Assembly (NCBI RefSeq): GCF_014925385.1 | Contig: NZ_JACSDK010000016.1 | Location: forward strand, 248,001 to 312,000 | Direction of reading: 5' to 3' | Source of the DNA: Pelagibius marinus | GTDB taxonomy: Bacteria; Pseudomonadota; Alphaproteobacteria; Kiloniellales; Kiloniellaceae | DNA: 64,000 bases | Made by a program: the position numbers and the translations under genes | Notes under the pieces: generated by a model | Database searches by the model: none | What the model was told of the DNA's origin: nothing | The model's input: the letters and a program-made list of their open reading frames with translations, nothing else | In this document: piece by piece, positions 1-64,000 of the stretch | Position numbering within the stretch: position 1 is the first letter of the stretch | Layout: every line of letters begins with the position of its first letter

Positions 1-993
<993 letters not shown>

Positions 994-1174
994 TCCAGCC
1001 CGTCCCCCTGAATCACTTAGCCCGTGTATTGCCCCTTGCCTCTGCCGCAAGGAAGCCGCCTCGCCTGCGCGTCTCTTGGCCGGACGCTGTCGTCTGGATC
1101 CTCCCTTACGGGAAGCGGGTCCCGGCCGCCAGGCCGGGACCCGTAAACATTACACTCGTAACCCGTTCCGAAGA

Positions 1175-2347
1175 TCAGGCCGCAACGAACTTATCGCGGT
1201 ACTCGGCACGGATCTCGGTGTACCAGGGCTCCGACGGCGGCCACCACCAGAGGCGGTCGAGGGCATCGTCCGGATAGGCCTCGCTGAAGGCCTTCTTGCT
1301 CTCCGGCGACAGGTGGTTCTCGGCGCCGATGGCAACCGGGTTGTAGCCTGTCTCGTTGGCGATCAGGCCGTTCACCTCTGCGTCGTAGACGTAGTTGATG
1401 TACTCGTAGATCTCGTCGATGTTCTTCGCGCCGATCGGCATCGCAAGACCATCAAGCCAGGTAAGCGCGCCTTCCTGCGGCGCCATGTAGGTCACCGGCT
1501 TGCCTTCCTTCTTCAGGCGCAGCGGCGGGCCGTCCCAGGTCTGGCCCAGAACCACGTCGTTCTGCATGAAGCCATTGATCTGCGCGTCGGCGTCGTTCCA
1601 GAACTGCTTCAGCCAGGGCTTGTGCTCCACCGCGAACTTGGTGATCTCGTCCCAGATTTTCCGCATGGTCGCCTCGTCCTTGTAGGCGTCGAGCATGCGG
1701 TTGGAGGGCATCTTGCCCGAAGAGTCGAGGTAGAGGCCGATGCCCAGCATCATGGAGTGCGGGCGGCCCATGACCTTGCCCTTCAACTCAGGCAGCCAGA
1801 GGTCACCGTAGGACAGGTTCGCATAGTCCTGCTCCCACTTGTCGGTGCGCCAGGCCAGGGCCTCGGTGCCCCAGTGGTAGGGCAGGTGGTGGTTGCCGCC
1901 GTCCCAGGTCCAGCCGTCGGTCGAACCCTTGAGCAGGCCGGGGACGATCTTGGACGTGTCGATGCGGCTCATGTCGAAGGGCTGCAGCAGGCCCAAAGGC
2001 TTCCACTCGCCGGCGCGGTCGACGGTCGGACCGACCAGGTCGAAGCCGCGGCCCTTGGTGGCGCGCATCTTGTTCAACAGCTCTTCGTTGGAGCCGTAAG
2101 GCGTATGCTTGATCTTGATGCCCGTCTTCTTCTCAAAGCCTTCCAGGAAGGACTTCGGGAGGTAGTCGGACCAGTTCATGACGACCAGTTCACCGGAGGA
2201 GGCAAGCGACTCCCGGCTTACGATCGCGGGTGCGACGGCGGCGATGGCGCCGCCGGCCGCCGCCTGCTTTAGCAGCGTGCGGCGCGAGAAATCCCGCACC
2301 GCGCGGTGCGTCTTCTCGCTGTTGGTTGGCTTTCCGGTCCTTTTCAC
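1175..2347 (-). CDS. Periplasmic substrate-binding protein, PotD/PotF (spermidine/putrescine) family
   Basis: Captures a polyamine-like substrate in the periplasm and delivers it to the ABC importer encoded downstream. The 390-residue length is usual for the family. The N-terminus carries a twin-arginine signal (SRRTLLK, residues 21-27) and a hydrophobic Ala-rich stretch, so it is probably exported folded by Tat. The mature start (ELVVMNWSDYLP) is typical of PotD/PotF proteins. A much longer open frame extends upstream, but the GTG at 2347 is preceded by GGGGAGAA at good spacing and places the signal peptide at the N-terminus, so it is preferred. The ATPase gene follows after about 180 bases. 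The exact ligand cannot be read from the sequence. Confidence 0.88.
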   Translation of the reverse strand: MKRTGKPTNSEKTHRAVRDFSRRTLLKQAAAGGAIAAVAPAIVSRESLASSGELVVMNWSDYLPKSFLEGFEKKTGIKIKHTPYGSNEELLNKMRATKGRGFDLVGPTVDRAGEWKPLGLLQPFDMSRIDTSKIVPGLLKGSTDGWTWDGGNHHLPYHWGTEALAWRTDKWEQDYANLSYGDLWLPELKGKVMGRPHSMMLGIGLYLDSSGKMPSNRMLDAYKDEATMRKIWDEITKFAVEHKPWLKQFWNDADAQINGFMQNDVVLGQTWDGPPLRLKKEGKPVTYMAPQEGALTWLDGLAMPIGAKNIDEIYEYINYVYDAEVNGLIANETGYNPVAIGAENHLSPESKKAFSEAYPDDALDRLWWWPPSEPWYTEIRAEYRDKFVAA

Positions 2348-2462
2348 GCGAGTTCTCCCCAATGCGTTGACGTCGAAATGTGGTGCTCTAGGTGACAGAT
2401 TTTTGTGACGGTTTTTCGGTGGAGCGGTGATGACCGCCCCGCCGGTCCACCGTTTTATTATG

Positions 2463-2477
2463 AGGGCCTTAGGCCCT
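2463..2477. promoter_or_regulatory. Perfect 15-bp palindrome upstream of the binding-protein gene
   Basis: AGGGCCT-T-AGGCCCT is a perfect inverted repeat about 115 bases upstream of the binding-protein start. It lies between that gene and the small secreted-protein gene reading away from it. It could be an operator or a small hairpin. It is not followed by a T-run, so a terminator is unlikely. No regulator can be assigned. Confidence 0.3.
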
Positions 2478-2533
2478 AGGGTTAACTCTGGCAGTGGCTT
2501 AGAAAGCAAGTCAAGGCCAACTCCAGATCGTGG

Positions 2534-2920
2534 ATGGTGCCAGAAGTGTACGAATGGGGAATCAGGACCTGCCGCGTCATCCTCTTCGCAGTTGCAGCGA
2601 TAGCTTGCGCGGCGGCTGGCCGAGGCGCCGCGGCCGAGCGCGACCTGACTCGCGCCGTCTACGACTACGCGGTGACCAGCTACTGCGGCACCCTGACGCC
2701 CGAGGTAGAGGCGGGTTTCAAGATTGAGCTCGCGGCCCTGACCGTGCGCGCCGGCCTGGACAAGGAAGCCGCCCGGCGCCTGCGGATCCGGGGCTGGGTC
2801 GAGGCCGACCGGGAATGGCGCAACCGTGGCCTGGGCGGCCAGCGCGCCTGGTGCCGGGAGGAGGGGCTGCCCGCGGCCCGCCACTTCCGCGCGATCGCAA
2901 TCGGCGTGAAACAACCGTGA
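2534..2920 (+). CDS. Small secreted protein of unknown function
   Basis: I do not recognise the family. The 128-residue product has an N-terminal hydrophobic segment (about residues 14-30, ending AAAGRGAAAE) that looks like a cleavable signal peptide. The mature part is mostly helical with two cysteines (YCGTL and WCREE). The region after the signal has coherent amphipathic composition (VYDYAVTSYCG, GWVEADREWRNRGLGG), which supports real coding. The start is uncertain: in-frame GTG codons lie just downstream and no strong ribosome site is visible. The gene ends about 115 bases before the MocR gene on the same strand. A periplasmic location is inferred from the signal peptide only. Confidence 0.6.
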   Translation: MVPEVYEWGIRTCRVILFAVAAIACAAAGRGAAAERDLTRAVYDYAVTSYCGTLTPEVEAGFKIELAALTVRAGLDKEAARRLRIRGWVEADREWRNRGLGGQRAWCREEGLPAARHFRAIAIGVKQP

Positions 2921-3035
2921 AGTTTCCCCCAAGCCGGGCTTGAGGCGGACCCGGGGGCCTCCTAATCTACCGCCACTCAGTGAGCTTGCGGGCCTGTGCC
3001 CGGTTTGGGAGGCCGCGTCCCGGCGCGGGTAAACT

Positions 3036-4517
3036 TTGCGCGACTTTATCTTTCCGGTCCGCCACGACGGCGACGTGGGCCTGCAGGCACAGCTCCGCCG
3101 CCAGCTGATCGACGCGATTCTCGACGGCCGCCTGTCGGGCAGCGACCCCCTGCCGTCCTGCCGCCGCCTGGCGCATTCCCTTGGGGTGTCGCGCAACACC
3201 GTCGTCCTGGCCTATCAGGCCCTGGCCGACGAGGGGCTGCTGATATCACGCGAGCGCATCGGCTACTTCGTCAACACCGACATGGTGTTCCAGCAGATCG
3301 ACGGACAAGCCGCCTCTCCCGAGATCGAGCGCAGCAGCGAGGTCGACTGGTTCAACCGCCTGCGGCTCAGGCCGTCGGAACAGCATCACGTGGTCAAGCC
3401 GCGCAACTGGCGCCGCTATCCCTATCCCTTCATCTACGGACAGCCGGACCCCAAGCTGTTCCCGGTCTCGACCTGGCGCATGTGCTCGCGCCAGGCCCTG
3501 GGCGTGGAGGCGATCCAGAGCTGGACCGAGGACAATTTCAACGACGACGACCCGCGCCTCATCGAGGAAATCCGCACCCGAGTCCTGCCGCGCCGCGGCA
3601 TCAAGGCCCAGCCGCAGGAGATCCTCGTCACCCTGGGGGCCCAAAACGCCCTGTTCCTCATCGCCGAGCTGCTGGCCGGGCAGGGCAAGGTGGTCGCCGT
3701 CGAGAACCCCGGCTACGTCGACACCCGCAACATCTTCGCCATCAGCGGCACCGAGTTGCGGCCCATCCCGGTGGACCACGACGGCATGGTCGTCGATCAG
3801 CGCCTGGACGGCTGCACCTGCGCCTACGTGACGCCCAGCCACCAGTCGCCGACCACGGTGACGCTGCCGCTGGAGCGCCGCATGGCCCTGATGGAGAGGG
3901 CGCAGCGCCAGGACTTCCTCATCATCGAGGACGATTACGAGGCGGAGGCCAACTTCCTGCACGCCCCGACCACGGCCCTGAAGGCCATGGACCGCAGCGG
4001 GCGGGTGATCTACGTCGGCAGCTTCTCCAAGTATCTGGGCCCGGGCCTGCGCATGGGCTACATGGTCGGCGCCGAGGAGTTCATCCTCGAGGCGCGCATG
4101 CTGCGCCGCCTGATGCTGCGCCACCCGGCGACCAACAACCAACGCACCCTGGCGCTGTTCATCGCCGGCGGCCATTACGACGCCCTGGTGCACCGCCTGC
4201 AGCGCGACTTCCGCACCCGTTGGGAGCTCATGGGCGACGCCCTGGAGCGCTACCTGCCCGAGTTCACGCGACGGCCGTCCTACGGCGGCACCAGCTTCTG
4301 GCTGGAGGGCCCCAAGAGCCTGGACACCGACATCCTGGCGCGCGAGGCGCTGCAGGAAGGCATCGTCATCGAGCCGGGCTCGGCCCACTTCCTCTCCAAG
4401 AAGCCGCCGCGCAACTTCATGCGCCTCGGCTTTTCCTCCATAGAGCCCGAACAGATCGGTCCGGGCCTCCAGGCGCTCAGCCGGCTGGTGGCGGGGTCGA
4501 TGCAGAAGCGGGAGTAA
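3036..4517 (+). CDS. MocR-family regulator (GntR winged helix fused to PLP aminotransferase-like domain)
   Basis: This 493-residue protein has a GntR-type winged helix at about residues 12-80 (LPSCRRLAHSLGVSRNTV) and a class I aminotransferase-fold domain from about 125 onward. The PLP-binding lysine is K332 in SFSKYLGPGLRMG. MocR proteins are known to sense pyridoxal phosphate plus an amine or amino acid and to switch neighbouring metabolic or transport genes. The start is a TTG at 3036, preceded only by a weak purine stretch (GCGGGTAAAC). It sits near the polyamine-type importer, reading away from it, so control of polyamine or amino-acid uptake is a reasonable inference. The ligand is unknown. 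Confidence 0.88.
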   Translation: MRDFIFPVRHDGDVGLQAQLRRQLIDAILDGRLSGSDPLPSCRRLAHSLGVSRNTVVLAYQALADEGLLISRERIGYFVNTDMVFQQIDGQAASPEIERSSEVDWFNRLRLRPSEQHHVVKPRNWRRYPYPFIYGQPDPKLFPVSTWRMCSRQALGVEAIQSWTEDNFNDDDPRLIEEIRTRVLPRRGIKAQPQEILVTLGAQNALFLIAELLAGQGKVVAVENPGYVDTRNIFAISGTELRPIPVDHDGMVVDQRLDGCTCAYVTPSHQSPTTVTLPLERRMALMERAQRQDFLIIEDDYEAEANFLHAPTTALKAMDRSGRVIYVGSFSKYLGPGLRMGYMVGAEEFILEARMLRRLMLRHPATNNQRTLALFIAGGHYDALVHRLQRDFRTRWELMGDALERYLPEFTRRPSYGGTSFWLEGPKSLDTDILAREALQEGIVIEPGSAHFLSKKPPRNFMRLGFSSIEPEQIGPGLQALSRLVAGSMQKRE

Positions 4518-4549
4518 CGGACGCGGGAAGGGCGCTCAGGCTTGGCCTC

Positions 4550-5128
4550 TCAGCCGTTCATCACCTTGTCGATCTGCGCCTGATCGAGGGTGTCCATGTT
4601 GCCGTTGATGATCGAGGAGGCGACGTCGACGAAGCTCTGCAGCTTGCGCGTCACGCCCAGGATCCCGGCCTGCAGCGGGCCTTCCTCGCCCGCCTCCACC
4701 AGGGCCTTGATCCGGGGCAGGGCCTCCAGCACCAGTCGGTCCATCTGTTCGATGGTGGCGTCGAAGGCCTGGCGGTAGTTCTGCGGCGCGTTCTCATAAG
4801 CCAGGATCGCCAGCTCGGCATCGGAAAAGCAGCTGTCGCGGAAGTGGTCGGCATAGCTCTTGGGCTGCCAGGTGATCGCATCCTCGTAGCACTCCGGCAT
4901 CGAGGGGATCATCTCCAGCAGCATGATGATCTCGTTGAAGTGGTTCAGGTAGTCGGTCGCCAGCAGGGTGTTGCCGTTGATGTTCTTGCCGCGCACGAGC
5001 AAGCGATAGGTGCCGGTGAATCCGGCCCCTTTGCCGTCCGGCTTCCTGCCGTCGGCGGCATCGCCCGCGGCGTCGCCCGGCTGACTGTCGTCGGCGGCCG
5101 CCACGGCCTGAGCTGACGATGAAACCAT
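4550..5128 (-). CDS. Conserved hypothetical protein, cytoplasmic
   Basis: I do not recognise a named family. The 192-residue product starts with a low-complexity Ala/Asp/Gly stretch (residues 1-35) followed by a compact, mostly helical domain (GTYRLLVRGKNINGN ... DKVMNG). It has no signal peptide or membrane segment. The ATG at 5128 is chosen because GAGGAT lies seven bases upstream; a longer frame to 5191 lacks such a site. It is convergent with the MocR gene, 32 bases away. Codon use and composition match the surrounding chromosomal genes. Confidence 0.75.
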   Translation of the reverse strand: MVSSSAQAVAAADDSQPGDAAGDAADGRKPDGKGAGFTGTYRLLVRGKNINGNTLLATDYLNHFNEIIMLLEMIPSMPECYEDAITWQPKSYADHFRDSCFSDAELAILAYENAPQNYRQAFDATIEQMDRLVLEALPRIKALVEAGEEGPLQAGILGVTRKLQSFVDVASSIINGNMDTLDQAQIDKVMNG

Positions 5129-5310
5129 ACGTTGATCCTCAAGCGCCGGATAAACACCGACACTATCCGCTTCTCGAGACCCGCTATTCAAGCAGGCGGT
5201 CGTTTATGTTTCCTTTCTAAACGGCAAATTCACATCGAAAACAGGCCGATAGGGTGACCAAAATGGCGGAGATCTGTATATCTAAAAGAATTTGACTAAA
5301 ACCTTAGGCG

Positions 5311-5697
5311 TCAGATGAATAAATCAGCTGAGGAATACTCAGAGATGTTTGTATAGAACAAGGTGATTTCGTCGCCCTCCGCAATATCCGCTATCGCTTC
5401 AAGGACCGCCCACAATCCGACCTCATCTTCCTCCCAGTGCACGACAGCATTGGGACTCTCGGAATGGTTGCAGAATGTGAGCTGCCCAAAGACCACGAGG
5501 GCGTCATGGTCGCCCGGCGCACCGAAATGCTGGGGATCGGCGAAGTAGTAGGCGAAGAAGGCGCTCTGGTCGAACAGGGCCCGGTCCTTGGCCCCCAGGC
5601 GCACCGCCGGCGCGCGCTCCAGGCGGCTGCCGGCGGCGATGGGCCGCTCCGCCAGCAGGCCGCGGCCCTTTCCCGGCACCTGCGCCAACCTGAACAT
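5311..5697 (-). CDS. SET-domain protein, putative lysine methyltransferase
   Basis: A small SET-domain protein of 128 residues from the preferred ATG at 5697. It shows the family's landmarks in order: an N-terminal GKGRGLLAERPIAAGSRL, the pseudoknot motif CNHSESPNAVVHW, and the C-terminal EGDEITLFYTN with the catalytic-type tyrosine. Stand-alone SET proteins of this size occur in bacteria and are presumed to methylate lysines using S-adenosylmethionine; their targets are mostly unknown. A GGGGA lies upstream of the 5697 start; an in-frame upstream start at 5772 would add 25 residues that do not look domain-like. There is no operon partner. Confidence 0.8.
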   Translation of the reverse strand: MFRLAQVPGKGRGLLAERPIAAGSRLERAPAVRLGAKDRALFDQSAFFAYYFADPQHFGAPGDHDALVVFGQLTFCNHSESPNAVVHWEEDEVGLWAVLEAIADIAEGDEITLFYTNISEYSSADLFI

Positions 5698-5798
5698 CTC
5701 CGCGCGTCCCCTCTGATTCCAGCAAGGACGCATGGTTGCATAGGCCCCCGCTATTTCAAATGGTGGGAACATAGACGGAAGGCTGGGGTGAAACGCAA

Positions 5799-5825
5799 AG
5801 CGGCGCGGAATCGGGCCGCGCCGCT
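5799..5825 (-). terminator. Rho-independent terminator for the DUF1127 gene
   Basis: A 10-bp perfect stem (AGCGGCGCGG / CCGCGCCGCT) with a 7-base loop is followed on the minus strand by TTTGCGTTT. It lies 64 bases past the stop of the DUF1127 gene ending at 5889. Confidence 0.6.
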
Positions 5826-5888
5826 GTGCTGAAGAAGAGGGGCCGACGCCGCTTGCGGCCGCCGGCCCCGGAACGTCCGGTCAGAAGA

Positions 5889-6107
5889 TCAGAACAGATG
5901 CCCTTCGAGCGCCTGCCAGGTGGCGCGGGTGATGTCCTGACGGGTCATGCCGCGGGCCTCGAGCTGGCTGTTGGAGAGACCGGAAAGCCGACTGTAGACG
6001 TGATAGGCGCTCATGGCAGCGGCCAGCGCCGTGGTAATACGAGCAAACCACTGAGCCAAGCTGTCAATGGTCTGGAAGGACGATGGCTTTGTTGCGGATG
6101 CAAACAT
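5889..6107 (-). CDS. DUF1127 small protein (YjiS-like)
   Basis: A 72-residue protein ending in the DUF1127 signature: YSRLSGLSNSQLEARGMTR followed by QDI. Small DUF1127 proteins in alphaproteobacteria have been linked to RNA turnover and to phosphate or carbon metabolism through a short arginine-rich helix; whether this one acts that way is inference. The first 30 residues form a hydrophobic helix-like stretch (WFARITTALAAAMSAY). TTGAGAGAAGACAG before the ATG gives a plausible ribosome site. The 300 bases upstream are AT-rich and probably hold the promoter. Confidence 0.8.
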   Translation of the reverse strand: MFASATKPSSFQTIDSLAQWFARITTALAAAMSAYHVYSRLSGLSNSQLEARGMTRQDITRATWQALEGHLF

Positions 6108-6422
6108 CTGTCTTCTCTCAATTTGCTGACGTAGGCGTACGTTCTATGATCGTTATGAATTATATATATAATCCGTGGTATACCAGAGCAAGCTGAAAAT
6201 GGTGCAACGCAATATCTTTTCTGCAAATCTGATATGCCACAGACGCATAAGTGGTCATACCAATTGCCCGACCGTCGGGTTGCCCGCCACCAGAGGTCTC
6301 GCCGCCGTACCGCTTGCAGGCCTTTGCCGCTCTCAAGTAGGCTCCGCCCGCACTTCACCGGAGCAGCCGACTCGGCCGCGCCGGAGTCCCTAGAAACCAG
6401 CAAGCAGGCGAGATCGATCGAG
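6108..6422. other. Divergent intergenic region
   Basis: About 315 bases between the DUF1127 gene (minus) and the dehydrogenase gene (plus). It contains a clearly AT-rich stretch near 6,150-6,185 with alternating TA (tatatatataat), suitable for a promoter. I see no RNA gene, repeat or coding signal. A longer plus-strand frame enters it from the dehydrogenase gene but lacks the family's conserved residues there. Confidence 0.4.
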
Positions 6423-7292
6423 ATGACCAAGGTTGCCTTCCTCGGGCTTGGAGTCATGGGCTTTCCCATGGCCGGACACCTGGCCGCGGCCGGCCATGAT
6501 GTGACCGTTTACAACCGCACCGCCGCCAAGGCGGAGGCCTGGGCGGCCAAGCACGGCGGGGCCGCGGCCGCGACACCGCGCCAGGCGGCCGAGGGGGCGG
6601 AGATCGTTTTCTCCTGTGTCGGCAACGACGACGACCTGCGCGACATCGTCCTGGGCCCGGACGGCGCCTTCGCCGGCATGGCCAGCGGCACCATCCTGGT
6701 CGATAACACCACCGCTTCGGCGGAGGTCGTCCGCGAGCTGGGCGCCGCTGGGCAGGAACAGGGCATCGCTTTCATCGACGCGCCGGTCTCCGGCGGACAG
6801 GCCGGGGCCGAGAACGGTCAGCTCACCGTGATGTGCGGCGGCGAGGCGGCCGCCTTCGAGCGGGCAAAGCCGGTCATCGACGCCTTCGCCCGGGCGGTCA
6901 CCCTGATGGGCCCGGCCGGCGCCGGCCAGCTCACCAAGATGGTCAACCAGATCTGCATCGCCGGGCTGCTGCAAGGCCTCGCCGAAGGCATGAACTTCGG
7001 CCTCAAGGCCGGCCTCGACATGGATAAGGTCATCGACGTCATCGGTAAGGGCGCCGCCCAGTCCTGGCAGATGGACAACCGCGCCGCCACCATGTGCAAG
7101 GGCGAGTTCGACTTCGGCTTCGCCGTGGACTGGATGCGCAAGGACCTGGGGATCTGCCTGGCCGAAGCCAAGAACAACGGGGCACGCCTGCCGATCACGG
7201 CGCTGGTCGACCAGCTCTATGCCCAGGTCCAGGCCCGCGGCGGCAGGCGCTGGGACACCTCCAGCCTCATGCACCTGCTGGTCAACGATTGA
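6423..7292 (+). CDS. NAD(P)-dependent beta-hydroxyacid dehydrogenase (3-hydroxyisobutyrate dehydrogenase family)
   Basis: Oxidises a beta-hydroxyacid such as 3-hydroxyisobutyrate or tartronate semialdehyde-type substrates with NAD(P). The 289-residue product has the Rossmann motif GLGVMGFPMAGHL at residues 7-19, the substrate-binding stretch DAPVSGGQAGAENGQL, and the catalytic lysine K172 in GQLTKMVNQ. Length is normal for the family. The ATG at 6423 starts directly with the Rossmann strand (MTKVAFLGLG); the longer frame to 6234 has no such features. It is followed 36 bases later by a DUF2938 membrane gene on the same strand. The exact substrate cannot be told from sequence alone. Confidence 0.88.
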   Translation: MTKVAFLGLGVMGFPMAGHLAAAGHDVTVYNRTAAKAEAWAAKHGGAAAATPRQAAEGAEIVFSCVGNDDDLRDIVLGPDGAFAGMASGTILVDNTTASAEVVRELGAAGQEQGIAFIDAPVSGGQAGAENGQLTVMCGGEAAAFERAKPVIDAFARAVTLMGPAGAGQLTKMVNQICIAGLLQGLAEGMNFGLKAGLDMDKVIDVIGKGAAQSWQMDNRAATMCKGEFDFGFAVDWMRKDLGICLAEAKNNGARLPITALVDQLYAQVQARGGRRWDTSSLMHLLVND

Positions 7293-7328
7293 AGTGCAGA
7301 CCTGCCAGGCGAAGGCTGGGAGGCCTGG

Positions 7329-7841
7329 ATGCCGTTAGATAGCTTCGTCTTCGTGGCCTGCGTCTCGGGCGTCTTCGCCACGATCGTTCTCGACCTCTGG
7401 CAGCGGGTGCTCTTTGTCATCTCCGGCATCCCGCCGACCAACTGGGCACTGATCGGGCGCTGGTTCGCGCATCTGCCACGCGGGCGTTTCATTCACCGGC
7501 CGATCGGCGAGAGCGCGGCCGTGCCGGGCGAACTGGCCCTCGGCTGGGTGATGCACTACCTGGTGGGCCTCATCTATGGCTTCGTCTACGTCGGTCTCAT
7601 GACCTACGGATTCGACCGGTTACCGTCAGTCTCAAACGGTGCAGCCTTTGGCGCGGCCTCGGTGGTGATCCCCTGGTTCATCCTGCAGCCGGGCCTCGGC
7701 ATCGGCGTCATGGGGCGCTTGGCGCCCAATCCCTTGGTACCCCGCCTCAATGCCCTGGTCTCACACATCATCTACGGCATCGCGCTCTGCGCAGGGAGCT
7801 GGCTGGCCGGAATCCTGGTGTGGCCTATGGGGCACAACTAG
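7329..7841 (+). CDS. DUF2938 integral membrane protein
   Basis: A 170-residue inner-membrane protein with four predicted hydrophobic segments (about residues 5-30, 68-92, 103-125 and 140-165). The pattern GELALGWVMHYLVGLIYGFVY and the closing SHIIYGIALCAGSWLAG match DUF2938, a family without known function. It follows the HIBADH-like gene closely and may be co-transcribed. Its stop codon coincides, on the opposite strand, with the stop of a decayed mazG tail. Confidence 0.8.
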   Translation: MPLDSFVFVACVSGVFATIVLDLWQRVLFVISGIPPTNWALIGRWFAHLPRGRFIHRPIGESAAVPGELALGWVMHYLVGLIYGFVYVGLMTYGFDRLPSVSNGAAFGAASVVIPWFILQPGLGIGVMGRLAPNPLVPRLNALVSHIIYGIALCAGSWLAGILVWPMGHN

Positions 7842-7950
7842 ATCTTCGCCTCGTCTTTCTTCGCCGCCAGCCACAGCTCTTACAGGGCCTCCAGGCTCTG
7901 GTCCCCGGCCTTCTCGCCGTGCCCGGCCGGGTCGCCCTCCCTGGCGCGGA
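7839..7950 (-). pseudogene. Fragment of a second mazG 3' end
   Basis: On the minus strand this stretch encodes GHGEKAGDQSLEAL, an in-frame TAA, then ELWLAAKKDEAKI and a TAG. It aligns with the last 30 or so codons of the intact mazG at 9,425 (GRGEKAEDQSLEALEELWQAAKRAESAS), and the DNA is close to identical across the middle 85 bases. The last seven residues differ, so it appears to be the tail of a diverged mazG copy rather than a fresh duplication. The MFS gene lies between the two tails. Confidence 0.75.
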
Positions 7951-8067
7951 CGCTGACACATTGCCGTAAATGGTCGATCATGCGGCTCTGCAGCGATCGC
8001 GGCTGTGACCGGGCCGTGCGAAGTGACGGGCGGCGCGGGAGAACCCGAAGGCGCGAAAGGGCGGTTC

Positions 8068-9333
8068 ATGTTTCAAGTTTTGTCCGGGGTCTGGGCTCTT
8101 CTGCTCGGCATCGTGTTGATCATGCTGGGCAATGGCATGCATTTCACCCTCATCGGCCTGCGCGGCGGGATCGAGGGTTTTTCCGCCGCGGAGCTGGCCG
8201 TCGTCACCTCGGGCTATTTCATGGGCTTCCTGTCAGGCGCCCGTCTGACCCCGTTGCTTATCCGGCGGGTGGGGCACGTGCGCGTCTTTGCGGCGCTGGG
8301 CAGCTTCATGTCCGCGGGGCTGATCGCGTTCACGCTGCTGGCCGAACCCTGGGCCTGGACGCTGCTGCGGGTGCTGGTGGGCTTCTGTATGTCGGGTATC
8401 TATGTCGCCGCCGAAAGCTGGCTGAACGACGCCGCCACCAACGAGACGCGAGGCAAGGTGCTGTCGGCCTACATGATCGCGCAGACGCTGGGAATCATCG
8501 GGGCGCAGGGGCTGCTGACGATGGGCGATGCGGGGACCGCCGCGCTCTTCATCGGGGCCTCGATCCTGGTATCGATTTCCTTCGCGCCGATCCTGCTGTC
8601 CGTCACCACGGCCCCGGCGGTCGAAGTCGCACGCCCGATGTCCTTGCGGAACCTCTTCGCGAGCTCGCCGCTCGGCACCGTGGGAATCTTTCTGCTGGGC
8701 AGCGTATACGCGACACAATCGGGCATGGGCGCGGTTTTCGGCACGCAGATCGGTCTGTCAGCGGCGCAGATCGCGCTGTTCGTCGCGATGTTGTTCGCCG
8801 GGGCGCTGGTACTGCAATTCCCTATCGGATGGCTTTCGGACCGCGTGGACCGGCGCAAGCTGATCTTCGGGGCAGCTGTAGTCGGCGCGGCATCCTGTGG
8901 CCTGGGTTGGATCACCGGTGGCGGCCTGTGGCCATTGATGGCGGTCGCCTTTTTCGCCGGCGGCGTAACGACGCCGCTTTACGCCCTCTTTCTCGCCTAC
9001 ACCAACGATTTTCTTTCGGTCGAGGATATGCCGGCCGCGTCCGGAGGGCTCGTGTTCACATTCGGACTGGGCGCCATCGTGGGCCCGCTGATTACCGGCT
9101 GGGCGATGCAGGGGCTTGGACCTTTCGCGTTCTGGCTGGTGCTCGGCGCGACCTTCGGTGCCATGGCGCTCTATGCGCTCTACCGCATGACGCAGCGCTC
9201 GGCCCTCCCGGTGGACGAGACCGAAAGCTACCTGGGTGTGCTGCCCACCGCGTCGCCCTTTACGGTGGAGGCGGCGGGTGCCTGGGCTGCCGAACAGGCC
9301 GAGGCCGAACGCGATGACGACGCGCAGTCCTGA
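8068..9333 (+). CDS. MFS transporter, YcaD/UMF-like
   Basis: A 421-residue, roughly 12-helix major facilitator protein of the inner membrane. The loop after helix 2 (GARLTPLLIRRVGHVRVFAA) and the segment RVLVGFCMSGIYVAAESWLN resemble the YcaD-type subfamily, whose substrates are not well defined. The second half carries the equivalent motif GWLSDRVDRRKL. The ATG at 8068 is preferred because AAAGGGCGG precedes it and it begins directly with helix 1; an upstream GTG at 8005 would add a hydrophilic leader. It stands alone between a mazG fragment and the intact mazG, which suggests that it was inserted there. Confidence 0.85.
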   Translation: MFQVLSGVWALLLGIVLIMLGNGMHFTLIGLRGGIEGFSAAELAVVTSGYFMGFLSGARLTPLLIRRVGHVRVFAALGSFMSAGLIAFTLLAEPWAWTLLRVLVGFCMSGIYVAAESWLNDAATNETRGKVLSAYMIAQTLGIIGAQGLLTMGDAGTAALFIGASILVSISFAPILLSVTTAPAVEVARPMSLRNLFASSPLGTVGIFLLGSVYATQSGMGAVFGTQIGLSAAQIALFVAMLFAGALVLQFPIGWLSDRVDRRKLIFGAAVVGAASCGLGWITGGGLWPLMAVAFFAGGVTTPLYALFLAYTNDFLSVEDMPAASGGLVFTFGLGAIVGPLITGWAMQGLGPFAFWLVLGATFGAMALYALYRMTQRSALPVDETESYLGVLPTASPFTVEAAGAWAAEQAEAERDDDAQS

Positions 9334-9424
9334 TCGCAGTGGCCTGCCCGGGCGGCCCGCTGATGGAAGTCTGCCGGTGCCTCTGAAGCGGACACCGGCT
9401 GGACTGGGGTTATGAGTACAGGCC

Positions 9425-10267
9425 CTAGGACGCGCTCTCCGCGCGCTTGGCGGCCTGCCAGAGCTCTTCCAGGGCCTCCAGGCTCTGGTCCTCGGCCTTC
9501 TCGCCGCGTCCGGCCAGGTCGGCCTCCATGGCGCGGAAGCGGCGCTCGAACTTGGCGTTGGTCCGGCGCAGGGCTGACTCGGGATCTACCTTCAGGTGGC
9601 GGGCCAGGTTGACCGCGACGAACAGCAGGTCGCCGACCTCGTCCTCCAGACGGTCCGGGTCGCCGCCGGCGGCGATCTCCGAGCGGATTTCGCCGACTTC
9701 CTCGTCCAGCTTGTCGAAAACCTGGCCGACCTCGGGCCAGTCGAAGCGCACCCGGGCGGCGCGCTTCTGCAGTTTCTCGGCGCGCAGCAGGGCGGGCAGG
9801 GCGGCCGTCACCCCGTCCAGGGCGCTCAAGGTTTCACCGTTGTCCCCGGCCTTGGACCGCCGCTCGGCCTCCTTCTGGGCCTCCCAGGTGACCTTCACGT
9901 CGTCGGGTGTGTCTGCGTCGTGGTCGCCGAAGACATGGGGATGGCGGCTGACCATCTTGTCGCTGATCGCCTCGGCCACGTCGTCGAAAGCGAAGTGCCC
10001 GGCCTCCTCGGCCATGCGGGCGTGGAAGACCACCTGCAGCAGCAGATCGCCCAGCTCGTCGCGCAGGGCCGCCATGTCATTCTGCTCGATGGCGTCGGCG
10101 ACCTCGTAGGCCTCTTCGATGGTGTAGGGGGCGATGGTCGCGAAGTTCTGCTCCAGATCCCAGGGGCAGCCGCCCTCGGGATCGCGCAGCCGCGCCATGA
10201 CGGCGAGCAGGCGGTCGATGGGGCGGGGCGGGGACGCATTCGGCGGGAAGGAATCGTCTTCGGTCAT
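9425..10267 (-). CDS. mazG: Nucleoside triphosphate pyrophosphohydrolase MazG
   Basis: Hydrolyses (d)NTPs to NMP and pyrophosphate, a housekeeping role that limits misincorporation and alters nucleotide alarmone levels. The 280-residue protein has both MazG repeats: the first with CPWDLEQNFATIAPYTIEE and the EELGDLLLQ-like helix (RDELGDLLLQVVFHARMAEE), the second with KLDEEVGEIRSEI and DEVGDLLFVAVNLARH. These acidic helices bind magnesium. The ATG at 10,267 gives the usual N-terminus; a longer frame to 10,393 adds a cysteine-rich leader that is not family-like. It is a single gene, convergent with the MFS gene. Confidence 0.95.
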   Translation of the reverse strand: MTEDDSFPPNASPPRPIDRLLAVMARLRDPEGGCPWDLEQNFATIAPYTIEEAYEVADAIEQNDMAALRDELGDLLLQVVFHARMAEEAGHFAFDDVAEAISDKMVSRHPHVFGDHDADTPDDVKVTWEAQKEAERRSKAGDNGETLSALDGVTAALPALLRAEKLQKRAARVRFDWPEVGQVFDKLDEEVGEIRSEIAAGGDPDRLEDEVGDLLFVAVNLARHLKVDPESALRRTNAKFERRFRAMEADLAGRGEKAEDQSLEALEELWQAAKRAESAS

Positions 10268-10378
10268 GCCCCGCAGATTAGCGCAGATCGCCAGCGGGAA
10301 AAGCCCCGCGAGGCCGCAGCCTCCGCAACGTTGGGTAGTTAATGAAAAGCAAACGTTTTCTGCGTTAAGGATGAAGGC

Positions 10379-10939
10379 ATGGGGGAGAACCAAGTGCTTG
10401 CCGAAGCGGCGAGGGAAGACATCTTTTTCAGCGGCGTTTCACGCGCCTTCTATACCTACTGGGAGAGCCTGGCCGCGCGCTGTGGCGGCGTGCCCCGGCG
10501 CGACGACTTCGACCCCGCGGCCATTCCCGCCCTTCTGCCGCACATCTTCATAGTGGAAAAGATCAAGGAAACCGGTCGCTTCTTCTTCCGGCTGTCGGGC
10601 ACCGGCATCCGGGAGATCATGGGCTCCGAGAACACCAACCATTTCCTCGACGAACTGCTGCACGGGGAAGATCTGGATGCCGTGGGCGAAATATTCGACC
10701 AGGTACTGACCCAGGGGGTCTGCGTGCGCTCCATCGAAGGCCTGACCTACAGCGACCGCAGCTATCTGCGCGTCGAGATCGTCCGTCTGCCGCTGAGCAG
10801 GGGCGAGGGAGAGCGGCGCCTGGTGGTCGGCTGCCTGTCGCGCATCGAAAACGGCGCGAGCAGCGGCACACTGGCCACAGTGAAAGACAAGCAGGTGCTG
10901 CGCATCGAAAACGACGTGCTGCCCCGCCTGGCCTTCTGA
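10379..10939 (+). CDS. PAS_5-domain protein
   Basis: A 186-residue protein with a single PAS-like domain of the PAS_5 type, recognised by YWESLAARCGGVPRRDDFDP, IPALLPHIFIVEK and the strand FFFRLSGTGI. The family is common in Rhodospirillales and lacks an attached output domain, so it is thought to be a stand-alone sensor or scaffold. It has no signal peptide or membrane segment. The start is an ATG shortly after an AT-rich promoter-like region shared with the divergent mazG gene. Ligand and partner are unknown. Confidence 0.75.
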   Translation: MGENQVLAEAAREDIFFSGVSRAFYTYWESLAARCGGVPRRDDFDPAAIPALLPHIFIVEKIKETGRFFFRLSGTGIREIMGSENTNHFLDELLHGEDLDAVGEIFDQVLTQGVCVRSIEGLTYSDRSYLRVEIVRLPLSRGEGERRLVVGCLSRIENGASSGTLATVKDKQVLRIENDVLPRLAF

Positions 10940-10979
10940 GGCAGCGTCCCGCGCCCCATTATGCCGCTGGAATCAGAAA

Positions 10980-11003
10980 AGCGGCAGCCCGGGGGCTGCC
11001 GCT
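10980..11003 (-). terminator. Rho-independent terminator
   Basis: An 11-bp perfect stem (AGCGGCAGCCC / GGGCTGCCGCT) is followed on the minus strand by TTTTCTGATT. It sits 25 bases beyond the stop of the secreted protein gene at 11,028 and also separates it from the convergent PAS_5 gene. Confidence 0.7.
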
Positions 11004-11027
11004 CCATCTTGAACCTGTCCAGCCGGA

Positions 11028-11693
11028 TCAGCCCGCGGGGCTGACACAATAGCTGTTGTAGGTGTTGGCTTCGCTCCACTCCTCGACCTCGTCGTGATCG
11101 TCGAGATGGATCGAGAACTGGCACATTGCCGAGAAGTTGCCGTCGTAGCAGTCCATGGGCAGGTTCTGCGTCACCAGCACCTGGCCGTTGGCCGGCACGT
11201 TGACGATGATCTGCGCGGGCGCCGCACCGGCGGTGGGGAAGCTGGGCGTCCACTGGAAGCTGCCGCTGTCGCTGCCACCGGCATTGCGGACCCAGAACTT
11301 GATCTGGTTCGGCGTGCCGCCGGTCGGCTTCTTCACGCAGTAGCTGTGCTCGGGGAAACCTTCGGGCAGGCCGACGGCATTGTTGTAGTAGGGGATGACC
11401 ACCAGGTTCGCCAGCTGGCTCGGGGTGTCCGGGCCGCCCTGGGCGGTGCCGGTGGCGATCTTCTTCACCGGGTCGCCGGCGCGCCGGGCCTGCAGGCGGC
11501 GCTCACGGGTCGGGCGAGACGGCTTCACGGGCTTCAGTCGCAGAGGCTCAACCTGGCTATCCTGCACCTGCGCCGGCAGGCGGTGCGAGTGCTCGTTGCG
11601 TTCCTGGGCCACGCAGCCGAGGCCGATGGTGCTGCTGATGGTGGTAGCGGCAAAAGCCGCGAGGGCGATCTTCGTGATAGGGCTCTTGCGCAT
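11028..11693 (-). CDS. Secreted CARDB-like protein
   Basis: A 221-residue protein with a signal peptide (about residues 1-25, ending SSTIGLGC; the cysteine may make it a lipoprotein) and a basic linker (residues 48-75). A beta-sandwich-like domain follows with FWVRNAGGSDSGSFQW and DDHDEVEEWSEANTYNSYC. Alternating strands and the D-x-x-x-x-V-x-E-x-x-E-x-N pattern are those of CARDB (cell-adhesion-related) domains. The function is probably extracellular or envelope binding, inferred from the fold only. A similar secreted protein is encoded at 12,601-13,248, so the two flank gph. Confidence 0.68.
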   Translation of the reverse strand: MRKSPITKIALAAFAATTISSTIGLGCVAQERNEHSHRLPAQVQDSQVEPLRLKPVKPSRPTRERRLQARRAGDPVKKIATGTAQGGPDTPSQLANLVVIPYYNNAVGLPEGFPEHSYCVKKPTGGTPNQIKFWVRNAGGSDSGSFQWTPSFPTAGAAPAQIIVNVPANGQVLVTQNLPMDCYDGNFSAMCQFSIHLDDHDEVEEWSEANTYNSYCVSPAG

Positions 11694-11800
11694 TGGTTTG
11701 ATCCTTTCGGCGAACTCCGATAAGCCTCGGAGCGTGTTGTGTTACCCGGTCAGTCGCGCCACATGGTTCAACGGTTCACCCAAACTGGTTGATTAGGTCT

Positions 11801-12517
11801 ATGTCCCTAGTTTCCCCGTCGCCGGCGCCTCCAGGCACCGGCCCCCGCGCCATCGTTTTCGATCTGGACGGCACGCTGGTCGACAGTGTCCCGGACCTGC
11901 ACGCTGCCACCGCGACTTTCCTGGCCGAACGCGGCCATGCGCCGCTGGATCTGGCGACCGTCATCGGCTTCGTGGGCAATGGCGTGCCGGTGCTGCTGGA
12001 GCGGGTGCTGCGCGCCGTGGGGGAGGCGGCCGACGCCGAGAGCCTGCAAGCCGCCCTGCCGCGCTTCAACGAAATCTACGGGGCCGCGCCCGCGGCCCTG
12101 TCGAAGCTCTATCCGGGGGTCGCCGAAGCGCTGGCGGCGCTAGCCGCCGACGGCCATGCGCTGGGCGTCTGCACCAACAAGCCGGAAGGGCCGGCGCGCC
12201 GGATCATCGAGGAAATGGGCATCGCCGGCTTCATCGCAGCCCTGACCGGCGGGGACAGCCTGGCGGTGCGCAAGCCCGACCCGGCGCCCCTGCGCCATAC
12301 CGCGGGCCTGCTGCAGGCCGAGCTGACCTCCGTCGTCTACGTGGGCGACAGCGAGGTGGACGCCGCCACCGCAGCTGCGGCCGGCGTGCCCTTCGTGCTG
12401 TTCACCGAGGGCTATCGCAAGAGCCCGGTGGCGGAGATCACCCATCAGGCAATCTTCGATGACTTTGCCGTGCTGCCGGACCTGGTGGCGGCGCTGTCCC
12501 GCGACCTGGCGTCATGA
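11801..12517 (+). CDS. gph: Phosphoglycolate phosphatase (HAD superfamily)
   Basis: Dephosphorylates 2-phosphoglycolate, which arises from DNA repair and from RuBisCO oxygenation. The 238-residue HAD protein has motif I FDLDGTLVDS near residue 20, motif II CTNKPE, the conserved lysine in RKPDPAPL, and motif IV VYVGDSEVDAATAAAAGVP. The cap domain between motifs I and II (GFVGNGVPVLLERVL) is typical of Gph. The ATG at 11,801 follows AGGT; a TTG twelve bases upstream is also possible. It is transcribed alone between two secreted-protein genes reading the other way. Confidence 0.88.
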   Translation: MSLVSPSPAPPGTGPRAIVFDLDGTLVDSVPDLHAATATFLAERGHAPLDLATVIGFVGNGVPVLLERVLRAVGEAADAESLQAALPRFNEIYGAAPAALSKLYPGVAEALAALAADGHALGVCTNKPEGPARRIIEEMGIAGFIAALTGGDSLAVRKPDPAPLRHTAGLLQAELTSVVYVGDSEVDAATAAAAGVPFVLFTEGYRKSPVAEITHQAIFDDFAVLPDLVAALSRDLAS

Positions 12518-12533
12518 GACCGCGCAAAAAGAA

Positions 12534-12563
12534 CCGCCGGCGGCCCTTCCCGGGCCCCGGCGG
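12534..12563 (-). terminator. Rho-independent terminator
   Basis: A GC-rich hairpin (outer arms CCGCCGG / CCGGCGG, inner arms GGCCC / GGGCC) is followed on the minus strand by TTCTTTTTGC. It ends the CARDB-like gene at 12,601 and may also stop gph transcripts from the other side. Confidence 0.6.
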
Positions 12564-12600
12564 GGGGGTGGGTTTAACTGACAGGGAGGGGATCTGTCGC

Positions 12601-13248
12601 TTAGCCACGCGGCTGCAGGCGCAGCTTGCGCGGTTTCGGGTCCGGATCGGGCTGACCCGGCTTGACCTTGAGGTTGCCGCCGACCGGCTTGCCGGCGATG
12701 AAGCCGTCACCGTCGCAATCCAGCTTCACGTTGATCTTGGAACCGAAGGTGTTGCTCTCGTTGCTCTCGGCGACCTGCTTGTTGACGTCCATGACCAGCT
12801 TCACGGCGTTCATGCCTTCCTTAAGGTCCATCTGCCAGGTCTCGAAGGGACGCCACGAGCCCGCCGCCAGGTAGCCGGCGGCGAAGTTATCGGTATTCAC
12901 CAGGGTGTTGCCGCGATAGACCTTGGCCACGGAGGCGCCGGCGTCCGTCAGGCCCTTGTTGCCGGGCTGGTAGTCCATCTGCACGAAGCGGCACATGTCC
13001 TTCTTGGGGCCGACCTGGGTGGCGATGACCGGACCCATGTCGTCCAGCACGATGACGCCGCCTTCGGTCCACTTCTTGTTGCCGATGTAGCCGCCCGAGG
13101 TGGTGATGTCGGGCAGACCCGGCGTGAGGCCGGTCGCGCCCCGCTGCTGCACCTGGGCAGTCGCGCTGCCGGCCAGGGCCGCGAGGGAGACGGAAAGGAC
13201 GCTGACCGCCACGAAACCGGCGATATTGCGCTTCATCTGGGTCTTCAT
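12601..13248 (-). CDS. Secreted CARDB-like protein
   Basis: A 215-residue exported protein with a clear signal peptide (about residues 1-32, ending GSATAQ). A CARDB-type beta-sandwich follows: VQMDYQPGNKGLTDAGASV, then LVMDVNKQVAESNESNTFG, where the D-x-x-x-x-V-x-E-S-N-E-x-N pattern is diagnostic, and VKLDCDGDGF, a possible calcium-binding loop. The C-terminal tail is rich in Pro, Lys and Arg. It is related in plan, though not closely in sequence, to the protein at 11,028-11,693. An AT-rich region with atactattttctccaatata lies upstream. The role in the envelope is unknown. Confidence 0.72.
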   Translation of the reverse strand: MKTQMKRNIAGFVAVSVLSVSLAALAGSATAQVQQRGATGLTPGLPDITTSGGYIGNKKWTEGGVIVLDDMGPVIATQVGPKKDMCRFVQMDYQPGNKGLTDAGASVAKVYRGNTLVNTDNFAAGYLAAGSWRPFETWQMDLKEGMNAVKLVMDVNKQVAESNESNTFGSKINVKLDCDGDGFIAGKPVGGNLKVKPGQPDPDPKPRKLRLQPRG

Positions 13249-13449
13249 ACTATTTTCTCCAATATATCAATCAGTTACTGTGGCAGGGATGTCACTCCAT
13301 GCACGGTAGTCGCGGCCCGCGGGGAAAAGGTTCATTGGAGAAAGCAGGAGGGCTGAGGCCCGTCAGGGCCTAGGGTGCCAGGGGCAGGCGCGCTATACTT
13401 GGCCGGCCGGGGGAATGGCGGTCGGGATCTGAAATCAGGGAGTTGCCGT

Positions 13450-13968
13450 ATGAATGCAGGCATCGGCGCCGGATGGCGCGGCCTTTTCCGCCGGACTGCC
13501 GCGGCCGCGCTGGTCTTCACAGCCGGCGCCTGGCTGGCCGGCGCACCGCCTGCGCTCAGCGCCGAGGTGGCCGAAGTGGAGTTCCTGGTCTCGGTGTCCG
13601 ACGGGGAAGGTAACCAGCGCCACATCCAGGCCGACGTGGTGCCCTATCTGCCGGACCGGGCCTGTTTCGGCTGGCGCCTGCGCCTGGCCGGGGGCCAGGC
13701 TCTGGTCCGCTACCGGGAGGTCCTGAAGCTGCCGGAAGCGCCGGCCTTCTGGACAGGTGAAGACGACAGCTACAGCCCGCACAAGTACTCGGCCGATCGC
13801 ACCACGGCGACCACGGAAGAGTTTGCGGCCCCGGACAACAACGGCTGGATCTCAAGCCGCTGGTGCATCGCCGAAGGCGATCCGGTAGGGCCGCACTCCA
13901 TCGACGTCTATATCGACGACAACCTCGTCAAACACTTCGCTTTCGAGGTGAAGAAGATCAGTGAATAA
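13450..13968 (+). CDS. Secreted protein of unknown function
   Basis: I do not recognise the family. The 172-residue product has an Ala-rich signal peptide ending near PPALSAEV (residue 38). A compact beta-rich domain follows (VEFLVSVSDGEGNQRHIQ, ACFGWRLRLAGGQALVRYRE, IDVYIDDNLVKHFAFEVKK). Two cysteines (ACFGW, RWCIA) could form a disulfide. The alternating strands and the closing 'IDVYIDDNLVKHFAFEV' resemble an immunoglobulin-like accessory domain. GGGAG seven bases before the ATG at 13,450 supports this start. The neighbours are unrelated. Confidence 0.68.
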   Translation: MNAGIGAGWRGLFRRTAAAALVFTAGAWLAGAPPALSAEVAEVEFLVSVSDGEGNQRHIQADVVPYLPDRACFGWRLRLAGGQALVRYREVLKLPEAPAFWTGEDDSYSPHKYSADRTTATTEEFAAPDNNGWISSRWCIAEGDPVGPHSIDVYIDDNLVKHFAFEVKKISE

Positions 13969-14157
13969 ATTGATATTGCCTGAAAAATCCCGGCCAACAG
14001 GGCCCAGGGGACGGCGGCAGGAGAGAAAGCCCGCCGAGAGCGCCATGCCGCTCCTGAGCCCACCCGTTATTCGCATAATTTATATTATGGAAAATATAGA
14101 GTAGTTCAAAACGGCGGCCTGCTGCGGTTCCGGGATCCTCGACGTTCCCTGGGCCCC

Positions 14158-14982
14158 CTAGCGCTGTGTCGTGTCCCCGAAGACGTGCTCCGGGCCCGGA
14201 AAGCGCCGCCGGCGCACGTCCTCGGCGAAAGCCGCGATGGCCGCTTCCGCGTCGCGGCCCAGCTCGGCGTAGCGCTTCACGAACTTCGGCTGGAACTCCT
14301 GGAACATGCCGAGCATGTCTTCGATGACCAGCACCTGGCCGTCGCAGTTCACCGAGGCGCCGATGCCGATGGTCGGAATGTCGACCGCTTCGGTGATGCG
14401 GTCGGCCAAGGACGCCGTGACCTTTTCCAGCACCACCGAGAACGCGCCGGCCTCGGCCACGGCTTTCGCGTCGGCCAGGATGCGCTCGGCGTCGGCGCCG
14501 CGGCCCTGGACCTTGTAGCCGCCCAGGGTGTTCACCGCCTGGGGCGTCAGGCCGACGTGGGCCATGACCGGGATGCCGCGCTGGACCAGGAAGCGGATCG
14601 TCTCGGCCATCACCACGCCGCCTTCCAGCTTCACCGCCTCGCAGCCGGTCTCCGCCATGACCCGCGCGGCGCTCCGGAAGGCCTGCGCCGCGCTTTCCTC
14701 GTAGGTCCCGAACGGCAGGTCGACGACCATCAGGGCCCGCTCCAGGCCCCGGCGCACCGCCTGGCCGTGCAGGATCATCATCTCCAGGGTGACGCCCAGG
14801 GTCGACGGCAGGCCGTGCAGCACCATGCCGACGCTGTCGCCGACCAGGACCACGTCGCAGTGGCGGTCGACCAGTTGGGCGATGGAGGTCGTATAGGCGG
14901 TCAGGCAGACGATCGGCTCGCCGCCCTTGCGGCCGGCGATCTCCGGCAGCGTCACTGACTTGATATGACCCGTCCCGCTCAT
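14158..14982 (-). CDS. panB: 3-methyl-2-oxobutanoate hydroxymethyltransferase
   Basis: First committed step of pantothenate synthesis: transfers a hydroxymethyl group from methylene-tetrahydrofolate to alpha-ketoisovalerate, giving ketopantoate. The 274-residue protein keeps the family landmarks: [14 protein letters not shown], the metal-binding aspartate in [14 protein letters not shown], a second in [13 protein letters not shown], the lysine in EAVKLEGG and the glutamate in SVVLEKV. Length is normal. panC is not adjacent, so panB stands alone here. The start is a canonical ATG ([13 protein letters not shown]). Confidence 0.96.
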
Positions 14983-15111
14983 CCCCGCGCCCTCTCCCGT
15001 TCCGGCGGCGGCCCGTTGCCGGGCCTGAATTGCTTCTGCGGCGCTGTTTTAGAGGGCTACGGCGGGCCTGGCCAGGGCCGCGTCAGCCGGGCGGCGGCGC
15101 CCAGACGACAA

Positions 15112-15134
15112 AGGGCCGCGCAAAGCGCGGCCCT
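15112..15134 (-). terminator. Rho-independent terminator
   Basis: A 10-bp perfect stem (AGGGCCGCGC / GCGCGGCCCT) with a three-base loop is followed on the minus strand by TTGTCGTCTG. It lies 43 bases past the stop of the DUF1127 gene at 15,177. Confidence 0.6.
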
Positions 15135-15176
15135 CTTGCCGGGCCGGGGACAAGAAAGGCCCCGGCAGATATTGGG

Positions 15177-15584
15177 TCAGGGGGCGGCGCCTCCGGCGGC
15201 CGCGGCCGTCCGATGATCGTTGTGCGCGGCCGGCGTCGCGGCCTCTTCGGCCTTGTCGAAGGCCTTGGCCAGCGCCAGACGCTGCGTCAGGGCGTCGCCC
15301 ATGACGACCTCGGCGTCCTGAACCCGCGGATCGATACCGCGCGCCACGGCGGCGATGTCGCTGCGGCCGATGCCGATGTCGTCCAGCTCACGGTCGGTCA
15401 TGGCGGAGAGCACCTCGTAGGTCCGGCGGTACTCCAGATAGGCCGACAGCCTGGCCGAGGCCGACTTGAACAGGTCCTGCAGCCCGGTGATCGCGTCGAT
15501 CAGGATTTCGGCAACCGCCTGGGCGCGCAGGGCTTCGGCGCGGGCGATGGGGTCGTGAATGTTGTTGAACTGCTTCATATCCAT
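15177..15584 (-). CDS. DUF1127-containing protein
   Basis: A 135-residue protein whose central part (about residues 45-85) contains the DUF1127 helix: YLEYRRTYEVLSAMTDRE followed by LDDIGIGRSDI. The extensions before and after are longer than in the minimal family and are Ala-rich and helical. The start is chosen at 15,584 because GAGAGG then sits nine bases upstream; ATGs at 15,593 and 15,578 are alternatives. A role in RNA-linked regulation is known for some relatives but not shown here. It is the second DUF1127 gene in the window (the other is at 5,889). Confidence 0.78.
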   Translation of the reverse strand: MDMKQFNNIHDPIARAEALRAQAVAEILIDAITGLQDLFKSASARLSAYLEYRRTYEVLSAMTDRELDDIGIGRSDIAAVARGIDPRVQDAEVVMGDALTQRLALAKAFDKAEEAATPAAHNDHRTAAAAGGAAP

Positions 15585-15951
15585 TTTCTTCATCCTCTCA
15601 GGCCGCCCGCCAGAGGCGGCAATCCGATAAAACAGCACGCTCAGAGGCTCGATCTGGGGGGTGTGGTGCCGAGCCGGTGCCGTCGACCAGTTGAATATGG
15701 ACCGCGGCGAGCCATGCGACGAGCGCATATGTTGCACCGCAGCAATGCGGTTACCTCATGGCATCATGAAGAAAAGATTAAGCCGAAACAGCGACCTACT
15801 GGTTTTCGGCAGATTCCCTGGGGGAGCCGCCGGGGCGCCGTAGTGTGCGCTGCGTTCAAGGCTTCCCCTGCCCAGCCGCCCCTGCCCGGCCGCCCCTGCC
15901 CGGCCGTGCGCCTTGCCGGGCGCCGGGCCCTGGCCTGTCTGCCTCGGGCCC

Positions 15952-16386
15952 CTATGCCAGATCGGTCTTGCGGCGGGCCATTAGCCGTTCAGGTTCCGCC
16001 GGAATCTCGAAGCCGAAAGGCCGGTAGAGTCCGTGGGCGTCGGCGGTGGCCAGCATCCATCGCCGGAGGCCCTGCAATTCCGGATGCGCCATGATGCAGG
16101 AAATCAGCCAGCGGCCCAGGCCGCGCCCGCGATAGGGCTCCAGGACGAAGACGTCGCACATCCAGGCAAAGGTGGCCCGGTCGCTCACCACCCGTGCATA
16201 GCCGACCTGGCCGTCGGCGCCGAAGAGCCCGAAGTTCAGGGAGCCGGCGACCGCCCGCTCGACGGTGGCGCGCGGGATGCCCACCGACCAGTAGGCGGTG
16301 CGCAAGAACGCGTGCATGACGTCCAGGTCCAAGCGCGCCGGATCGGTGGTGATTTCGAAGCCGTCCTTGGACCAGCAGTGGTTCAT
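15952..16386 (-). CDS. GNAT-family N-acetyltransferase
   Basis: A 144-residue acetyltransferase. The acetyl-CoA pyrophosphate loop is VFVLEPYRGRGLGRWLI (Q/R-x-x-G-x-G/A pattern), followed by the helix and the closing strand with LYRPFGFEI. It resembles small GNAT enzymes that act on free amines or amino acids; the substrate is unknown. GAGGAG eight bases before the ATG at 16,386 fixes the start; the longer frame to 16,485 is not family-like. It is an isolated gene. Confidence 0.85.
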   Translation of the reverse strand: MNHCWSKDGFEITTDPARLDLDVMHAFLRTAYWSVGIPRATVERAVAGSLNFGLFGADGQVGYARVVSDRATFAWMCDVFVLEPYRGRGLGRWLISCIMAHPELQGLRRWMLATADAHGLYRPFGFEIPAEPERLMARRKTDLA

Positions 16387-16629
16387 CTTGCCTGCTCCTC
16401 GCAGCCGCATTCCCCTACGGGCCGCCCTGGCAGCGTTGCGGAACCCACCAGCCTGAAGGGCAAGGCGTGGCGTGCGGCTGATCAACCCCTTTTAAGAGAG
16501 CGACAACCCCGATTACAACCACGCATTCGGGTCGCATCATCTTAAATGGCGCTTTCTCCCAAGGCGCTCTATAATCCCCGCTAATTGGAAGAAAACTCCA
16601 TAATAACAATACGTTCAGGGACCCGCTTG

Positions 16630-18579
16630 ATGTTCTACCAGTTTATGTGGAAGGCCAGAGCCCTGGCCGCCTTTGGGTTGCTCGCTTTCTTCGCCGGCAG
16701 CGCCCAGGCCGATATCGTGCGCTACGAAGCGCCGGATGCTCCCCGCGTTGCCGCCTTCAAGGAAACGCCAAAGCTGGCGCCGATGGTCGAGGCCGGAAAG
16801 TTGCCGCCGGTGACCGAGCGGCTGCCGTCCGTTCCCCGCGTCTCGATCAGCGGTCCCAACCTCTCCGTCGGCAAACCCGGCGGCGATATCCGCATGCTGG
16901 TCGGGCGCGACAAGGACGTGCGGCTGCTGATCGTCTACGGCTACGCCCGCCTGGTCGGCTACAACGAGAAGCTGGAGATTGAGCCGGACATCCTGGAATG
17001 GCTCGAGGTGGAGGACGGACGCATCTTCACCATGAAGCTGCGCGAAGGTCACCGCTGGTCGGACGGCGCGCCCTTTACCACCGAGGACTTCCGCTACTAC
17101 TGGGAAGACGTCGCCAACAACGAAGAGCTCTCGCCTGTCGGGCCCGATGTCACCCTCCGGGTCGACGGGGAACTGCCGAAGGTGGAGGTGATCGACGAGA
17201 CGACGATCCGCTACACCTGGTCGAAGCCCAATCCATTCCTGATCCCGGCGCTTGCCGGGGCGCGGCCGCTCGATCTCTTCGTGCCGGCGCACTACCTCAA
17301 GCAATTCCATCCGAAATACGGCGAGGCGGAGAAGATCAAGGCCGCCATCGAGGCGGCGAGCGCCCGCAACTGGGCCCAGCTGCATAACCGCATCGGCAAC
17401 ATGTACCGCGCCACCAATCCGGACCTGCCGACGGTGCAGCCCTGGCACAACGTGATTGCGCCGCCGTCGACGCGCTTCACCGCGGAACGCAACGCCTACT
17501 ATCACCGCATCGACGCCTCCGGGCAGCAGCTTCCCTATGCGGACCGCTTCATCCTGGACGTGGTCAACGGCTCCCTGGTGCCGGCCAAGACCGCGGCGGG
17601 TGAAGCCGACCTGCAGTCTCGCAGCTTGAATTTCTCCGACTACACCTTCCTGAAGGCCGCCGAGGAGCGCAGCGGCTACGATGTGCGCCTGTGGAAGACC
17701 GTGCGCGGCTCGCAGCTCGCGCTCTATCCCAACCTCAATGTCACCGACCCGGAGTGGCGCAAGCTGAACCGCGACGCCCGCTTCCGCCGGGCGCTGTCCC
17801 TCGGCATAAACCGCAGTGAGATCAATCAGGTGATCTACTACGGCCTCTGCCTGGAGGGGAACAACTCGGTACTGCCCGACAGCCCGCTCTACGAGGCCGA
17901 ATACCGCCAGGCCTATGCCGATTTCGACCCCGAACGGGCCAACGCCCTGCTGGACGAAATCGGCCTGACCGAGCGCAACGGCGACGGCGTTCGCCTGATG
18001 CCCAACGGCCGGCCCCTGGAGATCATCGTCGAGACCGCCGGCGAGAACACCGAGGAAACCGACGTGCTGGAACTGATCGGCGACTCCTGGCGTCAGATCG
18101 GCGTGAAGCTCTTCACCAAGCCGTCGCAGCGCGACGTACTGCGCAACCGCGTCTTCGCCGGCGACACGATGATGTCCATGTGGTTCGGCTACGAGAACGG
18201 CATCCCGACTCCCCTGACGAGTCCGGAGGAATTTGTACCGGTCCACCAGCAGAGCCTGCATTGGCCGATGTGGGGTCAGTACGCGGAGACCAGCGGCACC
18301 GCCGGCGAGCCTGTCGACATGGAAAAGCCCAAGCGCCTGCTGGAGCTCTACGGCCAGTGGACTTCAGCCAAGTCGGTCCCGGAGAAGGTCGCGGCCTGGG
18401 AGGAGATCCTGAAGATCCACGCCGAGGAGATTTACACCATCGGACTCATCGCCGAGGTGCCGCAGCCCATCGTGGTGGCCAAGGCCCTGCGCAACGTGCC
18501 GGAAAAAGGCATCTACAACTGGGATCCCGGTGCGCAGTTCGGCATGTACCGCCCGGAGCGCTTCTGGTTCGACAGGTAA
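16630..18579 (+). CDS. ABC transporter substrate-binding protein, family 5 (peptide/opine type)
   Basis: A 649-residue periplasmic binding protein, long for the family, with a signal peptide (about residues 1-26, FFAGSAQA). The family-5 fold shows in LRVDGELPKVEVIDETTIRY, the ligand-side RDARFRRALSLGINRSEINQ and the C-terminal PEKGIYNWDPGAQ. Such proteins feed oligopeptides, nickel, opines or cell-wall peptides to Dpp/Opp-type importers. No permease or ATPase gene is adjacent, so it must rely on a transporter encoded elsewhere. AGGGA eight bases before the ATG at 16,630 supports the start. A small secreted-protein gene begins four bases after the stop. Confidence 0.86.
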   Translation: MFYQFMWKARALAAFGLLAFFAGSAQADIVRYEAPDAPRVAAFKETPKLAPMVEAGKLPPVTERLPSVPRVSISGPNLSVGKPGGDIRMLVGRDKDVRLLIVYGYARLVGYNEKLEIEPDILEWLEVEDGRIFTMKLREGHRWSDGAPFTTEDFRYYWEDVANNEELSPVGPDVTLRVDGELPKVEVIDETTIRYTWSKPNPFLIPALAGARPLDLFVPAHYLKQFHPKYGEAEKIKAAIEAASARNWAQLHNRIGNMYRATNPDLPTVQPWHNVIAPPSTRFTAERNAYYHRIDASGQQLPYADRFILDVVNGSLVPAKTAAGEADLQSRSLNFSDYTFLKAAEERSGYDVRLWKTVRGSQLALYPNLNVTDPEWRKLNRDARFRRALSLGINRSEINQVIYYGLCLEGNNSVLPDSPLYEAEYRQAYADFDPERANALLDEIGLTERNGDGVRLMPNGRPLEIIVETAGENTEETDVLELIGDSWRQIGVKLFTKPSQRDVLRNRVFAGDTMMSMWFGYENGIPTPLTSPEEFVPVHQQSLHWPMWGQYAETSGTAGEPVDMEKPKRLLELYGQWTSAKSVPEKVAAWEEILKIHAEEIYTIGLIAEVPQPIVVAKALRNVPEKGIYNWDPGAQFGMYRPERFWFDR

Positions 18580-18583
18580 AGCG

Positions 18584-19012
18584 ATGTGCAGAACAGTCGC
18601 TCGAGCTGCGGCATTCTCCGCTGCTGTCGGGCTGGCAATGGGGTCGCTGCTCGGTCCGGCCAGTGCCCAAGAATGCGATAGCCCAATGCCTTTTGATACA
18701 GCCGCTGAAGCGATGAAGAACCTGACCGCCGATCCCCTGGCAATTGGGTCCGTTCAACGTGGGTGGGCTCTGTTTGAGAGGCGCGAGGGCGAGCGCGTCG
18801 AATTCTGGACTTTCACCCCGAAAGACCACCCGGCATTTCCAAGCGTCGCCAGGAGAATGGGATGCCGAAATGCCGACGGGTCTTGGAGTGTTAGGACAAA
18901 TCTGCTCTGCGGATCGACGAAGACTGCCTGCGACGCATTGCTGCAGGAGTACATGCTGCTCGACGAGCAAATGAAGAACAGCATCCAGAAGGAGCACGGG
19001 TCTGGCACATAG
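18584..19012 (+). CDS. Small secreted protein of unknown function
   Basis: I do not recognise the family. The 142-residue product has a clear signal peptide (residues 1-29, GPASAQ) and four cysteines in the mature part (QECDSP, MGCRNA, LLCGS, TACDAL), consistent with two disulfides in the periplasm. AGG lies seven bases before the ATG, and the gene begins right after the stop of the family-5 binding protein, so co-transcription is likely. Whether it helps that binding protein is inference from position only. Confidence 0.65.
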   Translation: MCRTVARAAAFSAAVGLAMGSLLGPASAQECDSPMPFDTAAEAMKNLTADPLAIGSVQRGWALFERREGERVEFWTFTPKDHPAFPSVARRMGCRNADGSWSVRTNLLCGSTKTACDALLQEYMLLDEQMKNSIQKEHGSGT

Positions 19013-19072
19013 CCCTTCCTTTGCGAGAGTCTAGGCAGTTCGACCGACCGCCGTGCAGTCCGACCACGCCCG

Positions 19073-19339
19073 TTACCTCCCGAACTTCTCCGCCGCCGTC
19101 GCGCTGTCCACCACCGGCACGACCTCGAAGTCGGCCAGGTCGGCCCAGACCTCGATCCAGGGATCGAGGTCTGCCCTGCGCTCGCACTCCATGATCTGAA
19201 AGCAGCGCCCGCCGCCCTCTTCCACCCAGCTGTCGATATAGCGCACGCCCTCGGGGATCATGCGGCCGCGCTCGGCCAGGCGCGCATAGACCGGCGCCGG
19301 GTCGCCGCCGCGAAAAGTCTCGATCACCATGAAGCGCAT
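19073..19339 (-). CDS. DUF3303 family protein
   Basis: An 88-residue protein that matches DUF3303, a small dimeric ferredoxin-like alpha/beta barrel family: MRFMVIETFRGGDPAPVYARL at the start and CFQIMECERRADLDPWIEVW in the middle. Members are common in proteobacteria and have no known activity. It starts four bases after the stop of the MBL-fold hydrolase, so it is probably the last gene of the dac-to-MBL operon. Confidence 0.82.
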   Translation of the reverse strand: MRFMVIETFRGGDPAPVYARLAERGRMIPEGVRYIDSWVEEGGGRCFQIMECERRADLDPWIEVWADLADFEVVPVVDSATAAEKFGR

Positions 19340-19343
19340 GGTG

Positions 19344-20120
19344 TCAGACCTCGATCACAAGGCCGTCGTAGCCGGGCTCGACGCCCGGTGGGCAGCGGCT
19401 CTTGAGTTCGTCGTAGTCGAGCTGCTCGTTCATGTGGGTCAGGATGGCGCGCCCGGGTTTCACCCGGGCGATCCACTCCAGGGTCTGCTCGGTGTGGGAG
19501 TGGGTGGGGTGCGGCGCGTCGCGCAGGCAATCGACGATCCAGAGCTTCACGCCGGCCAGCACCGCGAAGGCTTCCTCGTCCAGGGCCTTGGCGTCGGTCG
19601 AGTAGGCGACGTCGCCGAGGCGGAACCCGAGGGAGACATCGGGGCCGTGGTTCTGCACGAAGGACCTTATCTCGATGCCGCCGATCCTGAAGGGCCCGCC
19701 GATGACGTTGTCGCGCATCAGCGGCGGGTAGAGAGCATCGGGATCCTGGCTGGAAAGGAAGGCGTAGTCGAAGCGCGCGGTCAGCAGGGCGTGGGTGCGT
19801 GCGTCCATGTAGGCGTCGAGAGGCGCCCCGCGGCTGTAGACCAGACCGCGCAGCTCATCCAGGCCATGGGCATGGTCGGCATGGGCATGGGTGAAGAGCA
19901 CGGCATCCAGCGCGGTGATGTCGTTGTCCATGATCTGGTCACGCAGGTCCGGCGAGGTGTCGATGAGGATGCGAGTGTTCCCCTCCTCGATCAGCAGCGA
20001 CACGCGCCGGCGACGGTTCTTGGGGTTGGCGGGATCGGCCTTGCCCCAGGTGCCCCCCTTCTCGCGCCCGGCCAGGGGCACGCCGGCGGAACCGCCGCAG
20101 CCGAGGACCGTGACCTTCAT
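19344..20120 (-). CDS. MBL-fold metallohydrolase (PhnP-like)
   Basis: A 258-residue metallo-beta-lactamase-fold enzyme of the PhnP/RNase Z-like branch, which acts as a phosphodiesterase. The metal-binding motif THAHADHAHGLDELR is intact, as are the later ligands in YSTDA and ILTHMNEQLDYDEL. The N-terminus VLGCGGSAGVPLAG is typical. GAGGCGGG precedes the ATG at 20,120; the longer upstream frame is not family-like. It follows tatD after 10 bases in a conserved alphaproteobacterial run (tmk, holB, metG, tatD, MBL). The natural substrate in this context is not known. Confidence 0.88.
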   Translation of the reverse strand: MKVTVLGCGGSAGVPLAGREKGGTWGKADPANPKNRRRRVSLLIEEGNTRILIDTSPDLRDQIMDNDITALDAVLFTHAHADHAHGLDELRGLVYSRGAPLDAYMDARTHALLTARFDYAFLSSQDPDALYPPLMRDNVIGGPFRIGGIEIRSFVQNHGPDVSLGFRLGDVAYSTDAKALDEEAFAVLAGVKLWIVDCLRDAPHPTHSHTEQTLEWIARVKPGRAILTHMNEQLDYDELKSRCPPGVEPGYDGLVIEV

Positions 20121-20130
20121 CTCGCCCGCC

Positions 20131-20943
20131 TCAGGGCCGCGCGGCGCGGCTGAAGAGACGGAAGAAGTTTTCCGTCGTCTGGTCGGCGAAGTCCGCCGCC
20201 GCGACGCCACGCAGCTCGGCCAGGGCCTGCGCGGTATAGACCACGTTGGCCGGCTCGTTGGTCTTGCCGCGCTTGGGTACCGGCGTCAGGTAGGGCGCAT
20301 CGGTCTCGACCAGCAGCCGGTCGAGCGGCACCTCGCGCACCGTGTCGCGCAGGCTCTCGGCCGACTTGAAGGTGACGATCCCGGCGAGCGAGATATAGAA
20401 GCCGATCTCCAGGGCCGTCCGGGCCAGCTCGGGGCCCGCGGTGAAGCAATGGATCACGCCCGGAAAGGCGCCCTTGGCGTATTCGTCCTGCAGCACGGCG
20501 ACGGTGTCGTCGTCGGCGTCGCGGGCGTGCACGATGAGCGGCAGCCCGGTCTCGCGCGCCGCGGCGATGTGGCTGCGGAAGCTCACCTGCTGCGCCTCGC
20601 GCGGCGAGTGCTCGTAGTAGTAGTCCAGCCCCGTCTCGCCGATCCCGACCACCTTGTCGTGGGCCGCCAGCTCGATGAGGCGTGCGGGCGTCTCCTGGCC
20701 TTCCTTGCCCGCCTCGTGCGGGTGCACCCCGACCGAGCAGTAGACCCGCGGGAAGCGCCGGGCGATGGCCTCGATACGGTCGAACTCGCTGAGCTTGGTG
20801 CAGATCGTCACCATGGTGCCGACGCCCGCGTCCAGGGCGCGCGCCACCACCGGCTCGATCTCGCCGTCCCGTTCCAGGTAGTCGAGGTGGCAGTGGGAAT
20901 CGACCAGGGGCCGTTCCGCCGTCGCGAGCGCCGCCTCCGTCAT
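20131..20943 (-). CDS. tatD: TatD-family metal-dependent hydrolase
   Basis: A 270-residue TIM-barrel nuclease/deoxyribonuclease of the TatD family, thought to act in DNA fragmentation and repair. The metal ligands are visible: DSHCHLDYLE at the N-terminus, the glutamate in GIGETGLDYYY, histidine in LPLIVHARDADDD, histidine in VIHCFTAG and aspartate in LLVETDAPYLTP. The ATG shares one base with the metG stop (TGATG), so translation is coupled to metG. Confidence 0.92.
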   Translation of the reverse strand: MTEAALATAERPLVDSHCHLDYLERDGEIEPVVARALDAGVGTMVTICTKLSEFDRIEAIARRFPRVYCSVGVHPHEAGKEGQETPARLIELAAHDKVVGIGETGLDYYYEHSPREAQQVSFRSHIAAARETGLPLIVHARDADDDTVAVLQDEYAKGAFPGVIHCFTAGPELARTALEIGFYISLAGIVTFKSAESLRDTVREVPLDRLLVETDAPYLTPVPKRGKTNEPANVVYTAQALAELRGVAAADFADQTTENFFRLFSRAARP

Positions 20944-22496
20944 CAGGCTGGAGCCTCCTCCTCCACGAAGCGCGGAAAGACGCCTTCAGGCTTGGGCAGC
21001 GGCGTGCCGGGCTGCAAACGAGCTGCCAGGCTGGCGAAGTCGCGCGCCTCGGGCGCCACGGCCAGCTGGTCGAGCATCTTCGCCGTGGCGTCGGGCATCA
21101 CCGGCTGGGTGAGCAGCGCCAGGCGGCGGATGGTCTCGGCCAGGACATAGAGCACCGTCGCCATGCGCGCCGGATCCGTCTTCTTCAGGGTCCAGGGCGC
21201 GGCATGGTCGATGTAACGATTGGCTTCGCCGACCACTTCCCAGGTCTTGGTGAGGGCGTTGTGGAACTGCTGGCGGTCCATGTCGGCGCGCAACGCCGGC
21301 AGCAGGTCGGCCGCCGCCTTCAGCAGGGCTTCGTCCTCCGCCGCCAGGTCACCGGGCTGCGGCACCTGCGCCTCGCAGTTCTTCGCGATCATGGAAAGCA
21401 CGCGCTGCGACAGGTTGCCGAACTGATTGGCCAGGTCGTAGTTCATGCGCCCGACCATGGCCTTGTGCGAGAAGTCGCCGTCGTTGCCGAAGGGCACCTC
21501 GCGCAGCAGGAAGTAGCGCACCTGGTCCAGGCCGTAGCTGGCGATCAGTTCCGAAGGCACGATGACGTTGCCGAGCGACTTGGAGATCTTCTGCCCCTCG
21601 TTTGTCCACCAGCCGTGCGCATAGACGCGCTTGGGCGGCGCTATGCCGGCGGACATGAGGAAGGCCGGCCAGTAGACCGCGTGGAAGCGCAGGATGTCCT
21701 TGCCGACCATGTGAACGTCGGCGGGCCAGTAGGTTTTGAAGAGGTCGCAGTCCACGTCGGGATAGCCGACGGCGGTGATGTAGTTGGTCAGCGCGTCGAG
21801 CCAGACGTACATGATGTGGCCCGGCGCGTCGGGCACCGGGATACCCCAGGAAAAGGTCGTGCGGCTGATCGAGAGGTCCTTGAGGCCGCCCTTCACGAAA
21901 CTGATGACTTCGTTGCGGCGGCTGGCCGGCAGGATGAAGTCCGGGTTTTCCTCGTAGAACTTCAGCAGGCGGTCGCCCCAGGCCGAAAGCTTGAAGAAGT
22001 AGGACTCCTCCTCGACCCATTCGCATTCGGCCCCGGAGGGCGCGACCTTGGTGCCGCCCGGGCCGTCTTCCAGCTCGCTTTCGGCGTAGTAGGCCTCGTC
22101 GCGCACCGCGTACCAGCCGGCATAGCTGCCCAGGTAGATATCGCCCGCCTCGACCAGCTTCTTCCACAGCGCCTGGCAGGCTTCTTTGTGGCGCTGCTCG
22201 GTGGTGCGGATGAAGTCGTCGTTGGTGAAGCCCCACAGAGCCGAGAGATCGCGGAAGTTCTGCGACACCTGGTCGGTGAAGCTCTGCGGGTCGATGCCGG
22301 CCGCCCCCGCCGACTTCTCGACCTTCTGGCCATGCTCGTCGGTGCCGGTCAGGAAACGCACGTCGAAGCCGTCCAGCCGCTTGAAACGCGCCAGCACGTC
22401 GCAGGCCAGCGTCGTGTAGGCGTGGCCGATGTGCGGCGAATCGTTCACGTAGTAGATCGGCGTCGTGATGTAAAAGGCCGGCTTTCCTGCCGTCAT
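20943..22496 (-). CDS. metG: Methionyl-tRNA synthetase
   Basis: Charges tRNA-Met with methionine. The 517-residue class I enzyme has the HIGH motif as HIGHAYTTLACD near residue 22 and the KMSKS loop as KISKSLGN near residue 305, followed by the anticodon-binding helical domain. It lacks the C-terminal dimerisation domain found in the E. coli enzyme, as is usual in alphaproteobacteria. It is followed by tatD with a one-base overlap and preceded by holB after about 70 bases. Confidence 0.97.
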   Translation of the reverse strand: MTAGKPAFYITTPIYYVNDSPHIGHAYTTLACDVLARFKRLDGFDVRFLTGTDEHGQKVEKSAGAAGIDPQSFTDQVSQNFRDLSALWGFTNDDFIRTTEQRHKEACQALWKKLVEAGDIYLGSYAGWYAVRDEAYYAESELEDGPGGTKVAPSGAECEWVEEESYFFKLSAWGDRLLKFYEENPDFILPASRRNEVISFVKGGLKDLSISRTTFSWGIPVPDAPGHIMYVWLDALTNYITAVGYPDVDCDLFKTYWPADVHMVGKDILRFHAVYWPAFLMSAGIAPPKRVYAHGWWTNEGQKISKSLGNVIVPSELIASYGLDQVRYFLLREVPFGNDGDFSHKAMVGRMNYDLANQFGNLSQRVLSMIAKNCEAQVPQPGDLAAEDEALLKAAADLLPALRADMDRQQFHNALTKTWEVVGEANRYIDHAAPWTLKKTDPARMATVLYVLAETIRRLALLTQPVMPDATAKMLDQLAVAPEARDFASLAARLQPGTPLPKPEGVFPRFVEEEAPA

Positions 22497-22568
22497 CGCG
22501 GGTCTCCAACGAGCTCGGCTGCCGCCCCCGGATCATCCGATAGGGGCCCCGACAGCAAAGGCCCGGCG

Positions 22569-23666
22569 CTACGCCGCGTTCTCCAGGTCCAGAAAGGCGG
22601 TCAGCACCACCTGCTTCCGATCCAGATTGGCGGCCTCCGTCCGGGCGAAAAGGCGGCTGATCTTCTCCCATAGGCCAAGCCAATGCGCAAGGGGGCGGCC
22701 CTCCAGCAGGCGCTGGGCCAGGGCCGCTTCCCCGGGTACCACCTCGGGCGCCGGGCGGCCGGTAGAGGCGGCCCGGATGAAGCGGCCCAGCCACCAGATC
22801 AGAAGCTCCATGCCGGTCTGGAAGGCCACGGGATCGCGCCCCTGCCCCCATTTCTCAGCCAGCTTGTGCAGGCGGGGGACGTCCAGGCGCGGCAGGGTTC
22901 CCAGCAGGTCGATCAGCTCCCGGTAGAGGTCCAGGCCGCCGTGGGCGGCCAGGGCCAGGGCCTTGCCGATGCTGCCGTCGGCCAGACGCGCCAGGGCCTG
23001 CTGTTCCTCCGGCGACAGCTCCGGGAAATGACCGCTCAACAGCTCGGCCACCACGTCCTCGCTGAGCGGTGCCAGGGGCAGCTGGCAGCAGCGCGAGCGG
23101 ATGGTCGGCAGCAGGCTACCCGGCGCGTGGCTGACCAGCAGCAGCAGGGAGCGCGGCGGCGGCTCCTCCAGCACTTTCAGCAGGGCGTTGGCGGCGTTGC
23201 GGTTCATCTCGTCGACGGAATCGACGATGGCCACCCGCCAGCCGCCCTCGCCGGCGGTCATGCGCGCGAAGGAAAGCAGGCGCCGAACGTCCTCCACCGG
23301 GATGACCGTGCGCGGCTTGCCCTTGTCGTCGCAGCCCTTCTCCAGGGTCATGAGGTCGCTGTGGCCGGAGGCCGCAATCCGCCGGAACACGGGATCGTCT
23401 TCGGGCACATGCAGGCTCTCGGGGGCGTCCCCGAACAACCCGCCGCCCTGCGCCTCCGGCGACATCAGGAAGCGGGCGAAGCGGTAGGCAAGTGTCGCCT
23501 TGCCGACCCCGCGCGGCCCGGAGAGCAGCCAGGCGTGCGGCAAGCGTCCGGAGGCGTAGGCGCGCAGCAGCACGCTCTCGGCCGCCGCCTGCCCGCGCAG
23601 CACCGCGCTCTCGCGCGGATGCGGCCAGGCGGCTTCTTCCTTGTCGCTGTCCTTGGCTTTACTCAA
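22569..23666 (-). CDS. holB: DNA polymerase III subunit delta'
   Basis: A clamp-loader subunit that helps load the beta clamp onto DNA. The 365-residue AAA+ protein has a Walker A-like GPRGVGKATLAYRFA near residue 47, the sensor region VDSVDEMNRNAANALLKVLEEPP, and the SRC-type motif IRSRCCQLPL. The start is taken as the TTG at 23,666, which overlaps the 3' end of tmk by eight bases and follows a G-rich stretch; the longer frame lies wholly inside tmk in another phase. The tmk-holB-metG order is common in alphaproteobacteria. Confidence 0.93.
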   Translation of the reverse strand: MSKAKDSDKEEAAWPHPRESAVLRGQAAAESVLLRAYASGRLPHAWLLSGPRGVGKATLAYRFARFLMSPEAQGGGLFGDAPESLHVPEDDPVFRRIAASGHSDLMTLEKGCDDKGKPRTVIPVEDVRRLLSFARMTAGEGGWRVAIVDSVDEMNRNAANALLKVLEEPPPRSLLLLVSHAPGSLLPTIRSRCCQLPLAPLSEDVVAELLSGHFPELSPEEQQALARLADGSIGKALALAAHGGLDLYRELIDLLGTLPRLDVPRLHKLAEKWGQGRDPVAFQTGMELLIWWLGRFIRAASTGRPAPEVVPGEAALAQRLLEGRPLAHWLGLWEKISRLFARTEAANLDRKQVVLTAFLDLENAA

Positions 23667-24327
23667 GCCGCCCCCCCAATCGCTCCCGCACCACGGCCTG
23701 GACCTTCGCGGCCACCGCGTCCTCGTCGCCGGCGGCGTCGACCAGCAGGCAACGCCCCGGCTCGCGCGCCACGATATCATGGAAGCCCTGGCGCAGGCGT
23801 TCATGAAAGCCCAGGTCCATTTTCTCGTAGCGGTTCTCGTCGCCGGCCGCGGACCCGTTGCGCGCGTTGGCCCGCGCCAGCCCCTCGGCCACCGGCAAAT
23901 CCAGCACCAGGGTCAGGTCGGGCCGGAAATCGCCGACCACCAGGTCGTAGAAGGCCGCCACCGTCTCGCGGCCCAGGCCCTGACCGTAGCCCTGGTAAGC
24001 CATGGTGGAATCGGCGAAACGGTCGCAGACGACCCAGGCGCCCCGTTCCAGGGCAGGACGGACGGTCTTGACCAAGTGATCGCGGCGCGCCGCGAAGTGC
24101 AGCAGGGTTTCGGTCACCGCGTCCCAGCGGCCGGTGGCGCCGGTGACCAGCAGGGCGCGGATCTCTTCGGCGCCGGGGCTGCCGCCCGGTTCCCGCGTCT
24201 CGACGACCTCCAACCCGTTTTCACGCAGCCAGGCGGCCAGACGGCGTTGCTGGGTCGACTTGCCCGCGCCCTCCCCGCCCTCCAGGGTGATGAAGCGGCC
24301 GGGGGACGCCGGGCCGTCCGCGCTCAC
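23659..24327 (-). CDS. tmk: Thymidylate kinase
   Basis: Phosphorylates dTMP to dTDP. The 222-residue protein has the P-loop EGGEGAGKSTQQRRL near residue 16, the substrate motif ETREPGGSPGAEEIR, and the DRFADSTMAYQGYGQGL stretch typical of Tmk. It overlaps the dac gene upstream by four bases (ATGA) and holB downstream by eight, so it belongs to one tightly coupled operon. Confidence 0.97.
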   Translation of the reverse strand: MSADGPASPGRFITLEGGEGAGKSTQQRRLAAWLRENGLEVVETREPGGSPGAEEIRALLVTGATGRWDAVTETLLHFAARRDHLVKTVRPALERGAWVVCDRFADSTMAYQGYGQGLGRETVAAFYDLVVGDFRPDLTLVLDLPVAEGLARANARNGSAAGDENRYEKMDLGFHERLRQGFHDIVAREPGRCLLVDAAGDEDAVAAKVQAVVRERLGGRLE

Positions 24328-25472
24328 GGGGAGCCGAGGAGCAGGAACTTGATGCTGGCCGCGATGCGTCCGAGAGGCCCGAGCTGCTCCACGTCCTCGC
24401 CGGCCTGCAGCGGCACCTCCACCGGCACGCCGCCCGGCCAGGACACGCGCAGCTTGGCGATCTCCTGGCCCGCCGGGATCGGCGCCGGGATGGGCGAATC
24501 ATAGACCACCGAGACCTGCATGCCGTTGCGGTCGCTTCGCGGCAGGGTCACCGTAAGATCATCGGCGACGACCAGGGGCACCGTGTCCTCGGCGCCGAGC
24601 CAGACCGCCGCCTCGTCGACAGTGTCGCCGGACTTGAAGAGCGCATAGTTGTTGAACTCGCGGAAGCCCCAGGACATCAGTCGTTCCGACTCGTCGGCCC
24701 GCGCCTGCACGCTCGGCAGGCCGTTGACCACCAGAATAAGGCGGCGTCCGTTTTGCGCCGCCGAGGCGGTCAGGCCGTAGCCCGCGGCCTCGGTGTGGCC
24801 GGTCTTCAGGCCGTCAGCGCCGATGTTCCTGTAGAGCAGCGGATTGCGATTACCCTGGCGGATGTCGGCCCAGGTGAACTCCTTCTCGGAGTAGTAATGA
24901 TAATGCTCGGGATGATCGACGATGATGCGGCGCGCCAGGGTCGCCAGGTCGCGGGCGGTGACGTAGTGGTTGTCGTCCGGCCAGCCCGTCGCGTTGACGA
25001 AGTTGCTGCCGGTCAGCCCCATCTCTTGCGCCCGGGCCGTCATCTGCTCGGCGAAGGCCTCCTCGCTGCCGGCCAGGCCCTCGGCCAGGACGATACAGGC
25101 ATCGTTGCCCGATTGGATGATGACGCCGCGCAGCAGGTCCTCTACCCGCACCTGGTTGCCGACCTCGACGAACATCTTGGAGCCGCCCTTGCGCCAGGCC
25201 TTTTCGCTGACGGTCAGCTTGTCGTCCAGCGAGAGGCGGCCACTGTCGAGGCTTTCGAAGACCATATAGGCCGTCATCATCTTGCTCATCGACGACGGCG
25301 GCATGCGCTGGTCGCCGTTCTTGTTGAGCAGCACGGCCCCGGTATCGAAGTCCACCAGGAACGCCTCTTCCGCTTGTGTCTCGATGGTCGCGCCGGCAGC
25401 CGGGGCAAGGACCGGCAGACTGGCGGCGGCGGCGAAACCAAGGGTCAGGAACAGCTTTCTGAGGCGTTTCAT
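24324..25472 (-). CDS. D-alanyl-D-alanine carboxypeptidase (PBP5/6 type, DacA/DacC)
   Basis: Trims the terminal D-alanine from peptidoglycan stem peptides in the periplasm. The 382-residue protein has a signal peptide (about residues 1-28, APAAGA). The three penicillin-binding motifs are intact: SMSK (serine nucleophile in PPSSMSKMM), SGN (IIQSGNDAC) and KTG (DGLKTGHTEAAG). A C-terminal PBP5 domain (about residue 280 onward) and a short amphipathic tail for membrane binding follow. It is the first gene of the dac-tmk-holB-metG run. Confidence 0.93.
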   Translation of the reverse strand: MKRLRKLFLTLGFAAAASLPVLAPAAGATIETQAEEAFLVDFDTGAVLLNKNGDQRMPPSSMSKMMTAYMVFESLDSGRLSLDDKLTVSEKAWRKGGSKMFVEVGNQVRVEDLLRGVIIQSGNDACIVLAEGLAGSEEAFAEQMTARAQEMGLTGSNFVNATGWPDDNHYVTARDLATLARRIIVDHPEHYHYYSEKEFTWADIRQGNRNPLLYRNIGADGLKTGHTEAAGYGLTASAAQNGRRLILVVNGLPSVQARADESERLMSWGFREFNNYALFKSGDTVDEAAVWLGAEDTVPLVVADDLTVTLPRSDRNGMQVSVVYDSPIPAPIPAGQEIAKLRVSWPGGVPVEVPLQAGEDVEQLGPLGRIAASIKFLLLGSP

Positions 25473-25582
25473 CGGTTGACTTACTCCGGTGAACCTAAGG
25501 ACGAGGCGCGGTGAAGGCCGCAGCCTAGGTCAAGATTTTGCCGAAAAGATGTCGGCGGAACAAAACACAGGTTTCTGCACAC

Positions 25583-26563
25583 TCAATCGACCACTACCCG
25601 GGCGTCGTTGTAGCCGTTTCTGAGCAGCAGTTCCAAGGTCCGGTCGGCCTGATCGACGTTAGGCATGGGGCCCAGACGGACCCGGTAGAAATTGGTGTCG
25701 CCGACCAGCGCCTTGGCGATCTGCACGTTGCCCAGGGACGACAGCCGCGCCCGCAGCCGCACCGCGTTCGCGACCTGGCTGAAAGCGCCGGCCTGCACGA
25801 AGATCGAGGTGGGCCGCACGCGCTCCTGGGTCACCACGGGTTCCGGCATGGTCAGCGAGGCGGTGCGCAGCGGCGCGGGTTCGCTCACCCCCGCAGTCGG
25901 GGCCGCGGCGGTCTCAGTGGCGCCGGTGGGCGCCGCCGCGGGTTCGGGCGACGCCGCGCCGATCGGCGGCAGCTCTTGAACCGAAACGCTCTCCACCGGG
26001 GCCGCCTGCGGCACCGTACCGGTTACGGCCTCGCCCGCGCCGGCCTCCAGGGCCGCCTGCCGGCTCTCGATCTCGAGGATCTGCACCCGCACCTTGGCGG
26101 TGCCCTGCTTCATGAAGCCCAGCAATTCCGCCGCACGCTTCGAGAGATCGATGATGCGGCCGTGGGCGAAGGGGCCACGGTCGTTGATCCGCACCTTCAC
26201 CGAACGTCCGTTCTCCAGGTTGGTCACCTGCACCATCGACGGCATCGGCAACGTCCGGTGCGCCGCCGTCATGGCGTTCTGGTCATAGACCTCGCCGTTG
26301 GCGGTCGACTTGCCGTGGAAGCCGGGCCCGTACCAGGAGGCGATGCCCGTCTCGTCGTAGGCATAGTCTTCGCGCGGGTAGTACCAGACGTTGGCGATCT
26401 GATAGGGCCGGCCGACCTTGTAGTCGCCGGGCCGCGATGGGGCCGGCTCGGGGGTCTGCAGGCGCTTGGCATTGTGCACCGCGAACTCGGTCTCCGCACA
26501 GCCGGCCAGAACACTGAGCAGGCCAAGCAGCAGGACGCCAAATGCCAGCCCTCTGGCCATCAT
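25583..26563 (-). CDS. rlpA: RlpA septal ring lytic transglycosylase (lipoprotein with SPOR domain)
   Basis: Cleaves naked glycan strands at the division septum. The 326-residue lipoprotein has a lipobox (LSVLAGC, residues 16-22), a double-psi beta-barrel catalytic domain with GIASWYGPGFHGKSTANGE and the active-site region VRINDRGPFAHGRIIDLS, an Ala/Pro-rich linker (about residues 170-235), and a C-terminal SPOR domain (TSIFVQAGAFSQVANA onward) that binds denuded peptidoglycan. The order is the standard one. The gene lies near dac and the MltB-type transglycosylase, so this stretch is a cell-wall remodelling cluster. Confidence 0.94.
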   Translation of the reverse strand: MMARGLAFGVLLLGLLSVLAGCAETEFAVHNAKRLQTPEPAPSRPGDYKVGRPYQIANVWYYPREDYAYDETGIASWYGPGFHGKSTANGEVYDQNAMTAAHRTLPMPSMVQVTNLENGRSVKVRINDRGPFAHGRIIDLSKRAAELLGFMKQGTAKVRVQILEIESRQAALEAGAGEAVTGTVPQAAPVESVSVQELPPIGAASPEPAAAPTGATETAAAPTAGVSEPAPLRTASLTMPEPVVTQERVRPTSIFVQAGAFSQVANAVRLRARLSSLGNVQIAKALVGDTNFYRVRLGPMPNVDQADRTLELLLRNGYNDARVVVD

Positions 26564-26662
26564 CTTGTGCTCCGCATCAAAATCCCCACTCGATGTGGTA
26601 GTTTAGGGCGCTTTCCCTGGCGAAACAACCCGACCCCCACCGGCCGCTTGCGGGCCGGACCA

Positions 26663-27943
26663 TCACTGTCCACCCGTGCGCCGCAGCAGGTCGATGACTT
26701 CCTTGGTCGGGTAGCCGTCGGCCGGCAGTCCCTGGGCCGCCTGGAAAGAGCGCAGGGCCTCGCGGGTCTTCGGACCGACCAGGCCGTCCGGCTTGCCGGC
26801 TTCGTAGCCCCGGGCGTTCAGGAGGGCCTGCATCTCCTCAATCGACTTCAGGCTCAACGGCTCCTCGTCGGGCAGCGAGGCCGCGCTGAGCGCCGGCGCT
26901 CCGTCGATGCGGTCGGCCAGATGACCCACCGAGAGGGCGTAGAGGATCGAGCGGTTCCACACCAGGATGGTGCGGAAGTTCTCGTAGACCAGGAAGGCGG
27001 GGCCACGCTGTCCCGCGGGCAGCACCAGCGACGCCTCGACCCCATCCACCAGCGGCAGCGGCCCGCCGTCCTGGCGGCGCAGACCGAGCGCCGCCCATTC
27101 GCCGAGCGTCTTGCGCTCACCGAGGCTGGCCAGGCTGTAGTCGAAGCTGATCGGCAGGCTCACCTGGCGTCCCCAGGTGCGGTCTCCCTTCCAGCCCTCC
27201 TGCGACAGGTAGTTCGCCGCGGAGGCAAAGATGTCCGGAAGGCTGTGCCAGATGTCGCGGTGGCCGTCGCCGTCATAGTCGACCGCGAAGTTGACGAAGG
27301 TCGAGGGAATGAACTGCAGCTGGCCCATGGCGCCGGCCCAGGAGCCGGTCATCTCGGCCACGCTGATATGCCCCTCGTCGAGAATCTGCAGGGCGTCGAG
27401 CAACTGGGCGCGGAAGAAATCGTGCCGCCGCCCCTCGTGCGCCAGGGTCGCCAGGGCGGCGATCACGGAATAGCCGCCGGTGTGCTGGCCGAAATTGCTC
27501 TCCAGGCCCCAGAAGGACACCAGGAAGCGCGGCTGGACGCCGTACTGCGCCGCCACCTTCTCCAGCAGGGCGCGGTTCTCCTCCAGCAGCTGGCGCGCCT
27601 TCGCCACCCGGCCTTCGGTGACGGCCCCACGCATGTAGCGGGTAAAGGTCAGGGTGAATTCGCGCTGGCTGCGGTCGCGTTCGATGACCTCCGGCAGGGG
27701 CTCCACCCCGGCCAGGGCCGTCTCCACCGTCTCCGCCCGGATGCCGCGGCGGATCGCCTCCTGCTTCAGGCCGGCAAGCCAGGTGTCGAAGTCGCCGCGC
27801 TCGCCCTGCGCAACCTGCTTCCCGCCCGTGGCCGGCGCCGGATTTTCGGCGGCATCGCCCTGGGCGCAGGCGGCCAGCGGCGCCATCGAGGCGACTGCCA
27901 GAACAAAAGTTCCCGCGCGCAGGATCCGGTTCAAGAAACTCAC
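26663..27943 (-). CDS. Lytic murein transglycosylase, MltB family, with peptidoglycan-binding domain
   Basis: Cleaves the glycan backbone of peptidoglycan. The 426-residue product begins with a signal peptide and likely lipobox (MAPLAACAQG). The GH103/SLT_2 catalytic domain follows, with the acid glutamate in GLESNFGQHTGGY and the motifs GSWAGAMGQLQFIPSTF and DYDGDGHRDIW. A C-terminal PG_binding_1 domain (SLKSIEEMQALLNARGYEAG onward) closes the protein. The GTG at 27,943 has GGGAG eight bases upstream and is preferred over an ATG at 28,027. It is upstream of rlpA on the same strand. Confidence 0.92.
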   Translation of the reverse strand: MSFLNRILRAGTFVLAVASMAPLAACAQGDAAENPAPATGGKQVAQGERGDFDTWLAGLKQEAIRRGIRAETVETALAGVEPLPEVIERDRSQREFTLTFTRYMRGAVTEGRVAKARQLLEENRALLEKVAAQYGVQPRFLVSFWGLESNFGQHTGGYSVIAALATLAHEGRRHDFFRAQLLDALQILDEGHISVAEMTGSWAGAMGQLQFIPSTFVNFAVDYDGDGHRDIWHSLPDIFASAANYLSQEGWKGDRTWGRQVSLPISFDYSLASLGERKTLGEWAALGLRRQDGGPLPLVDGVEASLVLPAGQRGPAFLVYENFRTILVWNRSILYALSVGHLADRIDGAPALSAASLPDEEPLSLKSIEEMQALLNARGYEAGKPDGLVGPKTREALRSFQAAQGLPADGYPTKEVIDLLRRTGGQ

Positions 27944-28215
27944 TTGCTGATCTCCCACGCTGCGAAAAGTCTCCTGGCGCCGAGGGTCGTTAGGAAAGCG
28001 GACATCTCTGTCGGGCACTTGTGCCACAAGGCCGTTAACCTTGGCAATCCGCAGTAAAGCTTCGGTAAAGGCCGGGCTCTCCCCCTGCGGAATCCGTCGC
28101 GCCCGCCGTGCTGCGGGCGCCCTTCACCCGCCGCGCGGTCACCATGACTCCGCAGGCGGGTTTCGTCGTCTTCAGGGTACTGTGTATCTGTCGAGTCGCG
28201 CGTCGACGGGACAGG

Positions 28216-28470
28216 TCAGTCCTCGGTCGCTTCGATGGTCACGGTGTCGCCGGCCAGGACAAAGACCACGGAGCCGTCCGAGGCCTTGTAGGTCCACTTC
28301 TCGATCGGCCCGAACTTCGAGACATCGCTGGGTTCGCCGAGCGCGTCTTCAAGCTCGGCTCGGCTGCTCACCCCTTTTGCCTTCTTCAGCAGGTCCGCCT
28401 TGCTGGGCGCAAAGCAGGCCGCCAGCAGCAGCAGGGAGAAAAGGGCGACGGTGGTCCGGATGAATCGCAT
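28216..28470 (-). CDS. Small lipoprotein of unknown function
   Basis: An 84-residue lipoprotein: hydrophobic N-terminus followed by the lipobox LLLLAAC. The short mature domain (ADLLKKAKGVSSRAELEDALGEP, then VSKFGPIEKWTYKASDG) reads like the SmpA/OmlA (BamE-like) fold, in which a small alpha/beta unit ends in a strand hairpin; this likeness is tentative. The ATG at 28,470 begins the signal cleanly; 28,485 is an alternative start. The neighbours do not suggest a role. Confidence 0.72.
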   Translation of the reverse strand: MRFIRTTVALFSLLLLAACFAPSKADLLKKAKGVSSRAELEDALGEPSDVSKFGPIEKWTYKASDGSVVFVLAGDTVTIEATED

Positions 28471-28568
28471 GATTCGTAGTTCCATTGGCCAAAGGTGGTC
28501 CTATCTAGCTCCCGCTCCCCGAAACGGCAAGCCGGGGCGCTTGCGCGGCTTCTTGGGGAACGGAAAGA

Positions 28569-28598
28569 AAAAGCCCCGCCGGGGAGGGCGGGGCTTTT
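28569..28598 (-). terminator. Rho-independent terminator
   Basis: A 12-bp perfect stem (AAAAGCCCCGCC / GGCGGGGCTTTT) around a six-base loop, with A and T tracts on both sides, so it can work in both directions. It stops the gene ending at 28,708 on the minus strand. Confidence 0.8.
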
Positions 28599-28707
28599 GA
28601 GAGGTCGATGCAATCAATTTCAGGAGACGGTCGATGAACCGTGATTTGAGTATTGCGCCCGCATGGTAAACAAAAGGTTAACGAAAGCTCGAATTTCGGT
28701 AAAACTT

Positions 28708-29148
28708 TCACTTCGTCCGGTGATAGACGCGGCAGTCCGTCGTTCCCTGCCCCCGGAACAGGTAAACCACTTGATTCTCTGCCATTTTTACCCGATCAAC
28801 GAGACTGCCGTGGCCGCCGACAGCGGCTCCGTAGGTGCGCCCATCGACGATTCCGACGAGAAATTGGTCGCGTTTTTGGCGAAAAAGGCGGCGGTTGCAC
28901 GCGCGGCTGAGGTCCCTGTTCAGGACCCAGGTCTCCTGCAGCGCGCCCTCGTCGCGCACGATAATGTGAGAACCGGCGCGCGCCTGCTTTGTGCGGTCCA
29001 GAATCGACGAGGACCCGCCGCTCATGGCCTCGCCGGGGCTGCGATAATGGCTGGGATGGGTCGACAGCAGCTCGTTCGCTCCCGCTGCGGGAGCGCCGGC
29101 AAGCCCTGTCGAGGCCAGCAAAACGAAGAAAAAGAACCACTTACCCAT
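28708..29148 (-). CDS. Secreted protein of unknown function
   Basis: I do not recognise the family. The 146-residue product has a signal peptide with an unusual run of aromatic residues (MGKWFFFFVLLAS, cleavage near AGAPAAGA). A basic mature domain follows with two cysteines (SRACNRRLF and TTDCRVYHRTK). GGTAG precedes the ATG, and a strong terminator lies 110 bases past the stop, which both support a real transcription unit. Composition is less GC-rich than the neighbours. Confidence 0.62.
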   Translation of the reverse strand: MGKWFFFFVLLASTGLAGAPAAGANELLSTHPSHYRSPGEAMSGGSSSILDRTKQARAGSHIIVRDEGALQETWVLNRDLSRACNRRLFRQKRDQFLVGIVDGRTYGAAVGGHGSLVDRVKMAENQVVYLFRGQGTTDCRVYHRTK

Positions 29149-29346
29149 GGCTACCTACCAGGCCGCGGCAACAGACGGCTCATCCTGAGCCGACCCGAGA
29201 CTAACGCCATTCCGCTAGCCTCGCGTTAAGAGCCATGCTTAAGGCACGTTAACCCTGGGTGAAACCCGTCGCCCCTCAATCACGTAGAAAATGAAGAGAC
29301 GGCGATCAATGGGCCCTGTCGATCACCGCAGGGAGATGGAGACATT

Positions 29347-30459
29347 ATGCTGGACCTGGAAGCCCCACCGCTAAGCCGCCCGGAACACCGGGCATCCCCC
29401 TTACCCCAGGTGGCGGTGACGGCTGTCGCCAGTGCCGTGCCGCCCTACGTCCTGCGCCAGGCAGACGTGGTGCGCCGGGTGCGAGGCCTGTTCGGCGACC
29501 GGCGTCTCGACATCGAGCGCCTGCTCCCTGCCTTCGGCAACGCCGGCATCGAGACCCGCCACTCCTGCGTGCCGATCGAGTGGTACCTGACGCCGAGCGA
29601 CTGGAAGACGCGCAACGACCTCTTCATCGACAACGCGGTCACGCTGCTGGCCTCGGCCGCCGAGACCTGCCTGGCCCAGGCTGGCGTGCCGCTGGAGGCG
29701 GTGGACGGTCTTGTCGTCGTCTCCACCACCGGCGTCGCCACGCCCAGCCTGGACGCCCGGCTGATGGAGAAGCTGGCTTTCCGGCGCGACGTCATGCGCC
29801 TGCCAATTTTCGGCCTCGGTTGCGCCGGCGGGGTACTGGGACTGTCGCGGGCCAAGGCCCTGGCCCAGACACGCCCGGGCGGCAAGGTGCTCTGCCTGGT
29901 GGTAGAGCTCTGCGGCCTCACCTTCCGCGCCAACGATCCTTCCAAGAGCAACGTCATCGCCACCGCCCTCTTCGGCGACGGCGCGGCGGCGGTGCTGCTG
30001 GAAGCCGCCAAGCCGGGCGGCGCCGCCGCGGGCAGCCTGCGTCTCGGCGCCGGCGGCGAGCACACCTGGCCGAACTCCCTGGACGTCATGGGCTGGGAGA
30101 TGGAAAACGACGGCCTGGGCGTCTTGTTCTCCCGCGATATCCCCGCCCTGATCCGCGAGCGGATGCGGCCCGCCGCGGAGACCTTCCTGGCGCGCCAGGG
30201 CCTCAGCCACGTCGACATTGACGGCTACATCTGCCATCCCGGCGGCGCCAAGGTGATCGGCGCCCTGGAAGAAGTCTTCGGCCTGCCCGAAGGCGGCCTC
30301 ACCGAGGCGCGCTCGGTCCTGCGCGACTACGGCAACATGTCGGCGGTCACCGTTCTCTTCGTGCTGGAGCGCATGCGCAAGGCGGGCCTCAAGGGCCGCT
30401 ACCTCATGACCGCCCTGGGCCCCGGCTTCACCGCCGGCTTCCAGATCCTGGAGGCCTGA
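29347..30459 (+). CDS. Type III polyketide synthase (chalcone-synthase-like)
   Basis: Condenses an acyl-CoA starter with malonyl-CoA units, probably making an alkylpyrone or alkylresorcinol. The 370-residue protein has the Cys-His-Asn triad: cysteine in FGLGCAGGVLGLSRA, histidine in DGYICHPGGAKV and asparagine in LRDYGNMSAVTVLF. GxGFTAG near the end (ALGPGFTAGFQ) is the usual C-terminal loop. It has a plain ATG preceded by GGGAGATGGAG. The methyltransferase-like membrane gene begins six bases after the stop, the arrangement known from Bacillus bpsA-bpsB. The product here is inferred from that pair. Confidence 0.92.
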   Translation: MLDLEAPPLSRPEHRASPLPQVAVTAVASAVPPYVLRQADVVRRVRGLFGDRRLDIERLLPAFGNAGIETRHSCVPIEWYLTPSDWKTRNDLFIDNAVTLLASAAETCLAQAGVPLEAVDGLVVVSTTGVATPSLDARLMEKLAFRRDVMRLPIFGLGCAGGVLGLSRAKALAQTRPGGKVLCLVVELCGLTFRANDPSKSNVIATALFGDGAAAVLLEAAKPGGAAAGSLRLGAGGEHTWPNSLDVMGWEMENDGLGVLFSRDIPALIRERMRPAAETFLARQGLSHVDIDGYICHPGGAKVIGALEEVFGLPEGGLTEARSVLRDYGNMSAVTVLFVLERMRKAGLKGRYLMTALGPGFTAGFQILEA

Positions 30460-30464
30460 GGCCC

Positions 30465-30968
30465 GTGAGCGTGCTGTGGATCGTCCTGCTGCTGGTGGCC
30501 GCGCAGCGCCTGGCCGAACTCGCCTACGCCCGCCGCAACACCCGCCGCCTGAAGGCCGAAGGCGCGTACGAAAGCGGCGCCGGGCACTATCCCTTCCTGG
30601 TGGCGGTACACCTGCTGTGGCTGGTCTCCCTGGCGGTTTTCGTGCCGGCCGAGCAGGCGCCGAACTGGGCGCTGCTGGGCGTCTTTCTGCTGCTGCAGGG
30701 GCTCAGGGTCTGGGTGCTGGCGAGCCTCGGGCGCTATTGGACCACAAGGGTCATCACCCTGCCCGACGCGCCGCTGGTGCGGCGCGGGCCTTACCGCTTC
30801 CTCAGGCATCCCAACTACCTGGTGGTGGCCGGCGAGATCGCCGTGCTGCCGCTGGCCTTCGGCGCCTGGGAGATCGCGGTGATCTTCTCCCTCGCCAACG
30901 CCGCCGTCCTCGCCTGGCGCATCCGCTGCGAGGAGCGCGCGCTCAGCGGACGCCCGCTCCCCCAGTGA
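30465..30968 (+). CDS. Isoprenylcysteine carboxyl-methyltransferase-like membrane protein (BpsB-like)
   Basis: A 167-residue integral membrane protein with about four to five hydrophobic helices and the ICMT signature RRGPYRFLRHPNYLVVAGE near residues 104-122, which binds S-adenosylmethionine. The C-terminal RIRCEERAL completes the family pattern. In Bacillus, BpsB O-methylates alkylpyrones made by the adjacent type III synthase BpsA; the same pairing here suggests methylation of the upstream enzyme's product. It starts with GTG at 30,465, six bases after the synthase stop, so it is co-translated. Confidence 0.88.
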   Translation: MSVLWIVLLLVAAQRLAELAYARRNTRRLKAEGAYESGAGHYPFLVAVHLLWLVSLAVFVPAEQAPNWALLGVFLLLQGLRVWVLASLGRYWTTRVITLPDAPLVRRGPYRFLRHPNYLVVAGEIAVLPLAFGAWEIAVIFSLANAAVLAWRIRCEERALSGRPLPQ

Positions 30969-31938
30969 CCCGGGCGTAGACCTCCCCCAGGAGGCCGCGC
31001 GGCAGGAAGATCATGCAGAGCACGAAGAGCAGCCCGAGGCCGAGCAGCCAGGCCGGGCCCAGCAGGTCGCCCAGGGCGTTCTCCGCCAGGCGCACCACGA
31101 TGGCGCCGAGGAAGGCGGTGATAAGCGCGCGGCGCCCGCCGAGCGCCACCCAAATCAGCACTTCGGTCGACAGACTGAAGCCGATGAGCGGCGGCGAGAC
31201 GAAGCCGAACTGGCCGGCGAAGAGCGCGCCCGCGAAGCCGGCGACCGCGGCCGAGAGCGTGAAGACGGCAAGCTTCACCGAGCGGGTGTCGTGGCCCAGG
31301 AAACCGGTGCGCGCCTCATCGGCGCCCACCGCCCGCAGCACCACGCCGCGCCGCGAGCGCACCAGGGCCTCCAGCAGGATATAGACGGCGAGCGCCGCGA
31401 TCAGCGTGCCGTAGAACAGCGGCAGGGGATCGTAGAGTTCGTAGACCAAGCCGAAGGCGCCGAGGTTCACCGGCGGCACGCTCATCAGGCCGTTCATGCC
31501 GCCGGCATAGCCCCAGCGGGTCATGATGCGCTCGGCCACCACCGCCACCGCCAGCATGACGATGGCGAGCTGCGCGCCCTGCAAACCGCGCCCGTAGAAG
31601 AGGAAGCGCCCGAGGACGTTGGCGACAACGGCCGGGACGGCGAGGGCCAGGGCCACGCCGAGGTAGCTGGAGGTCCAGCTCTCGAGCCAGCCCGGCAGCA
31701 TGCCCAGGGTCGTCAGGCTCATGGCGTAGGCGCCGAGGCCGAAGAAGACGGCGTGGCCGAAGGACAGCAGGCCGCACTGCCCCCAGATGAGCGCCAGGCT
31801 CATGGCGAAGATGCCGTAGGTCAGGTACTGGGCGATCTGCCCCACCTGCCAGGCGCCCATGAAGAGCGGCAGCGCCGCCAGGCCGCCCCAGACGGCGAGG
31901 TCGACGGCGCTGCGCCGGTCTTTCAGCAGGGCCTTCAC
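30943..31938 (-). CDS. Branched-chain/urea-type ABC transporter permease (LivM family)
   Basis: Second membrane subunit of a HAAT-family importer. The 331-residue protein has about nine to ten hydrophobic helices and the LivM/UrtC signature GQCGLLSFGHAVFFGLGAYA near residue 50, plus the EAA-like loop RAVGADEARTGFLGHDT. The GTG start at 31,938 overlaps the stop of the LivH-type gene (GTGA), so the two are coupled. Its 3' end overlaps the convergent ICMT-like gene by 26 bases. It is the last gene of a six-gene operon whose cargo is discussed at the hydrolase. Confidence 0.92.
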   Translation of the reverse strand: MKALLKDRRSAVDLAVWGGLAALPLFMGAWQVGQIAQYLTYGIFAMSLALIWGQCGLLSFGHAVFFGLGAYAMSLTTLGMLPGWLESWTSSYLGVALALAVPAVVANVLGRFLFYGRGLQGAQLAIVMLAVAVVAERIMTRWGYAGGMNGLMSVPPVNLGAFGLVYELYDPLPLFYGTLIAALAVYILLEALVRSRRGVVLRAVGADEARTGFLGHDTRSVKLAVFTLSAAVAGFAGALFAGQFGFVSPPLIGFSLSTEVLIWVALGGRRALITAFLGAIVVRLAENALGDLLGPAWLLGLGLLFVLCMIFLPRGLLGEVYARVTGGAGVR

Positions 31939-32792
31939 TTCCGCCCGCCCCCCAGGATACCGGTAGGGAAGATCCGGATGGCGATGACCGCCATGGTGAA
32001 GACCACCACCTGGGCCAGGACCGGCGACCAGAGGCTGGCGGTGACGCTGTCGGTCGCGCCGATCAGGCCGGCGCCCAGCACCGGCCCGCCCAGATGCCCG
32101 GCCCCGCCGACGAGGATCGAAAGGAAGGCGGGAATGAGGAAGCCGAGGCCCATCTGCGGGTCGACGCTCATGATCGGCGCCATGACGGCACCGGCGAGGC
32201 CGGCGAGCGCCGCGCCGTAAGCGAAGGTCGCGCGGTCGAAAGCGCGGGTCGAGAGGCCGAGACAGGCCGCGGTATCGCGGTTGGCGATCACCGCCCGCGC
32301 GGCAAGGCCGAAACGGGTGCGGAAGAAGAGATAGAAGGTTCCAGCGACAACAAAAAGCGCCACGCCCATGATGAAGAGGCGGTAGGCCGGATAGGACGAG
32401 CCGAGCAGGTCGAGCTGCGCCGTGAAAGGCGCCGTCGTCGACTGCGCGCCGGGGCCGAACAGCAGGATGACACCCTGCTTGATGATGATGGAGAGGCCCC
32501 AGGTGGCAAGGATGGTGTCGAGGAAGCGGTGATAGATGTGCCGGATGACGAGCTCTTCCATCAGCAGGCCGACGCCGCCGACCAGCAGCGGCGCGGCGAC
32601 AAGTCCGACCCAATAGGAGACGCCGGCCTGCTGCAGCATCACCAGGGTGTAGGCGCCGAGCAGGAAGAGCTCGCCGTGCGCCATGTTGATGACGCGCATG
32701 AGGCCGAAGACGATGACCAGGCCCATGGCCACCAGCACGATGACCAGCACGTAGTTGGCGGCGTCGAGCAGCAGGAGAAGCGCCTGGTCCAT
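31935..32792 (-). CDS. Branched-chain/urea-type ABC transporter permease (LivH family)
   Basis: First membrane subunit of the importer. The 285-residue protein begins with the family pattern AMGLVIVFGLMRVINMAHGE near residue 22 and has the EAA loop AVIANRDTAACLGLSTRAFD. Its sequence is closer in style to UrtB/amide-type permeases than to E. coli LivH, but the subfamily cannot be settled by eye. It is coupled to the LivM gene by a four-base overlap and follows the LivF-type gene after 13 bases. Confidence 0.92.
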   Translation of the reverse strand: MDQALLLLLDAANYVLVIVLVAMGLVIVFGLMRVINMAHGELFLLGAYTLVMLQQAGVSYWVGLVAAPLLVGGVGLLMEELVIRHIYHRFLDTILATWGLSIIIKQGVILLFGPGAQSTTAPFTAQLDLLGSSYPAYRLFIMGVALFVVAGTFYLFFRTRFGLAARAVIANRDTAACLGLSTRAFDRATFAYGAALAGLAGAVMAPIMSVDPQMGLGFLIPAFLSILVGGAGHLGGPVLGAGLIGATDSVTASLWSPVLAQVVVFTMAVIAIRIFPTGILGGGRK

Positions 32793-32805
32793 CTTCCCCC
32801 GCCCC

Positions 32806-33507
32806 TCAGATTGCCAGGTGCTTGTGGAGGACGGCCGGGTCGCGGCGCAGCGCCTCGCTGGAGGCCTCGGCGACGATGCCGCCGTTCTCGATGAAGAGGC
32901 AGCGCGTGGCGACGCGCAGCGCCAGGTCGACGTTCTGCTCCACGGTGATGAGGGTCAGCCCCTGCTCCGCCGCCTCGCGCTTCAGCGCCGCGGCAACTTC
33001 GAGAACGATGGAGGGCTGCAACCCTTCGGAAGGTTCGTCGAGCAGCAGCAGGCGCGGCTTGCCGGCAAGCGCGCGGCCGATGGCCAGTTGCTGCTGCTGG
33101 CCGCCGGAAAGCGTGCCGCCGCGCTGCTGGCGGCGCTCCTTCAGGATGGGAAAGCGCCCGTAGATCGCTTCCGGCACCGCGGCGCCCAAACCGCCGCGCC
33201 CCATGGCGCCGAGCAGCAGGTTCTCTTCGACGCTCAGCTCGGCGAAGATCTCGCGGCCCTGGGGCACGAAGGCCATGCCGGCGCGGGCGACCTGCTCCGG
33301 CCGCCTGCCGTCCAGGCGCTGCCCGGCGAAACGGATCTCCCCCCTGGCCGCCGGCAAGAGGCCCATGAGGGTCTTCAGCAGGGTCGTCTTGCCCATGCCG
33401 TTGCGCCCCAACAGGGCGACGCTCTCGCCCTCGGCCACCTCCAAGTCAATGCCGCGCAGCACCCGGCTGCCGCCGTAGCCGCTTTCCAGACCGCGCACCT
33501 GTAACAT
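32806..33507 (-). CDS. Branched-chain/urea-type ABC transporter ATPase (LivF family)
   Basis: One of two ATPase subunits of the importer. The 233-residue protein has Walker A GRNGMGKTTLLKTL near residue 34, signature LSGGQQQQLAIGRAL near 133 and Walker B LLLLDEPSEGLQPSI near 153, with the LivF-specific tail around TVEQNVDLAL. The run of glutamines after the signature is characteristic of the LivF/UrtE branch. It is separated from the LivG-type gene by only two bases. Confidence 0.94.
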   Translation of the reverse strand: MLQVRGLESGYGGSRVLRGIDLEVAEGESVALLGRNGMGKTTLLKTLMGLLPAARGEIRFAGQRLDGRRPEQVARAGMAFVPQGREIFAELSVEENLLLGAMGRGGLGAAVPEAIYGRFPILKERRQQRGGTLSGGQQQQLAIGRALAGKPRLLLLDEPSEGLQPSIVLEVAAALKREAAEQGLTLITVEQNVDLALRVATRCLFIENGGIVAEASSEALRRDPAVLHKHLAI

Positions 33508-33509
33508 GG

Positions 33510-34235
33510 TCAGGCGCTCTCCAGGTCCGGCGCGCCGAGGTAGACCTCGCGCACCAGGGGATCGGCCTGCAGTTCCTCGTAGCTGCCGCGCCGCTCAATG
33601 CGCCCGCGCACCATGAGCGCCACCGGGCAGCCGAGATCGCGCACGAAGCCCATGTCGTGCTCGATGACCAGCACGGCGCAGCCGACTCGGGCGTGCAGAT
33701 CACGGATCAGGGCCACGGTGGCGGCGGTCTCGGCCGCGGTCATGCCGTTGGTCGGCTCGTCGAGCAGCAGCAGGCGCGGCCGCCGCGCCAGCACCATGGC
33801 GATCTCCAGCCACTGCTTCTCGCCGTGCGCCAGGCTGCCGGCGGGCAGGCCGCGCTTGTCGGCAAGCCGAGCGAGGTCGAGCAGTTCCTGCAGGCGCGCT
33901 TCACCCTCGTCGTCGCTGCCAACTAGGGCGACCGTCAGGTTCTCGGCCACCGGCAGGTCGGGATAGATGCCCGGCACCTGGAACTTGCGCAGGATGCCCA
34001 GGCGCGCGATCTCGTAGGGCTCTTTCCCGCGCAGATCCTCTCCGGCGAAGCGCAGGCTGCCGCTGTCGGCCTTCAGGGCTCCCGTCACCAGATTGAACAG
34101 GGTGGTCTTGCCACAGCCGTTGGGGCCGATGAGGCAGAGCATCTCGCCCTCCCCCAGACTGAGCGACAGGCCCGCGGCGGCGCGGAGGCCGCCGAAATCC
34201 TTTTCGACCTCGGCGACTTCCAAAAGGACGGCCAT
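33510..34235 (-). CDS. Branched-chain/urea-type ABC transporter ATPase (LivG/UrtD family)
   Basis: The other ATPase subunit. The 241-residue protein has Walker A GPNGCGKTTLFNLVTG near residue 37, the LivG/UrtD-type arginine/phenylalanine stretch LGILRKFQVPGIYPDL, the signature-like LAHGEKQWLEIAMVLARRP (degenerate, as is usual for UrtD) and Walker B LLLLDEPTNGMTAAE. The degenerate signature and the KFQVP stretch favour the urea/amide subfamily. The nicotinamidase-like gene lies 10 bases upstream. Confidence 0.93.
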   Translation of the reverse strand: MAVLLEVAEVEKDFGGLRAAAGLSLSLGEGEMLCLIGPNGCGKTTLFNLVTGALKADSGSLRFAGEDLRGKEPYEIARLGILRKFQVPGIYPDLPVAENLTVALVGSDDEGEARLQELLDLARLADKRGLPAGSLAHGEKQWLEIAMVLARRPRLLLLDEPTNGMTAAETAATVALIRDLHARVGCAVLVIEHDMGFVRDLGCPVALMVRGRIERRGSYEELQADPLVREVYLGAPDLESA

Positions 34236-34245
34236 AGAACGTAAA

Positions 34246-34989
34246 TCAGCCGGCCAGGACGACGTCGCCGACGATTTCCGCGCCGCGCGAGGCCATGAAG
34301 TAGAGTCCCATATGGTGGGTGAGGTCCTGCGGATGCGCCGCCGTCTCCGGCAGGCCGAGGCCGGCCGCTACATCCTTCGGCAGGTCGTAGGTGGCGCAGG
34401 CCCCGGCGTGGACGGAGATGTCCTTCAGGCTGGGCATGAGGTCGTGGTTGCGCGCCGACAAGAGCGTGAGGACAAAGTCCATCACGCAGATATCGGTGCA
34501 GATGCCGACCACCAGGAGACGCGCGAGCTTGTTGACGTTGACCCAGTCGACCACGGCGTTGCTGCCGTCCTCCCGGATCGCGCCGACGAAGCCGTTGATG
34601 CAGTCCTTGCGCACCAGGGTGGCCTTGCCGTCCTGCTCCAACCACTTCAACTCCGGCACCAACTCCTCCTCGCCGGTGCCGGCCTCGCAGTGCGGCGGAT
34701 AGGGCGGCTCCGGCTTGCCCGGCACGTGGGTGTCGAGGAAGGCCAGAACCGGCCAGCCACGCTCCGAAAAGGCGCGGGCCAGGCGGTCGGTCTCCGAGAC
34801 CATGGCGGTCACCTGCGGGTTCTCCACCGGCGGCGCCAGGTTCCCGGCGCCCACGGTGGCAAAGCCGTTGACCTCGTCGACGATCACCAGCCCGACAGCT
34901 TCGTCGTCCAGCTTCAGGCTCACCGGGGCCACCGGCAGAGCGGCAGCCACCTGGCGTGTCAGGAGAGGAATATCGGCGCTGTCCGGCAT
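34246..34989 (-). CDS. Nicotinamidase-like cysteine hydrolase (isochorismatase superfamily, plant-type)
   Basis: Likely hydrolyses nicotinamide, or a related amide, to the acid and ammonia in the cytoplasm. The 247-residue protein has the catalytic aspartate in IVDEVNGF, the metal-site pattern D-x-H...H in LDTHVPGKPEPPYPPHCE, the catalytic lysine in VRKDCINGFVGA and the nucleophilic cysteine in VGICTDICVMDFV. From memory, long stretches (RKDCINGFVG, DGSN, VVGICTDIC, SARNH, AHPQ, HHMGLY) match the Arabidopsis nicotinamidase NIC1 group rather than E. coli PncA. It lies inside the ABC operon between the binding protein and the ATPases, so it probably processes the imported substrate. Ureide hydrolases of the same superfamily are the main alternative. 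Confidence 0.82.
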   Translation of the reverse strand: MPDSADIPLLTRQVAAALPVAPVSLKLDDEAVGLVIVDEVNGFATVGAGNLAPPVENPQVTAMVSETDRLARAFSERGWPVLAFLDTHVPGKPEPPYPPHCEAGTGEEELVPELKWLEQDGKATLVRKDCINGFVGAIREDGSNAVVDWVNVNKLARLLVVGICTDICVMDFVLTLLSARNHDLMPSLKDISVHAGACATYDLPKDVAAGLGLPETAAHPQDLTHHMGLYFMASRGAEIVGDVVLAG

Positions 34990-35040
34990 GTCAGCCTCCT
35001 TTGGACGGCAAATCCAGTCGGCAGTCTAGCTGTCACCCGC

Positions 35041-36228
35041 CTAGCTGCAACCGGCCTCGGGCGCGATGCGGCCGAGGTCCTCGACGGTCACCAGCCCGCT
35101 GCCCTCGGTCTTGGCGAGGAACATCGGCAGGGTGACGTGATGGTCGGCGCTGCCGATGCTGACCGGACCGGTCGGCGTCGACACGGTCAGGCCCTCCAGG
35201 CCGTCGACCACGGCCTCGGGCCCCACCTCGCCCTTGCGCTGCAGGGCGTCGCGCAGCGCGTTTATGGCGTTGTAGTGGGTCATGACGTAGTGGGAGATCG
35301 GCACCTCTTCGCCGGCCTGGGCCCGGATGCGGGCCACGAAGTCCGTCACCCCCGGCTGCGCGCCGGAAGCGACGAAGGGCACCGTCACCCACATGTTCTG
35401 GCCGCCGCCCGGCCCGAAGGCGCCGAGATAGGTCTCCGCGAAGCCGAGGAAGGCCACCGTCACCTTGTCGAAGAGGCCGAAGGCCTCGGCCTGCTTGATG
35501 AAGGTGATGCCGTCGCCGCCGGGCAGCGCGAAGAGCAGCACCTTGGCGCCGCTGTCGGCGATGCGGCGGATGACCGGCGCGAACTCCTTCACGCCCCAGG
35601 GCGTGAACTCGACCCCGGCAACCTCGCCGCCGACCTGCTGGCCGATGATGCCCTTGGCCGCCTCGAACATCTGCTGCGGCCAGACGTAGTCGGCCCCGAA
35701 CATGTAGGTGCTGCCGCCGAAGGTCTCGTGCATGTAGGGCAGCAGCTTGGCCAGCTCCTGGTTCGGCACGGTGTTGAAGGAGAAGATGTAGCGGCTGCAG
35801 GCGCCGCCCTCGTAGTTGGTGGCATAGAGCAGCGGCACCTTGGAGCGGTTCACCGTCGCCGCCATGGCATCGCGCGAGGACGAGAGGATCGGCCCGGTCA
35901 GCGCCACGGCGCCGTCGCGCCCGATCAGGGTGCGCGCCTTCTCCACCGAGGTCTTGGGATCGGTCTTGTTGTCCTCGTAGAGGATCTCCAGCGGCCGGCC
36001 CAGGATGCCGCCGGCGTCGTTGATCTCCTTCATCGCCAGGTCGAGGCCCAGCTTGGCCTGGTTGCCGAAGAGCTCAAGCCCGCCCGAGAAGGGCAGCACC
36101 GCGCCGACCCGGATGGGATCGGCCGCCAGAACCCGCGTGGCCAGGCCGGGCAGCGCCCCCGCCCCTGCCGCGGCAGCGGCCGCCGCCGCGCCGGAAGCCA
36201 GAAGTCGACGCCGAGAAACCTTATTCAT
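35041..36228 (-). CDS. Periplasmic binding protein of the branched-chain/urea-type ABC importer
   Basis: Binds the substrate for the importer encoded downstream. The 395-residue type I periplasmic binding protein has a twin-arginine signal (VSRRRLLASG, residues 4-13) and a long Ala-rich h-region. The mature domain follows: IRVGAVLPFSGGLELFGNQ, EINDAGGILGRPLEILYEDN and ALTGPILSSSRDAM are typical of the amide/amino-acid family. The ATG at 36,228 is preceded by GGGGGTACGG; a longer frame to 36,315 is not needed. It is the first gene of the operon, and the adjacent nicotinamidase-like gene suggests a pyridine amide or similar ligand. That ligand is inference. Confidence 0.9.
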   Translation of the reverse strand: MNKVSRRRLLASGAAAAAAAAGAGALPGLATRVLAADPIRVGAVLPFSGGLELFGNQAKLGLDLAMKEINDAGGILGRPLEILYEDNKTDPKTSVEKARTLIGRDGAVALTGPILSSSRDAMAATVNRSKVPLLYATNYEGGACSRYIFSFNTVPNQELAKLLPYMHETFGGSTYMFGADYVWPQQMFEAAKGIIGQQVGGEVAGVEFTPWGVKEFAPVIRRIADSGAKVLLFALPGGDGITFIKQAEAFGLFDKVTVAFLGFAETYLGAFGPGGGQNMWVTVPFVASGAQPGVTDFVARIRAQAGEEVPISHYVMTHYNAINALRDALQRKGEVGPEAVVDGLEGLTVSTPTGPVSIGSADHHVTLPMFLAKTEGSGLVTVEDLGRIAPEAGCS

Positions 36229-36424
36229 GACCGTACCCCCTGCATTGCCTCGAGTTGCCTTGTAGCGTGTTGTTGTGGCGGAGAGTTTGGCGCGGTTCGT
36301 GTTGCGCCGCAACACCCTGGCGGTTCACGGGGACCACATACCTGCAATTGGGGGTTTGCAGCAGGCGGCGGCTTTGCTAACTCTCCGCCGTCTTCCGGGC
36401 TCTTCGGGCTCTTCCGGGCCCCTG

Positions 36425-36514
36425 GGAGGGGTGGCCGAGTGGTTTAAGGCACCAGTCTTGAAAACTGGCATGGGTGGAAGCCCATCGTGGGTTCGAATCC
36501 CACCCCCTCCGCCA
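36425..36514 (+). tRNA. tRNA-Ser(UGA)
   Basis: A 90-nt tRNA with encoded CCA. The acceptor arms are GGAGGGG / CCCCTCC with discriminator G. The anticodon stem CCAGT / ACTGG encloses the loop CTTGAAA, giving anticodon UGA. A long variable arm (about 36,469-36,486) marks it as class II serine tRNA. The T-arm GTGGG-TTCGAAT-CCCAC is perfect. A tyrosine recombinase gene starts beyond its 3' end, so the tRNA is the likely attachment site of the element to the right. Confidence 0.97.
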
Positions 36515-36579
36515 CCCCTGCAGCGACGCCATTTGTTATCAAAGATTTACGCCTGCTTTTGGCTAACCCTTCAGCAAGG

Positions 36580-37665
36580 TTAGCCATTTTTCTTCGACTT
36601 TCGTTCTCTGACCGCGTGGTGCGAGGCGGTGCGGGTAATAGCTGCCTCTGCTAAGCGCGCTTGGTCCGCAGCTGCAGTGTAGCGCGCGACTTCTTTGTCG
36701 GTGCGATGCCCCGTCACCGCCTTGATCTCCTGATTGGAGCATCCGGCTTCTGCCAGGCGGCGCGCCGCCGCCTTTCGCAGACCATGCGCGGTGCACCCGC
36801 GAAGCCCTGCCTCGTCGCACCGTGCACGGAACCAATTGCCGAAGCCTGCGGCCGTGAAGGGCTTGCCATACTCGGTCACCAGAAATGTCAGGTGATCTCG
36901 CGGCGCCTTCGCCAGGACTGCGCGCAGCTGCGCATGCATTTCGATGGACAGCCGCACTCCCGTCTTCTGTTGGCAGACGGCGATGGTCCGGCCGCTCACA
37001 TGCTGCCAGCCCAGCGTCACGACGTCCGACCTTCGCTGACCCAGGTATAGCAACAGCGCAAGCGCCAGACGCGCTTTGCTGCCGATTGGATGGCGCCTCT
37101 CGAATCGCGCGATCTCTTCTTCGCTCCAAGTGTGGAAGCCGTCGCCGGTGATCTTGAAGCCTTTCAATTTGTGGGTTGGATCATCCGTTCGCAAACCCAT
37201 GTCGACGGCAAACGCCATCAAGATCTTTATACGGTCGAGCAGGTTGTTCGCCGCAGCTGGTGTCGCGCTCATCTTACCGATGACGGCCGCGATATGATGC
37301 CGCTCCAACGTCGCCACTCGCTTGTCGCCGTGATGTGCTCGGAACCTCTCCAGGATACCCTTGTAGGTCACTTGGGTGCTCGGCCTTAACCCCAGGAACT
37401 GCGGCGATCCATAGTACATGGCAATGAGGGCTGAGATCGTGCCGGCCTTGGTACGGCGTGCGCCAGGCTCGACGGCAGGCGCGGCCCGACGGTCGAGGCA
37501 GGCTTGGTATTCCTCCATAAAGGCTGCCGACCAGGCCGTTGCCTTGAAATAATACGTCGCTTGACCCTTGCGGCGGAAGCGAACGCGCACCTTGCCGTGG
37601 CGGTCTCTGAATTCGCTGCAATACTTCGGCAGGCGCCGGCGCCTTATTCCAGAACGCTGTCCCAT
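36580..37665 (-). CDS. Tyrosine recombinase (genomic-island integrase)
   Basis: Catalyses site-specific integration and excision. The 361-residue protein has an N-terminal SAM-like arm-binding domain (about residues 75-165) and a catalytic domain with the expected residues: arginine in YLGQRRSDVV, the H-x-L-R box in CTAHGLRKAAARRL, histidine in VTGHRTDKE and tyrosine in VARYTAAAD. The ATG at 37,665 begins MGQRSGIRRR; the longer frame is not supported. The gene reads toward tRNA-Ser(UGA), 66 bases away, a common layout for islands inserted in a tRNA 3' end. Base composition is lower in GC than the chromosomal block. Confidence 0.93.
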   Translation of the reverse strand: MGQRSGIRRRRLPKYCSEFRDRHGKVRVRFRRKGQATYYFKATAWSAAFMEEYQACLDRRAAPAVEPGARRTKAGTISALIAMYYGSPQFLGLRPSTQVTYKGILERFRAHHGDKRVATLERHHIAAVIGKMSATPAAANNLLDRIKILMAFAVDMGLRTDDPTHKLKGFKITGDGFHTWSEEEIARFERRHPIGSKARLALALLLYLGQRRSDVVTLGWQHVSGRTIAVCQQKTGVRLSIEMHAQLRAVLAKAPRDHLTFLVTEYGKPFTAAGFGNWFRARCDEAGLRGCTAHGLRKAAARRLAEAGCSNQEIKAVTGHRTDKEVARYTAAADQARLAEAAITRTASHHAVRERKSKKNG

Positions 37666-37832
37666 TCGTTTTGGCTCTCCCCGTACCCTTCGATTGTCGC
37701 TGGCGCGCCGGCAATAACCACGATCTTGCCATCGCAATCAATTTCAATGCGAGCCACAACTAGGCCAGCCTTCCGCGCCCCTTTCAGGGCACGGCTTACG
37801 TCAGCTTCGCGAAAGGTAGCGCGGCGGTTCAT
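37644..37832 (-). CDS. Small integrase-linked protein
   Basis: A 62-residue protein starting MNRRATFREADVSRALKG and continuing with KAGLVVARIEID. A similar short protein often sits directly upstream of island integrases in alphaproteobacteria; it may be a directionality or regulatory factor, but this is inference. It overlaps the integrase start by 22 bases, so the two are translationally coupled. An in-frame ATG at 37,844 would add four residues. Confidence 0.7.
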   Translation of the reverse strand: MNRRATFREADVSRALKGARKAGLVVARIEIDCDGKIVVIAGAPATIEGYGESQNEWDSVLE

Positions 37833-37844
37833 ATCGGGCGCCAT

Positions 37845-38321
37845 CCAGAATGGGATTGGCAGCGCTGAACTACAGCGACAGCCGCACTCAGATCAGTGGA
37901 CGGCTCGTTCAATGCGAAATGTTGCCGCCTCTGTAGAACATCCTGTTCTCCATGCATCCTGCACTACTACCTCCAGGACAAAAATCTTGGCGGAGAACTA
38001 CCGTCTGGGCTTTCTATGTCCGTAGTCAGGCACGCTGGCTGACTGAATTCACTTCAATTGCAGAGGGATCGGTTCCATCCAAGAAAGTCTGTGATCAGTT
38101 CCGGATCGCCTTTCAGCAGGGTAGGTTCTACCCCTTAATGAGAAGTTTACAGAATACCATATTTGGTGCCCATAACCGAATTCAAATGCCATATATTGTG
38201 TCAGCAACACCGCTGGCTGACTAATTCGGAACGTTGAACCACCGGAGTCATACACAAAGAATCAAATACTTAGAAAGCCCGTGTACTCTTAGGTTCTTTG
38301 GCCAATTGGCCTTAAAAGCAC
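37845..38321. other. AT-rich spacer of the island
   Basis: About 480 bases with mixed composition and only short unrelated open frames on both strands. No coding gene, RNA or repeat of the tRNA-Ser 3' end is seen. It probably holds the promoter of the integrase pair (right to left) and leads into the palindromic operator of the Fic module. Confidence 0.35.
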
Positions 38322-38364
38322 ATCAGATAATATGCAATTATATGCTTGTTGCATATTATCTGAT
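38322..38364. promoter_or_regulatory. 16-bp palindromic operator upstream of the mobile mystery A/B genes
   Basis: The arms ATCAGATAATATGCAA and TTGCATATTATCTGAT are perfect complements around an 11-base spacer. Partial matches recur closer to the gene (TCTGATATGCAATC near 38,391 and GATGATAGGCAATG near 38,424). The site lies 72 bases upstream of the HTH gene. An autoregulatory operator for that HTH protein is the natural reading, as in antitoxin-led operons. Confidence 0.65.
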
Positions 38365-38435
38365 TGACAGCAATCGTTCATTTGAACATGATCTGATATG
38401 CAATCAAGGCCCTCTTGCCCATGAGATGATAGGCA

Positions 38436-38903
38436 ATGAACGTTAAGGACACAGCGAGAAAACAGTATGTGCGGATCGTAGACCGCGCTGCCGCGCAGCT
38501 TCGCAATTGCCACCGGCCCCAGGACGGATGGCTTGCCTTGCTGCGCCGGGCGCTTGGGATGTCAGGTGCCAACGTTGCTGCCCGCATGGGCGTCAGCCGA
38601 AATGCGGTGTACCAGGCGGAGCGAAACGAACGCGAGGGTGCGATCACAATCGCTCAGATGCGGAAGATCGCCGAGGCCATGGGCGCTGAGTTCGTCTACG
38701 CGGTCATACCTAAAAAAGGCAGCGTCGAGGACGTAATCCGCACCCAGGCACAGCGCAAGGCGGAGGCCCGCGTACGGCGAGCTAGCTCCCACATGGCGCT
38801 TGAAAGTCAGTCTCTACCAAGCGAACAGACAAGAGGACGGATTGAAGATCTCGCCGAGAAGCTGGTTCGCGATATGCCGCCCGACTTCTGGGAAGTCAAA
38901 TGA
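38436..38903 (+). CDS. Mobile mystery protein A (HTH, antitoxin-like)
   Basis: A 155-residue protein with a helix-turn-helix (about residues 44-75: ALGMSGANVAARMGVSRNAV). It matches the 'mobile mystery protein A' family, which is always paired with a Fic-domain 'B' protein on mobile elements. It probably binds its own promoter region, where a 16-bp palindrome is present, and may restrain the Fic partner. The stop overlaps the next start by four bases (ATGA), so expression is coupled. The antitoxin role is inference from the gene pair. Confidence 0.85.
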   Translation: MNVKDTARKQYVRIVDRAAAQLRNCHRPQDGWLALLRRALGMSGANVAARMGVSRNAVYQAERNEREGAITIAQMRKIAEAMGAEFVYAVIPKKGSVEDVIRTQAQRKAEARVRRASSHMALESQSLPSEQTRGRIEDLAEKLVRDMPPDFWEVK

Positions 38904-39502
38904 CCTTCCAAGAACCTGCCGGCGCAACCCCCCTAGATCCCGATGAGCGGCAAGGTCTCAAATACGATCACATCACAACGCGCGGCGAACTCGACGAGTT
39001 AGAGCAGGCAAATATCGAACAGGGACTCGCCTGGGCCTCGAGGCGGCGCAGGCGCGACGTGTTCGATGATGCCTTCATTCGCAGGCTGCACAAGGAACTA
39101 TTCGGCGATGTTTGGACGTGGGCCGGCGAGTACCGGCAAACTGAGAAGAACATCGGCATTGACCCTCTCCAGATTCCTGAACAGATGCGGGTACTGCTCG
39201 GAAATGCACGCTATTGGGCTGAGAACGGTATCTTTTCGCCGCTCGAAGCAGCCGCGCGTTTCCACCATAGGATGGTACAAATACACCCATTTCCAAATGG
39301 CAATGGCCGCCATGCCCGCATTGCCGCCGATATCATGCTTGAAGAAGTTTATGAACATCCGCCAGTCGAATGGGCCAACGGTTTTGATCTTCAAGCGGAT
39401 AATGAACGGCGGCAGGCCTATATCGCCGCATTGCGGGCAGCCGACGGCGAAGATTTCGCACCCTTGCTTTCGTTCGTAGGAACGGTGGAACCCACTAGCT
39501 AA
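38900..39502 (+). CDS. Mobile mystery protein B (Fic/DOC-domain protein)
   Basis: A 200-residue Fic-domain protein. The active-site motif is complete: HPFPNGNGRHAR near residue 131, with the catalytic histidine and the ATP-phosphate-binding NGNGR. Fic enzymes of this sort transfer AMP or phosphate groups to target proteins. No inhibitory S/T-x-x-x-E-G-N motif is obvious in the protein, so control may come from the upstream partner. The pair looks like a stability module of the element. The target is unknown. Confidence 0.87.
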   Translation: MTFQEPAGATPLDPDERQGLKYDHITTRGELDELEQANIEQGLAWASRRRRRDVFDDAFIRRLHKELFGDVWTWAGEYRQTEKNIGIDPLQIPEQMRVLLGNARYWAENGIFSPLEAAARFHHRMVQIHPFPNGNGRHARIAADIMLEEVYEHPPVEWANGFDLQADNERRQAYIAALRAADGEDFAPLLSFVGTVEPTS

Positions 39503-39605
39503 CGCCTAACATGGACAAAATTGCGGCTGACCCAAATTTCAGCCGCATCAGGTTCCAAAATCTGGCACACGGATCGCCAGCTCATCTTCGATATTGCGCA
39601 TCAAC

Positions 39606-39790
39606 GCCAGCGAGGCCGCGCAGCGCATGGCTGTCATAGAAGCGACGCGCTATCTGGAAAAGGAGGCGGCCTGGTCCCGGCATGGGCAGGGTGGAAGGTA
39701 CCGGAATCAGGCCGCCGGGCACCTAACGGCCCAGTTCGATAATTATACCAGCCGTGAGCTGGCGCCGCAGCTTCACGGGCACTCCCCCGG
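39606..39790 (+). pseudogene. MobF relaxase remnant 1
   Basis: Encodes about 60 residues of a TrwC/TraI-type conjugative relaxase: RYLEKEAAWSRHGQGGRYR, then NQAAGHLTAQFDNYTSREL and APQLHGHS. This stretch belongs to the catalytic relaxase domain, near the histidine triad. No upstream tyrosines or downstream helicase are present, so it is a fragment. The same stretch recurs at 42,589 and 51,566. Confidence 0.75.
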
Positions 39791-39905
39791 ACAGCCACGG
39801 CGAATCTTCGGCGTCGAGGCATGGCGGGGGCGCTAGATGCTCGACTTGGTGCATTCTTGGCACCCCAGCTCCCGGCGCGAACCAAGAACCCTAAGGTCTG
39901 AAAGT

Positions 39906-39951
39906 TGGTGCACCCGGTAGGATTCGAACCCGCGGCCCCGTGCTTAGAAGG
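39906..39951 (-). other. tRNA-Arg(UCU)-like 3' half
   Basis: On the minus strand the sequence runs from an anticodon loop CTTCTAA (UCU), through a T-arm (TTCGAAT loop), to CGGGTGC-A-CCA. This is the 3' half of an arginine tRNA. The 5' half is missing, so it is likely the remnant of an attachment site of an element that targeted that tRNA. A related tRNA-like end is at the same place in the second module copy (43,701-43,747). Confidence 0.65.
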
Positions 39952-40441
39952 CCCATGTAAACGGCAGTTTTCTGCGACATTTCAGAATGCTGCCGTGGCG
40001 GAAGATGCGCAGAGATGCTGGGCGTGCCACGACGGAGTCTGAAAGAAAAAATGCCACTCATCCGTCATGATCCCTCGCGCGGAGGGCCTGAGGCCTGGTG
40101 ATGCCGGCTGCGCGGGGGCGCCCTCGGTCCCGCTGCGCTCGTGCCTCGCTTCGCTCCTGCGGGGTCACCGGGAACCCCGCTCCGCCGATCGCCGCTTCCC
40201 GCCGCGTGAGGGCGCGGCTCCTGGCAGGCTCCCTTTTCTGGTTGGCTAAGCTCTATTGATGGAGCGCGGTCGCCGATGGCGGCCGCGCCGGTCTTTCAGG
40301 GCTGAGGGGGAAGAGGGATTCCGCCCCCCCTTCCCTCGCAAGGGCAATCAGCCGGGCCCGTGTCCTCGCCTGCGGCTGCGGGCCGCGCCACCCCGGCAGA
40401 TTCCCCTTGCCCCCATCCCCTCCGCTGTTCGCCACGAGGCA

Positions 40442-40466
40442 GGGGTTGATGCGCGGCATCAACCCC
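40442..40466 (+). promoter_or_regulatory. Conserved 11-bp-arm hairpin in the methyltransferase leader (copy A)
   Basis: GGGGTTGATGC-GCG-GCATCAACCCC is a perfect hairpin with a three-base loop, 34 bases before the start codon at 40,501. It is identical in copy B (44,212-44,236). A role in control of translation or in recruiting a protein is possible; there is no T-run, so it is not a plain terminator. Confidence 0.5.
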
Positions 40467-40500
40467 CTTCGGGGATTGAACGACAACGGAGGACAGCGAC

Positions 40501-40839
40501 ATGGCGAAACTGACCAAGCGCCAGACCCGCAATCACGAGCAGGCCTGCGCCCTGCTGGAGAAGGACGAACTGACATTCGATGAGAAATGGTTCGTTCTGG
40601 GGAACTGGCATGAGGGCGCCAGTCATCTGAACACCGCCGCCGGGGCCTTCTTTACCCCTGTGGATCTCGCCTGCGACTTCAAGCTTGAGATCTGCGGCTC
40701 GAAGGTCGTCGACCTCTGCGCCGGCATCGGCGTCTTGAGCTTCATGCATTACCAGCGCCAGGCGCACGAACGGCGGCCCGAGATCACTACAGGCCAGACG
40801 CTAGCCTCGAACGTGGTGAAGCTAAAGCCGGCGAGTTAG
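40501..40839 (+). pseudogene. Truncated methyltransferase, copy A
   Basis: The first 95 or so residues match the intact gene at 44,271 and include the N-terminal segment and motif I (VVDLCAGIGVLSF). After PEIT the sequence switches to an unrelated tail (TGQTLASNVVKLKPAS) and stops at 112 residues. The catalytic NPPF motif is therefore absent and the product cannot be an active methyltransferase. The leader and ribosome site (GGAGG) are intact, so it may still be expressed. Confidence 0.85.
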
Positions 40840-40855
40840 ACGGATATCGCCGCGG

Positions 40856-41731
40856 CTAGGGTAGCTTCCGAAATTCATTCAAGTAAGCCTGTCGTATTGT
40901 CAGATCCTTCCCGAGAGCAGAGCTAGGTACATCAACTCCTCTGAGCAGATATATCTCAGAGTTGCGCTCACGCGGATGGACACGGAGGCATTCCATTCCT
41001 ACGGAAATATTGCAGAGCAGCTTGCCTTCTTCGCTCGAAGCAATGGCAACAACCTCAGAAAAATATATACCATCATTCGCATTTTCTCTAATGGTTTGAA
41101 AAATAGAGTCCCGAATAAGCCTTCTCGTCGCAACATTATTTTCATTAGGATTAATAACTACCGCAGGAAAGTATATACTATAATGACCGGGTGTGTTTGT
41201 TGGATTGATCATCTTTATGTGTAGCTCAGAGTCTACCAGATTGCCGGACTTAATTTCTTCAATATATTTAGCCTGCAGGGGTACGAATTGCCAACCGCCC
41301 ACAATTTTATCTCGCCTCAATATTACACGCCAGAAATCAGGCACAGCCCTAAAAAAAGGTGCCCACCGAACCTCCTCTCCCATGAAATCTTCATCAACGC
41401 CCTTTATTGCGTCCTTTTCAACTAAAAATAGATCTTTTACAAATGACTCATAGGCACCGTTATATCGGCGCGATATATAGTCTGTTCCGGCAAGTCTATA
41501 GGATTTCTTTTGACTTGAAGATTCGCGCCAATTATTTGCAATTTCAAGCATTTGAGCATCAGAAAGGTCCAATATCTCCTTAATTTGATTGATATACAAA
41601 TTCGGCCAGGACTCATCCTTCAGCCATCGAGTAACAGTATTCTGTGTCGTTCCAATCTCTTCGGCGAACCACTTTTTTGTGGCGCCCTTGCTCCTAATAA
41701 AATCTTCGATCATTTCAGCAAGCAACGACAT
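40856..41731 (-). CDS. AT-rich HTH regulator with GNAT-like C-terminal region
   Basis: A 291-residue protein. Residues 1-60 form an XRE-type helix-turn-helix (TKKWFAEEIGTTQNTVTRWL). The C-terminal 170 residues (GGWQFVPLQAKYIEEIKSG, GHYSIYFPAVVI, EVVAIASSEEGKLLCNISVG) read like an acetyltransferase fold that lacks an obvious acetyl-CoA loop; this likeness is my inference. The gene is markedly richer in A+T than its neighbours, a sign of recent transfer. GAGG eight bases upstream supports the ATG. Whether it acts as a phage-type repressor or as part of a defence or restriction module cannot be told. Confidence 0.72.
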   Translation of the reverse strand: MSLLAEMIEDFIRSKGATKKWFAEEIGTTQNTVTRWLKDESWPNLYINQIKEILDLSDAQMLEIANNWRESSSQKKSYRLAGTDYISRRYNGAYESFVKDLFLVEKDAIKGVDEDFMGEEVRWAPFFRAVPDFWRVILRRDKIVGGWQFVPLQAKYIEEIKSGNLVDSELHIKMINPTNTPGHYSIYFPAVVINPNENNVATRRLIRDSIFQTIRENANDGIYFSEVVAIASSEEGKLLCNISVGMECLRVHPRERNSEIYLLRGVDVPSSALGKDLTIRQAYLNEFRKLP

Positions 41732-41929
41732 GGTTATGGCCTCGGCGTTTATTTCTGCTCCTTAGCTTAGATTGATCCGCTGTTTGTGGAACATGGTGAT
41801 TTTGGGGTGATTTCGCGCTCACGGCGTATCTGCGGCGATGGCCAGGCGTCGCGCTTCAAGGTGGTCAGCGGCTATACAAATGCTGTCCTCACAAGAAGGG
41901 GACAATCAACCAAGGAGCTGAGAAACGAG

Positions 41930-42112
41930 ATGTCTACCACGATGAAGGAAACCACGTTCTTCGGACTCTTCAAAGACGGTTACGAAGCGTCAGATGGTCA
42001 AGGCCATCGCGGTGAGGGGATTACCCCTCAGCAAGCGCAGGAACGCCTAGAGCATGCTCAGGAGCTTGGGGTTGAGTGGGTCATGCCGCTCGGGACCGGT
42101 CCCAAGCTTTGA
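41930..42112 (+). CDS. Small cargo protein (60 aa)
   Basis: I do not recognise the family. The 60-residue product (MSTTMKETTFFGLFKDGYEA, then ITPQQAQERLEHAQELGVEW) is soluble, acidic and helical at its C-terminus. AGGAG lies upstream of the ATG, and a perfect 28-bp terminator follows six bases after the stop, so it is a real transcription unit. A longer frame to 41,790 exists but its first part is not protein-like. It is followed by a tiny zinc-finger gene. Confidence 0.6.
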   Translation: MSTTMKETTFFGLFKDGYEASDGQGHRGEGITPQQAQERLEHAQELGVEWVMPLGTGPKL

Positions 42113-42117
42113 AGTGC

Positions 42118-42149
42118 AAGGAGAAGCGCTTAAGCGCTTCTCCTTTTGA
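42118..42149 (+). terminator. Rho-independent terminator (perfect 28-bp palindrome)
   Basis: AAGGAGAAGCGCTT directly abuts its complement AAGCGCTTCTCCTT and is followed by TTTTGATCTT. It ends the 60-residue cargo gene six bases after the stop. Confidence 0.85.
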
Positions 42150-42177
42150 TCTTGAATCTCGCGAAGGAGCCAACACA

Positions 42178-42276
42178 ATGAAGTGCCAGTGTGTATGGTG
42201 TGCCCGCATCTTCAATGGCCATTTCTTCAGCGTCTATTGCAGCCGTAAGTGCCGGGTACAAGCTGAAAGATCCTGA
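42178..42276 (+). CDS. 32-residue zinc-finger peptide
   Basis: A micro-gene with two Cys pairs: CQCVWC and YCSRKC, the C-x-x-C...C-x-x-x-C spacing of a treble-clef zinc knuckle. AAGGAG lies nine bases before the ATG, and a hairpin terminator follows nine bases after the stop, so expression as a separate peptide is likely. The role is unknown; similar tiny zinc fingers occur on mobile elements. Confidence 0.6.
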   Translation: MKCQCVWCARIFNGHFFSVYCSRKCRVQAERS

Positions 42277-42285
42277 TCATGCTGG

Positions 42286-42312
42286 GGGCCGCGCCAACGC
42301 GGCCCTCGGTTT
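42286..42312 (+). terminator. Rho-independent terminator
   Basis: An 8-bp perfect stem (GGGCCGCG / CGCGGCCC) with a CCAA loop, followed by TCGGTTTATT, directly behind the zinc-finger peptide gene. Confidence 0.65.
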
Positions 42313-42390
42313 ATTCCTGTCTGGCATTGCCCACCGCCGTAGGGCGGGTCGGCTCCTCCTATTCCTCATGCATCACCGCCGCCTTCCGGC

Positions 42391-42588
42391 TCGATTCAGT
42401 CGACCGACAATGCATTCATCGAAGCGTTCAATGGTCGGTTCCGGGCCGAATGTCTGAACACCCACTGGTTTTTGAGCCTTGCGGATGCCCGCGAAAAACT
42501 GGAGGATTGGCGTCGATACTACAACGAAGAGAGGCCGCATGGCGCGATCGGCAACAATACCCCGATCACGCTCACGTCCCAAGATAAG
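42391..42588 (+). mobile_element. IS3-family transposase remnant (C-terminal end)
   Basis: The plus strand encodes [20 protein letters not shown], then [20 protein letters not shown] and [14 protein letters not shown], the C-terminal end of an IS3-group OrfB integrase domain. This includes the last catalytic glutamate region ([10 protein letters not shown]) and the YNxxRPH motif. The upstream DDE part and the IS ends are missing. The open frame runs directly into a MobF relaxase remnant. Confidence 0.85.
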
Positions 42589-42720
42589 CAGGGTGGAAAG
42601 CACCGGGAACAGGCCGCCGGGCTCCTAACGGCCCAGTTCGATCACTACACCAGTCGTGAGCTTCACGCGCATTGCTTCACCTTCAATGTAGCGCCGATTC
42701 AGGAATCCACCTTGGTTGCG
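42589..42720 (+). pseudogene. MobF relaxase remnant 2
   Basis: Encodes [20 protein letters not shown], then [16 protein letters not shown], the same relaxase stretch as at 39,606 and 51,566 but with about 12 bases lost after TSREL. It is in frame with the IS3 remnant before it, producing a chimeric open frame from about 42,391 to 42,921. The rest of that frame has no recognisable content. Confidence 0.75.
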
Positions 42721-42930
42721 GCAAGTATACAATGCCAAATCATAGCCGGGTCCAGCGGCGTTCCGGTGTCGCGATTTCAAGGCGGCGAGAGCCTTGGTCG
42801 TAGTCCAACTTCAACGAGATGGCGGCATCCAATCCCCGTAGGGTTGGTCAGGGTTCCAAGGGGTTCGACGGCTTCTTGGTCGATGGGATGGGTCCAGGGT
42901 AAGGGCAGCGCCGAAGCTTAGTTGAAGAGC

Positions 42931-43599
42931 CTACTTCTCATCGTCGGAGGCTGAGATGCGTGACAAGGAGACAGTTGCTCCAGCCGTTGAATAAGCGACC
43001 ATGCCTTGAGAAGGTCGCCACTCCGAATCGAATCTGTCCAAATGGAAACAATGATCCTGGTTTGCTCCAGGCACAAATGTCGGGTCCACAAGGCGATCAA
43101 GTTTGTACACCAGTTGTGTGAAGCCGTCGGCGAGCGCCTTTAAGTCTTCAACGTCGAATGGTCTACCCTCAGGCGCAAGACACTCCCCATCGCGCGTGCA
43201 AAACGCTTTCCCGGATCTTTCATCGACAGCCCAGACGCCGTGAATCACGTCATCGCGGCGATCGTAGTGTTTCTTCCAAGCTCCCAGAAGGCTGTCATAT
43301 GTGCGCACGATTTCTCGGGTTTCTCCCTCTTCATGCTTGGCAATCGCCCATGACTTGACCGCGCGCCTTACAGCCTTTGTGACGGCATCGCGCCCCCCCT
43401 GCAGCACTAGCGTTTTGACTCTACTAATTGCTTCCTCATAGCTCATTCCATCCGTAGCGCGCTTAATCGTCACTGCGAAGAGATGCTCACACTGACCGTA
43501 GCGGGCAGCTACCTCGCCCAACGCCAAGAACAGTTCGTCAGGAAGTTGGAGGAGCTCAACAGCGGGCCTATCAGTGTCAGACAACGTGCGGGTCTCCAC
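42931..43599 (-). CDS. Hypothetical protein, possible HEPN-type domain
   Basis: A 222-residue soluble protein. The helical N-terminal half (LPDELFLALGEVAARYGQCE, then HLFAVTIKRATDG) is followed by KKHYDRRDDVIHGVW, which fits the R-x4-H motif of HEPN ribonucleases and its preferred acidic residue next to arginine. The start is a GTG at 43,599 without a clear ribosome site. Located among decayed mobile genes, it could be a defence or abortive-infection cargo; this is inference from a short motif. It stands alone, with no nucleotidyltransferase partner. Confidence 0.6.
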   Translation of the reverse strand: METRTLSDTDRPAVELLQLPDELFLALGEVAARYGQCEHLFAVTIKRATDGMSYEEAISRVKTLVLQGGRDAVTKAVRRAVKSWAIAKHEEGETREIVRTYDSLLGAWKKHYDRRDDVIHGVWAVDERSGKAFCTRDGECLAPEGRPFDVEDLKALADGFTQLVYKLDRLVDPTFVPGANQDHCFHLDRFDSEWRPSQGMVAYSTAGATVSLSRISASDDEK

Positions 43600-43700
43600 T
43601 ACTGATTGTTAGATCACATCTATGTTGCCTGAAACCTTACCAAATCTCCCGTCCGCCCTCGCCTCTTTCCTCGACATCTCAGCAAAGTATCTGGTTTTGA

Positions 43701-43747
43701 TGGTGCGCCCAGCAGGATCTGGACCTGCGACCCCATGCTTTGAAGGT
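43701..43747 (-). other. tRNA-like 3' half (copy B)
   Basis: On the minus strand a loop CTTCAAA is followed by a perfect T-arm stem (GCAGG-TCCAGAT-CCTGC), then TGGGCGC-A-CCA. Only the 3' half is present and the T-loop lacks the usual TTCGAAT, so it is not a working tRNA. It corresponds to the tRNA-Arg-like piece in copy A. Confidence 0.55.
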
Positions 43748-44211
43748 CCATGTAGTCGGCCGTTTTCTGCGACATTTCAGAATACCGCCGTGCGGGAAGA
43801 TGCGCACAAATGCTGGGAATGCCGCGAAGGAGTCTGAAAGGAAAAATGCCGCTTATCCGTCATGATGCCTCGCGCGGAGGGCCTGCGGCCTGGTGATGCC
43901 GGCTGCGCAGGGGCGCCCTCGGTCCCGCTACGCTCCTGCGGGGCCGCCGGAAACCCCGCTCCGCCGTACGCCGCTTCCCGCCGCATGAGGGCGCGGCTCC
44001 TGGCAGGCTTCCTTTTCTGGATCACTAGATGGCGCGCGGTCGCTAGCGGCGGCCGCGCCGGTCTTGCGGTGCTGAGGGGGATGGGGGACTCCGACCCCCC
44101 TTCCCTCGCAAGGACAATCAGCCGGGGCCGTGTCCTCGCCTGCGGCTGCGGGCCGCACCACCCCGGCAGATTCCCCTTGCCCCCATCCCCTCCGCTGTTC
44201 GCCACGAGGCA

Positions 44212-44236
44212 GGGGTTGATGCGCGGCATCAACCCC
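44212..44236 (+). promoter_or_regulatory. Conserved hairpin in the methyltransferase leader (copy B)
   Basis: Same perfect 11-bp-arm, three-base-loop hairpin as at 40,442, 34 bases before the start codon at 44,271. Conservation in both copies suggests a function in expression of the methyltransferase. Confidence 0.5.
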
Positions 44237-44270
44237 CTTCGGGGATTGAACGACAACGGAGGACAGCGAC

Positions 44271-45068
44271 ATGGCGAAACTGACCAAGCGCCAGACCCGC
44301 AATCACGAGCAGGCCTGCGCCCTGCTGGAGAAGGACGAACTGACATTCGATGAGAAATGGTTCGTTCTGGGGAACTGGCATGAGGGCGCCAGTCATCTGA
44401 ACACCGCCGCCGGGGCCTTCTTTACCCCTGTGGATCTCGCCTGCGACTTCAAGCTTGAGATCTGCGGCTCGAAGGTCATCGACCTCTGCGCCGGGATCGG
44501 CGTCTTGAGCTTCATGCACTACCACCGCCAGGCCCACGACCGGCGGCCGGAGATCACCTGCATCGACATCAATCCGTCCTATGTCGAGGTCGGCAAGAAG
44601 GTGCTCCCCGAGGCGAGGTGGATATGCGGCGATATCTTCGAGGTCTGCCGCGACCTCGGAGGCTTCGATGTGGCCATCGCCAACCCGCCCTTTGGCCGCG
44701 GCCTCAAGGCACCGGCGGCGCCCCGTTACCGTGGCCCTGACTTCGAGTTCAAGGTCATCGACCTGGCCTCCGACCTAGCGACCTTCGGCGCCTTCATCGT
44801 GCCCCAGAAATCGGCGGGTTTCGTGTTCTCCGGTGCCCCCTACTACGAGCGCCGGGAGAGCGAGGAATACCGCCGCTTTGCCCGCCAGACAGGCCTTCAC
44901 CTGGAAGCCGGCTGTGGCATCGACACGACTGTTCACCAGGACAGCTGGCGCGGCGTTTCTCCCCGTTGCGAAGTCGTCTGCTGCGAGTTCCCCGATCGCG
45001 CGCCCGTGCCGGCTACTCCGCCGACGACCTTCCCCGCCCCGGGCGCCGAGCAAAAGAGCCTCCTTTGA
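44271..45068 (+). CDS. Adenine-type (N6) SAM-dependent methyltransferase of a mobile element
   Basis: A 265-residue class I methyltransferase. The SAM-binding motif I is VIDLCAGIGVLSF near residue 66, the acidic motif II follows in ITCIDINPSY, and the catalytic motif IV is IANPPFGRG near residue 140, the NPPF form used by N6-adenine and some RNA methyltransferases. There is no obvious target-recognition domain and no restriction gene nearby, so an orphan DNA or RNA methyltransferase is likely. GGAGG seven bases upstream supports the ATG. It follows the duplicated leader. The target base and sequence are unknown. Confidence 0.85.
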   Translation: MAKLTKRQTRNHEQACALLEKDELTFDEKWFVLGNWHEGASHLNTAAGAFFTPVDLACDFKLEICGSKVIDLCAGIGVLSFMHYHRQAHDRRPEITCIDINPSYVEVGKKVLPEARWICGDIFEVCRDLGGFDVAIANPPFGRGLKAPAAPRYRGPDFEFKVIDLASDLATFGAFIVPQKSAGFVFSGAPYYERRESEEYRRFARQTGLHLEAGCGIDTTVHQDSWRGVSPRCEVVCCEFPDRAPVPATPPTTFPAPGAEQKSLL

Positions 45069-46063
45069 GGCTCGCCCGGCACGGCGGCGACAGCAATGGG
45101 GCCTTACCCGAATCCCGCTACGGCCTCATTGCTGTTGATTGCTGGGGCTCGCAACCCTCGATGCTAACACTCGCTTGCAGCGCCCGTTTGACTACGATTG
45201 CAGTCGTCTAAATCTGATAATTGAGGCAAAACGGACCAGCGTGTCGGGCGCATCCACTTCGGCATCGTGCCACAACCGGACTGCTATGACCCGAAATGCC
45301 GGCCCCTTCTCCAACAACAGGCCACCGACCTTCGCCGGGCATTTCGATCTCCCTGCCAAATTCAGTGCGGTCACCGTCGTCATGTCCACTTAAAGCAGCA
45401 TTGTATCGTCCACCACGAACTCCTGCCACGGAGTACAGCCTTGGTCGCCAGCTAAGGCCATTCGGAAGCCTGCGCATAGCGCCACGATCCTGTCTAATGA
45501 GAAAGGCCAAGACCTCATGGTGCGACCCGCACTGCGACCTGTCGACCGAAGCGCACCACACATATGTGCCGATCGGTTCCGGCAGAGCAGACGCCATAAT
45601 GGAGAGCAGGCGTCATGCTGGAGAAGGGCGACTTGGAGGGCTAGACGACACGGAATTGGATACGGCTGGCGGTCAAGGCACTGCAGGCCGAATCCTCTGA
45701 AGACGAATCAATAAATTATGCCGGCGATTTCGGAGTAGTACCTCTTGTCGCCTGGACTCCTCAGAAGGATGAGCATGTAATGGAAGTACCTTGACTGATT
45801 AGCTGACAAAGGTCGCTTCAGTGCAAGAGAAGCCAGACGGCAGCCTTCACCGCGGTAGGCGAGTGACAGTTCGGCGTGTCCGTCATCGGTGCCGATATTG
45901 ACCGCGAACACGTGCGACACTCGATGTACTGGGCTTGGTGCAGATGGCCGGCCCGTAGACATTGCCGTCATCGAAATTGCTGGTAGTCCGGTGCGCTCCG
46001 CAGAGGGGCGGATGGTGTTGCCTACTGTCGAAGCACCGACAGTGGAACCGGGAGGATGCGGAA
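45069..46063. other. Gene-poor stretch between methyltransferase and tyrosinase-VWA genes
   Basis: Nearly 1 kb without an assignable gene. Short frames exist on both strands. A minus-strand frame at 45,708-46,178 ends in a protein-like stretch (YFHYMLILLRSPGDKRYYSE) and one at 45,208-45,597 is also open, but neither has a recognisable family, a good start site or steady composition. It may hold decayed genes plus the promoter of the tyrosinase-VWA gene. Confidence 0.35.
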
Positions 46064-49000
46064 ATGAACTGTAGAAAGAACGTGAAGTCGCTGGGCGCCG
46101 CGGAGAAAGCCGCCCTCGTCCAAGCCTTCCTTGATCTGAAGAACCCATCCAAGGCCCCGAGCCAAGTTCCCGCAGCACAGGCCCGTGGCGCGACCAGTCG
46201 TTACGACGATTATGTCTGGCTCCACACGATCGTCGATACAGGAGCCCATCGCAGACCTGGATTTCTTGCTTGGCACCGCAAGTATATCGAGCTGCTCGAA
46301 AAGGACCTGCAGACCGTGTCCGGCAACGCCACGCTCGCCCTGCCCTACTGGGACTGGGCGGACGCGGCGAGCAACCCGTTCACGACTGACTTACTGGGTG
46401 GGGAGGGAGACGGGGCCGACAATCGAGTCACCACAGGCGCCTTCGCATACGCTGAAGGGAACTGGACCCTCAACGTTCCGCCCGAAGACGCCGCGAGCGT
46501 CCAACCCTATCTACAGCGCGATTCCCCCTTCACCCCCAATTCCGGCGTCGCCGTGCTACCGACCCCACAGCAGGTGTTGGACATGCTCGCCGTCACGCCG
46601 CAGGACATGACGCCATGGGACGACTCACCCAGCACCAACGGCTTTCGTAACCAGCTGGAAGGCTGGTTCGGTGCACCGCCGGTCCGCTTCCACAATGCCG
46701 GTCACGTTTATGTCGGCGGCTCCATGCTGCCCGACAGCTCGCCGAACGATCCTGTGTTCTTCCTTCATCACGCCAACGTCGACAGGCTCTGGGCGGTCTG
46801 GCAGCAGAAGCACGCGCCAGCGCTAGGCCAGATCGCGCCATACGTGCCGGGAGCCGGAGAGTCGGCCTCGCTCGCGGGCCATCGGCTGGGCGACAACATG
46901 GCGGTGTTCGGCGCATTTTTTGGCGCCAACTACATTGTCGACAGCGTCCTCGATCACAAGGCCGGCGGCTACATGTACGATACGGACATCCCGTCCGTCA
47001 CCCTCGATACGCCAAGCGTCGACTTTGGCAACGTGCCCGCCGGCGCCACGACATATCACGCTGTTCGCTTCCGCGTTGAGACGGCGCGGCAAGTCCGGTT
47101 TCACATCACCGGCGGGCCATCCGGCAACTTCTCGCAGACGCCGGTCACTACCTTCACTGCGGAGCCCGTTTGCGGGGAGCCGTTCGTCTATGGATATGTC
47201 TTCGTCGCCTACACGGCGCCGAATGTAGGCGGGCCACCGGATAGCAGCTCCGTAACGATTGAGGCTTATATCACCGACACGCAGGGCTATTACGTGCCCA
47301 ATCCCGGCGACGATCTCTCTCTGCTGACCGTGACGGTCGATCTTCTGGCAACACCGGTGCCGGTGCAGAAGACTGCCGTCGCCCTTGTGCTCGATCGCTC
47401 CGGCAGCATGGCGGACACGGCCACCACCAGCTCGACTGGCACGCACACGACCAAGGCTGGGCTACTGAAGGATGCGGTCTCGGTCTTCGCCGCTCTGATG
47501 CGGCCGGAGGACGGCGTCGGCGTCGTCGGATACGACGATTTGGTCGACCGGCTGCTCGACGTTGCAAAAATGGGTCCCTATTCCCCCGTCGCCGCCGGGT
47601 CCGGCCGTGCCGGGATCGATTCCATCCTCGCGGGCGTCAGCCTCGACCCGCGCGGCCTGACCGGCATTGGCGCCGCCATTCTGGAGGCGAACGACGTGCT
47701 TGCAGATGGCCAAGCGGCGGCGAGTGCACTCTCGCCACCCGATCCCTACGACGTGCTGGCGATGGTCGTCATGACCGACGGCAACGAAAACCAGTCGCCG
47801 ACCATCGACAACGTATCCGGCTCGATTTCGGCCAACACATTCGCGGTCGGTCTTGGAACCGCCGGCAATGTCAGCGAGGTCGCGCTGGAGATGATCACCA
47901 AGAATAACAACGGCGACTTGCTCATCACTGGTGACATGAGCAGCGCAGTGCAGGAGTTCTTCCTGACCAAACTGTTCATTCAGGTGCTCGCCGGGGTCAC
48001 CAACCAGGACATCATCCTCGATCCGCGCGCGAACCTTCTGCTGAGTTCCAAGCATCGCATGCCGTTCGATGTAACGGACGCCGACATCGAAATCGACGTC
48101 ATCGGGCTGAGCCATTACCCGGCGCTCCTGGACTTCGCTCTGGAGACGCCCGACGGAACGATCATTCAGCGCGCCGACGCGGTATCGGCGGTGAACATCA
48201 CCTATGTCGAGGATCGCCGGACGGCCTTCTATCGGATCAAGCTGCCGGCCCTGCCGGCCGATGCGCAGGGAAGCCACGCCGGACGCTGGCATGCGCTGAT
48301 GCGATTTGACGAGAAGCGCCTTAAGGAACTTCTGGAGAAGGAGAAGCGATCGGACATCATTGAGTTCCTGCGCTCGAAGCGTCAGTCTCTCGCGTACCAG
48401 CTGATCGTGCAGACACGGTCGAACCTGCACATGAGCGCAAGCGTGCAGCAGAGCCACCACGAGCCCGGCGCCACGCTCGAGTTTCGTGCCGCGCTGGTGG
48501 AATATAATCAGCCGGTCGACCACCGCGCACAGGTGAGAGGCGAGTTGACTCGTCCGGACGGGAGCGTCACAACTCTTTCGTTTGCGGAATACGAGCCTGG
48601 CCGTTTTCGCGCGTCCACGGTGGCGAGCGTCGTAGGTGTCTACACGACGCGGATCATCGCGAGCGGTCGCACGTTGTTCGGCCGGGCATTCACGCGAGAG
48701 CAGCTCATCTCGGCCGCCGTCCACCTGGGAGCGGACTCGCCACGCGGTCCTTCGGACGGTGGCACCGGTGGCAGTTTCGACGAACGCCTGTGCAAGCTTC
48801 TGGAGTGCATCATGAACAAAGCCATCCAGCCGGAATTCGCGGTCAGGCTCAACGAACTTGGCATCAATCTTGATGCCCTGCGGGTTTGCATCAAGGAGTA
48901 TTGCGCGGCGAAAGAACGAACCGCCATGCGAGAGCCGGGCGCTCCTGCGGGCGAGCGTACGACAAAGGGCTCCCCGATCGCCCCTTCAGCAACAGACCGG

Positions 49001-49216
49001 GCCCTCTTTGAGCGCCTCGACAAGATCGAAAACCTCTTTTCGCGGATGGCCTTCGATCGCGAGTCGGAGAGCACCGCATTGGCGATGGCGCAGATGCCGG
49101 AGAGTAAAGGAGAAGTGGCGAGTGCCGCCGACCAGGCGATCGTTCATATTCCGAGCGAAGGCTTCTATACGACGCCTATGGCAGGGGCCTCCAAGCGGTC
49201 ATCGAAGAAGAAATAG
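46064..49216 (+). CDS. Tyrosinase (type-3 copper) fused to a von Willebrand A domain
   Basis: A 1,050-residue multidomain protein. Residues 1-300 form a complete tyrosinase/catechol-oxidase domain: CuA histidines near H54, H62 and H71 (WLHT, GAHRRPGF, AWHRKY), CuB histidines H210 and H214 (RFHNAGHVYVGG) and the HH pair at 235-236 (DPVFFLHHANVDRLWAVW). About residues 310-430 are a beta-sandwich (SVDFGNVPAGAT). About residues 436-640 are a VWA domain with an intact MIDAS (DRSGSM at 444-449; MTDGNEN later). Further beta-rich segments and a C-terminal helix follow. There is no signal peptide, so export, if any, is by another route. GGGAGGA seven bases upstream fixes the ATG at 46,064. Tyrosinases oxidise phenols to quinones; the VWA part suggests metal-dependent adhesion or assembly. 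Confidence 0.88.
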   Translation: MNCRKNVKSLGAAEKAALVQAFLDLKNPSKAPSQVPAAQARGATSRYDDYVWLHTIVDTGAHRRPGFLAWHRKYIELLEKDLQTVSGNATLALPYWDWADAASNPFTTDLLGGEGDGADNRVTTGAFAYAEGNWTLNVPPEDAASVQPYLQRDSPFTPNSGVAVLPTPQQVLDMLAVTPQDMTPWDDSPSTNGFRNQLEGWFGAPPVRFHNAGHVYVGGSMLPDSSPNDPVFFLHHANVDRLWAVWQQKHAPALGQIAPYVPGAGESASLAGHRLGDNMAVFGAFFGANYIVDSVLDHKAGGYMYDTDIPSVTLDTPSVDFGNVPAGATTYHAVRFRVETARQVRFHITGGPSGNFSQTPVTTFTAEPVCGEPFVYGYVFVAYTAPNVGGPPDSSSVTIEAYITDTQGYYVPNPGDDLSLLTVTVDLLATPVPVQKTAVALVLDRSGSMADTATTSSTGTHTTKAGLLKDAVSVFAALMRPEDGVGVVGYDDLVDRLLDVAKMGPYSPVAAGSGRAGIDSILAGVSLDPRGLTGIGAAILEANDVLADGQAAASALSPPDPYDVLAMVVMTDGNENQSPTIDNVSGSISANTFAVGLGTAGNVSEVALEMITKNNNGDLLITGDMSSAVQEFFLTKLFIQVLAGVTNQDIILDPRANLLLSSKHRMPFDVTDADIEIDVIGLSHYPALLDFALETPDGTIIQRADAVSAVNITYVEDRRTAFYRIKLPALPADAQGSHAGRWHALMRFDEKRLKELLEKEKRSDIIEFLRSKRQSLAYQLIVQTRSNLHMSASVQQSHHEPGATLEFRAALVEYNQPVDHRAQVRGELTRPDGSVTTLSFAEYEPGRFRASTVASVVGVYTTRIIASGRTLFGRAFTREQLISAAVHLGADSPRGPSDGGTGGSFDERLCKLLECIMNKAIQPEFAVRLNELGINLDALRVCIKEYCAAKERTAMREPGAPAGERTTKGSPIAPSATDRALFERLDKIENLFSRMAFDRESESTALAMAQMPESKGEVASAADQAIVHIPSEGFYTTPMAGASKRSSKKK

Positions 49217-49327
49217 CATCCCCACGACCGATCAAAACTAGGTCTTAGCGGAAATCCCGCTCAGGCCTACTTTGCATCTGGAAGCAGAGTGGAAGCAGGA
49301 GGCTGGCGTGTTACTGCTGCTGGTCAT

Positions 49328-49417
49328 TTAAGTGAGATAGCCGAGTTGCTCGAGCGCGAGCTTGAGCGAGTACGTCCCCGTTCTGCCGACGCCCGCGCCG
49401 ATCACCCTGATCGTCAT
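49328..49417 (-). pseudogene. Sulfotransferase N-terminal fragment
   Basis: Encodes MTIRVIGAGVGRTGTYSLKL followed by ALEQLGYLT and a stop. This is the N-terminus of a Sulfotransfer_4-type protein, with the PAPS-binding P-loop-like GxGRTGT(x)SLK. GAGAGGA five bases before the ATG is intact. The remaining 170 or more residues expected for the family are absent, so a deletion or rearrangement cut the gene. Confidence 0.7.
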
Positions 49418-49470
49418 CCGCTTCCTCTCCATTGCAGTTGCGCCCGGTTCCACAGCGGCCGGGTGCGTGA

Positions 49471-50206
49471 TCACCCTGGCAGACCCGCCCTGCGGAGGCC
49501 CTCAGACCATCCCGCGAAGTCCTCTGGCCGCCAGGAGGCAAACCAATCTGACAGGTTAGACAGCCTTAAGGCGGGGGCCTGCTCCCTTAGGTGGCCGATC
49601 ACCAGGGCAGCCTCGGCGTCCCGTCCGGAAATAGCGGCGCTGGCCGCCGCCACGCCCACGGCGATCGGGAAATTCGGCAGTTCGCGCATCGCACCGCTGG
49701 CCAGCGCATGCGCCTCCTCCTCGTGGCCGGCGAGGAAATGGCCCAGCACGACCACCGCCTGCATGGCGAAGGTCTGGGCGGCCGGGGGGTTAAGGCGCAT
49801 CGCCGGCCACGCCTGCTCCACAGCCGTGTCCGGCTCGCCGCAGATCGCCTTGGCGAACCCGCCGCCCCGAGCGCCACTGCATCGTCCCGGCCCGGCTCGC
49901 CGCGAGCCGCGCGAGCCGGCGGGCCTCGGCCGCCTCGGCCTGGGGATCCGTTAGCCAACCGAACCCCTTGCGCTGGGCATAGCAGCGCGCCGCCATGCCC
50001 AGTGCGGCACCGAAATCGGGATCGAGCTCGAAGGCGCGTGAGAAGCTCCCCAGCGCCTCGCGGTTCGCAGTGCGGTCGAAGCGATGGAACACCACCATGC
50101 CGCGCAGGTAACCCAACCACGTCCGCCGCAAGAATCGCAGCGAGCTTCCTGTTTCCGGGCGTGAAAGTCCCTCCGAAGTGGACGCGTACACACCGTTCCG
50201 CAAACA
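49471..50206 (-). pseudogene. Class III adenylate cyclase with TPR repeats, decayed
   Basis: Minus-strand pieces in different frames add up to a known architecture. NRKLAAILAADVVG near 50,150 is the usual N-terminus of a class III adenylate cyclase. TPR-like repeats then follow (FSRAFELDPDFGAALGMAAR, CYAQRKGFGWLTDPQAEAAE, and in another frame AIAVGVAAASAAISGRDAE and LRLSNLSDWFASW). The catalytic cyclase domain between them is missing and at least two frameshifts separate the pieces. It is a non-functional remnant. Confidence 0.72.
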
Positions 50207-50867
50207 CGGCAATCATTTTCGCTGCGAACAAGGCGCGCTGCGCAGCGGTCGCTCTGACGAGGACCGCGTCGGGTCAAAAGCTGAGCTTTACATGGCTTCT
50301 ATCGAAGTCGGTTAGGAGCACCAGAGGCGACATTCGCTGTAGTCGGCCCCTCCTCTCCTCCCCTGGGCCAAATCCAGTGTCTGGAGGCAGGCATCGAACC
50401 CTTACAGTCGACAAGAGACGAGAGAACTGGTCCCAGTCCCCTAGGCTGCCGGGCTGCGAACCGCGGGACCTGCAAGGCCAGGAAGGACAGGACCCGTCGG
50501 GTGGCGACGCCATCCGCCTCAGAAGCCGCATCCTCGCCGTAGTCTCTCGGGGCTTCTCTGCTGGCCGCCCGCGCCAAACGGCCTCTCCATGGCCTGATCT
50601 GACCGAAGGACGGCTGCGCCTCGATCGCCTCTGCCGCAATGGCGCCGGTTACCTTTCTTCCCCTGCCGCCCCCCACCCCACGCGACAGATCGCTTGGGGA
50701 CCCCGAGGGTGCCGGCATTCCTCGCGCAGCAAGAAAGCTCTCCCGCCTGCCATCCTCCGCTGCGCTGCGGTCGCAAGCGATGCGTCGGCGATCGCCTCCG
50801 GCCTCCCGATCGCCATCGAGGCCGCAATGGTGCGGTCTCACCACAGCAGATCAAGGAGACTTAAATC
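50207..50867. other. Non-coding stretch and leader of the DUF736 gene
   Basis: About 660 bases with only overlapping, unrelated open frames. The last 150 bases are GC-rich with several complementary segments (for example CCGCTGCGCTGCGG near 50,757) and then the ribosome site of DUF736. This resembles the structured leader before the methyltransferase genes in character, not in sequence. Nothing else is seen. Confidence 0.35.
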
Positions 50868-51191
50868 ATGGCTACCATCGGCACCTTCAAGAAGGCTGGC
50901 ACCGAGTTCACCGGCGAGATCGTTACCCTCAGCCTGCAGACCCGTAACGTCCGCATCGTCCCCGACGCCAAGGCGAACGGCGAGAACGCCCCCAGCCACC
51001 GGATCTACGTCGGCCGCGCCGAGATCGGCGCCGCCTGGTCCAAGCGCTCGAACGAGGGCCGCGACTACCTGGGCCTCAAGCTCGACGACCCGAGCTTCAC
51101 CGCCCCGATCTACGCCAACCTCTTCGACGACGAGGACGGCGACGGCTTCACCCTCATCTGGTCCCGCCCGAACCGCCGCGGCGGCGAGTGA
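50868..51191 (+). CDS. DUF736 family protein
   Basis: A 107-residue protein of DUF736, a family typical of integrative and conjugative elements and plasmids in alphaproteobacteria: ATIGTFKKAGTEFTGEIVTL at the start, HRIYVGRAEIGAAWSK in the middle and the acidic end NLFDDEDGDGFTLIWSRPNR. AAGGAG nine bases before the ATG and a strong terminator after the stop show a complete unit. The molecular role is unknown. It is one of the few intact conjugative-element genes in this region. Confidence 0.9.
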   Translation: MATIGTFKKAGTEFTGEIVTLSLQTRNVRIVPDAKANGENAPSHRIYVGRAEIGAAWSKRSNEGRDYLGLKLDDPSFTAPIYANLFDDEDGDGFTLIWSRPNRRGGE

Positions 51192-51200
51192 GACCGGTGC

Positions 51201-51240
51201 AAGGCCCCGCCCGGCTCAGCCGGGCGGGGCCTTTCGTGTT
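51201..51240 (+). terminator. Rho-independent terminator of the DUF736 gene
   Basis: A 15-bp perfect stem (AAGGCCCCGCCCGGC / GCCGGGCGGGGCCTT) with a TCA loop, followed by TTCGTGTT, ten bases past the stop. Confidence 0.9.
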
Positions 51241-51290
51241 CGGTCTGCCCCAAGACTGCCCTCAACAACACCCAGGGTAAGGGTGGGGTC

Positions 51291-51318
51291 GGGTGTTCAA
51301 TTCACCCCGGCGGCACCA
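51291..51318 (+). other. tRNA/tmRNA-like 3' end
   Basis: A perfect T-arm (GGGTG-TTCAATT-CACCC) is followed by a seven-base acceptor strand CGGCGGC, discriminator A and CCA. The 5' part of the RNA is not present nearby, so it is probably an attachment-site remnant left by an element that inserts in a tRNA or tmRNA gene. Which RNA gene it came from is not settled. Confidence 0.5.
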
Positions 51319-51565
51319 TTTATCCCACTGAAATCACTATAAAAATCGGCGCCACCTCAATGCGGCGCTCTGCGCCGAAATGCGGAACACCGCACGAACA
51401 TGCACGAAAAACCCGGGGAAAACCCGGGGAGGATGTTTGCTGGGTGTTCTGGATAAACGGTCAGAGCACGAGGGGCCGACTCATGGATTGGAAACTCCCG
51501 GGCCCTTGGTCCAAACCAGATAGACAGGTGGCAGATTTGACCAGAGACATGGGTACCAGACTTCA

Positions 51566-52190
51566 CAGTGGCTGCAGGAGAGCGGCCACGCCCACAGCCA
51601 TGCTGCCAGCTGGGACATGACCTTCAGCGCGCCCAAGTCGGTCTCTGTGCTCTGGGCACTTTCTGAGCTGAAAGAGCGCGCCGTCATCGACGCCACGCAG
51701 TGTACGGCTGTCATGGAAGCGATCCGCCATCTGGAAAAGGAGGCGGCCTGCTCCCGACGAGGTCAGGGTGGCAGATGCCGGGAGCAGGCCGCCGGGCCCC
51801 TATCGGCCCAGTTCGATCACTATACCAGCCGTAAACTCGACCCGCAGCTTCGCACGCACTGCTTCATCTTCAATATGGCGCCGCAGAAGGATGGTTCGTG
51901 AGGTGCCATTGTCAGCAAGTAGCTGTACAAGGCTGAGAAGGAAGTTGGCGCAGTCTATGAACTGTGCTCGCGCATGAGCTGGAGCAGCAGAGACACAGGC
52001 TGGAGCGCAAAGGCAACAACTTCCGTGTTGCAGCCATTCCAAAACACATCGAACGAGCATTCTCGAAGCGCCGTCAGGCCATCGAAAAAGCTACCAGCAC
52101 ACATGGCCACAACACCGAATGAGGCATGGAGGTGGCGACACCGTGCACACGCCGGGCCAAGGCAAACGCCAAACTGAGTGGTCTCTTGAA
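51566..52190 (+). pseudogene. MobF relaxase remnant 3 (longest)
   Basis: Pieces of a TrwC-type relaxase in changing frames. SHAASWDMTFSAPKSVSVLW comes near 51,590, then EAIRHLEKEAACSRRGQGGR, FDHYTSRKLDPQLRTHCF, and after further frameshifts LERKGNNFRVAAIP, IERAFSKRRQAIEKA and CTRRAKANAK near 52,150. The order matches the relaxase domain of conjugative elements. Stops and frameshifts, together with loss of the N-terminal tyrosines and the helicase, make it inactive. Confidence 0.8.
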
Positions 52191-52658
52191 CACCTGGTGA
52201 TCCGAAGCCAGTGCTATGCACTTTCAGTTATCCGCCACCGTCTCGCGACATCATCGCGCAGCGCCTGCACAACAACGGCAGGAACGCCAATCGGGTCCGC
52301 CACCCTTAATGCAGCCCGAAAACAGTGTTCCCTCGCACCGGAGCGGAGTACCAACAAGAGCGATCACTTCGGAGAGTGCAGCGCGCCGTGGCGCGCGGGT
52401 GAATCGGCTTCTGCAGAGCTTATGCCAGCCCGCAGGCTCAGCTGGTATGAAGCTGAAGCTCCGTAATAAGGATCGCGACGATGAAAGAGATTGATCGCAT
52501 TGCCTATGGGCAATGCTGAATTGCACCCAGAAATCCTTCTTCCATGGTGCGTTCAATCTCCACGCGAAAGACACTTTTTTTGAAAGATCGACAGCGCTTG
52601 TACTCTCGGCACTTCCAAGCAATAACGATTGAACACATTGGTAGAAAGAGGTCAATAG
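52191..52658. other. Spacer with no assignable gene
   Basis: About 470 bases of mixed composition with only short frames. The last 60 bases lead into a ribosome site for the gene at 52,659. No repeat, RNA or further relaxase piece was recognised. Confidence 0.3.
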
Positions 52659-52946
52659 ATGGCTAAATCAAGCTCAAAGATTGATGAGAAGGCGCTGACA
52701 AAAGGCGAACTTCGCAAGCTGAATGCACTCCGGAAATCGATTGGCGACAAGCTCGCGGAAGAAGCTTTTTCCAAGTGGTATGCCCAACAAGGCAAGGGAA
52801 ATGAGGCGGAAGATCCCAATATTGAGATGCTCGAAAAGGCGCTCAATCCTCTCATCAAGAAGCTGAAAATTCCGCGTGGTGGCGCCTATGCCGTTCGCCG
52901 GGGCCGCGGCCGTTTCATCGTCGAGCCAGTAAAGCTCAAGGACTAG
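52659..52946 (+). CDS. Hypothetical basic protein
   Basis: I do not recognise the family. The 95-residue product is rich in lysine and helical (KIDEKALTKGELRKLNALRK, EAFSKWYAQQGKG), with a basic C-terminal region (AYAVRRGRGRFIVEP) that could bind nucleic acid. AGAGG seven bases before the ATG supports the start. Composition is closer to the mobile block than to the eut genes beyond it. Confidence 0.6.
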   Translation: MAKSSSKIDEKALTKGELRKLNALRKSIGDKLAEEAFSKWYAQQGKGNEAEDPNIEMLEKALNPLIKKLKIPRGGAYAVRRGRGRFIVEPVKLKD

Positions 52947-53101
52947 GTCGTGCACTCATGAACGATGATGTGCCTATGACCGCTTTCGGCAGAACATCGG
53001 ACATCTGCCTGCCGGCCTTGGATGTCCCTGGTGTGCCAGGAGAAGACATTGCGCTGCGTCAAGCTCAGCTCAGAATTGCCGCCGGCAACCCAGCGGGAAT
53101 T

Positions 53102-53896
53102 TCAGTCAGAAATTGCACCATGCCGCATCGCTACGACAAGATCCTGGGCGCTCTGGTCCTTCAGTTGCACCCCGGTCAGACCGCGCTTCAGGGCTGCCTC
53201 AATGAGCCACGCCAGCTTGGACGCGGCCACAGAATAGCCGAGACCGCCCGGCCGGATGTTGGAGACGCAGTTGCGCTCCGCGTCGTTGCGGCCTATTCGC
53301 GGCTCGAAGGTGAGGTAGGCACCGAGACTGTCCGGCGACGACAGCCCCGGCCGCTCGCCGATGAGCACCAGCACAAGCCGCGCCTCCAGGGCCCCGCCGA
53401 TCTCGTCGCCCAGGGCCACACGCCCGCCGCCGGCAACGGCGACCGGCGCCAGGGACAGACCCATCTGTCGCAGCTGCGGCAGCAGGGCTTCGAGCAACGG
53501 CACGACATTGGTCTCGATGGCGGTCGACGACAGTCCGTCGGCGATCACGATCGAGAGGTCGGCGCCCGTCTGGCCAAGATTGCGGACCGCCCGGGCGCTC
53601 GCCTCGTCCAGCCGCCGGCCGAGGTCGGGACGACGCAGGTAGACGTCGCGGCGCGTCGCGGGCGTGGCGACGCAGACCGCGGCCAGGCCGAGGCCGGCCA
53701 GCTTTGCCGCCAGCGCCTCGCCATCGAAGGGCGTGTGCACCGCATCGCGCGCCTGGGCATGGGCCATGGCTATTTTCAATACCTCGGCGGTCAGCAGGCC
53801 CGAGCCGCTGCGGCCCAGCGCGATGCGCGCCGGCGTCAGCCGGCTCAGGTACTTCCAATCCTTCTGCAGAGCGGGGGTTTCCTTGCGCCGGGTCAT
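53102..53896 (-). CDS. eutC: Ethanolamine ammonia-lyase small subunit
   Basis: Small subunit of the adenosylcobalamin-dependent lyase that converts ethanolamine to acetaldehyde and ammonia. The 264-residue protein shows the family pattern: LTPARIALGRSGSGLLTAEV, VIADGLSSTAIETN, and the closing CVSNIRPGGLGY, which contributes to the cobalamin site. Its ATG overlaps the eutB stop by four bases. No microcompartment genes or eutA reactivase are in view, so this is the minimal eutBC form. Confidence 0.95.
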   Translation of the reverse strand: MTRRKETPALQKDWKYLSRLTPARIALGRSGSGLLTAEVLKIAMAHAQARDAVHTPFDGEALAAKLAGLGLAAVCVATPATRRDVYLRRPDLGRRLDEASARAVRNLGQTGADLSIVIADGLSSTAIETNVVPLLEALLPQLRQMGLSLAPVAVAGGGRVALGDEIGGALEARLVLVLIGERPGLSSPDSLGAYLTFEPRIGRNDAERNCVSNIRPGGLGYSVAASKLAWLIEAALKRGLTGVQLKDQSAQDLVVAMRHGAISD

Positions 53897-55275
53897 TCAG
53901 CCAGCTCCATCGGCAGCAGCGGCAGCAAGGCGCTGTGCGGCCGAAGCTGCCCATCATGCCCGGTGATGCCCATGCGCTGGAGCCAGGCCTCGAACTCGGG
54001 CGCCCGTTTCACGCCCAGCACCTCGCGGATGTAGAGCTGGTCATGGAATGACGTGGACTGGTAGTTCAGCATCACGTCGTCCGCCCCCGGCACGCCGATG
54101 ATGAAGGTGACCCCGGCAGCGGCCAGCAGGGTGAGCAGCGTGTCCATGTCGTCCTGGTCCGCCTCGGCGTGGTTGGTGTAGCAGATGTCGCAGCCGATCG
54201 GCAGGCCGAGCAGCTTGCCGCAGAAGTGATCTTCCAGTCCGGCGCGGATGATCTGTTTGCCGTCGTAGAGGTACTCCGGCCCGATGAAGCCGACCACCGT
54301 GTTGACCAGCAACGGATCGAAGGCACGGGCGAGCGCATAGGCGCGCGCCTCGATGGTCTGCTGGTCGACGCCATGATGGGCGGAGGCCGAGAGCGCCGAT
54401 CCCTGCCCGGTCTCGAAGTACATGACATTGTCGCCGAGTGTGCCCCGCTTCAGCGAGAGAGCCGCTTCCCGGCCCTCGGCCAGTACCGCCAGGTCTATGC
54501 CGAAAGAGCGGTTGGCCGCCTCGGTGCCGGCGATCGACTGGAACACCAGGTCAATCGGCAGACCCTTCTCGATGAGCTCGATGGAGGTGGTCACATGGGT
54601 CAGGACGCAGGACTGCGTCGGAATGTCGAAGCGGCCGATGATGTCGTCGAAAAGCAGCGCCAGTTCTGCCATGGCGGCGGTCGAGTCGGAGGCCGGGTTG
54701 ATGCCGATGACCGCGTCCCCGCAGCCGTACATCAGGCCGTCGACCACCGAGGCAGCCACCCCACGCGCATCGTCGGTGGGGTGGTTGGGCTGCAGGCGCA
54801 CCGCCATGGTGCCGGGCAGGCCGATGGTGTTGCGGAAGCGGGTCACCACCACACACTTCCTGGCGACCAGGATGAGGTCCTGGTTGCGCATCAGCTTGGA
54901 CACCGCGGCCGCCATCTCCGGCGTGATGCCCGCGGCCAGCGCCGACAACATCTCCGTCGAGGTCTCCTCGCCGAGCAGAAAGTCGCGGAACTCCCCGACC
55001 GTCATGTGGGAAACCGGCGCGAAGGCTTTCGCATCGTGGCTGTCGAGGATGAGCCGGGTGACCTCGTCGGTCTCGTAGGGCACAAGCGCTTCCGACAGGA
55101 AGGCCTTCAGCGGCACGTCCGCCAGGCACATCTTCGCGGCGACGTTCTCCTCGGCCGAGCCGGCGGCGATGCCGGCCAGCATGTCGCCGGAGCGCGGCGG
55201 CGTGGCCTTGGCCATCAGGTCCTTCAGATCCCGGAACACCCAGGTCTGGCGGCCGGAAGAGTTGCGGTAAGCCAT
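53893..55275 (-). CDS. eutB: Ethanolamine ammonia-lyase large subunit
   Basis: Catalytic large subunit. The 460-residue TIM-barrel protein has the conserved segments DDARGVAASVVDGLMYGCGD, GINPASDSTAAMAEL, TEAANRSFGID, FETGQGSALSASAHHGVDQQ and GLPIGCDICYTNHAEADQDD, the last near the substrate pocket. Length is normal. GAGAGGA six bases before the ATG at 55,275 fixes the start; the longer upstream frame is not family-like. With eutC it supplies ammonia and acetaldehyde from ethanolamine, a membrane-lipid breakdown product. Confidence 0.96.
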   Translation of the reverse strand: MAYRNSSGRQTWVFRDLKDLMAKATPPRSGDMLAGIAAGSAEENVAAKMCLADVPLKAFLSEALVPYETDEVTRLILDSHDAKAFAPVSHMTVGEFRDFLLGEETSTEMLSALAAGITPEMAAAVSKLMRNQDLILVARKCVVVTRFRNTIGLPGTMAVRLQPNHPTDDARGVAASVVDGLMYGCGDAVIGINPASDSTAAMAELALLFDDIIGRFDIPTQSCVLTHVTTSIELIEKGLPIDLVFQSIAGTEAANRSFGIDLAVLAEGREAALSLKRGTLGDNVMYFETGQGSALSASAHHGVDQQTIEARAYALARAFDPLLVNTVVGFIGPEYLYDGKQIIRAGLEDHFCGKLLGLPIGCDICYTNHAEADQDDMDTLLTLLAAAGVTFIIGVPGADDVMLNYQSTSFHDQLYIREVLGVKRAPEFEAWLQRMGITGHDGQLRPHSALLPLLPMELAE

Positions 55276-55492
55276 CGGCGGTCCTCTCAATAACCGACTT
55301 TCTGTCCGGCCCAGCGCCGGCCAGTCCCACCAAGAGAATTTCCCCGATTGCAGGTCCGCCTCTGGAGGTGTCTCGGCCTCCGGTGCCACCCGTCCGTGCG
55401 CCTGCTTATGATTTCCGCGGCGAACCTCGCTGAGATCCGCAGGCTGTTGGCGATTACCTAAGCATCCGGCGGATTTCCTTGGCAAGCGCCTC

Positions 55493-56788
55493 CTAGGCGA
55501 AGCGCAGCGGCGAGCAGGCCGGCGGTGCCGGCGTGTTGCTTCGTCCATCCACGATCGCACTCACCAGGCGGGCGGTCACCGGCGCCAGCGTCAGGCCGAG
55601 ATGGCCATGACCGAAGGCGAGGATGATGTCGCGGCCGCCGCGCGACGAACCAATCACCGGCAGGGAATCCGGCATCGAAGGTCGGAAGCCGAGCCAGCTC
55701 CGCTGCGGCGCGCCGAGCCCGGGGAAGAACTCTTCGGCGCCTTGCCTCAGCAGATCGATACGGCGCGGATTGGGCGGCGCTTTCAGACCCCCCAGCTCGA
55801 CGGTCCCCACGACCCGCAGCCGCCCCCTCAGCGGCACGAAGTAGAAGCCGCGCCCGACCCGGCAGACGGGGCGCGATACCGGCGGCGTCTCCATGTCGTA
55901 CTCGATGTGGTAGCCGCGCTCGGTGTCCAGCGGCACACGGTCGCCGGCCTGCACGGCGAGATGCCGGGAATGCGCGCCGGCGGCAATGACCACGGTCTTG
56001 GCCACGACCTCGGTCTTGCCCCCTTCCGCTGTGTCCGCCGTCACATGGACGCCGCCGTTCCGGCGTTCCAGGGCGCTCGCCGCGGCGGCCAGGATCTCCA
56101 CCCCGGCGGCCGTCGCCGCAGCGGTCAACCGCTCCATGACGCGGGTCGGATCGGCGAGGCTGGCCGCCTGGGGAAAGAAGACGGCGCCTCCCTCCATTGC
56201 CGGCAGGCCGGGTTCGAGGGCCGCCACTTCCGACGGCGCCAACCGCTCCAGCGCAACACCGAGGTCATGCCGCAAGGCGGTGTCCCAGGCCGCCGCGCGC
56301 AGGGCCGAAGCCGTCTCGTAGAGATAGAGGCAGCCGTCCCGGCGCAGGAGGTCCGCGGCGCCGATGGCAGTCGTCAGTTCCTCCCAGAGCGGGACCGCAT
56401 CCGCCAGCAGCTCGGCAATCGCTGCCGCGTTGCGATGCATCCGGCCCGGCGGCGATTGCCAGGCGAAACGCAGCAGCCAAGGCGCCAAGGCCGGCAGGGC
56501 GGCGGTGCGGATCGACAGCGGGCTCGCGCGGTCGAACAGCAGGGCCGGCAGGCTGCGCAGCACCGCCGGCGTTCCCACCGGCAGTACGGCGTAGGTGGCG
56601 ATGGTGGCGGCGTTGCCGTAGGAGGCGCCCGCCCCCGGCACGTTCGGTTCGATGATCAGAACCTCTCGGCCGTCTGCCGCGAGACGCAGGGCGGCAGCCA
56701 GTCCGACCACGCCGCCGCCGATAACGGCGACCTCAGTCGAGCGCCGCCGGGGGACGGCGCCAGGGGATGCGGAATCAGACCTTTGCAT
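55493..56788 (-). CDS. FAD-dependent D-amino-acid dehydrogenase-like oxidoreductase (DadA family)
   Basis: Oxidises an amino acid or amine to the imine, passing electrons to the respiratory chain or oxygen. The 431-residue DAO-family protein has the FAD-binding VIGGGVVGLAAALRLAADGRE near residue 22, the second FAD segment VVIAAGAHSRHLA, and the C-terminal RPSMPDSLPVIGSS and AFGHGHLGLTLAP. Its ATG overlaps the end of the MocR gene by 14 bases, so translation is coupled to the regulator. A RidA gene lies in the divergent unit, fitting an imine-producing reaction. The exact substrate is unknown. Confidence 0.88.
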   Translation of the reverse strand: MQRSDSASPGAVPRRRSTEVAVIGGGVVGLAAALRLAADGREVLIIEPNVPGAGASYGNAATIATYAVLPVGTPAVLRSLPALLFDRASPLSIRTAALPALAPWLLRFAWQSPPGRMHRNAAAIAELLADAVPLWEELTTAIGAADLLRRDGCLYLYETASALRAAAWDTALRHDLGVALERLAPSEVAALEPGLPAMEGGAVFFPQAASLADPTRVMERLTAAATAAGVEILAAAASALERRNGGVHVTADTAEGGKTEVVAKTVVIAAGAHSRHLAVQAGDRVPLDTERGYHIEYDMETPPVSRPVCRVGRGFYFVPLRGRLRVVGTVELGGLKAPPNPRRIDLLRQGAEEFFPGLGAPQRSWLGFRPSMPDSLPVIGSSRGGRDIILAFGHGHLGLTLAPVTARLVSAIVDGRSNTPAPPACSPLRFA

Positions 56789-58157
56789 CGACGTGGAGGT
56801 GTCCGTCGACGAGGAGGCTGTGGAGGATTTCGAGGGCGCGGCGCAGTTCCTCGCGCGAGCGGGCGGCCCCGGCATTGATGCGCACCGCATGGGGCAACAG
56901 GTCGCGGCCTATGGCGAAGGCCTCGCCGGGCAGCACGCCGACACCGGCGCGCTGGGCGGCGCTGGCGAAGGCGTTGCCGTGCCAGGGCTCCGGCAGAGAC
57001 AGCCAGGCGTGGGTGGAGGTCGGACTGGCGGTCAACTCGTAGCCGGCCAGCACCTCGGCGATGATCGCCTGGCGCAGGCGCAGCTCCGCCTTCTGCTCGG
57101 CGATGACGCTGTCGACGGAGCCGTCCTCGATCATTCGCGTCGCCACCAGGTTGGTCAGCGCGCCGGTGCTCCAGCAGTTGATGCGCAGCATGGCGGCGAT
57201 GTCGTCCAGCAGCCGCGGCGGCGCGACCACCGCCCCCAGCCGCAGGCCGGGGGCAACGCACTTGGAGAAACCGCTGACGTGGATGGTGATGTCGGGATCG
57301 CTGGAAACGAAGGTCGGGGGCGGGTCGTCGGCCAGCGGCCGGTAGACGTCGTCCTCTATGATCGTCACGGCGTGACGCCGGGCGATCTCCGCAATGGCGC
57401 GGCGGCGCCCGGCATCCAGGGTGATGGCCGTGGGATTGTGCAGGTTGGGCACCAGGAAGACCGCGCGCGGCGCCTGGGTGGCGCAGACGGCTTCGAAGAC
57501 ATCCGGACGCATGCCGCCGGCGTCCATGGCGACGGCCTTCAGGGGCAATTCCAGCGAGCGGCAGAGCGCGCCGATCCCCTGATAGGTGACGGCGTCGGCA
57601 AGGACCGTCTCACCGGGTCGAGCGATGGCTCCCAGCACGCAGGCAAGGCCGTGCTGCGCGCCGTTAGTCACCATGACCCGCGCCGGCTCGGCCGCACCGA
57701 CCGCCGGGGCCAGCCACTGGGCCAGCGCCTCGCGGGCCCAGTCCGGCCCCTCCGGCGCGTGGAAATCCTGCAGGGCGGAGTAACGGGGATCGGCGGGCAG
57801 CTGCGGCAGCAGCTTGGCGAGCACGCCCAGGTAGGCGGGCGTGGCCGGGCGGTTCACCGAGAGATCGGTGAAGCCGGGCGCTTCGCTGGGCGACGACTTG
57901 AAGCTGGCCGTCGTCGCGGGGCGCGCGACAATCGAGCCGCGCCCGGGCCGGCTTTCCACCAGGCCACGCTGCTGCAACGTCGCGAAGGCCCGCGTCACCG
58001 TCGTGAGGTTGACGCCGGCCATCCGTGCGATGTCGCGCTGCGGCGGCAGACGGTCGCCGGGCACCAGCTCGCCGGAGGCGATTTTGCCGGCGATCACCTC
58101 GGCCAGCTGCTGGTAGATCGGCAGATCGCCCTGACTGATCTCGATGCGCTGGAACAT
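56775..58157 (-). CDS. MocR-family regulator of the oxidoreductase/TRAP cluster
   Basis: A 460-residue regulator: GntR winged helix at residues 10-75 (LPPQRDIARMAGVNLTTVTR) and a PLP-dependent aminotransferase-fold sensor domain after about residue 110. The PLP lysine is in VSGFSKCVAPGLRLG and the aspartate in IIEDDVYRPL. It is divergent from the TRAP transporter and coupled to the FAD oxidoreductase, so it most likely senses the amino-acid-like substrate and controls both units. The ATG at 58,157 is chosen because it begins directly with the HTH domain; the longer frame runs into the promoter region. Confidence 0.9.
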   Translation of the reverse strand: MFQRIEISQGDLPIYQQLAEVIAGKIASGELVPGDRLPPQRDIARMAGVNLTTVTRAFATLQQRGLVESRPGRGSIVARPATTASFKSSPSEAPGFTDLSVNRPATPAYLGVLAKLLPQLPADPRYSALQDFHAPEGPDWAREALAQWLAPAVGAAEPARVMVTNGAQHGLACVLGAIARPGETVLADAVTYQGIGALCRSLELPLKAVAMDAGGMRPDVFEAVCATQAPRAVFLVPNLHNPTAITLDAGRRRAIAEIARRHAVTIIEDDVYRPLADDPPPTFVSSDPDITIHVSGFSKCVAPGLRLGAVVAPPRLLDDIAAMLRINCWSTGALTNLVATRMIEDGSVDSVIAEQKAELRLRQAIIAEVLAGYELTASPTSTHAWLSLPEPWHGNAFASAAQRAGVGVLPGEAFAIGRDLLPHAVRINAGAARSREELRRALEILHSLLVDGHLHVDAKV

Positions 58158-58369
58158 GTCTGCGGCCGCCGCTCCTCGTTGTGCCCCGGCGCTTGTGCCA
58201 CAAGCGGTCCGGCAAGGCAACCCGATTGTCTGACCATTGATCCTGATCCAATGACCGCCGATCGCTCTAATCCGGATATTGCGCAATAATATTTCAAAAA
58301 GTCGACAGAATTTTTGTGTTGCCAGATCCGATAGTCGATTTGTATGGTCATATAAGTGATAATAATCAA

Positions 58370-58388
58370 ATTTGTCTGACATACAAAT
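58370..58388. promoter_or_regulatory. Candidate MocR operator
   Basis: ATTTGT-CTGACAT-ACAAAT, an inverted repeat with 6-bp arms and a 7-base spacer, 32 bases before the TRAP binding-protein start. A second ATTTGTAT occurs 33 bases upstream in direct orientation. The AT-rich divergent region is where the MocR regulator would be expected to bind. Confidence 0.45.
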
Positions 58389-58420
58389 GTCAGGCCCCGA
58401 ACAGGACGAGGAGAACAACG

Positions 58421-59455
58421 ATGAATGCATCCAAGACAACCGGCCGGCGCGCCCTGCGGCGGATTTCGGCGGCCCTGGTGTCGGCGACCCTGGCCTCGAC
58501 GCTGCTGCTGGCCGGCGCGGCCCAGGCCGAGACCCTGCGCCTTTCGACCCTGAAGCAGCCCGGCTCGGACGGCGCCAAGGCCGCCGAGAAGTTCGCCAAG
58601 CTGGTGGAAGAGCGCACCGACGGCCGCATCACGATCAAGGTCTATCCTGCCAGCCAGCTGGGCGACTGGACCGAGGTCTACGAGCAGGTCCAGCAGGGCG
58701 CCGTCGACATGGCCATGCAGCCGCTGGCCACCTCCGACGACAAGCGGCTCGCCATCACCTGGTTCCCCTACGCCTTCACCAACTACGACACGGCCAAGCA
58801 GTCGCTCTCTCCGGGCGGCGCGGTCTTCGGCATCGTCAGCGAAGCGATCTCCGAGAAGGGCCTGACGCCGCTCGGCGTCTACGGCGAGGGCATGGGCGGC
58901 GCCGGCTTCGCCAAGGCGGTCCAGGACCCCGCCAATGTGCAGCTGGATCGCAACCTGAAGGTCCGCGTGTGGCCGGGCGGCACCACGCACCGCGTGCTGC
59001 TGGAACGCTTCGGCTACAACACGGCGACACTGCCTTGGGCCGAACTCTACACCGGCATGCAGACCGGCGTGGTCGATGGCCAGATCGGCGGCACCGCGGG
59101 CATGGCCCTTGAGTCCTTCAAGGACATCACCAAGACCTGGGTGCAGTACAACGACCACTTCGAAGGTGACTGGTTCATCATCAACTCCGAGCGCTACGCC
59201 GGCCTCTCGGAAGCGGACCGGAAGGTCTTCCTGGACGCAGCGCAGCAGGTGAGCGCCGAGCGCTTCGAGCAGGTCAAGGCGGCCGACGCCAAGCATCTGG
59301 ATACCATGCGCGCGGCCGGCATCGAGGTCGTCACCTTCGACGACGCGACCCTGGAACAGCTCGCCGCCGTGGCACGGCAGGACGTCTGGCCGAAGATCGC
59401 CGACGAACTGGGTGAGGAAACGCTCGCCAAGCTCAAGTCCTCCCTGGGCATGTAG
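58421..59455 (+). CDS. TRAP transporter periplasmic binding protein (DctP family)
   Basis: Binds an organic acid or amino-acid-like solute in the periplasm. The 344-residue protein has a signal peptide ending AGAAQAET (residue 37). The DctP fold follows (VEERTDGRITIKVYPASQLG, VQQGAVDMAMQP), with the substrate-anchoring arginine in LKVRVWPGG and VVDGQIGGTAGM. GAGGAGA six bases before the ATG supports the start. It opens a DctP-Q-M-RidA operon. Confidence 0.93.
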   Translation: MNASKTTGRRALRRISAALVSATLASTLLLAGAAQAETLRLSTLKQPGSDGAKAAEKFAKLVEERTDGRITIKVYPASQLGDWTEVYEQVQQGAVDMAMQPLATSDDKRLAITWFPYAFTNYDTAKQSLSPGGAVFGIVSEAISEKGLTPLGVYGEGMGGAGFAKAVQDPANVQLDRNLKVRVWPGGTTHRVLLERFGYNTATLPWAELYTGMQTGVVDGQIGGTAGMALESFKDITKTWVQYNDHFEGDWFIINSERYAGLSEADRKVFLDAAQQVSAERFEQVKAADAKHLDTMRAAGIEVVTFDDATLEQLAAVARQDVWPKIADELGEETLAKLKSSLGM

Positions 59456-59539
59456 TGGGCGACGACTCCGGGCCGGCCTCCAGAACCTTCCCGGGGGCCG
59501 GCCCGGCTTCTTCCCCTCCGCCCTTTCGGGAGACCTCCA

Positions 59540-60133
59540 ATGCCCCAAGACGAGCCCCATGCGGGCGTGGCCGAAAGCGTCGCGGCCTCCGGCAGCTATC
59601 ATCCCGACGGCGTGAACACGCCGTTCTTCCTGAGCGGCCCGGCGCTGAAACTGTGGAACGCCAAGCTGCGCTTGCAGCGCTTCCTGCTCCTCCTCTGCGG
59701 CGCTTCGCTGACGCTGCTGGTCACCGTTCAGGTCTTCACCCGCTACGTCCTCGGGATCTCGCTCTTCGGCATCGAGGAACTGGTCAGCTTCGTGGCCGTC
59801 TACCTCTACTTCATCGGCGCCTCCCATGGCGCCTGGGAGCGCGGACATATCTCAGCGAGCCTGGTCGAGCTGGTTCTGCCGCCGGGCAAGGCCCATGAGG
59901 CGGTCGCCGCCTTCAGCAGCCTCGTCACCCTGGTGCTTTCGGGCTGGATGGCGGTCTGGGCGTGGCAGTACCTGGCCTTCACCCTGAAGCGCGGCAGCAT
60001 GTCGCTCGAAACGGGGATTCCCATGGCCTGGATCCACGGCATCATGCCGCTCTGCCTGTCCCTCATGACCCTCTACTTCGCCGCCGAGGTGCTGCAGCAC
60101 TGGCACCGCCTGCGGACCGGGAGCGACAGATGA
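59540..60133 (+). CDS. TRAP transporter small membrane subunit (DctQ family)
   Basis: A 197-residue membrane protein with four hydrophobic helices after a hydrophilic N-terminal 45 residues that is longer than usual. The signature ISLFGIEELVSFVAVYLYFI near residue 75 is typical of DctQ. It links the binding protein to the large subunit. The stop overlaps the DctM start by four bases (ATGA). Confidence 0.9.
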   Translation: MPQDEPHAGVAESVAASGSYHPDGVNTPFFLSGPALKLWNAKLRLQRFLLLLCGASLTLLVTVQVFTRYVLGISLFGIEELVSFVAVYLYFIGASHGAWERGHISASLVELVLPPGKAHEAVAAFSSLVTLVLSGWMAVWAWQYLAFTLKRGSMSLETGIPMAWIHGIMPLCLSLMTLYFAAEVLQHWHRLRTGSDR

Positions 60134-61437
60134 ACGTCCTGGTCGTCATCGATGCTGCCGTCCTGACCCTACTGCTGATCATCGGTGTTCCCGTCCCGAT
60201 CTGCTTCGCCGGGGCCGTGCTGGTGCTCATGCTGTTCGGAGACTTCGGCAGCGCTACCTTCCTGATCGGCGCAGGCTACGGCAAGCTGTCCTCCATCGTG
60301 CTGGCGGCCATCCCACTGTTCATCCTCGCCGGCGGGATCATGAGTCACGGAGGCATTGCCGCGCGGCTGGTCGACCTGGCCGACAGTTTCTTCGGCCGGG
60401 CGCGCGGCGGCCTCGGCATCGTGGTGATCATCGCAACGGCCATCTTCGGCGCCATTTCCGGCATGGCCTCCTCGGCGGTGGCCGCGATCGGCACCATCAT
60501 GATCCCGCGCATGGAAGAGCGCGGTTACGACCGCGCCTACGCCACCGCGCTGGTCTCGGCCTCCGCGGTTCTGGCCCTGATGATCCCGCCCAGCGCCTCG
60601 ATGATTCTTTATGGCTGGGTGACGGGCACTTCCATCCTGGCCTGCTTCCTGGCGCCGGTGATACCCGGCCTCCTGCTCTGCTGCTTCCTCGCCTTCTGGA
60701 ACTTCGTGCTCACCCGCCGCATGCCCCTGGTCATGCCGGAAAAGACGACGGCGCGCCACTTCGGCCGCGAGGTGATGCAGCGGACCCGGCGCGCCGGCTT
60801 CGGCCTGGCCATGCCGCTCATCATCCTCGGTTTCATCTACGGCGGCGTTACCACGCCGACGGAGGCCGCTGCCGTCGCCGTGGTCTACGCCATCCCGGTC
60901 AGCATCTACCTCTACCGCGACATCAACTGGCGGGAGACCGGTGAAGTTTTGTGGCGCGCCGGACAGACCACCGGCGTGCTGATGGTCCTGATCTTCTTCG
61001 CCGCCATGCTGGGGCGCGTCTGGACGCTGGAGAACGTGCCGCAGCAGATCCTCGACAGCTTCCTGACGGTCAGCGAGGACCCGGCCGTTCTGCTGCTGCT
61101 GGCCAACCTCTTCCTGATGATCGTCGGCATGTTCATGGAGGACGTCAGCGGCATCCTGCTGGCCGCGCCGCTGCTGATGCCGGTCATGTCCCTAGCCGGG
61201 GTCGACCCGGTCCACTTCTCGGCCATCGTGGCGACAAATCTGGGTATGGGGCTGATCACGCCGCCGACGGCGCCGATCCTCTATTTCGCGGCCCTGATAG
61301 GCAAGGTGCCGCTGGCGCGGATGCTCACGCCGACGCTGGTCTTCGTCTTTCTGGCCTACCTCCCGGTCGTCCTGCTCACGACCTTCATCCCTGCCCTGTC
61401 GATGACCCTGCCGAGGCTGATTCTCGGCCTGCCGTAA
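60130..61437 (+). CDS. TRAP transporter large membrane subunit (DctM family)
   Basis: The 435-residue sodium-coupled transport channel of the TRAP system, with about 12 hydrophobic segments. Typical stretches are IPLFILAGGIMSHGGIAARL, SGMASSAVAAIG, PPSASMILYG and GLITPPTAPILYFA. It is translationally coupled to the DctQ gene. With the neighbouring FAD oxidoreductase and RidA, import of an amino-acid-like compound is likely. Confidence 0.94.
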   Translation: MNVLVVIDAAVLTLLLIIGVPVPICFAGAVLVLMLFGDFGSATFLIGAGYGKLSSIVLAAIPLFILAGGIMSHGGIAARLVDLADSFFGRARGGLGIVVIIATAIFGAISGMASSAVAAIGTIMIPRMEERGYDRAYATALVSASAVLALMIPPSASMILYGWVTGTSILACFLAPVIPGLLLCCFLAFWNFVLTRRMPLVMPEKTTARHFGREVMQRTRRAGFGLAMPLIILGFIYGGVTTPTEAAAVAVVYAIPVSIYLYRDINWRETGEVLWRAGQTTGVLMVLIFFAAMLGRVWTLENVPQQILDSFLTVSEDPAVLLLLANLFLMIVGMFMEDVSGILLAAPLLMPVMSLAGVDPVHFSAIVATNLGMGLITPPTAPILYFAALIGKVPLARMLTPTLVFVFLAYLPVVLLTTFIPALSMTLPRLILGLP

Positions 61438-61469
61438 CCTGCCGGACCGTAACGATTTCAGGAGCAACC

Positions 61470-61859
61470 ATGTCCATCCAGCGCTTTCCTCACGACTCAA
61501 CTGCGGCCGGCGGCGGGCCGCCCTATTCCAAGGCCGTGCGCGCTGGTGATCTTTACTTCCTGGCCGGCCAGGTCGGCGTCGATGCGCTGGGGCGGCTCGC
61601 CGAAGGCGGCATCGCCGCCGAGGCCCGCCAGACGATCGAGAACATCGACGCGGTGCTCGCCTCCCTGGGCCTCGGCCTGGAGGACGTGGTGAAGGCCACC
61701 GTCTGGCTGACCGATCCCGCCGATTTTGATACCTTCAACGCCGTCTATCGCACCTACTTCGGGGCAGAGCTGCCCGCGCGCGCCTGTGTGCGCGCTGAGC
61801 TGATGGGTCCCTACCGCGTCGAAATCGAAGTTATCGCAGCAGCCCGCCAGGAGAAGTGA
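61470..61859 (+). CDS. RidA-family enamine/imine deaminase
   Basis: Hydrolyses reactive 2-imino acids to 2-keto acids and ammonia. The 129-residue protein has the family start PYSKAVRAGDLYFLAGQVG, the middle IENIDAVLASLGLGLEDVVK, and the catalytic arginine region in ARACVRAELM with the closing VEIEVIA. AGGAG six bases before the ATG supports the start, 32 bases after the DctM stop. It is expected to clear the imine made by the FAD oxidoreductase across the promoter region. Confidence 0.93.
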   Translation: MSIQRFPHDSTAAGGGPPYSKAVRAGDLYFLAGQVGVDALGRLAEGGIAAEARQTIENIDAVLASLGLGLEDVVKATVWLTDPADFDTFNAVYRTYFGAELPARACVRAELMGPYRVEIEVIAAARQEK

Positions 61860-62384
61860 GCCGGCGCGCCGACCAAGGCTGCTACGATAACTGGTGGCGA
61901 CCTGTGCAACGTCTCTTCTGGGTCAGAACCCGAATTCGAGCTGGAAGCGGAAGACGTCAGGTACTGGTTACTAAGCTGAATAAGCCAGCAGTCGTCGCCG
62001 TTGGATGTGCTCGCCGCATGTTGGATTCGGCGGCAGGGTTTAAACCCGCGCAGTCTGCGCGCAGGCTGTTCGCCCATGTCCGGCCTCAATGCCAAAAACC
62101 TTCTCCCGGAATGCTTTATTCGCGCCCTTAGCCTTCAAGTTTATGAGCCTGACGGTCGCGTCCCCTTCCATCAAGCGGTCCGGCTGACAGTCTTGCCACC
62201 CTCTCCTCCGCCAAGTCACCGCATGCCAGCATTGCTGGCGAGCTTGGCGAGGTGCTTGTGGCAGGCGGCTTCGACCAGCTTGTGGAGGCGCCGCGTGCGC
62301 CCGCCACCATATCGCTGCACGTACACAAGATTTGTTGGACGAAAGACCGGCAGGCGGCGACCAGGCCGCTCCCGAAGGGTGCAT
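61860..62384. other. Spacer with no assignable gene
   Basis: About 525 bases of lower GC than the neighbours. A short minus-strand stretch near 62,220-62,300 (RRLHKLVEAACHKHLAKLAS) looks protein-like but has no start, length or family. No RNA or repeat was recognised. Confidence 0.35.
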
Positions 62385-63590
62385 TCAATAGCTTGCCTCC
62401 GGCAGACGGAGGTTGCCGGCCAAGAGAGCAGCGACAACAAGAGAAAGCCCGATGCCGCCAACGCAGGCTTCCCAGCCGAACCGTTGGAAGACCTGGCCCA
62501 GCACGGCACTGCCCACCAGCCCGCCGAGGAAGTAGCTGGCGAGGTAGAGGCCGCTTGCAGCAGCGCGGTCGGCGGTGGCGGCGCGGCCGACGAAGCCGGT
62601 TGCGACTGCCTGGGCGAAAAAGGTGCCGACCCCAACCAACGCGAGGCCGGCCATGACCGCCTCCAGGCGCGGCAGCAACAGAAGCGGAAGCCCGAGGCCG
62701 GCGATCGCGAGGGCGGCCCAGAACGTCGGCCGTGCGCCGAAGCGCAGGGCCAGCCGCCCCGCAAAGGGCGTGGTGAGGATCGACGGCAGAAAGACGACAT
62801 AGACGAAGCCGAGGCTCATCTGGCTGATGGCGATGGGCTCGCCCACCAGCACGAAGTTCACATAGGTGAAGGTGCCGATGAAGGCGAAGAGGATGCAGAA
62901 ACCGATAGCGAAGCTGGCGCTTAGCGCGCGATTGCGCAGGTGCACGCCCCAGACCGCGAAGGGTGAGGCGGCCGGCTGGCCCGTGGCGGCCATCGGCTGC
63001 GCCTGCTTCAGGGTAACGTAGACCAGCACGGCGCCGGCCAGATTCAGCAAGGCGAAGAAGTAGAAGTTGGCGGCCAGCCCGAAGTGGTCGGCAATTCCGG
63101 CCGAGAACAGACGCCCGATAAAATTGCTGGCGACGTTGCCGGTGATGTAGGCGGCAAAGGCGCTAGCCGAGTCGGCCATGCTGCACCGCTCGGCCAAGTA
63201 GGCGAGCGTCAAGGTGAAGGCGGCCGCCATGCAGAGCCCCTGGGCCACGCGCAGCGCGGCAAAGGTCGCCAGGTCGGGCGCAGAGGCAAGAAGCACCGTC
63301 GGGATGGCGAGGACCACCAGGCTGAGCACGACCCCGCGGCGACGGTCGATGCGGCGGCTGAACAGGGCGACGACAAGCCCGGCAACCGCCATGCCGAAAG
63401 TGCTGGCGTTCACCGCCACGCCCATCCCCGCTGGGCTCACACCGTAGGCCCGCGCCAGCGATGGCAGGATCGCCTGGGTCGCGAAGAGGTCGACCACGGT
63501 GAGAAAGGCGGCAAGGCCGATGACCAGCAGACGCAGGGAGACCGCGGCGCTGCGGCGGCTTTCGGCGATCATCTCGGGATGGGCATGCAT
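62385..63590 (-). CDS. MFS transporter (drug/arabinose efflux type)
   Basis: A 401-residue, 12-helix major facilitator protein of the inner membrane. Motif A appears as FSRRIDRRRGVVLSL after helix 2, and the helix 1 region (VDLFATQAILPSLARAYGVS) is typical of DHA1-type efflux proteins such as YnfM. The N-terminal 15 residues are hydrophilic. Substrate unknown. A cupin gene lies upstream on the same strand, 86 bases away. Confidence 0.88.
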   Translation of the reverse strand: MHAHPEMIAESRRSAAVSLRLLVIGLAAFLTVVDLFATQAILPSLARAYGVSPAGMGVAVNASTFGMAVAGLVVALFSRRIDRRRGVVLSLVVLAIPTVLLASAPDLATFAALRVAQGLCMAAAFTLTLAYLAERCSMADSASAFAAYITGNVASNFIGRLFSAGIADHFGLAANFYFFALLNLAGAVLVYVTLKQAQPMAATGQPAASPFAVWGVHLRNRALSASFAIGFCILFAFIGTFTYVNFVLVGEPIAISQMSLGFVYVVFLPSILTTPFAGRLALRFGARPTFWAALAIAGLGLPLLLLPRLEAVMAGLALVGVGTFFAQAVATGFVGRAATADRAAASGLYLASYFLGGLVGSAVLGQVFQRFGWEACVGGIGLSLVVAALLAGNLRLPEASY

Positions 63591-63676
63591 GACGGCAGGG
63601 CCTCTCGCAGGCAGGGCGACACGGTGTGTGGCGCCCCCGGAAGGGAGGCGTCACACCCCGGTCGGACAAGCTGGGA

Positions 63677-64000
63677 TCACATGACGTGTTCGTCTTTGGC
63701 TTCGGTGTGGAAGAGATCGGCGGAGATCAGGACAGCGGCCTCCTTGCCGGTGTTCTTCCACCAGTGGGTCAGGCCGATGGACTCCATCGCCGCCTCGCCC
63801 GCCTTGTGGACAATCGGCACCGAACACCTGCTGCTGTACTCGGTGACCGTGCCGGAGATGATGTAGATCAGGGCGGGACGGTCACCGTGGGCATGCATCG
63901 GCACCACGCCGCCCGGCTGCACCTCCAGGCGGCGCAGGCGGAACAGGCGGTCGTTCAGCTTCACCGCTTCCTCGGAGAGGTCGATGGAGGTGAGCACCGT
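63677..64000 (-). CDS. Cupin-domain protein, 5' end outside window
   Basis: The 107 residues in the window form a cupin beta-barrel: VVPMHAHGDRPALIYIISGT is motif 1 with the H-x-H metal ligands, and THWWKNTGKEAAVLISADLF is motif 2 with its histidine. The frame is open at the window edge, so the start is not seen; an internal GTG at 63,997 is unlikely to be the true start. Its role is unknown; it may be co-transcribed with the MFS gene downstream. Confidence 0.82.
   Translation of the reverse strand, partial: TVLTSIDLSEEAVKLNDRLFRLRRLEVQPGGVVPMHAHGDRPALIYIISGTVTEYSSRCSVPIVHKAGEAAMESIGLTHWWKNTGKEAAVLISADLFHTEAKDEHVM

Follow-up and report, generated by a model that had tools for sequence, protein, structure and literature searches.

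A gene in the window, the stretch of 64,000 nucleotides analysed here, encodes a tyrosinase that continues in the same frame into a von Willebrand A (VWA) domain and further domains, raising the question of what so large a C-terminal part does for the enzyme in front of it.

Domain layout and surroundings of the fusion gene

The single open frame and good ribosome site described in the initial annotation are confirmed (Table 1); the frame runs uninterrupted from ATG to stop. A frame error joining two separate genes, the objection named there, is unlikely because full-length relatives in other records keep the same domain order.

Table 1. Coordinates of the fusion gene, its domains and adjoining features in the window
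Feature	Position	Strand	Basis
Ribosome site GGGAGG, eight bases 5' of the ATG	46050..46055	+	sequence
Tyrosinase-VWA fusion gene, 1,050 aa	46064..49216	+	sequence, Pfam
Tyrosinase core domain, residues 45-249	46196..46810	+	Pfam
Copper A ligands H54, H62, H71	46223..46276	+	alignment of 12 tyrosinases
Copper B ligands H210, H214, H236	46691..46771	+	alignment of 12 tyrosinases
Predicted beta-rich domain 1, about residues 308-432, opening the shared module	46985..47359	+	strands in structure model; boundaries read by eye
VWA domain, about residues 437-645	47372..47998	+	
MIDAS motif DRSGS (residues 444-448), completed by T533 (47660-47662) and D572 (47777-47779)	47393..47407	+	alignment
Predicted beta-rich domain 2, about residues 649-796, with helices at 750-771	48008..48451	+	strands in structure model; boundaries read by eye
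Predicted Ig-like domain, about residues 803-886	48470..48721	+	strands in structure model
Helical hairpin with cysteines, about residues 905-955	48776..48928	+	structure model, alignment
Tail of about 95-100 residues beyond the shared module	48929..49213	+	low confidence in structure model
61-aa ORF overlapping the start of the fusion gene	45889..46074	+	no caddie similarity

The Pfam tyrosinase model (PF00264) matches residues 45-249 with an E-value of 7.9e-43 and a score of 147.7 bits, the cut-off being 22.6. In an alignment of 12 tyrosinases the columns of H54, H71, H210, H214 and H236 contain histidine in every sequence and that of H62 in 11, the exception (L084) lying next to an insertion. 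We take these six histidines to be the copper ligands usual in the family, and a tyrosinase with a full ligand set is thus confirmed by both Pfam and the alignment. Asn211, which follows H210, occupies an activity-controller position of tyrosinases, and together with Val215, which follows the second copper B histidine, it forms the pair given for the Streptomyces avermitilis tyrosinase (PMC10526336).

The VWA_2 model matches residues 439-554 (E-value 1.6e-7, 32.3 bits against a cut-off of 27), and a second VWA model (PF00092) scores under its cut-off in this protein. Of the MIDAS residues, which we take to form a metal-dependent adhesion site, Asp444, Ser446, Ser448 and Thr533 are invariant in all 17 rows of the alignment and Asp572 is nearly so, in agreement with the complete MIDAS that had been read from the sequence.

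An AlphaFold model of the fusion protein (14 alignment rows, mean pLDDT 69, pTM 0.59) is good over most of the C-terminal part and poor in parts of the tyrosinase and in the tail. According to this model, the C-terminal ~640 residues form a defined module with the predicted order beta-rich domain, VWA, beta-rich domain, Ig-like domain and helical hairpin. The first beta-rich domain matches choice_anch_D weakly and far under the cut-off. In the Ig-like region the filamin, YtkA and FixH models each match four to five of 17 members, with filamin Ig repeats aligning to positions 477-536 of the module profile, and the alignment shows the hairpin to be absent from L021 and L024. The fold-comparison list is filled by VWA and tyrosinase matches and barely tests the other domains.

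The hydropathy of 19 module proteins (several start codons being chosen by judgement and the start of L016 being missing) shows neither a signal-peptide-like start nor a terminal membrane segment. The absence of a signal peptide noted initially is thus borne out, by hydropathy alone; it is odd for an adhesion device.

The gene had also been placed among mobile-element debris and called an accessory trait. Transposase and relaxase fragments do surround it: a TrwC relaxase fragment lies at 51617-51898, another at 42472-42918 is under the cut-off and joined to the end of an integrase core, and a DUF736 gene and an HTH-Fic pair are nearby. The G+C content is 0.54-0.62 from 36 to 46 kb compared with 0.65 for the window, and the fusion gene (0.624 overall; 0.76 at third positions compared with 0.83-0.85 in three other genes) stands at the edge of this low stretch. 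It is the sole PF00264 match in its genome, and in 57 kin genomes the best result is a match to the tyrosinase domain (four of 57), with no full-length match. Position and distribution together support the accessory reading. A gene for the EutB ethanolamine ammonia-lyase is located at 53893-55560.

One module behind several enzyme families

A tblastn search of the fusion protein against 72,556 plasmid records matched 87 of them. Among the best 40 of the 87, only Haloarcula sp. JP-L23 reaches a query coverage of 80% (84%), followed by Microvirga ossetica (73%) and Caballeronia insecticola (42%), and the remaining 37 match the tyrosinase part only; in the Caballeronia protein an M14 carboxypeptidase takes the place of the tyrosinase. 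At the DNA level the plasmid search returned short tyrosinase pieces only. GTDB contigs scanned with the single fusion protein as query yielded no relatives; scanned with a four-row module alignment (A1), they yielded at least 40 loci, comprising at least 14 full members and at least 26 weaker VWA relatives, and genome searches added L071, L084 and L103-L109. There was no match in phages. Viral contigs gave no relative with P0001 and four loci with the later profile A2, in the VWA region only.

The module is found in at least 27 proteins, in every one of which an enzyme is N-terminal and the module follows. Five unrelated enzyme families are represented: tyrosinase in at least ten (the fusion protein, L009, L010, L012, L014, L024, L025, L071, L084 and L109), LodA-type lysine oxidase in at least nine (L016, truncated by a contig end, L020, L021 and L103-L108), M14 carboxypeptidase in at least three (L011, L022 and L023), S8 subtilase in at least three (L015, L017 and L018) and M64 peptidase in at least two (L013 and L019). 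Instead of a Pfam scan, the labels of L018, L023 and L025 rest on likeness to L017, L011 and L009, respectively, and those of L103-L109 on custom profiles. Full members score 480-851 bits against profile A2 (607 positions) and the next proteins at most 224; 17 of the 27 members went into the profile and score high for that reason, whereas L018, L071, L084 and L103-L109 are the members outside it. The fusion protein, itself one of the 17 rows, matches over positions 2-605 with 737 bits. L009, L010 and L011 come from a collection made up of plasmids only and therefore lie on plasmids or megaplasmids. A role in anti-phage defence was considered and rejected: among five module proteins, PADLOC models match nothing but the subtilase domain in L015.

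The five enzyme labels need seven changes when placed on a tree of 19 modules, compared with four if each had arisen once. A single origin of the tyrosinase forms is rejected (p-AU 2e-20), also when L010, L071 and L018 are left out (p-AU 3e-6), as is a single origin of the M64 forms (p-AU 4e-4); the M14 (p = 0.064) and S8 (p = 0.12) forms are each compatible with one origin, and the LodA forms are one group. The tyrosinase domains agree: on a tree of 21 domains, in which the non-module tyrosinases were hand-picked (nine of the 87 plasmid matches and four loci of kin genomes), a single clade of the eight that belong to module proteins is rejected (p-AU 1e-4), and those of L014, L024 and L084 group with a tyrosinase from a genome in the order of the window's genome that lies in an 899-aa frame with no module match. 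Both trees have long branches, with seven of 16 inner branches starred in the module tree and six of 18 in the tyrosinase tree. Enzyme exchange has occurred more than once. Since the labels are clustered on the module tree beyond chance (seven changes against 10.2 in shuffles), the exchange was repeated, not rampant.

The module is rare and patchy, its full members being scattered over Actinomycetota, Proteobacteria, Bacteroidota, Myxococcota and haloarchaea. In a census that left out the centre genome of each group, full members were counted in at least 0 of 384 genomes of the fusion gene's own class, at least 0 of 395 of the phylum of Kribbella, at least 0 of 246 of the phylum of Dyadobacter, at least 0 of 144 of the class of Haloarcula and at least 1 of 249 of the order of Paraburkholderia; these counts are lower bounds, with three to eight candidates scored per genome and the weaker VWA relatives L053 and L079-L083 kept out. 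Within Kribbella, the genus of L020, eight of 38 genomes carry the module, seven with LodA and two with tyrosinase, including one with both. Seven close pairs of members have dN/dS ratios of 0.087-0.164, values that point to purifying selection on these relatives.

Possible roles of the module

Small frames adjoin several of the genes as candidate helpers. In two Haloarcula forms and the Microvirga form an ORF of 66-84 aa abuts or overlaps the gene start; the Haloarcula ORF weakly resembles MelC1 (E-value ~0.001-0.002 in a set of eight sequences) and that of Microvirga shows no match to the MelC1 profile (E-value 1.2). The M14 forms L011 and L023 have a common upstream ORF (46% identity, 140 residues, E-value 8e-38), both M64 forms have ORFs of 145-153 aa that are weakly alike (E-value 0.003 over 62 residues), and L016, L020 and L021 of the LodA forms have a related ORF directly downstream that is FAD-binding by Pfam in L016 and L021, as is LodB (PMC4417212). 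Helpers are thus found in three of ten tyrosinase forms (L109 being outside the survey and L071 and L084 having fewer than 700 bases upstream), two of three M14 forms, both M64 forms, the three LodA forms examined out of nine, and none of the S8 forms. For the fusion gene, the six frames of 2.5 kb upstream contain no match to a six-row caddie profile, which a very divergent caddie could escape, and L012, L014 and L024 likewise have no caddie-like frame within 2.5 kb upstream. The 61-aa ORF at the gene start was tried as a caddie, some relatives having a small ORF there, and was rejected for want of any similarity worth mention.

The flanks of 18 loci (up to 10 kb, some far shorter), compared over the 40 largest clusters, contain no neighbour common across enzyme types that points to a target or an exporter. 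Other shared frames in these clusters are antisense shadows of the module or antisense frames of the M14 and LodA genes; TonB-receptor-like ORFs lie near L015, L017 and L018 (by Pfam for L017 only), and two Haloarcula loci have a flank region in common.

The initial annotation had offered three possible roles for the C-terminal part: holding the enzyme on a surface or polymer, capping its active site, or steering quinone cross-linking of a protein partner. Since five unrelated enzymes are found on this one part, holding is the best-fitting reading, and for the same reason a cap specific to tyrosinase is less likely, although the tail of the fusion protein, which lies beyond the shared module and has low confidence in the model, may yet act as one. 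All five enzyme types are able to act on proteins or amino acids, so that the common target is probably proteinaceous; this shared activity and the action of CLCA1 on mucin (PMC6851300) together favour docking on protein matter. With its VWA MIDAS and beta-rich domains the scaffold would attach to a protein ligand, or to a polymer rich in protein, bringing the enzyme beside its substrate. The tyrosinase could then oxidize tyrosyl or other phenol groups to quinones, with the material becoming cross-linked or darkened; LodA forms would oxidize lysyl groups and peptidase forms would cut. That the fusion protein is in this sense a protein-modifying tyrosinase held on its target by a CLCA-type scaffold has, in our estimate, roughly an even chance of being correct. 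A wider proposal, which is possible though doubtful, is that the module is an exchangeable prokaryotic platform, the counterpart of CLCA, that carries cross-linking tyrosine and lysine oxidases and peptidases of three classes, each with their own helpers, hardens or dissolves protein matter and is exported without a signal peptide.

Other explanations place the function inside the protein or the cell. As an intramolecular cap or maturation aid, the C-terminal part would close the tyrosinase site or help copper loading in place of a caddie, which would account for the caddie-free upstream regions of the fusion gene, L012, L014 and L024; the His-rich tails that terminate L012 and L071 could hold copper, and other tyrosinases have C-terminal extensions that carry a gatekeeper residue (PMC10526336). 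However, the same module follows peptidases and LodA oxidases and so does not seem designed for tyrosinase, and L009, L010 and L025 have a small ORF at the caddie position as well, with MelC1 similarity weak or absent, which makes this reading unlikely. A cytoplasmic chaperone arm, in which the VWA helps to insert a cofactor (Cu, CTQ or Zn) into an enzyme acting within the cell, appears quite unlikely. VWA proteins occur as partners of MoxR-type ATPases, the 19 proteins have no export signal by hydropathy, most of the enzymes require a metal or built-in cofactor and a LodB-like flavoprotein lies beside three LodA members; yet subtilases work without a cofactor of this kind, the 40 largest clusters of the 18 flanks show no recurring ATPase, the nearest VWA fold is that of CLCA1, and the module has predicted beta-rich and Ig-like domains as in adhesion proteins.

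The missing signal peptide would also be explained if the proteins were effectors of a contractile injection system (eCIS) or similar device, with which the patchy spread across bacteria and archaea and the VWA domains reported in eCIS loci (PMC8213781) would be compatible. The marker Pvc16_N (PF14065) is present in just three of 16 module genomes (those of L013, L016 and L020) and absent from the window's own, its controls being 0 of 14 well-known genomes, which are unlike those of the members, and no injection gene recurs in the same 40 clusters. Delivery as eCIS cargo was rejected on the marker counts, and we regard the effector reading as highly improbable. It is very unlikely, too, that the gene is a passenger from mobile DNA without present use in this genome. 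Its position among relaxase and transposase fragments, its standing as the only tyrosinase of the genome and the lack of a full-length match in the 57 kin genomes would suit a passenger, but its 1,050 codons are free of stops, the copper-ligand and MIDAS residues are retained and relatives are under purifying selection, although no close relative of the gene itself was found.

A single odd fusion becomes a testable family of one scaffold, five enzymes and repeated exchange. Should the scaffold direct its enzymes to polymers of protein, the tyrosinases and lysine oxidases of bacteria would be tied to matrix chemistry, the module would be a natural modular part for steering cross-linking enzymes, and its carriers could serve as prokaryotic models for the C-terminal half of CLCA, which is poorly understood.

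Comparison with known proteins

CLCA proteins, the calcium-activated chloride channel regulators of animals with rare relatives in prokaryotes, are built in the order enzyme, VWA with MIDAS, beta-rich domain and FnIII/Ig-like domain (PMC3650047, PMC6851300). The fusion protein has the same order, the domains after the VWA being predicted ones, with a VWA and MIDAS close to those of CLCA. The VWA of human CLCA1 is the best fold match of the modelled module and, when the module profile is compared with PDB sequences, ranks second behind a protein with two VWA stretches. The TIGR00868 model matches 12 of 17 members, all under the cut-off (the best with 33 bits against 900.85), and matches neither L017, L019 and L022 at an E-value of 0.05 nor the fusion protein at E-values up to 1. 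Beyond the VWA the sequence link to CLCA runs only through L014 and the distant relative L027, which matches TIGR00868 in two stretches, the better one C-terminal to the VWA; the fold list barely tests this region. Unlike CLCA, the fusion protein has no CLCA_N metalloprotease, a tyrosinase taking its position, and the module has an additional beta-rich domain ahead of the VWA and a terminal helical hairpin. CLCAs are secreted, whereas the module proteins have no signal peptide by hydropathy, and the enzymes of the module proteins come from five families other than CLCA_N, of which two are oxidases. Sought as the mark of a prokaryotic CLCA to set directly beside the module, CLCA_N was over the cut-off in none of 369 Gammaproteobacteria (one weak match has internal stops) and in none of a second set of six, in which the controls were equally without match. 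The layout of the module is thus CLCA-like and suggests a tyrosinase on a CLCA-type scaffold.

Parts of this picture are already in print, namely enzyme swaps on CLCA-type proteins, with M10 in Teredinibacter and CHAP in Methanosarcina (PMC3650047), and two LodA-like quinoproteins with a vWA domain (pfam13519), of 1,114 aa in Amycolatopsis vancoresmycina and 1,026 aa in Cryptosporangium arvum (PMC4417212). The complete LodA members L020 (1,117 aa) and L021 (1,060 aa) are similar in size, and the two published proteins, compared by description, are probably the LodA form of the module; the passages of PMC4417212 that describe them make no link to tyrosinase or peptidase forms. Neither the tyrosinase form nor the set of five enzymes was met in a literature search.

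Among tyrosinases, the fusion protein differs from the MelC2 type of Streptomyces and Priestia in having ~740 more residues and no caddie found, and it scores 195 bits against the cut-off of 450 of the MelC2 NCBIfam equivalog. It resembles the tyrosinases of Verrucomicrobium spinosum, plants and fungi in that the enzyme comes first and an extra domain follows. In those proteins a jelly-roll domain with a gatekeeper residue forms the C-terminal extension and gates the active site (PMC10526336), whereas in the fusion protein the extension is a multi-domain module held in common with other enzymes.

Tyrosinase and LodA forms

Two tyrosinase proteins with the C-terminal module (L012 and L071) terminate in His/Asp-rich tails, which include the run HDHDHDHDH in L071 and possibly hold copper. 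L071 and a LodA form (L020) are located about 50 kb apart on the same contig of a single Kribbella genome (G446). On a Methylobacter plasmid (L092, 1501-3312), a tyrosinase is followed by a row of near-identical repeats of about 49 residues (AVSHSSGVVEVFWVRPDG...), and an open reading frame of 93 codons lies immediately upstream of the tyrosinase.

Peptidase forms and other VWA proteins

The M14 form from a Caballeronia plasmid (L011) is adjoined, in the opposite orientation, by a divergent metallopeptidase-like protein of 706 residues (3360-5480, minus strand) that contains an HEIGHAMG motif and for which all Pfam matches fall below the cut-off. A second tier of VWA proteins (L030, L031, L032 and L080) carries trypsin-like or M10-like peptidase domains N-terminal to the VWA domain. 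Choice-of-anchor-D/ASH-like repeats were identified by Pfam in four further VWA relatives (L026, L027, L029 and L079), in which Pfam found no enzyme domain; inspection by eye suggests that the C-terminal end of L026 is likely to be a membrane segment.

Mobile-element fragments and other genes in the window

A methyltransferase-like gene is present in two copies with a near-identical N-terminus and, as compared by eye, similar flanks; judged in this way, the pair appears to stem from duplication of a mobile segment. Three dispersed frames have a relaxase-like sequence, AAGxL[TS]AQFDxYTSR, in common.

Features of the window outside the fusion gene
Feature	Position	Strand	Basis
HTH protein gene, then Fic protein gene	38436-39502	+	
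Relaxase-like frame 1	39594-39836	+	Judged by eye only
Methyltransferase-like copy 1, shortened	40501-40839	+	By eye
Relaxase-like frame 2, fused to integrase-core end	42472-42921	+	Weak TrwC match (Pfam)
Methyltransferase-like copy 2	44271-45068	+	Pfam (this copy only)
Apparent remnant of adenylate-cyclase/TPR-type gene	49599-50231	-	By eye
Relaxase-like frame 3, TrwC	51617-51901	+	Pfam

The adjacent HTH and Fic genes resemble the 'mobile mystery' A/B pair.
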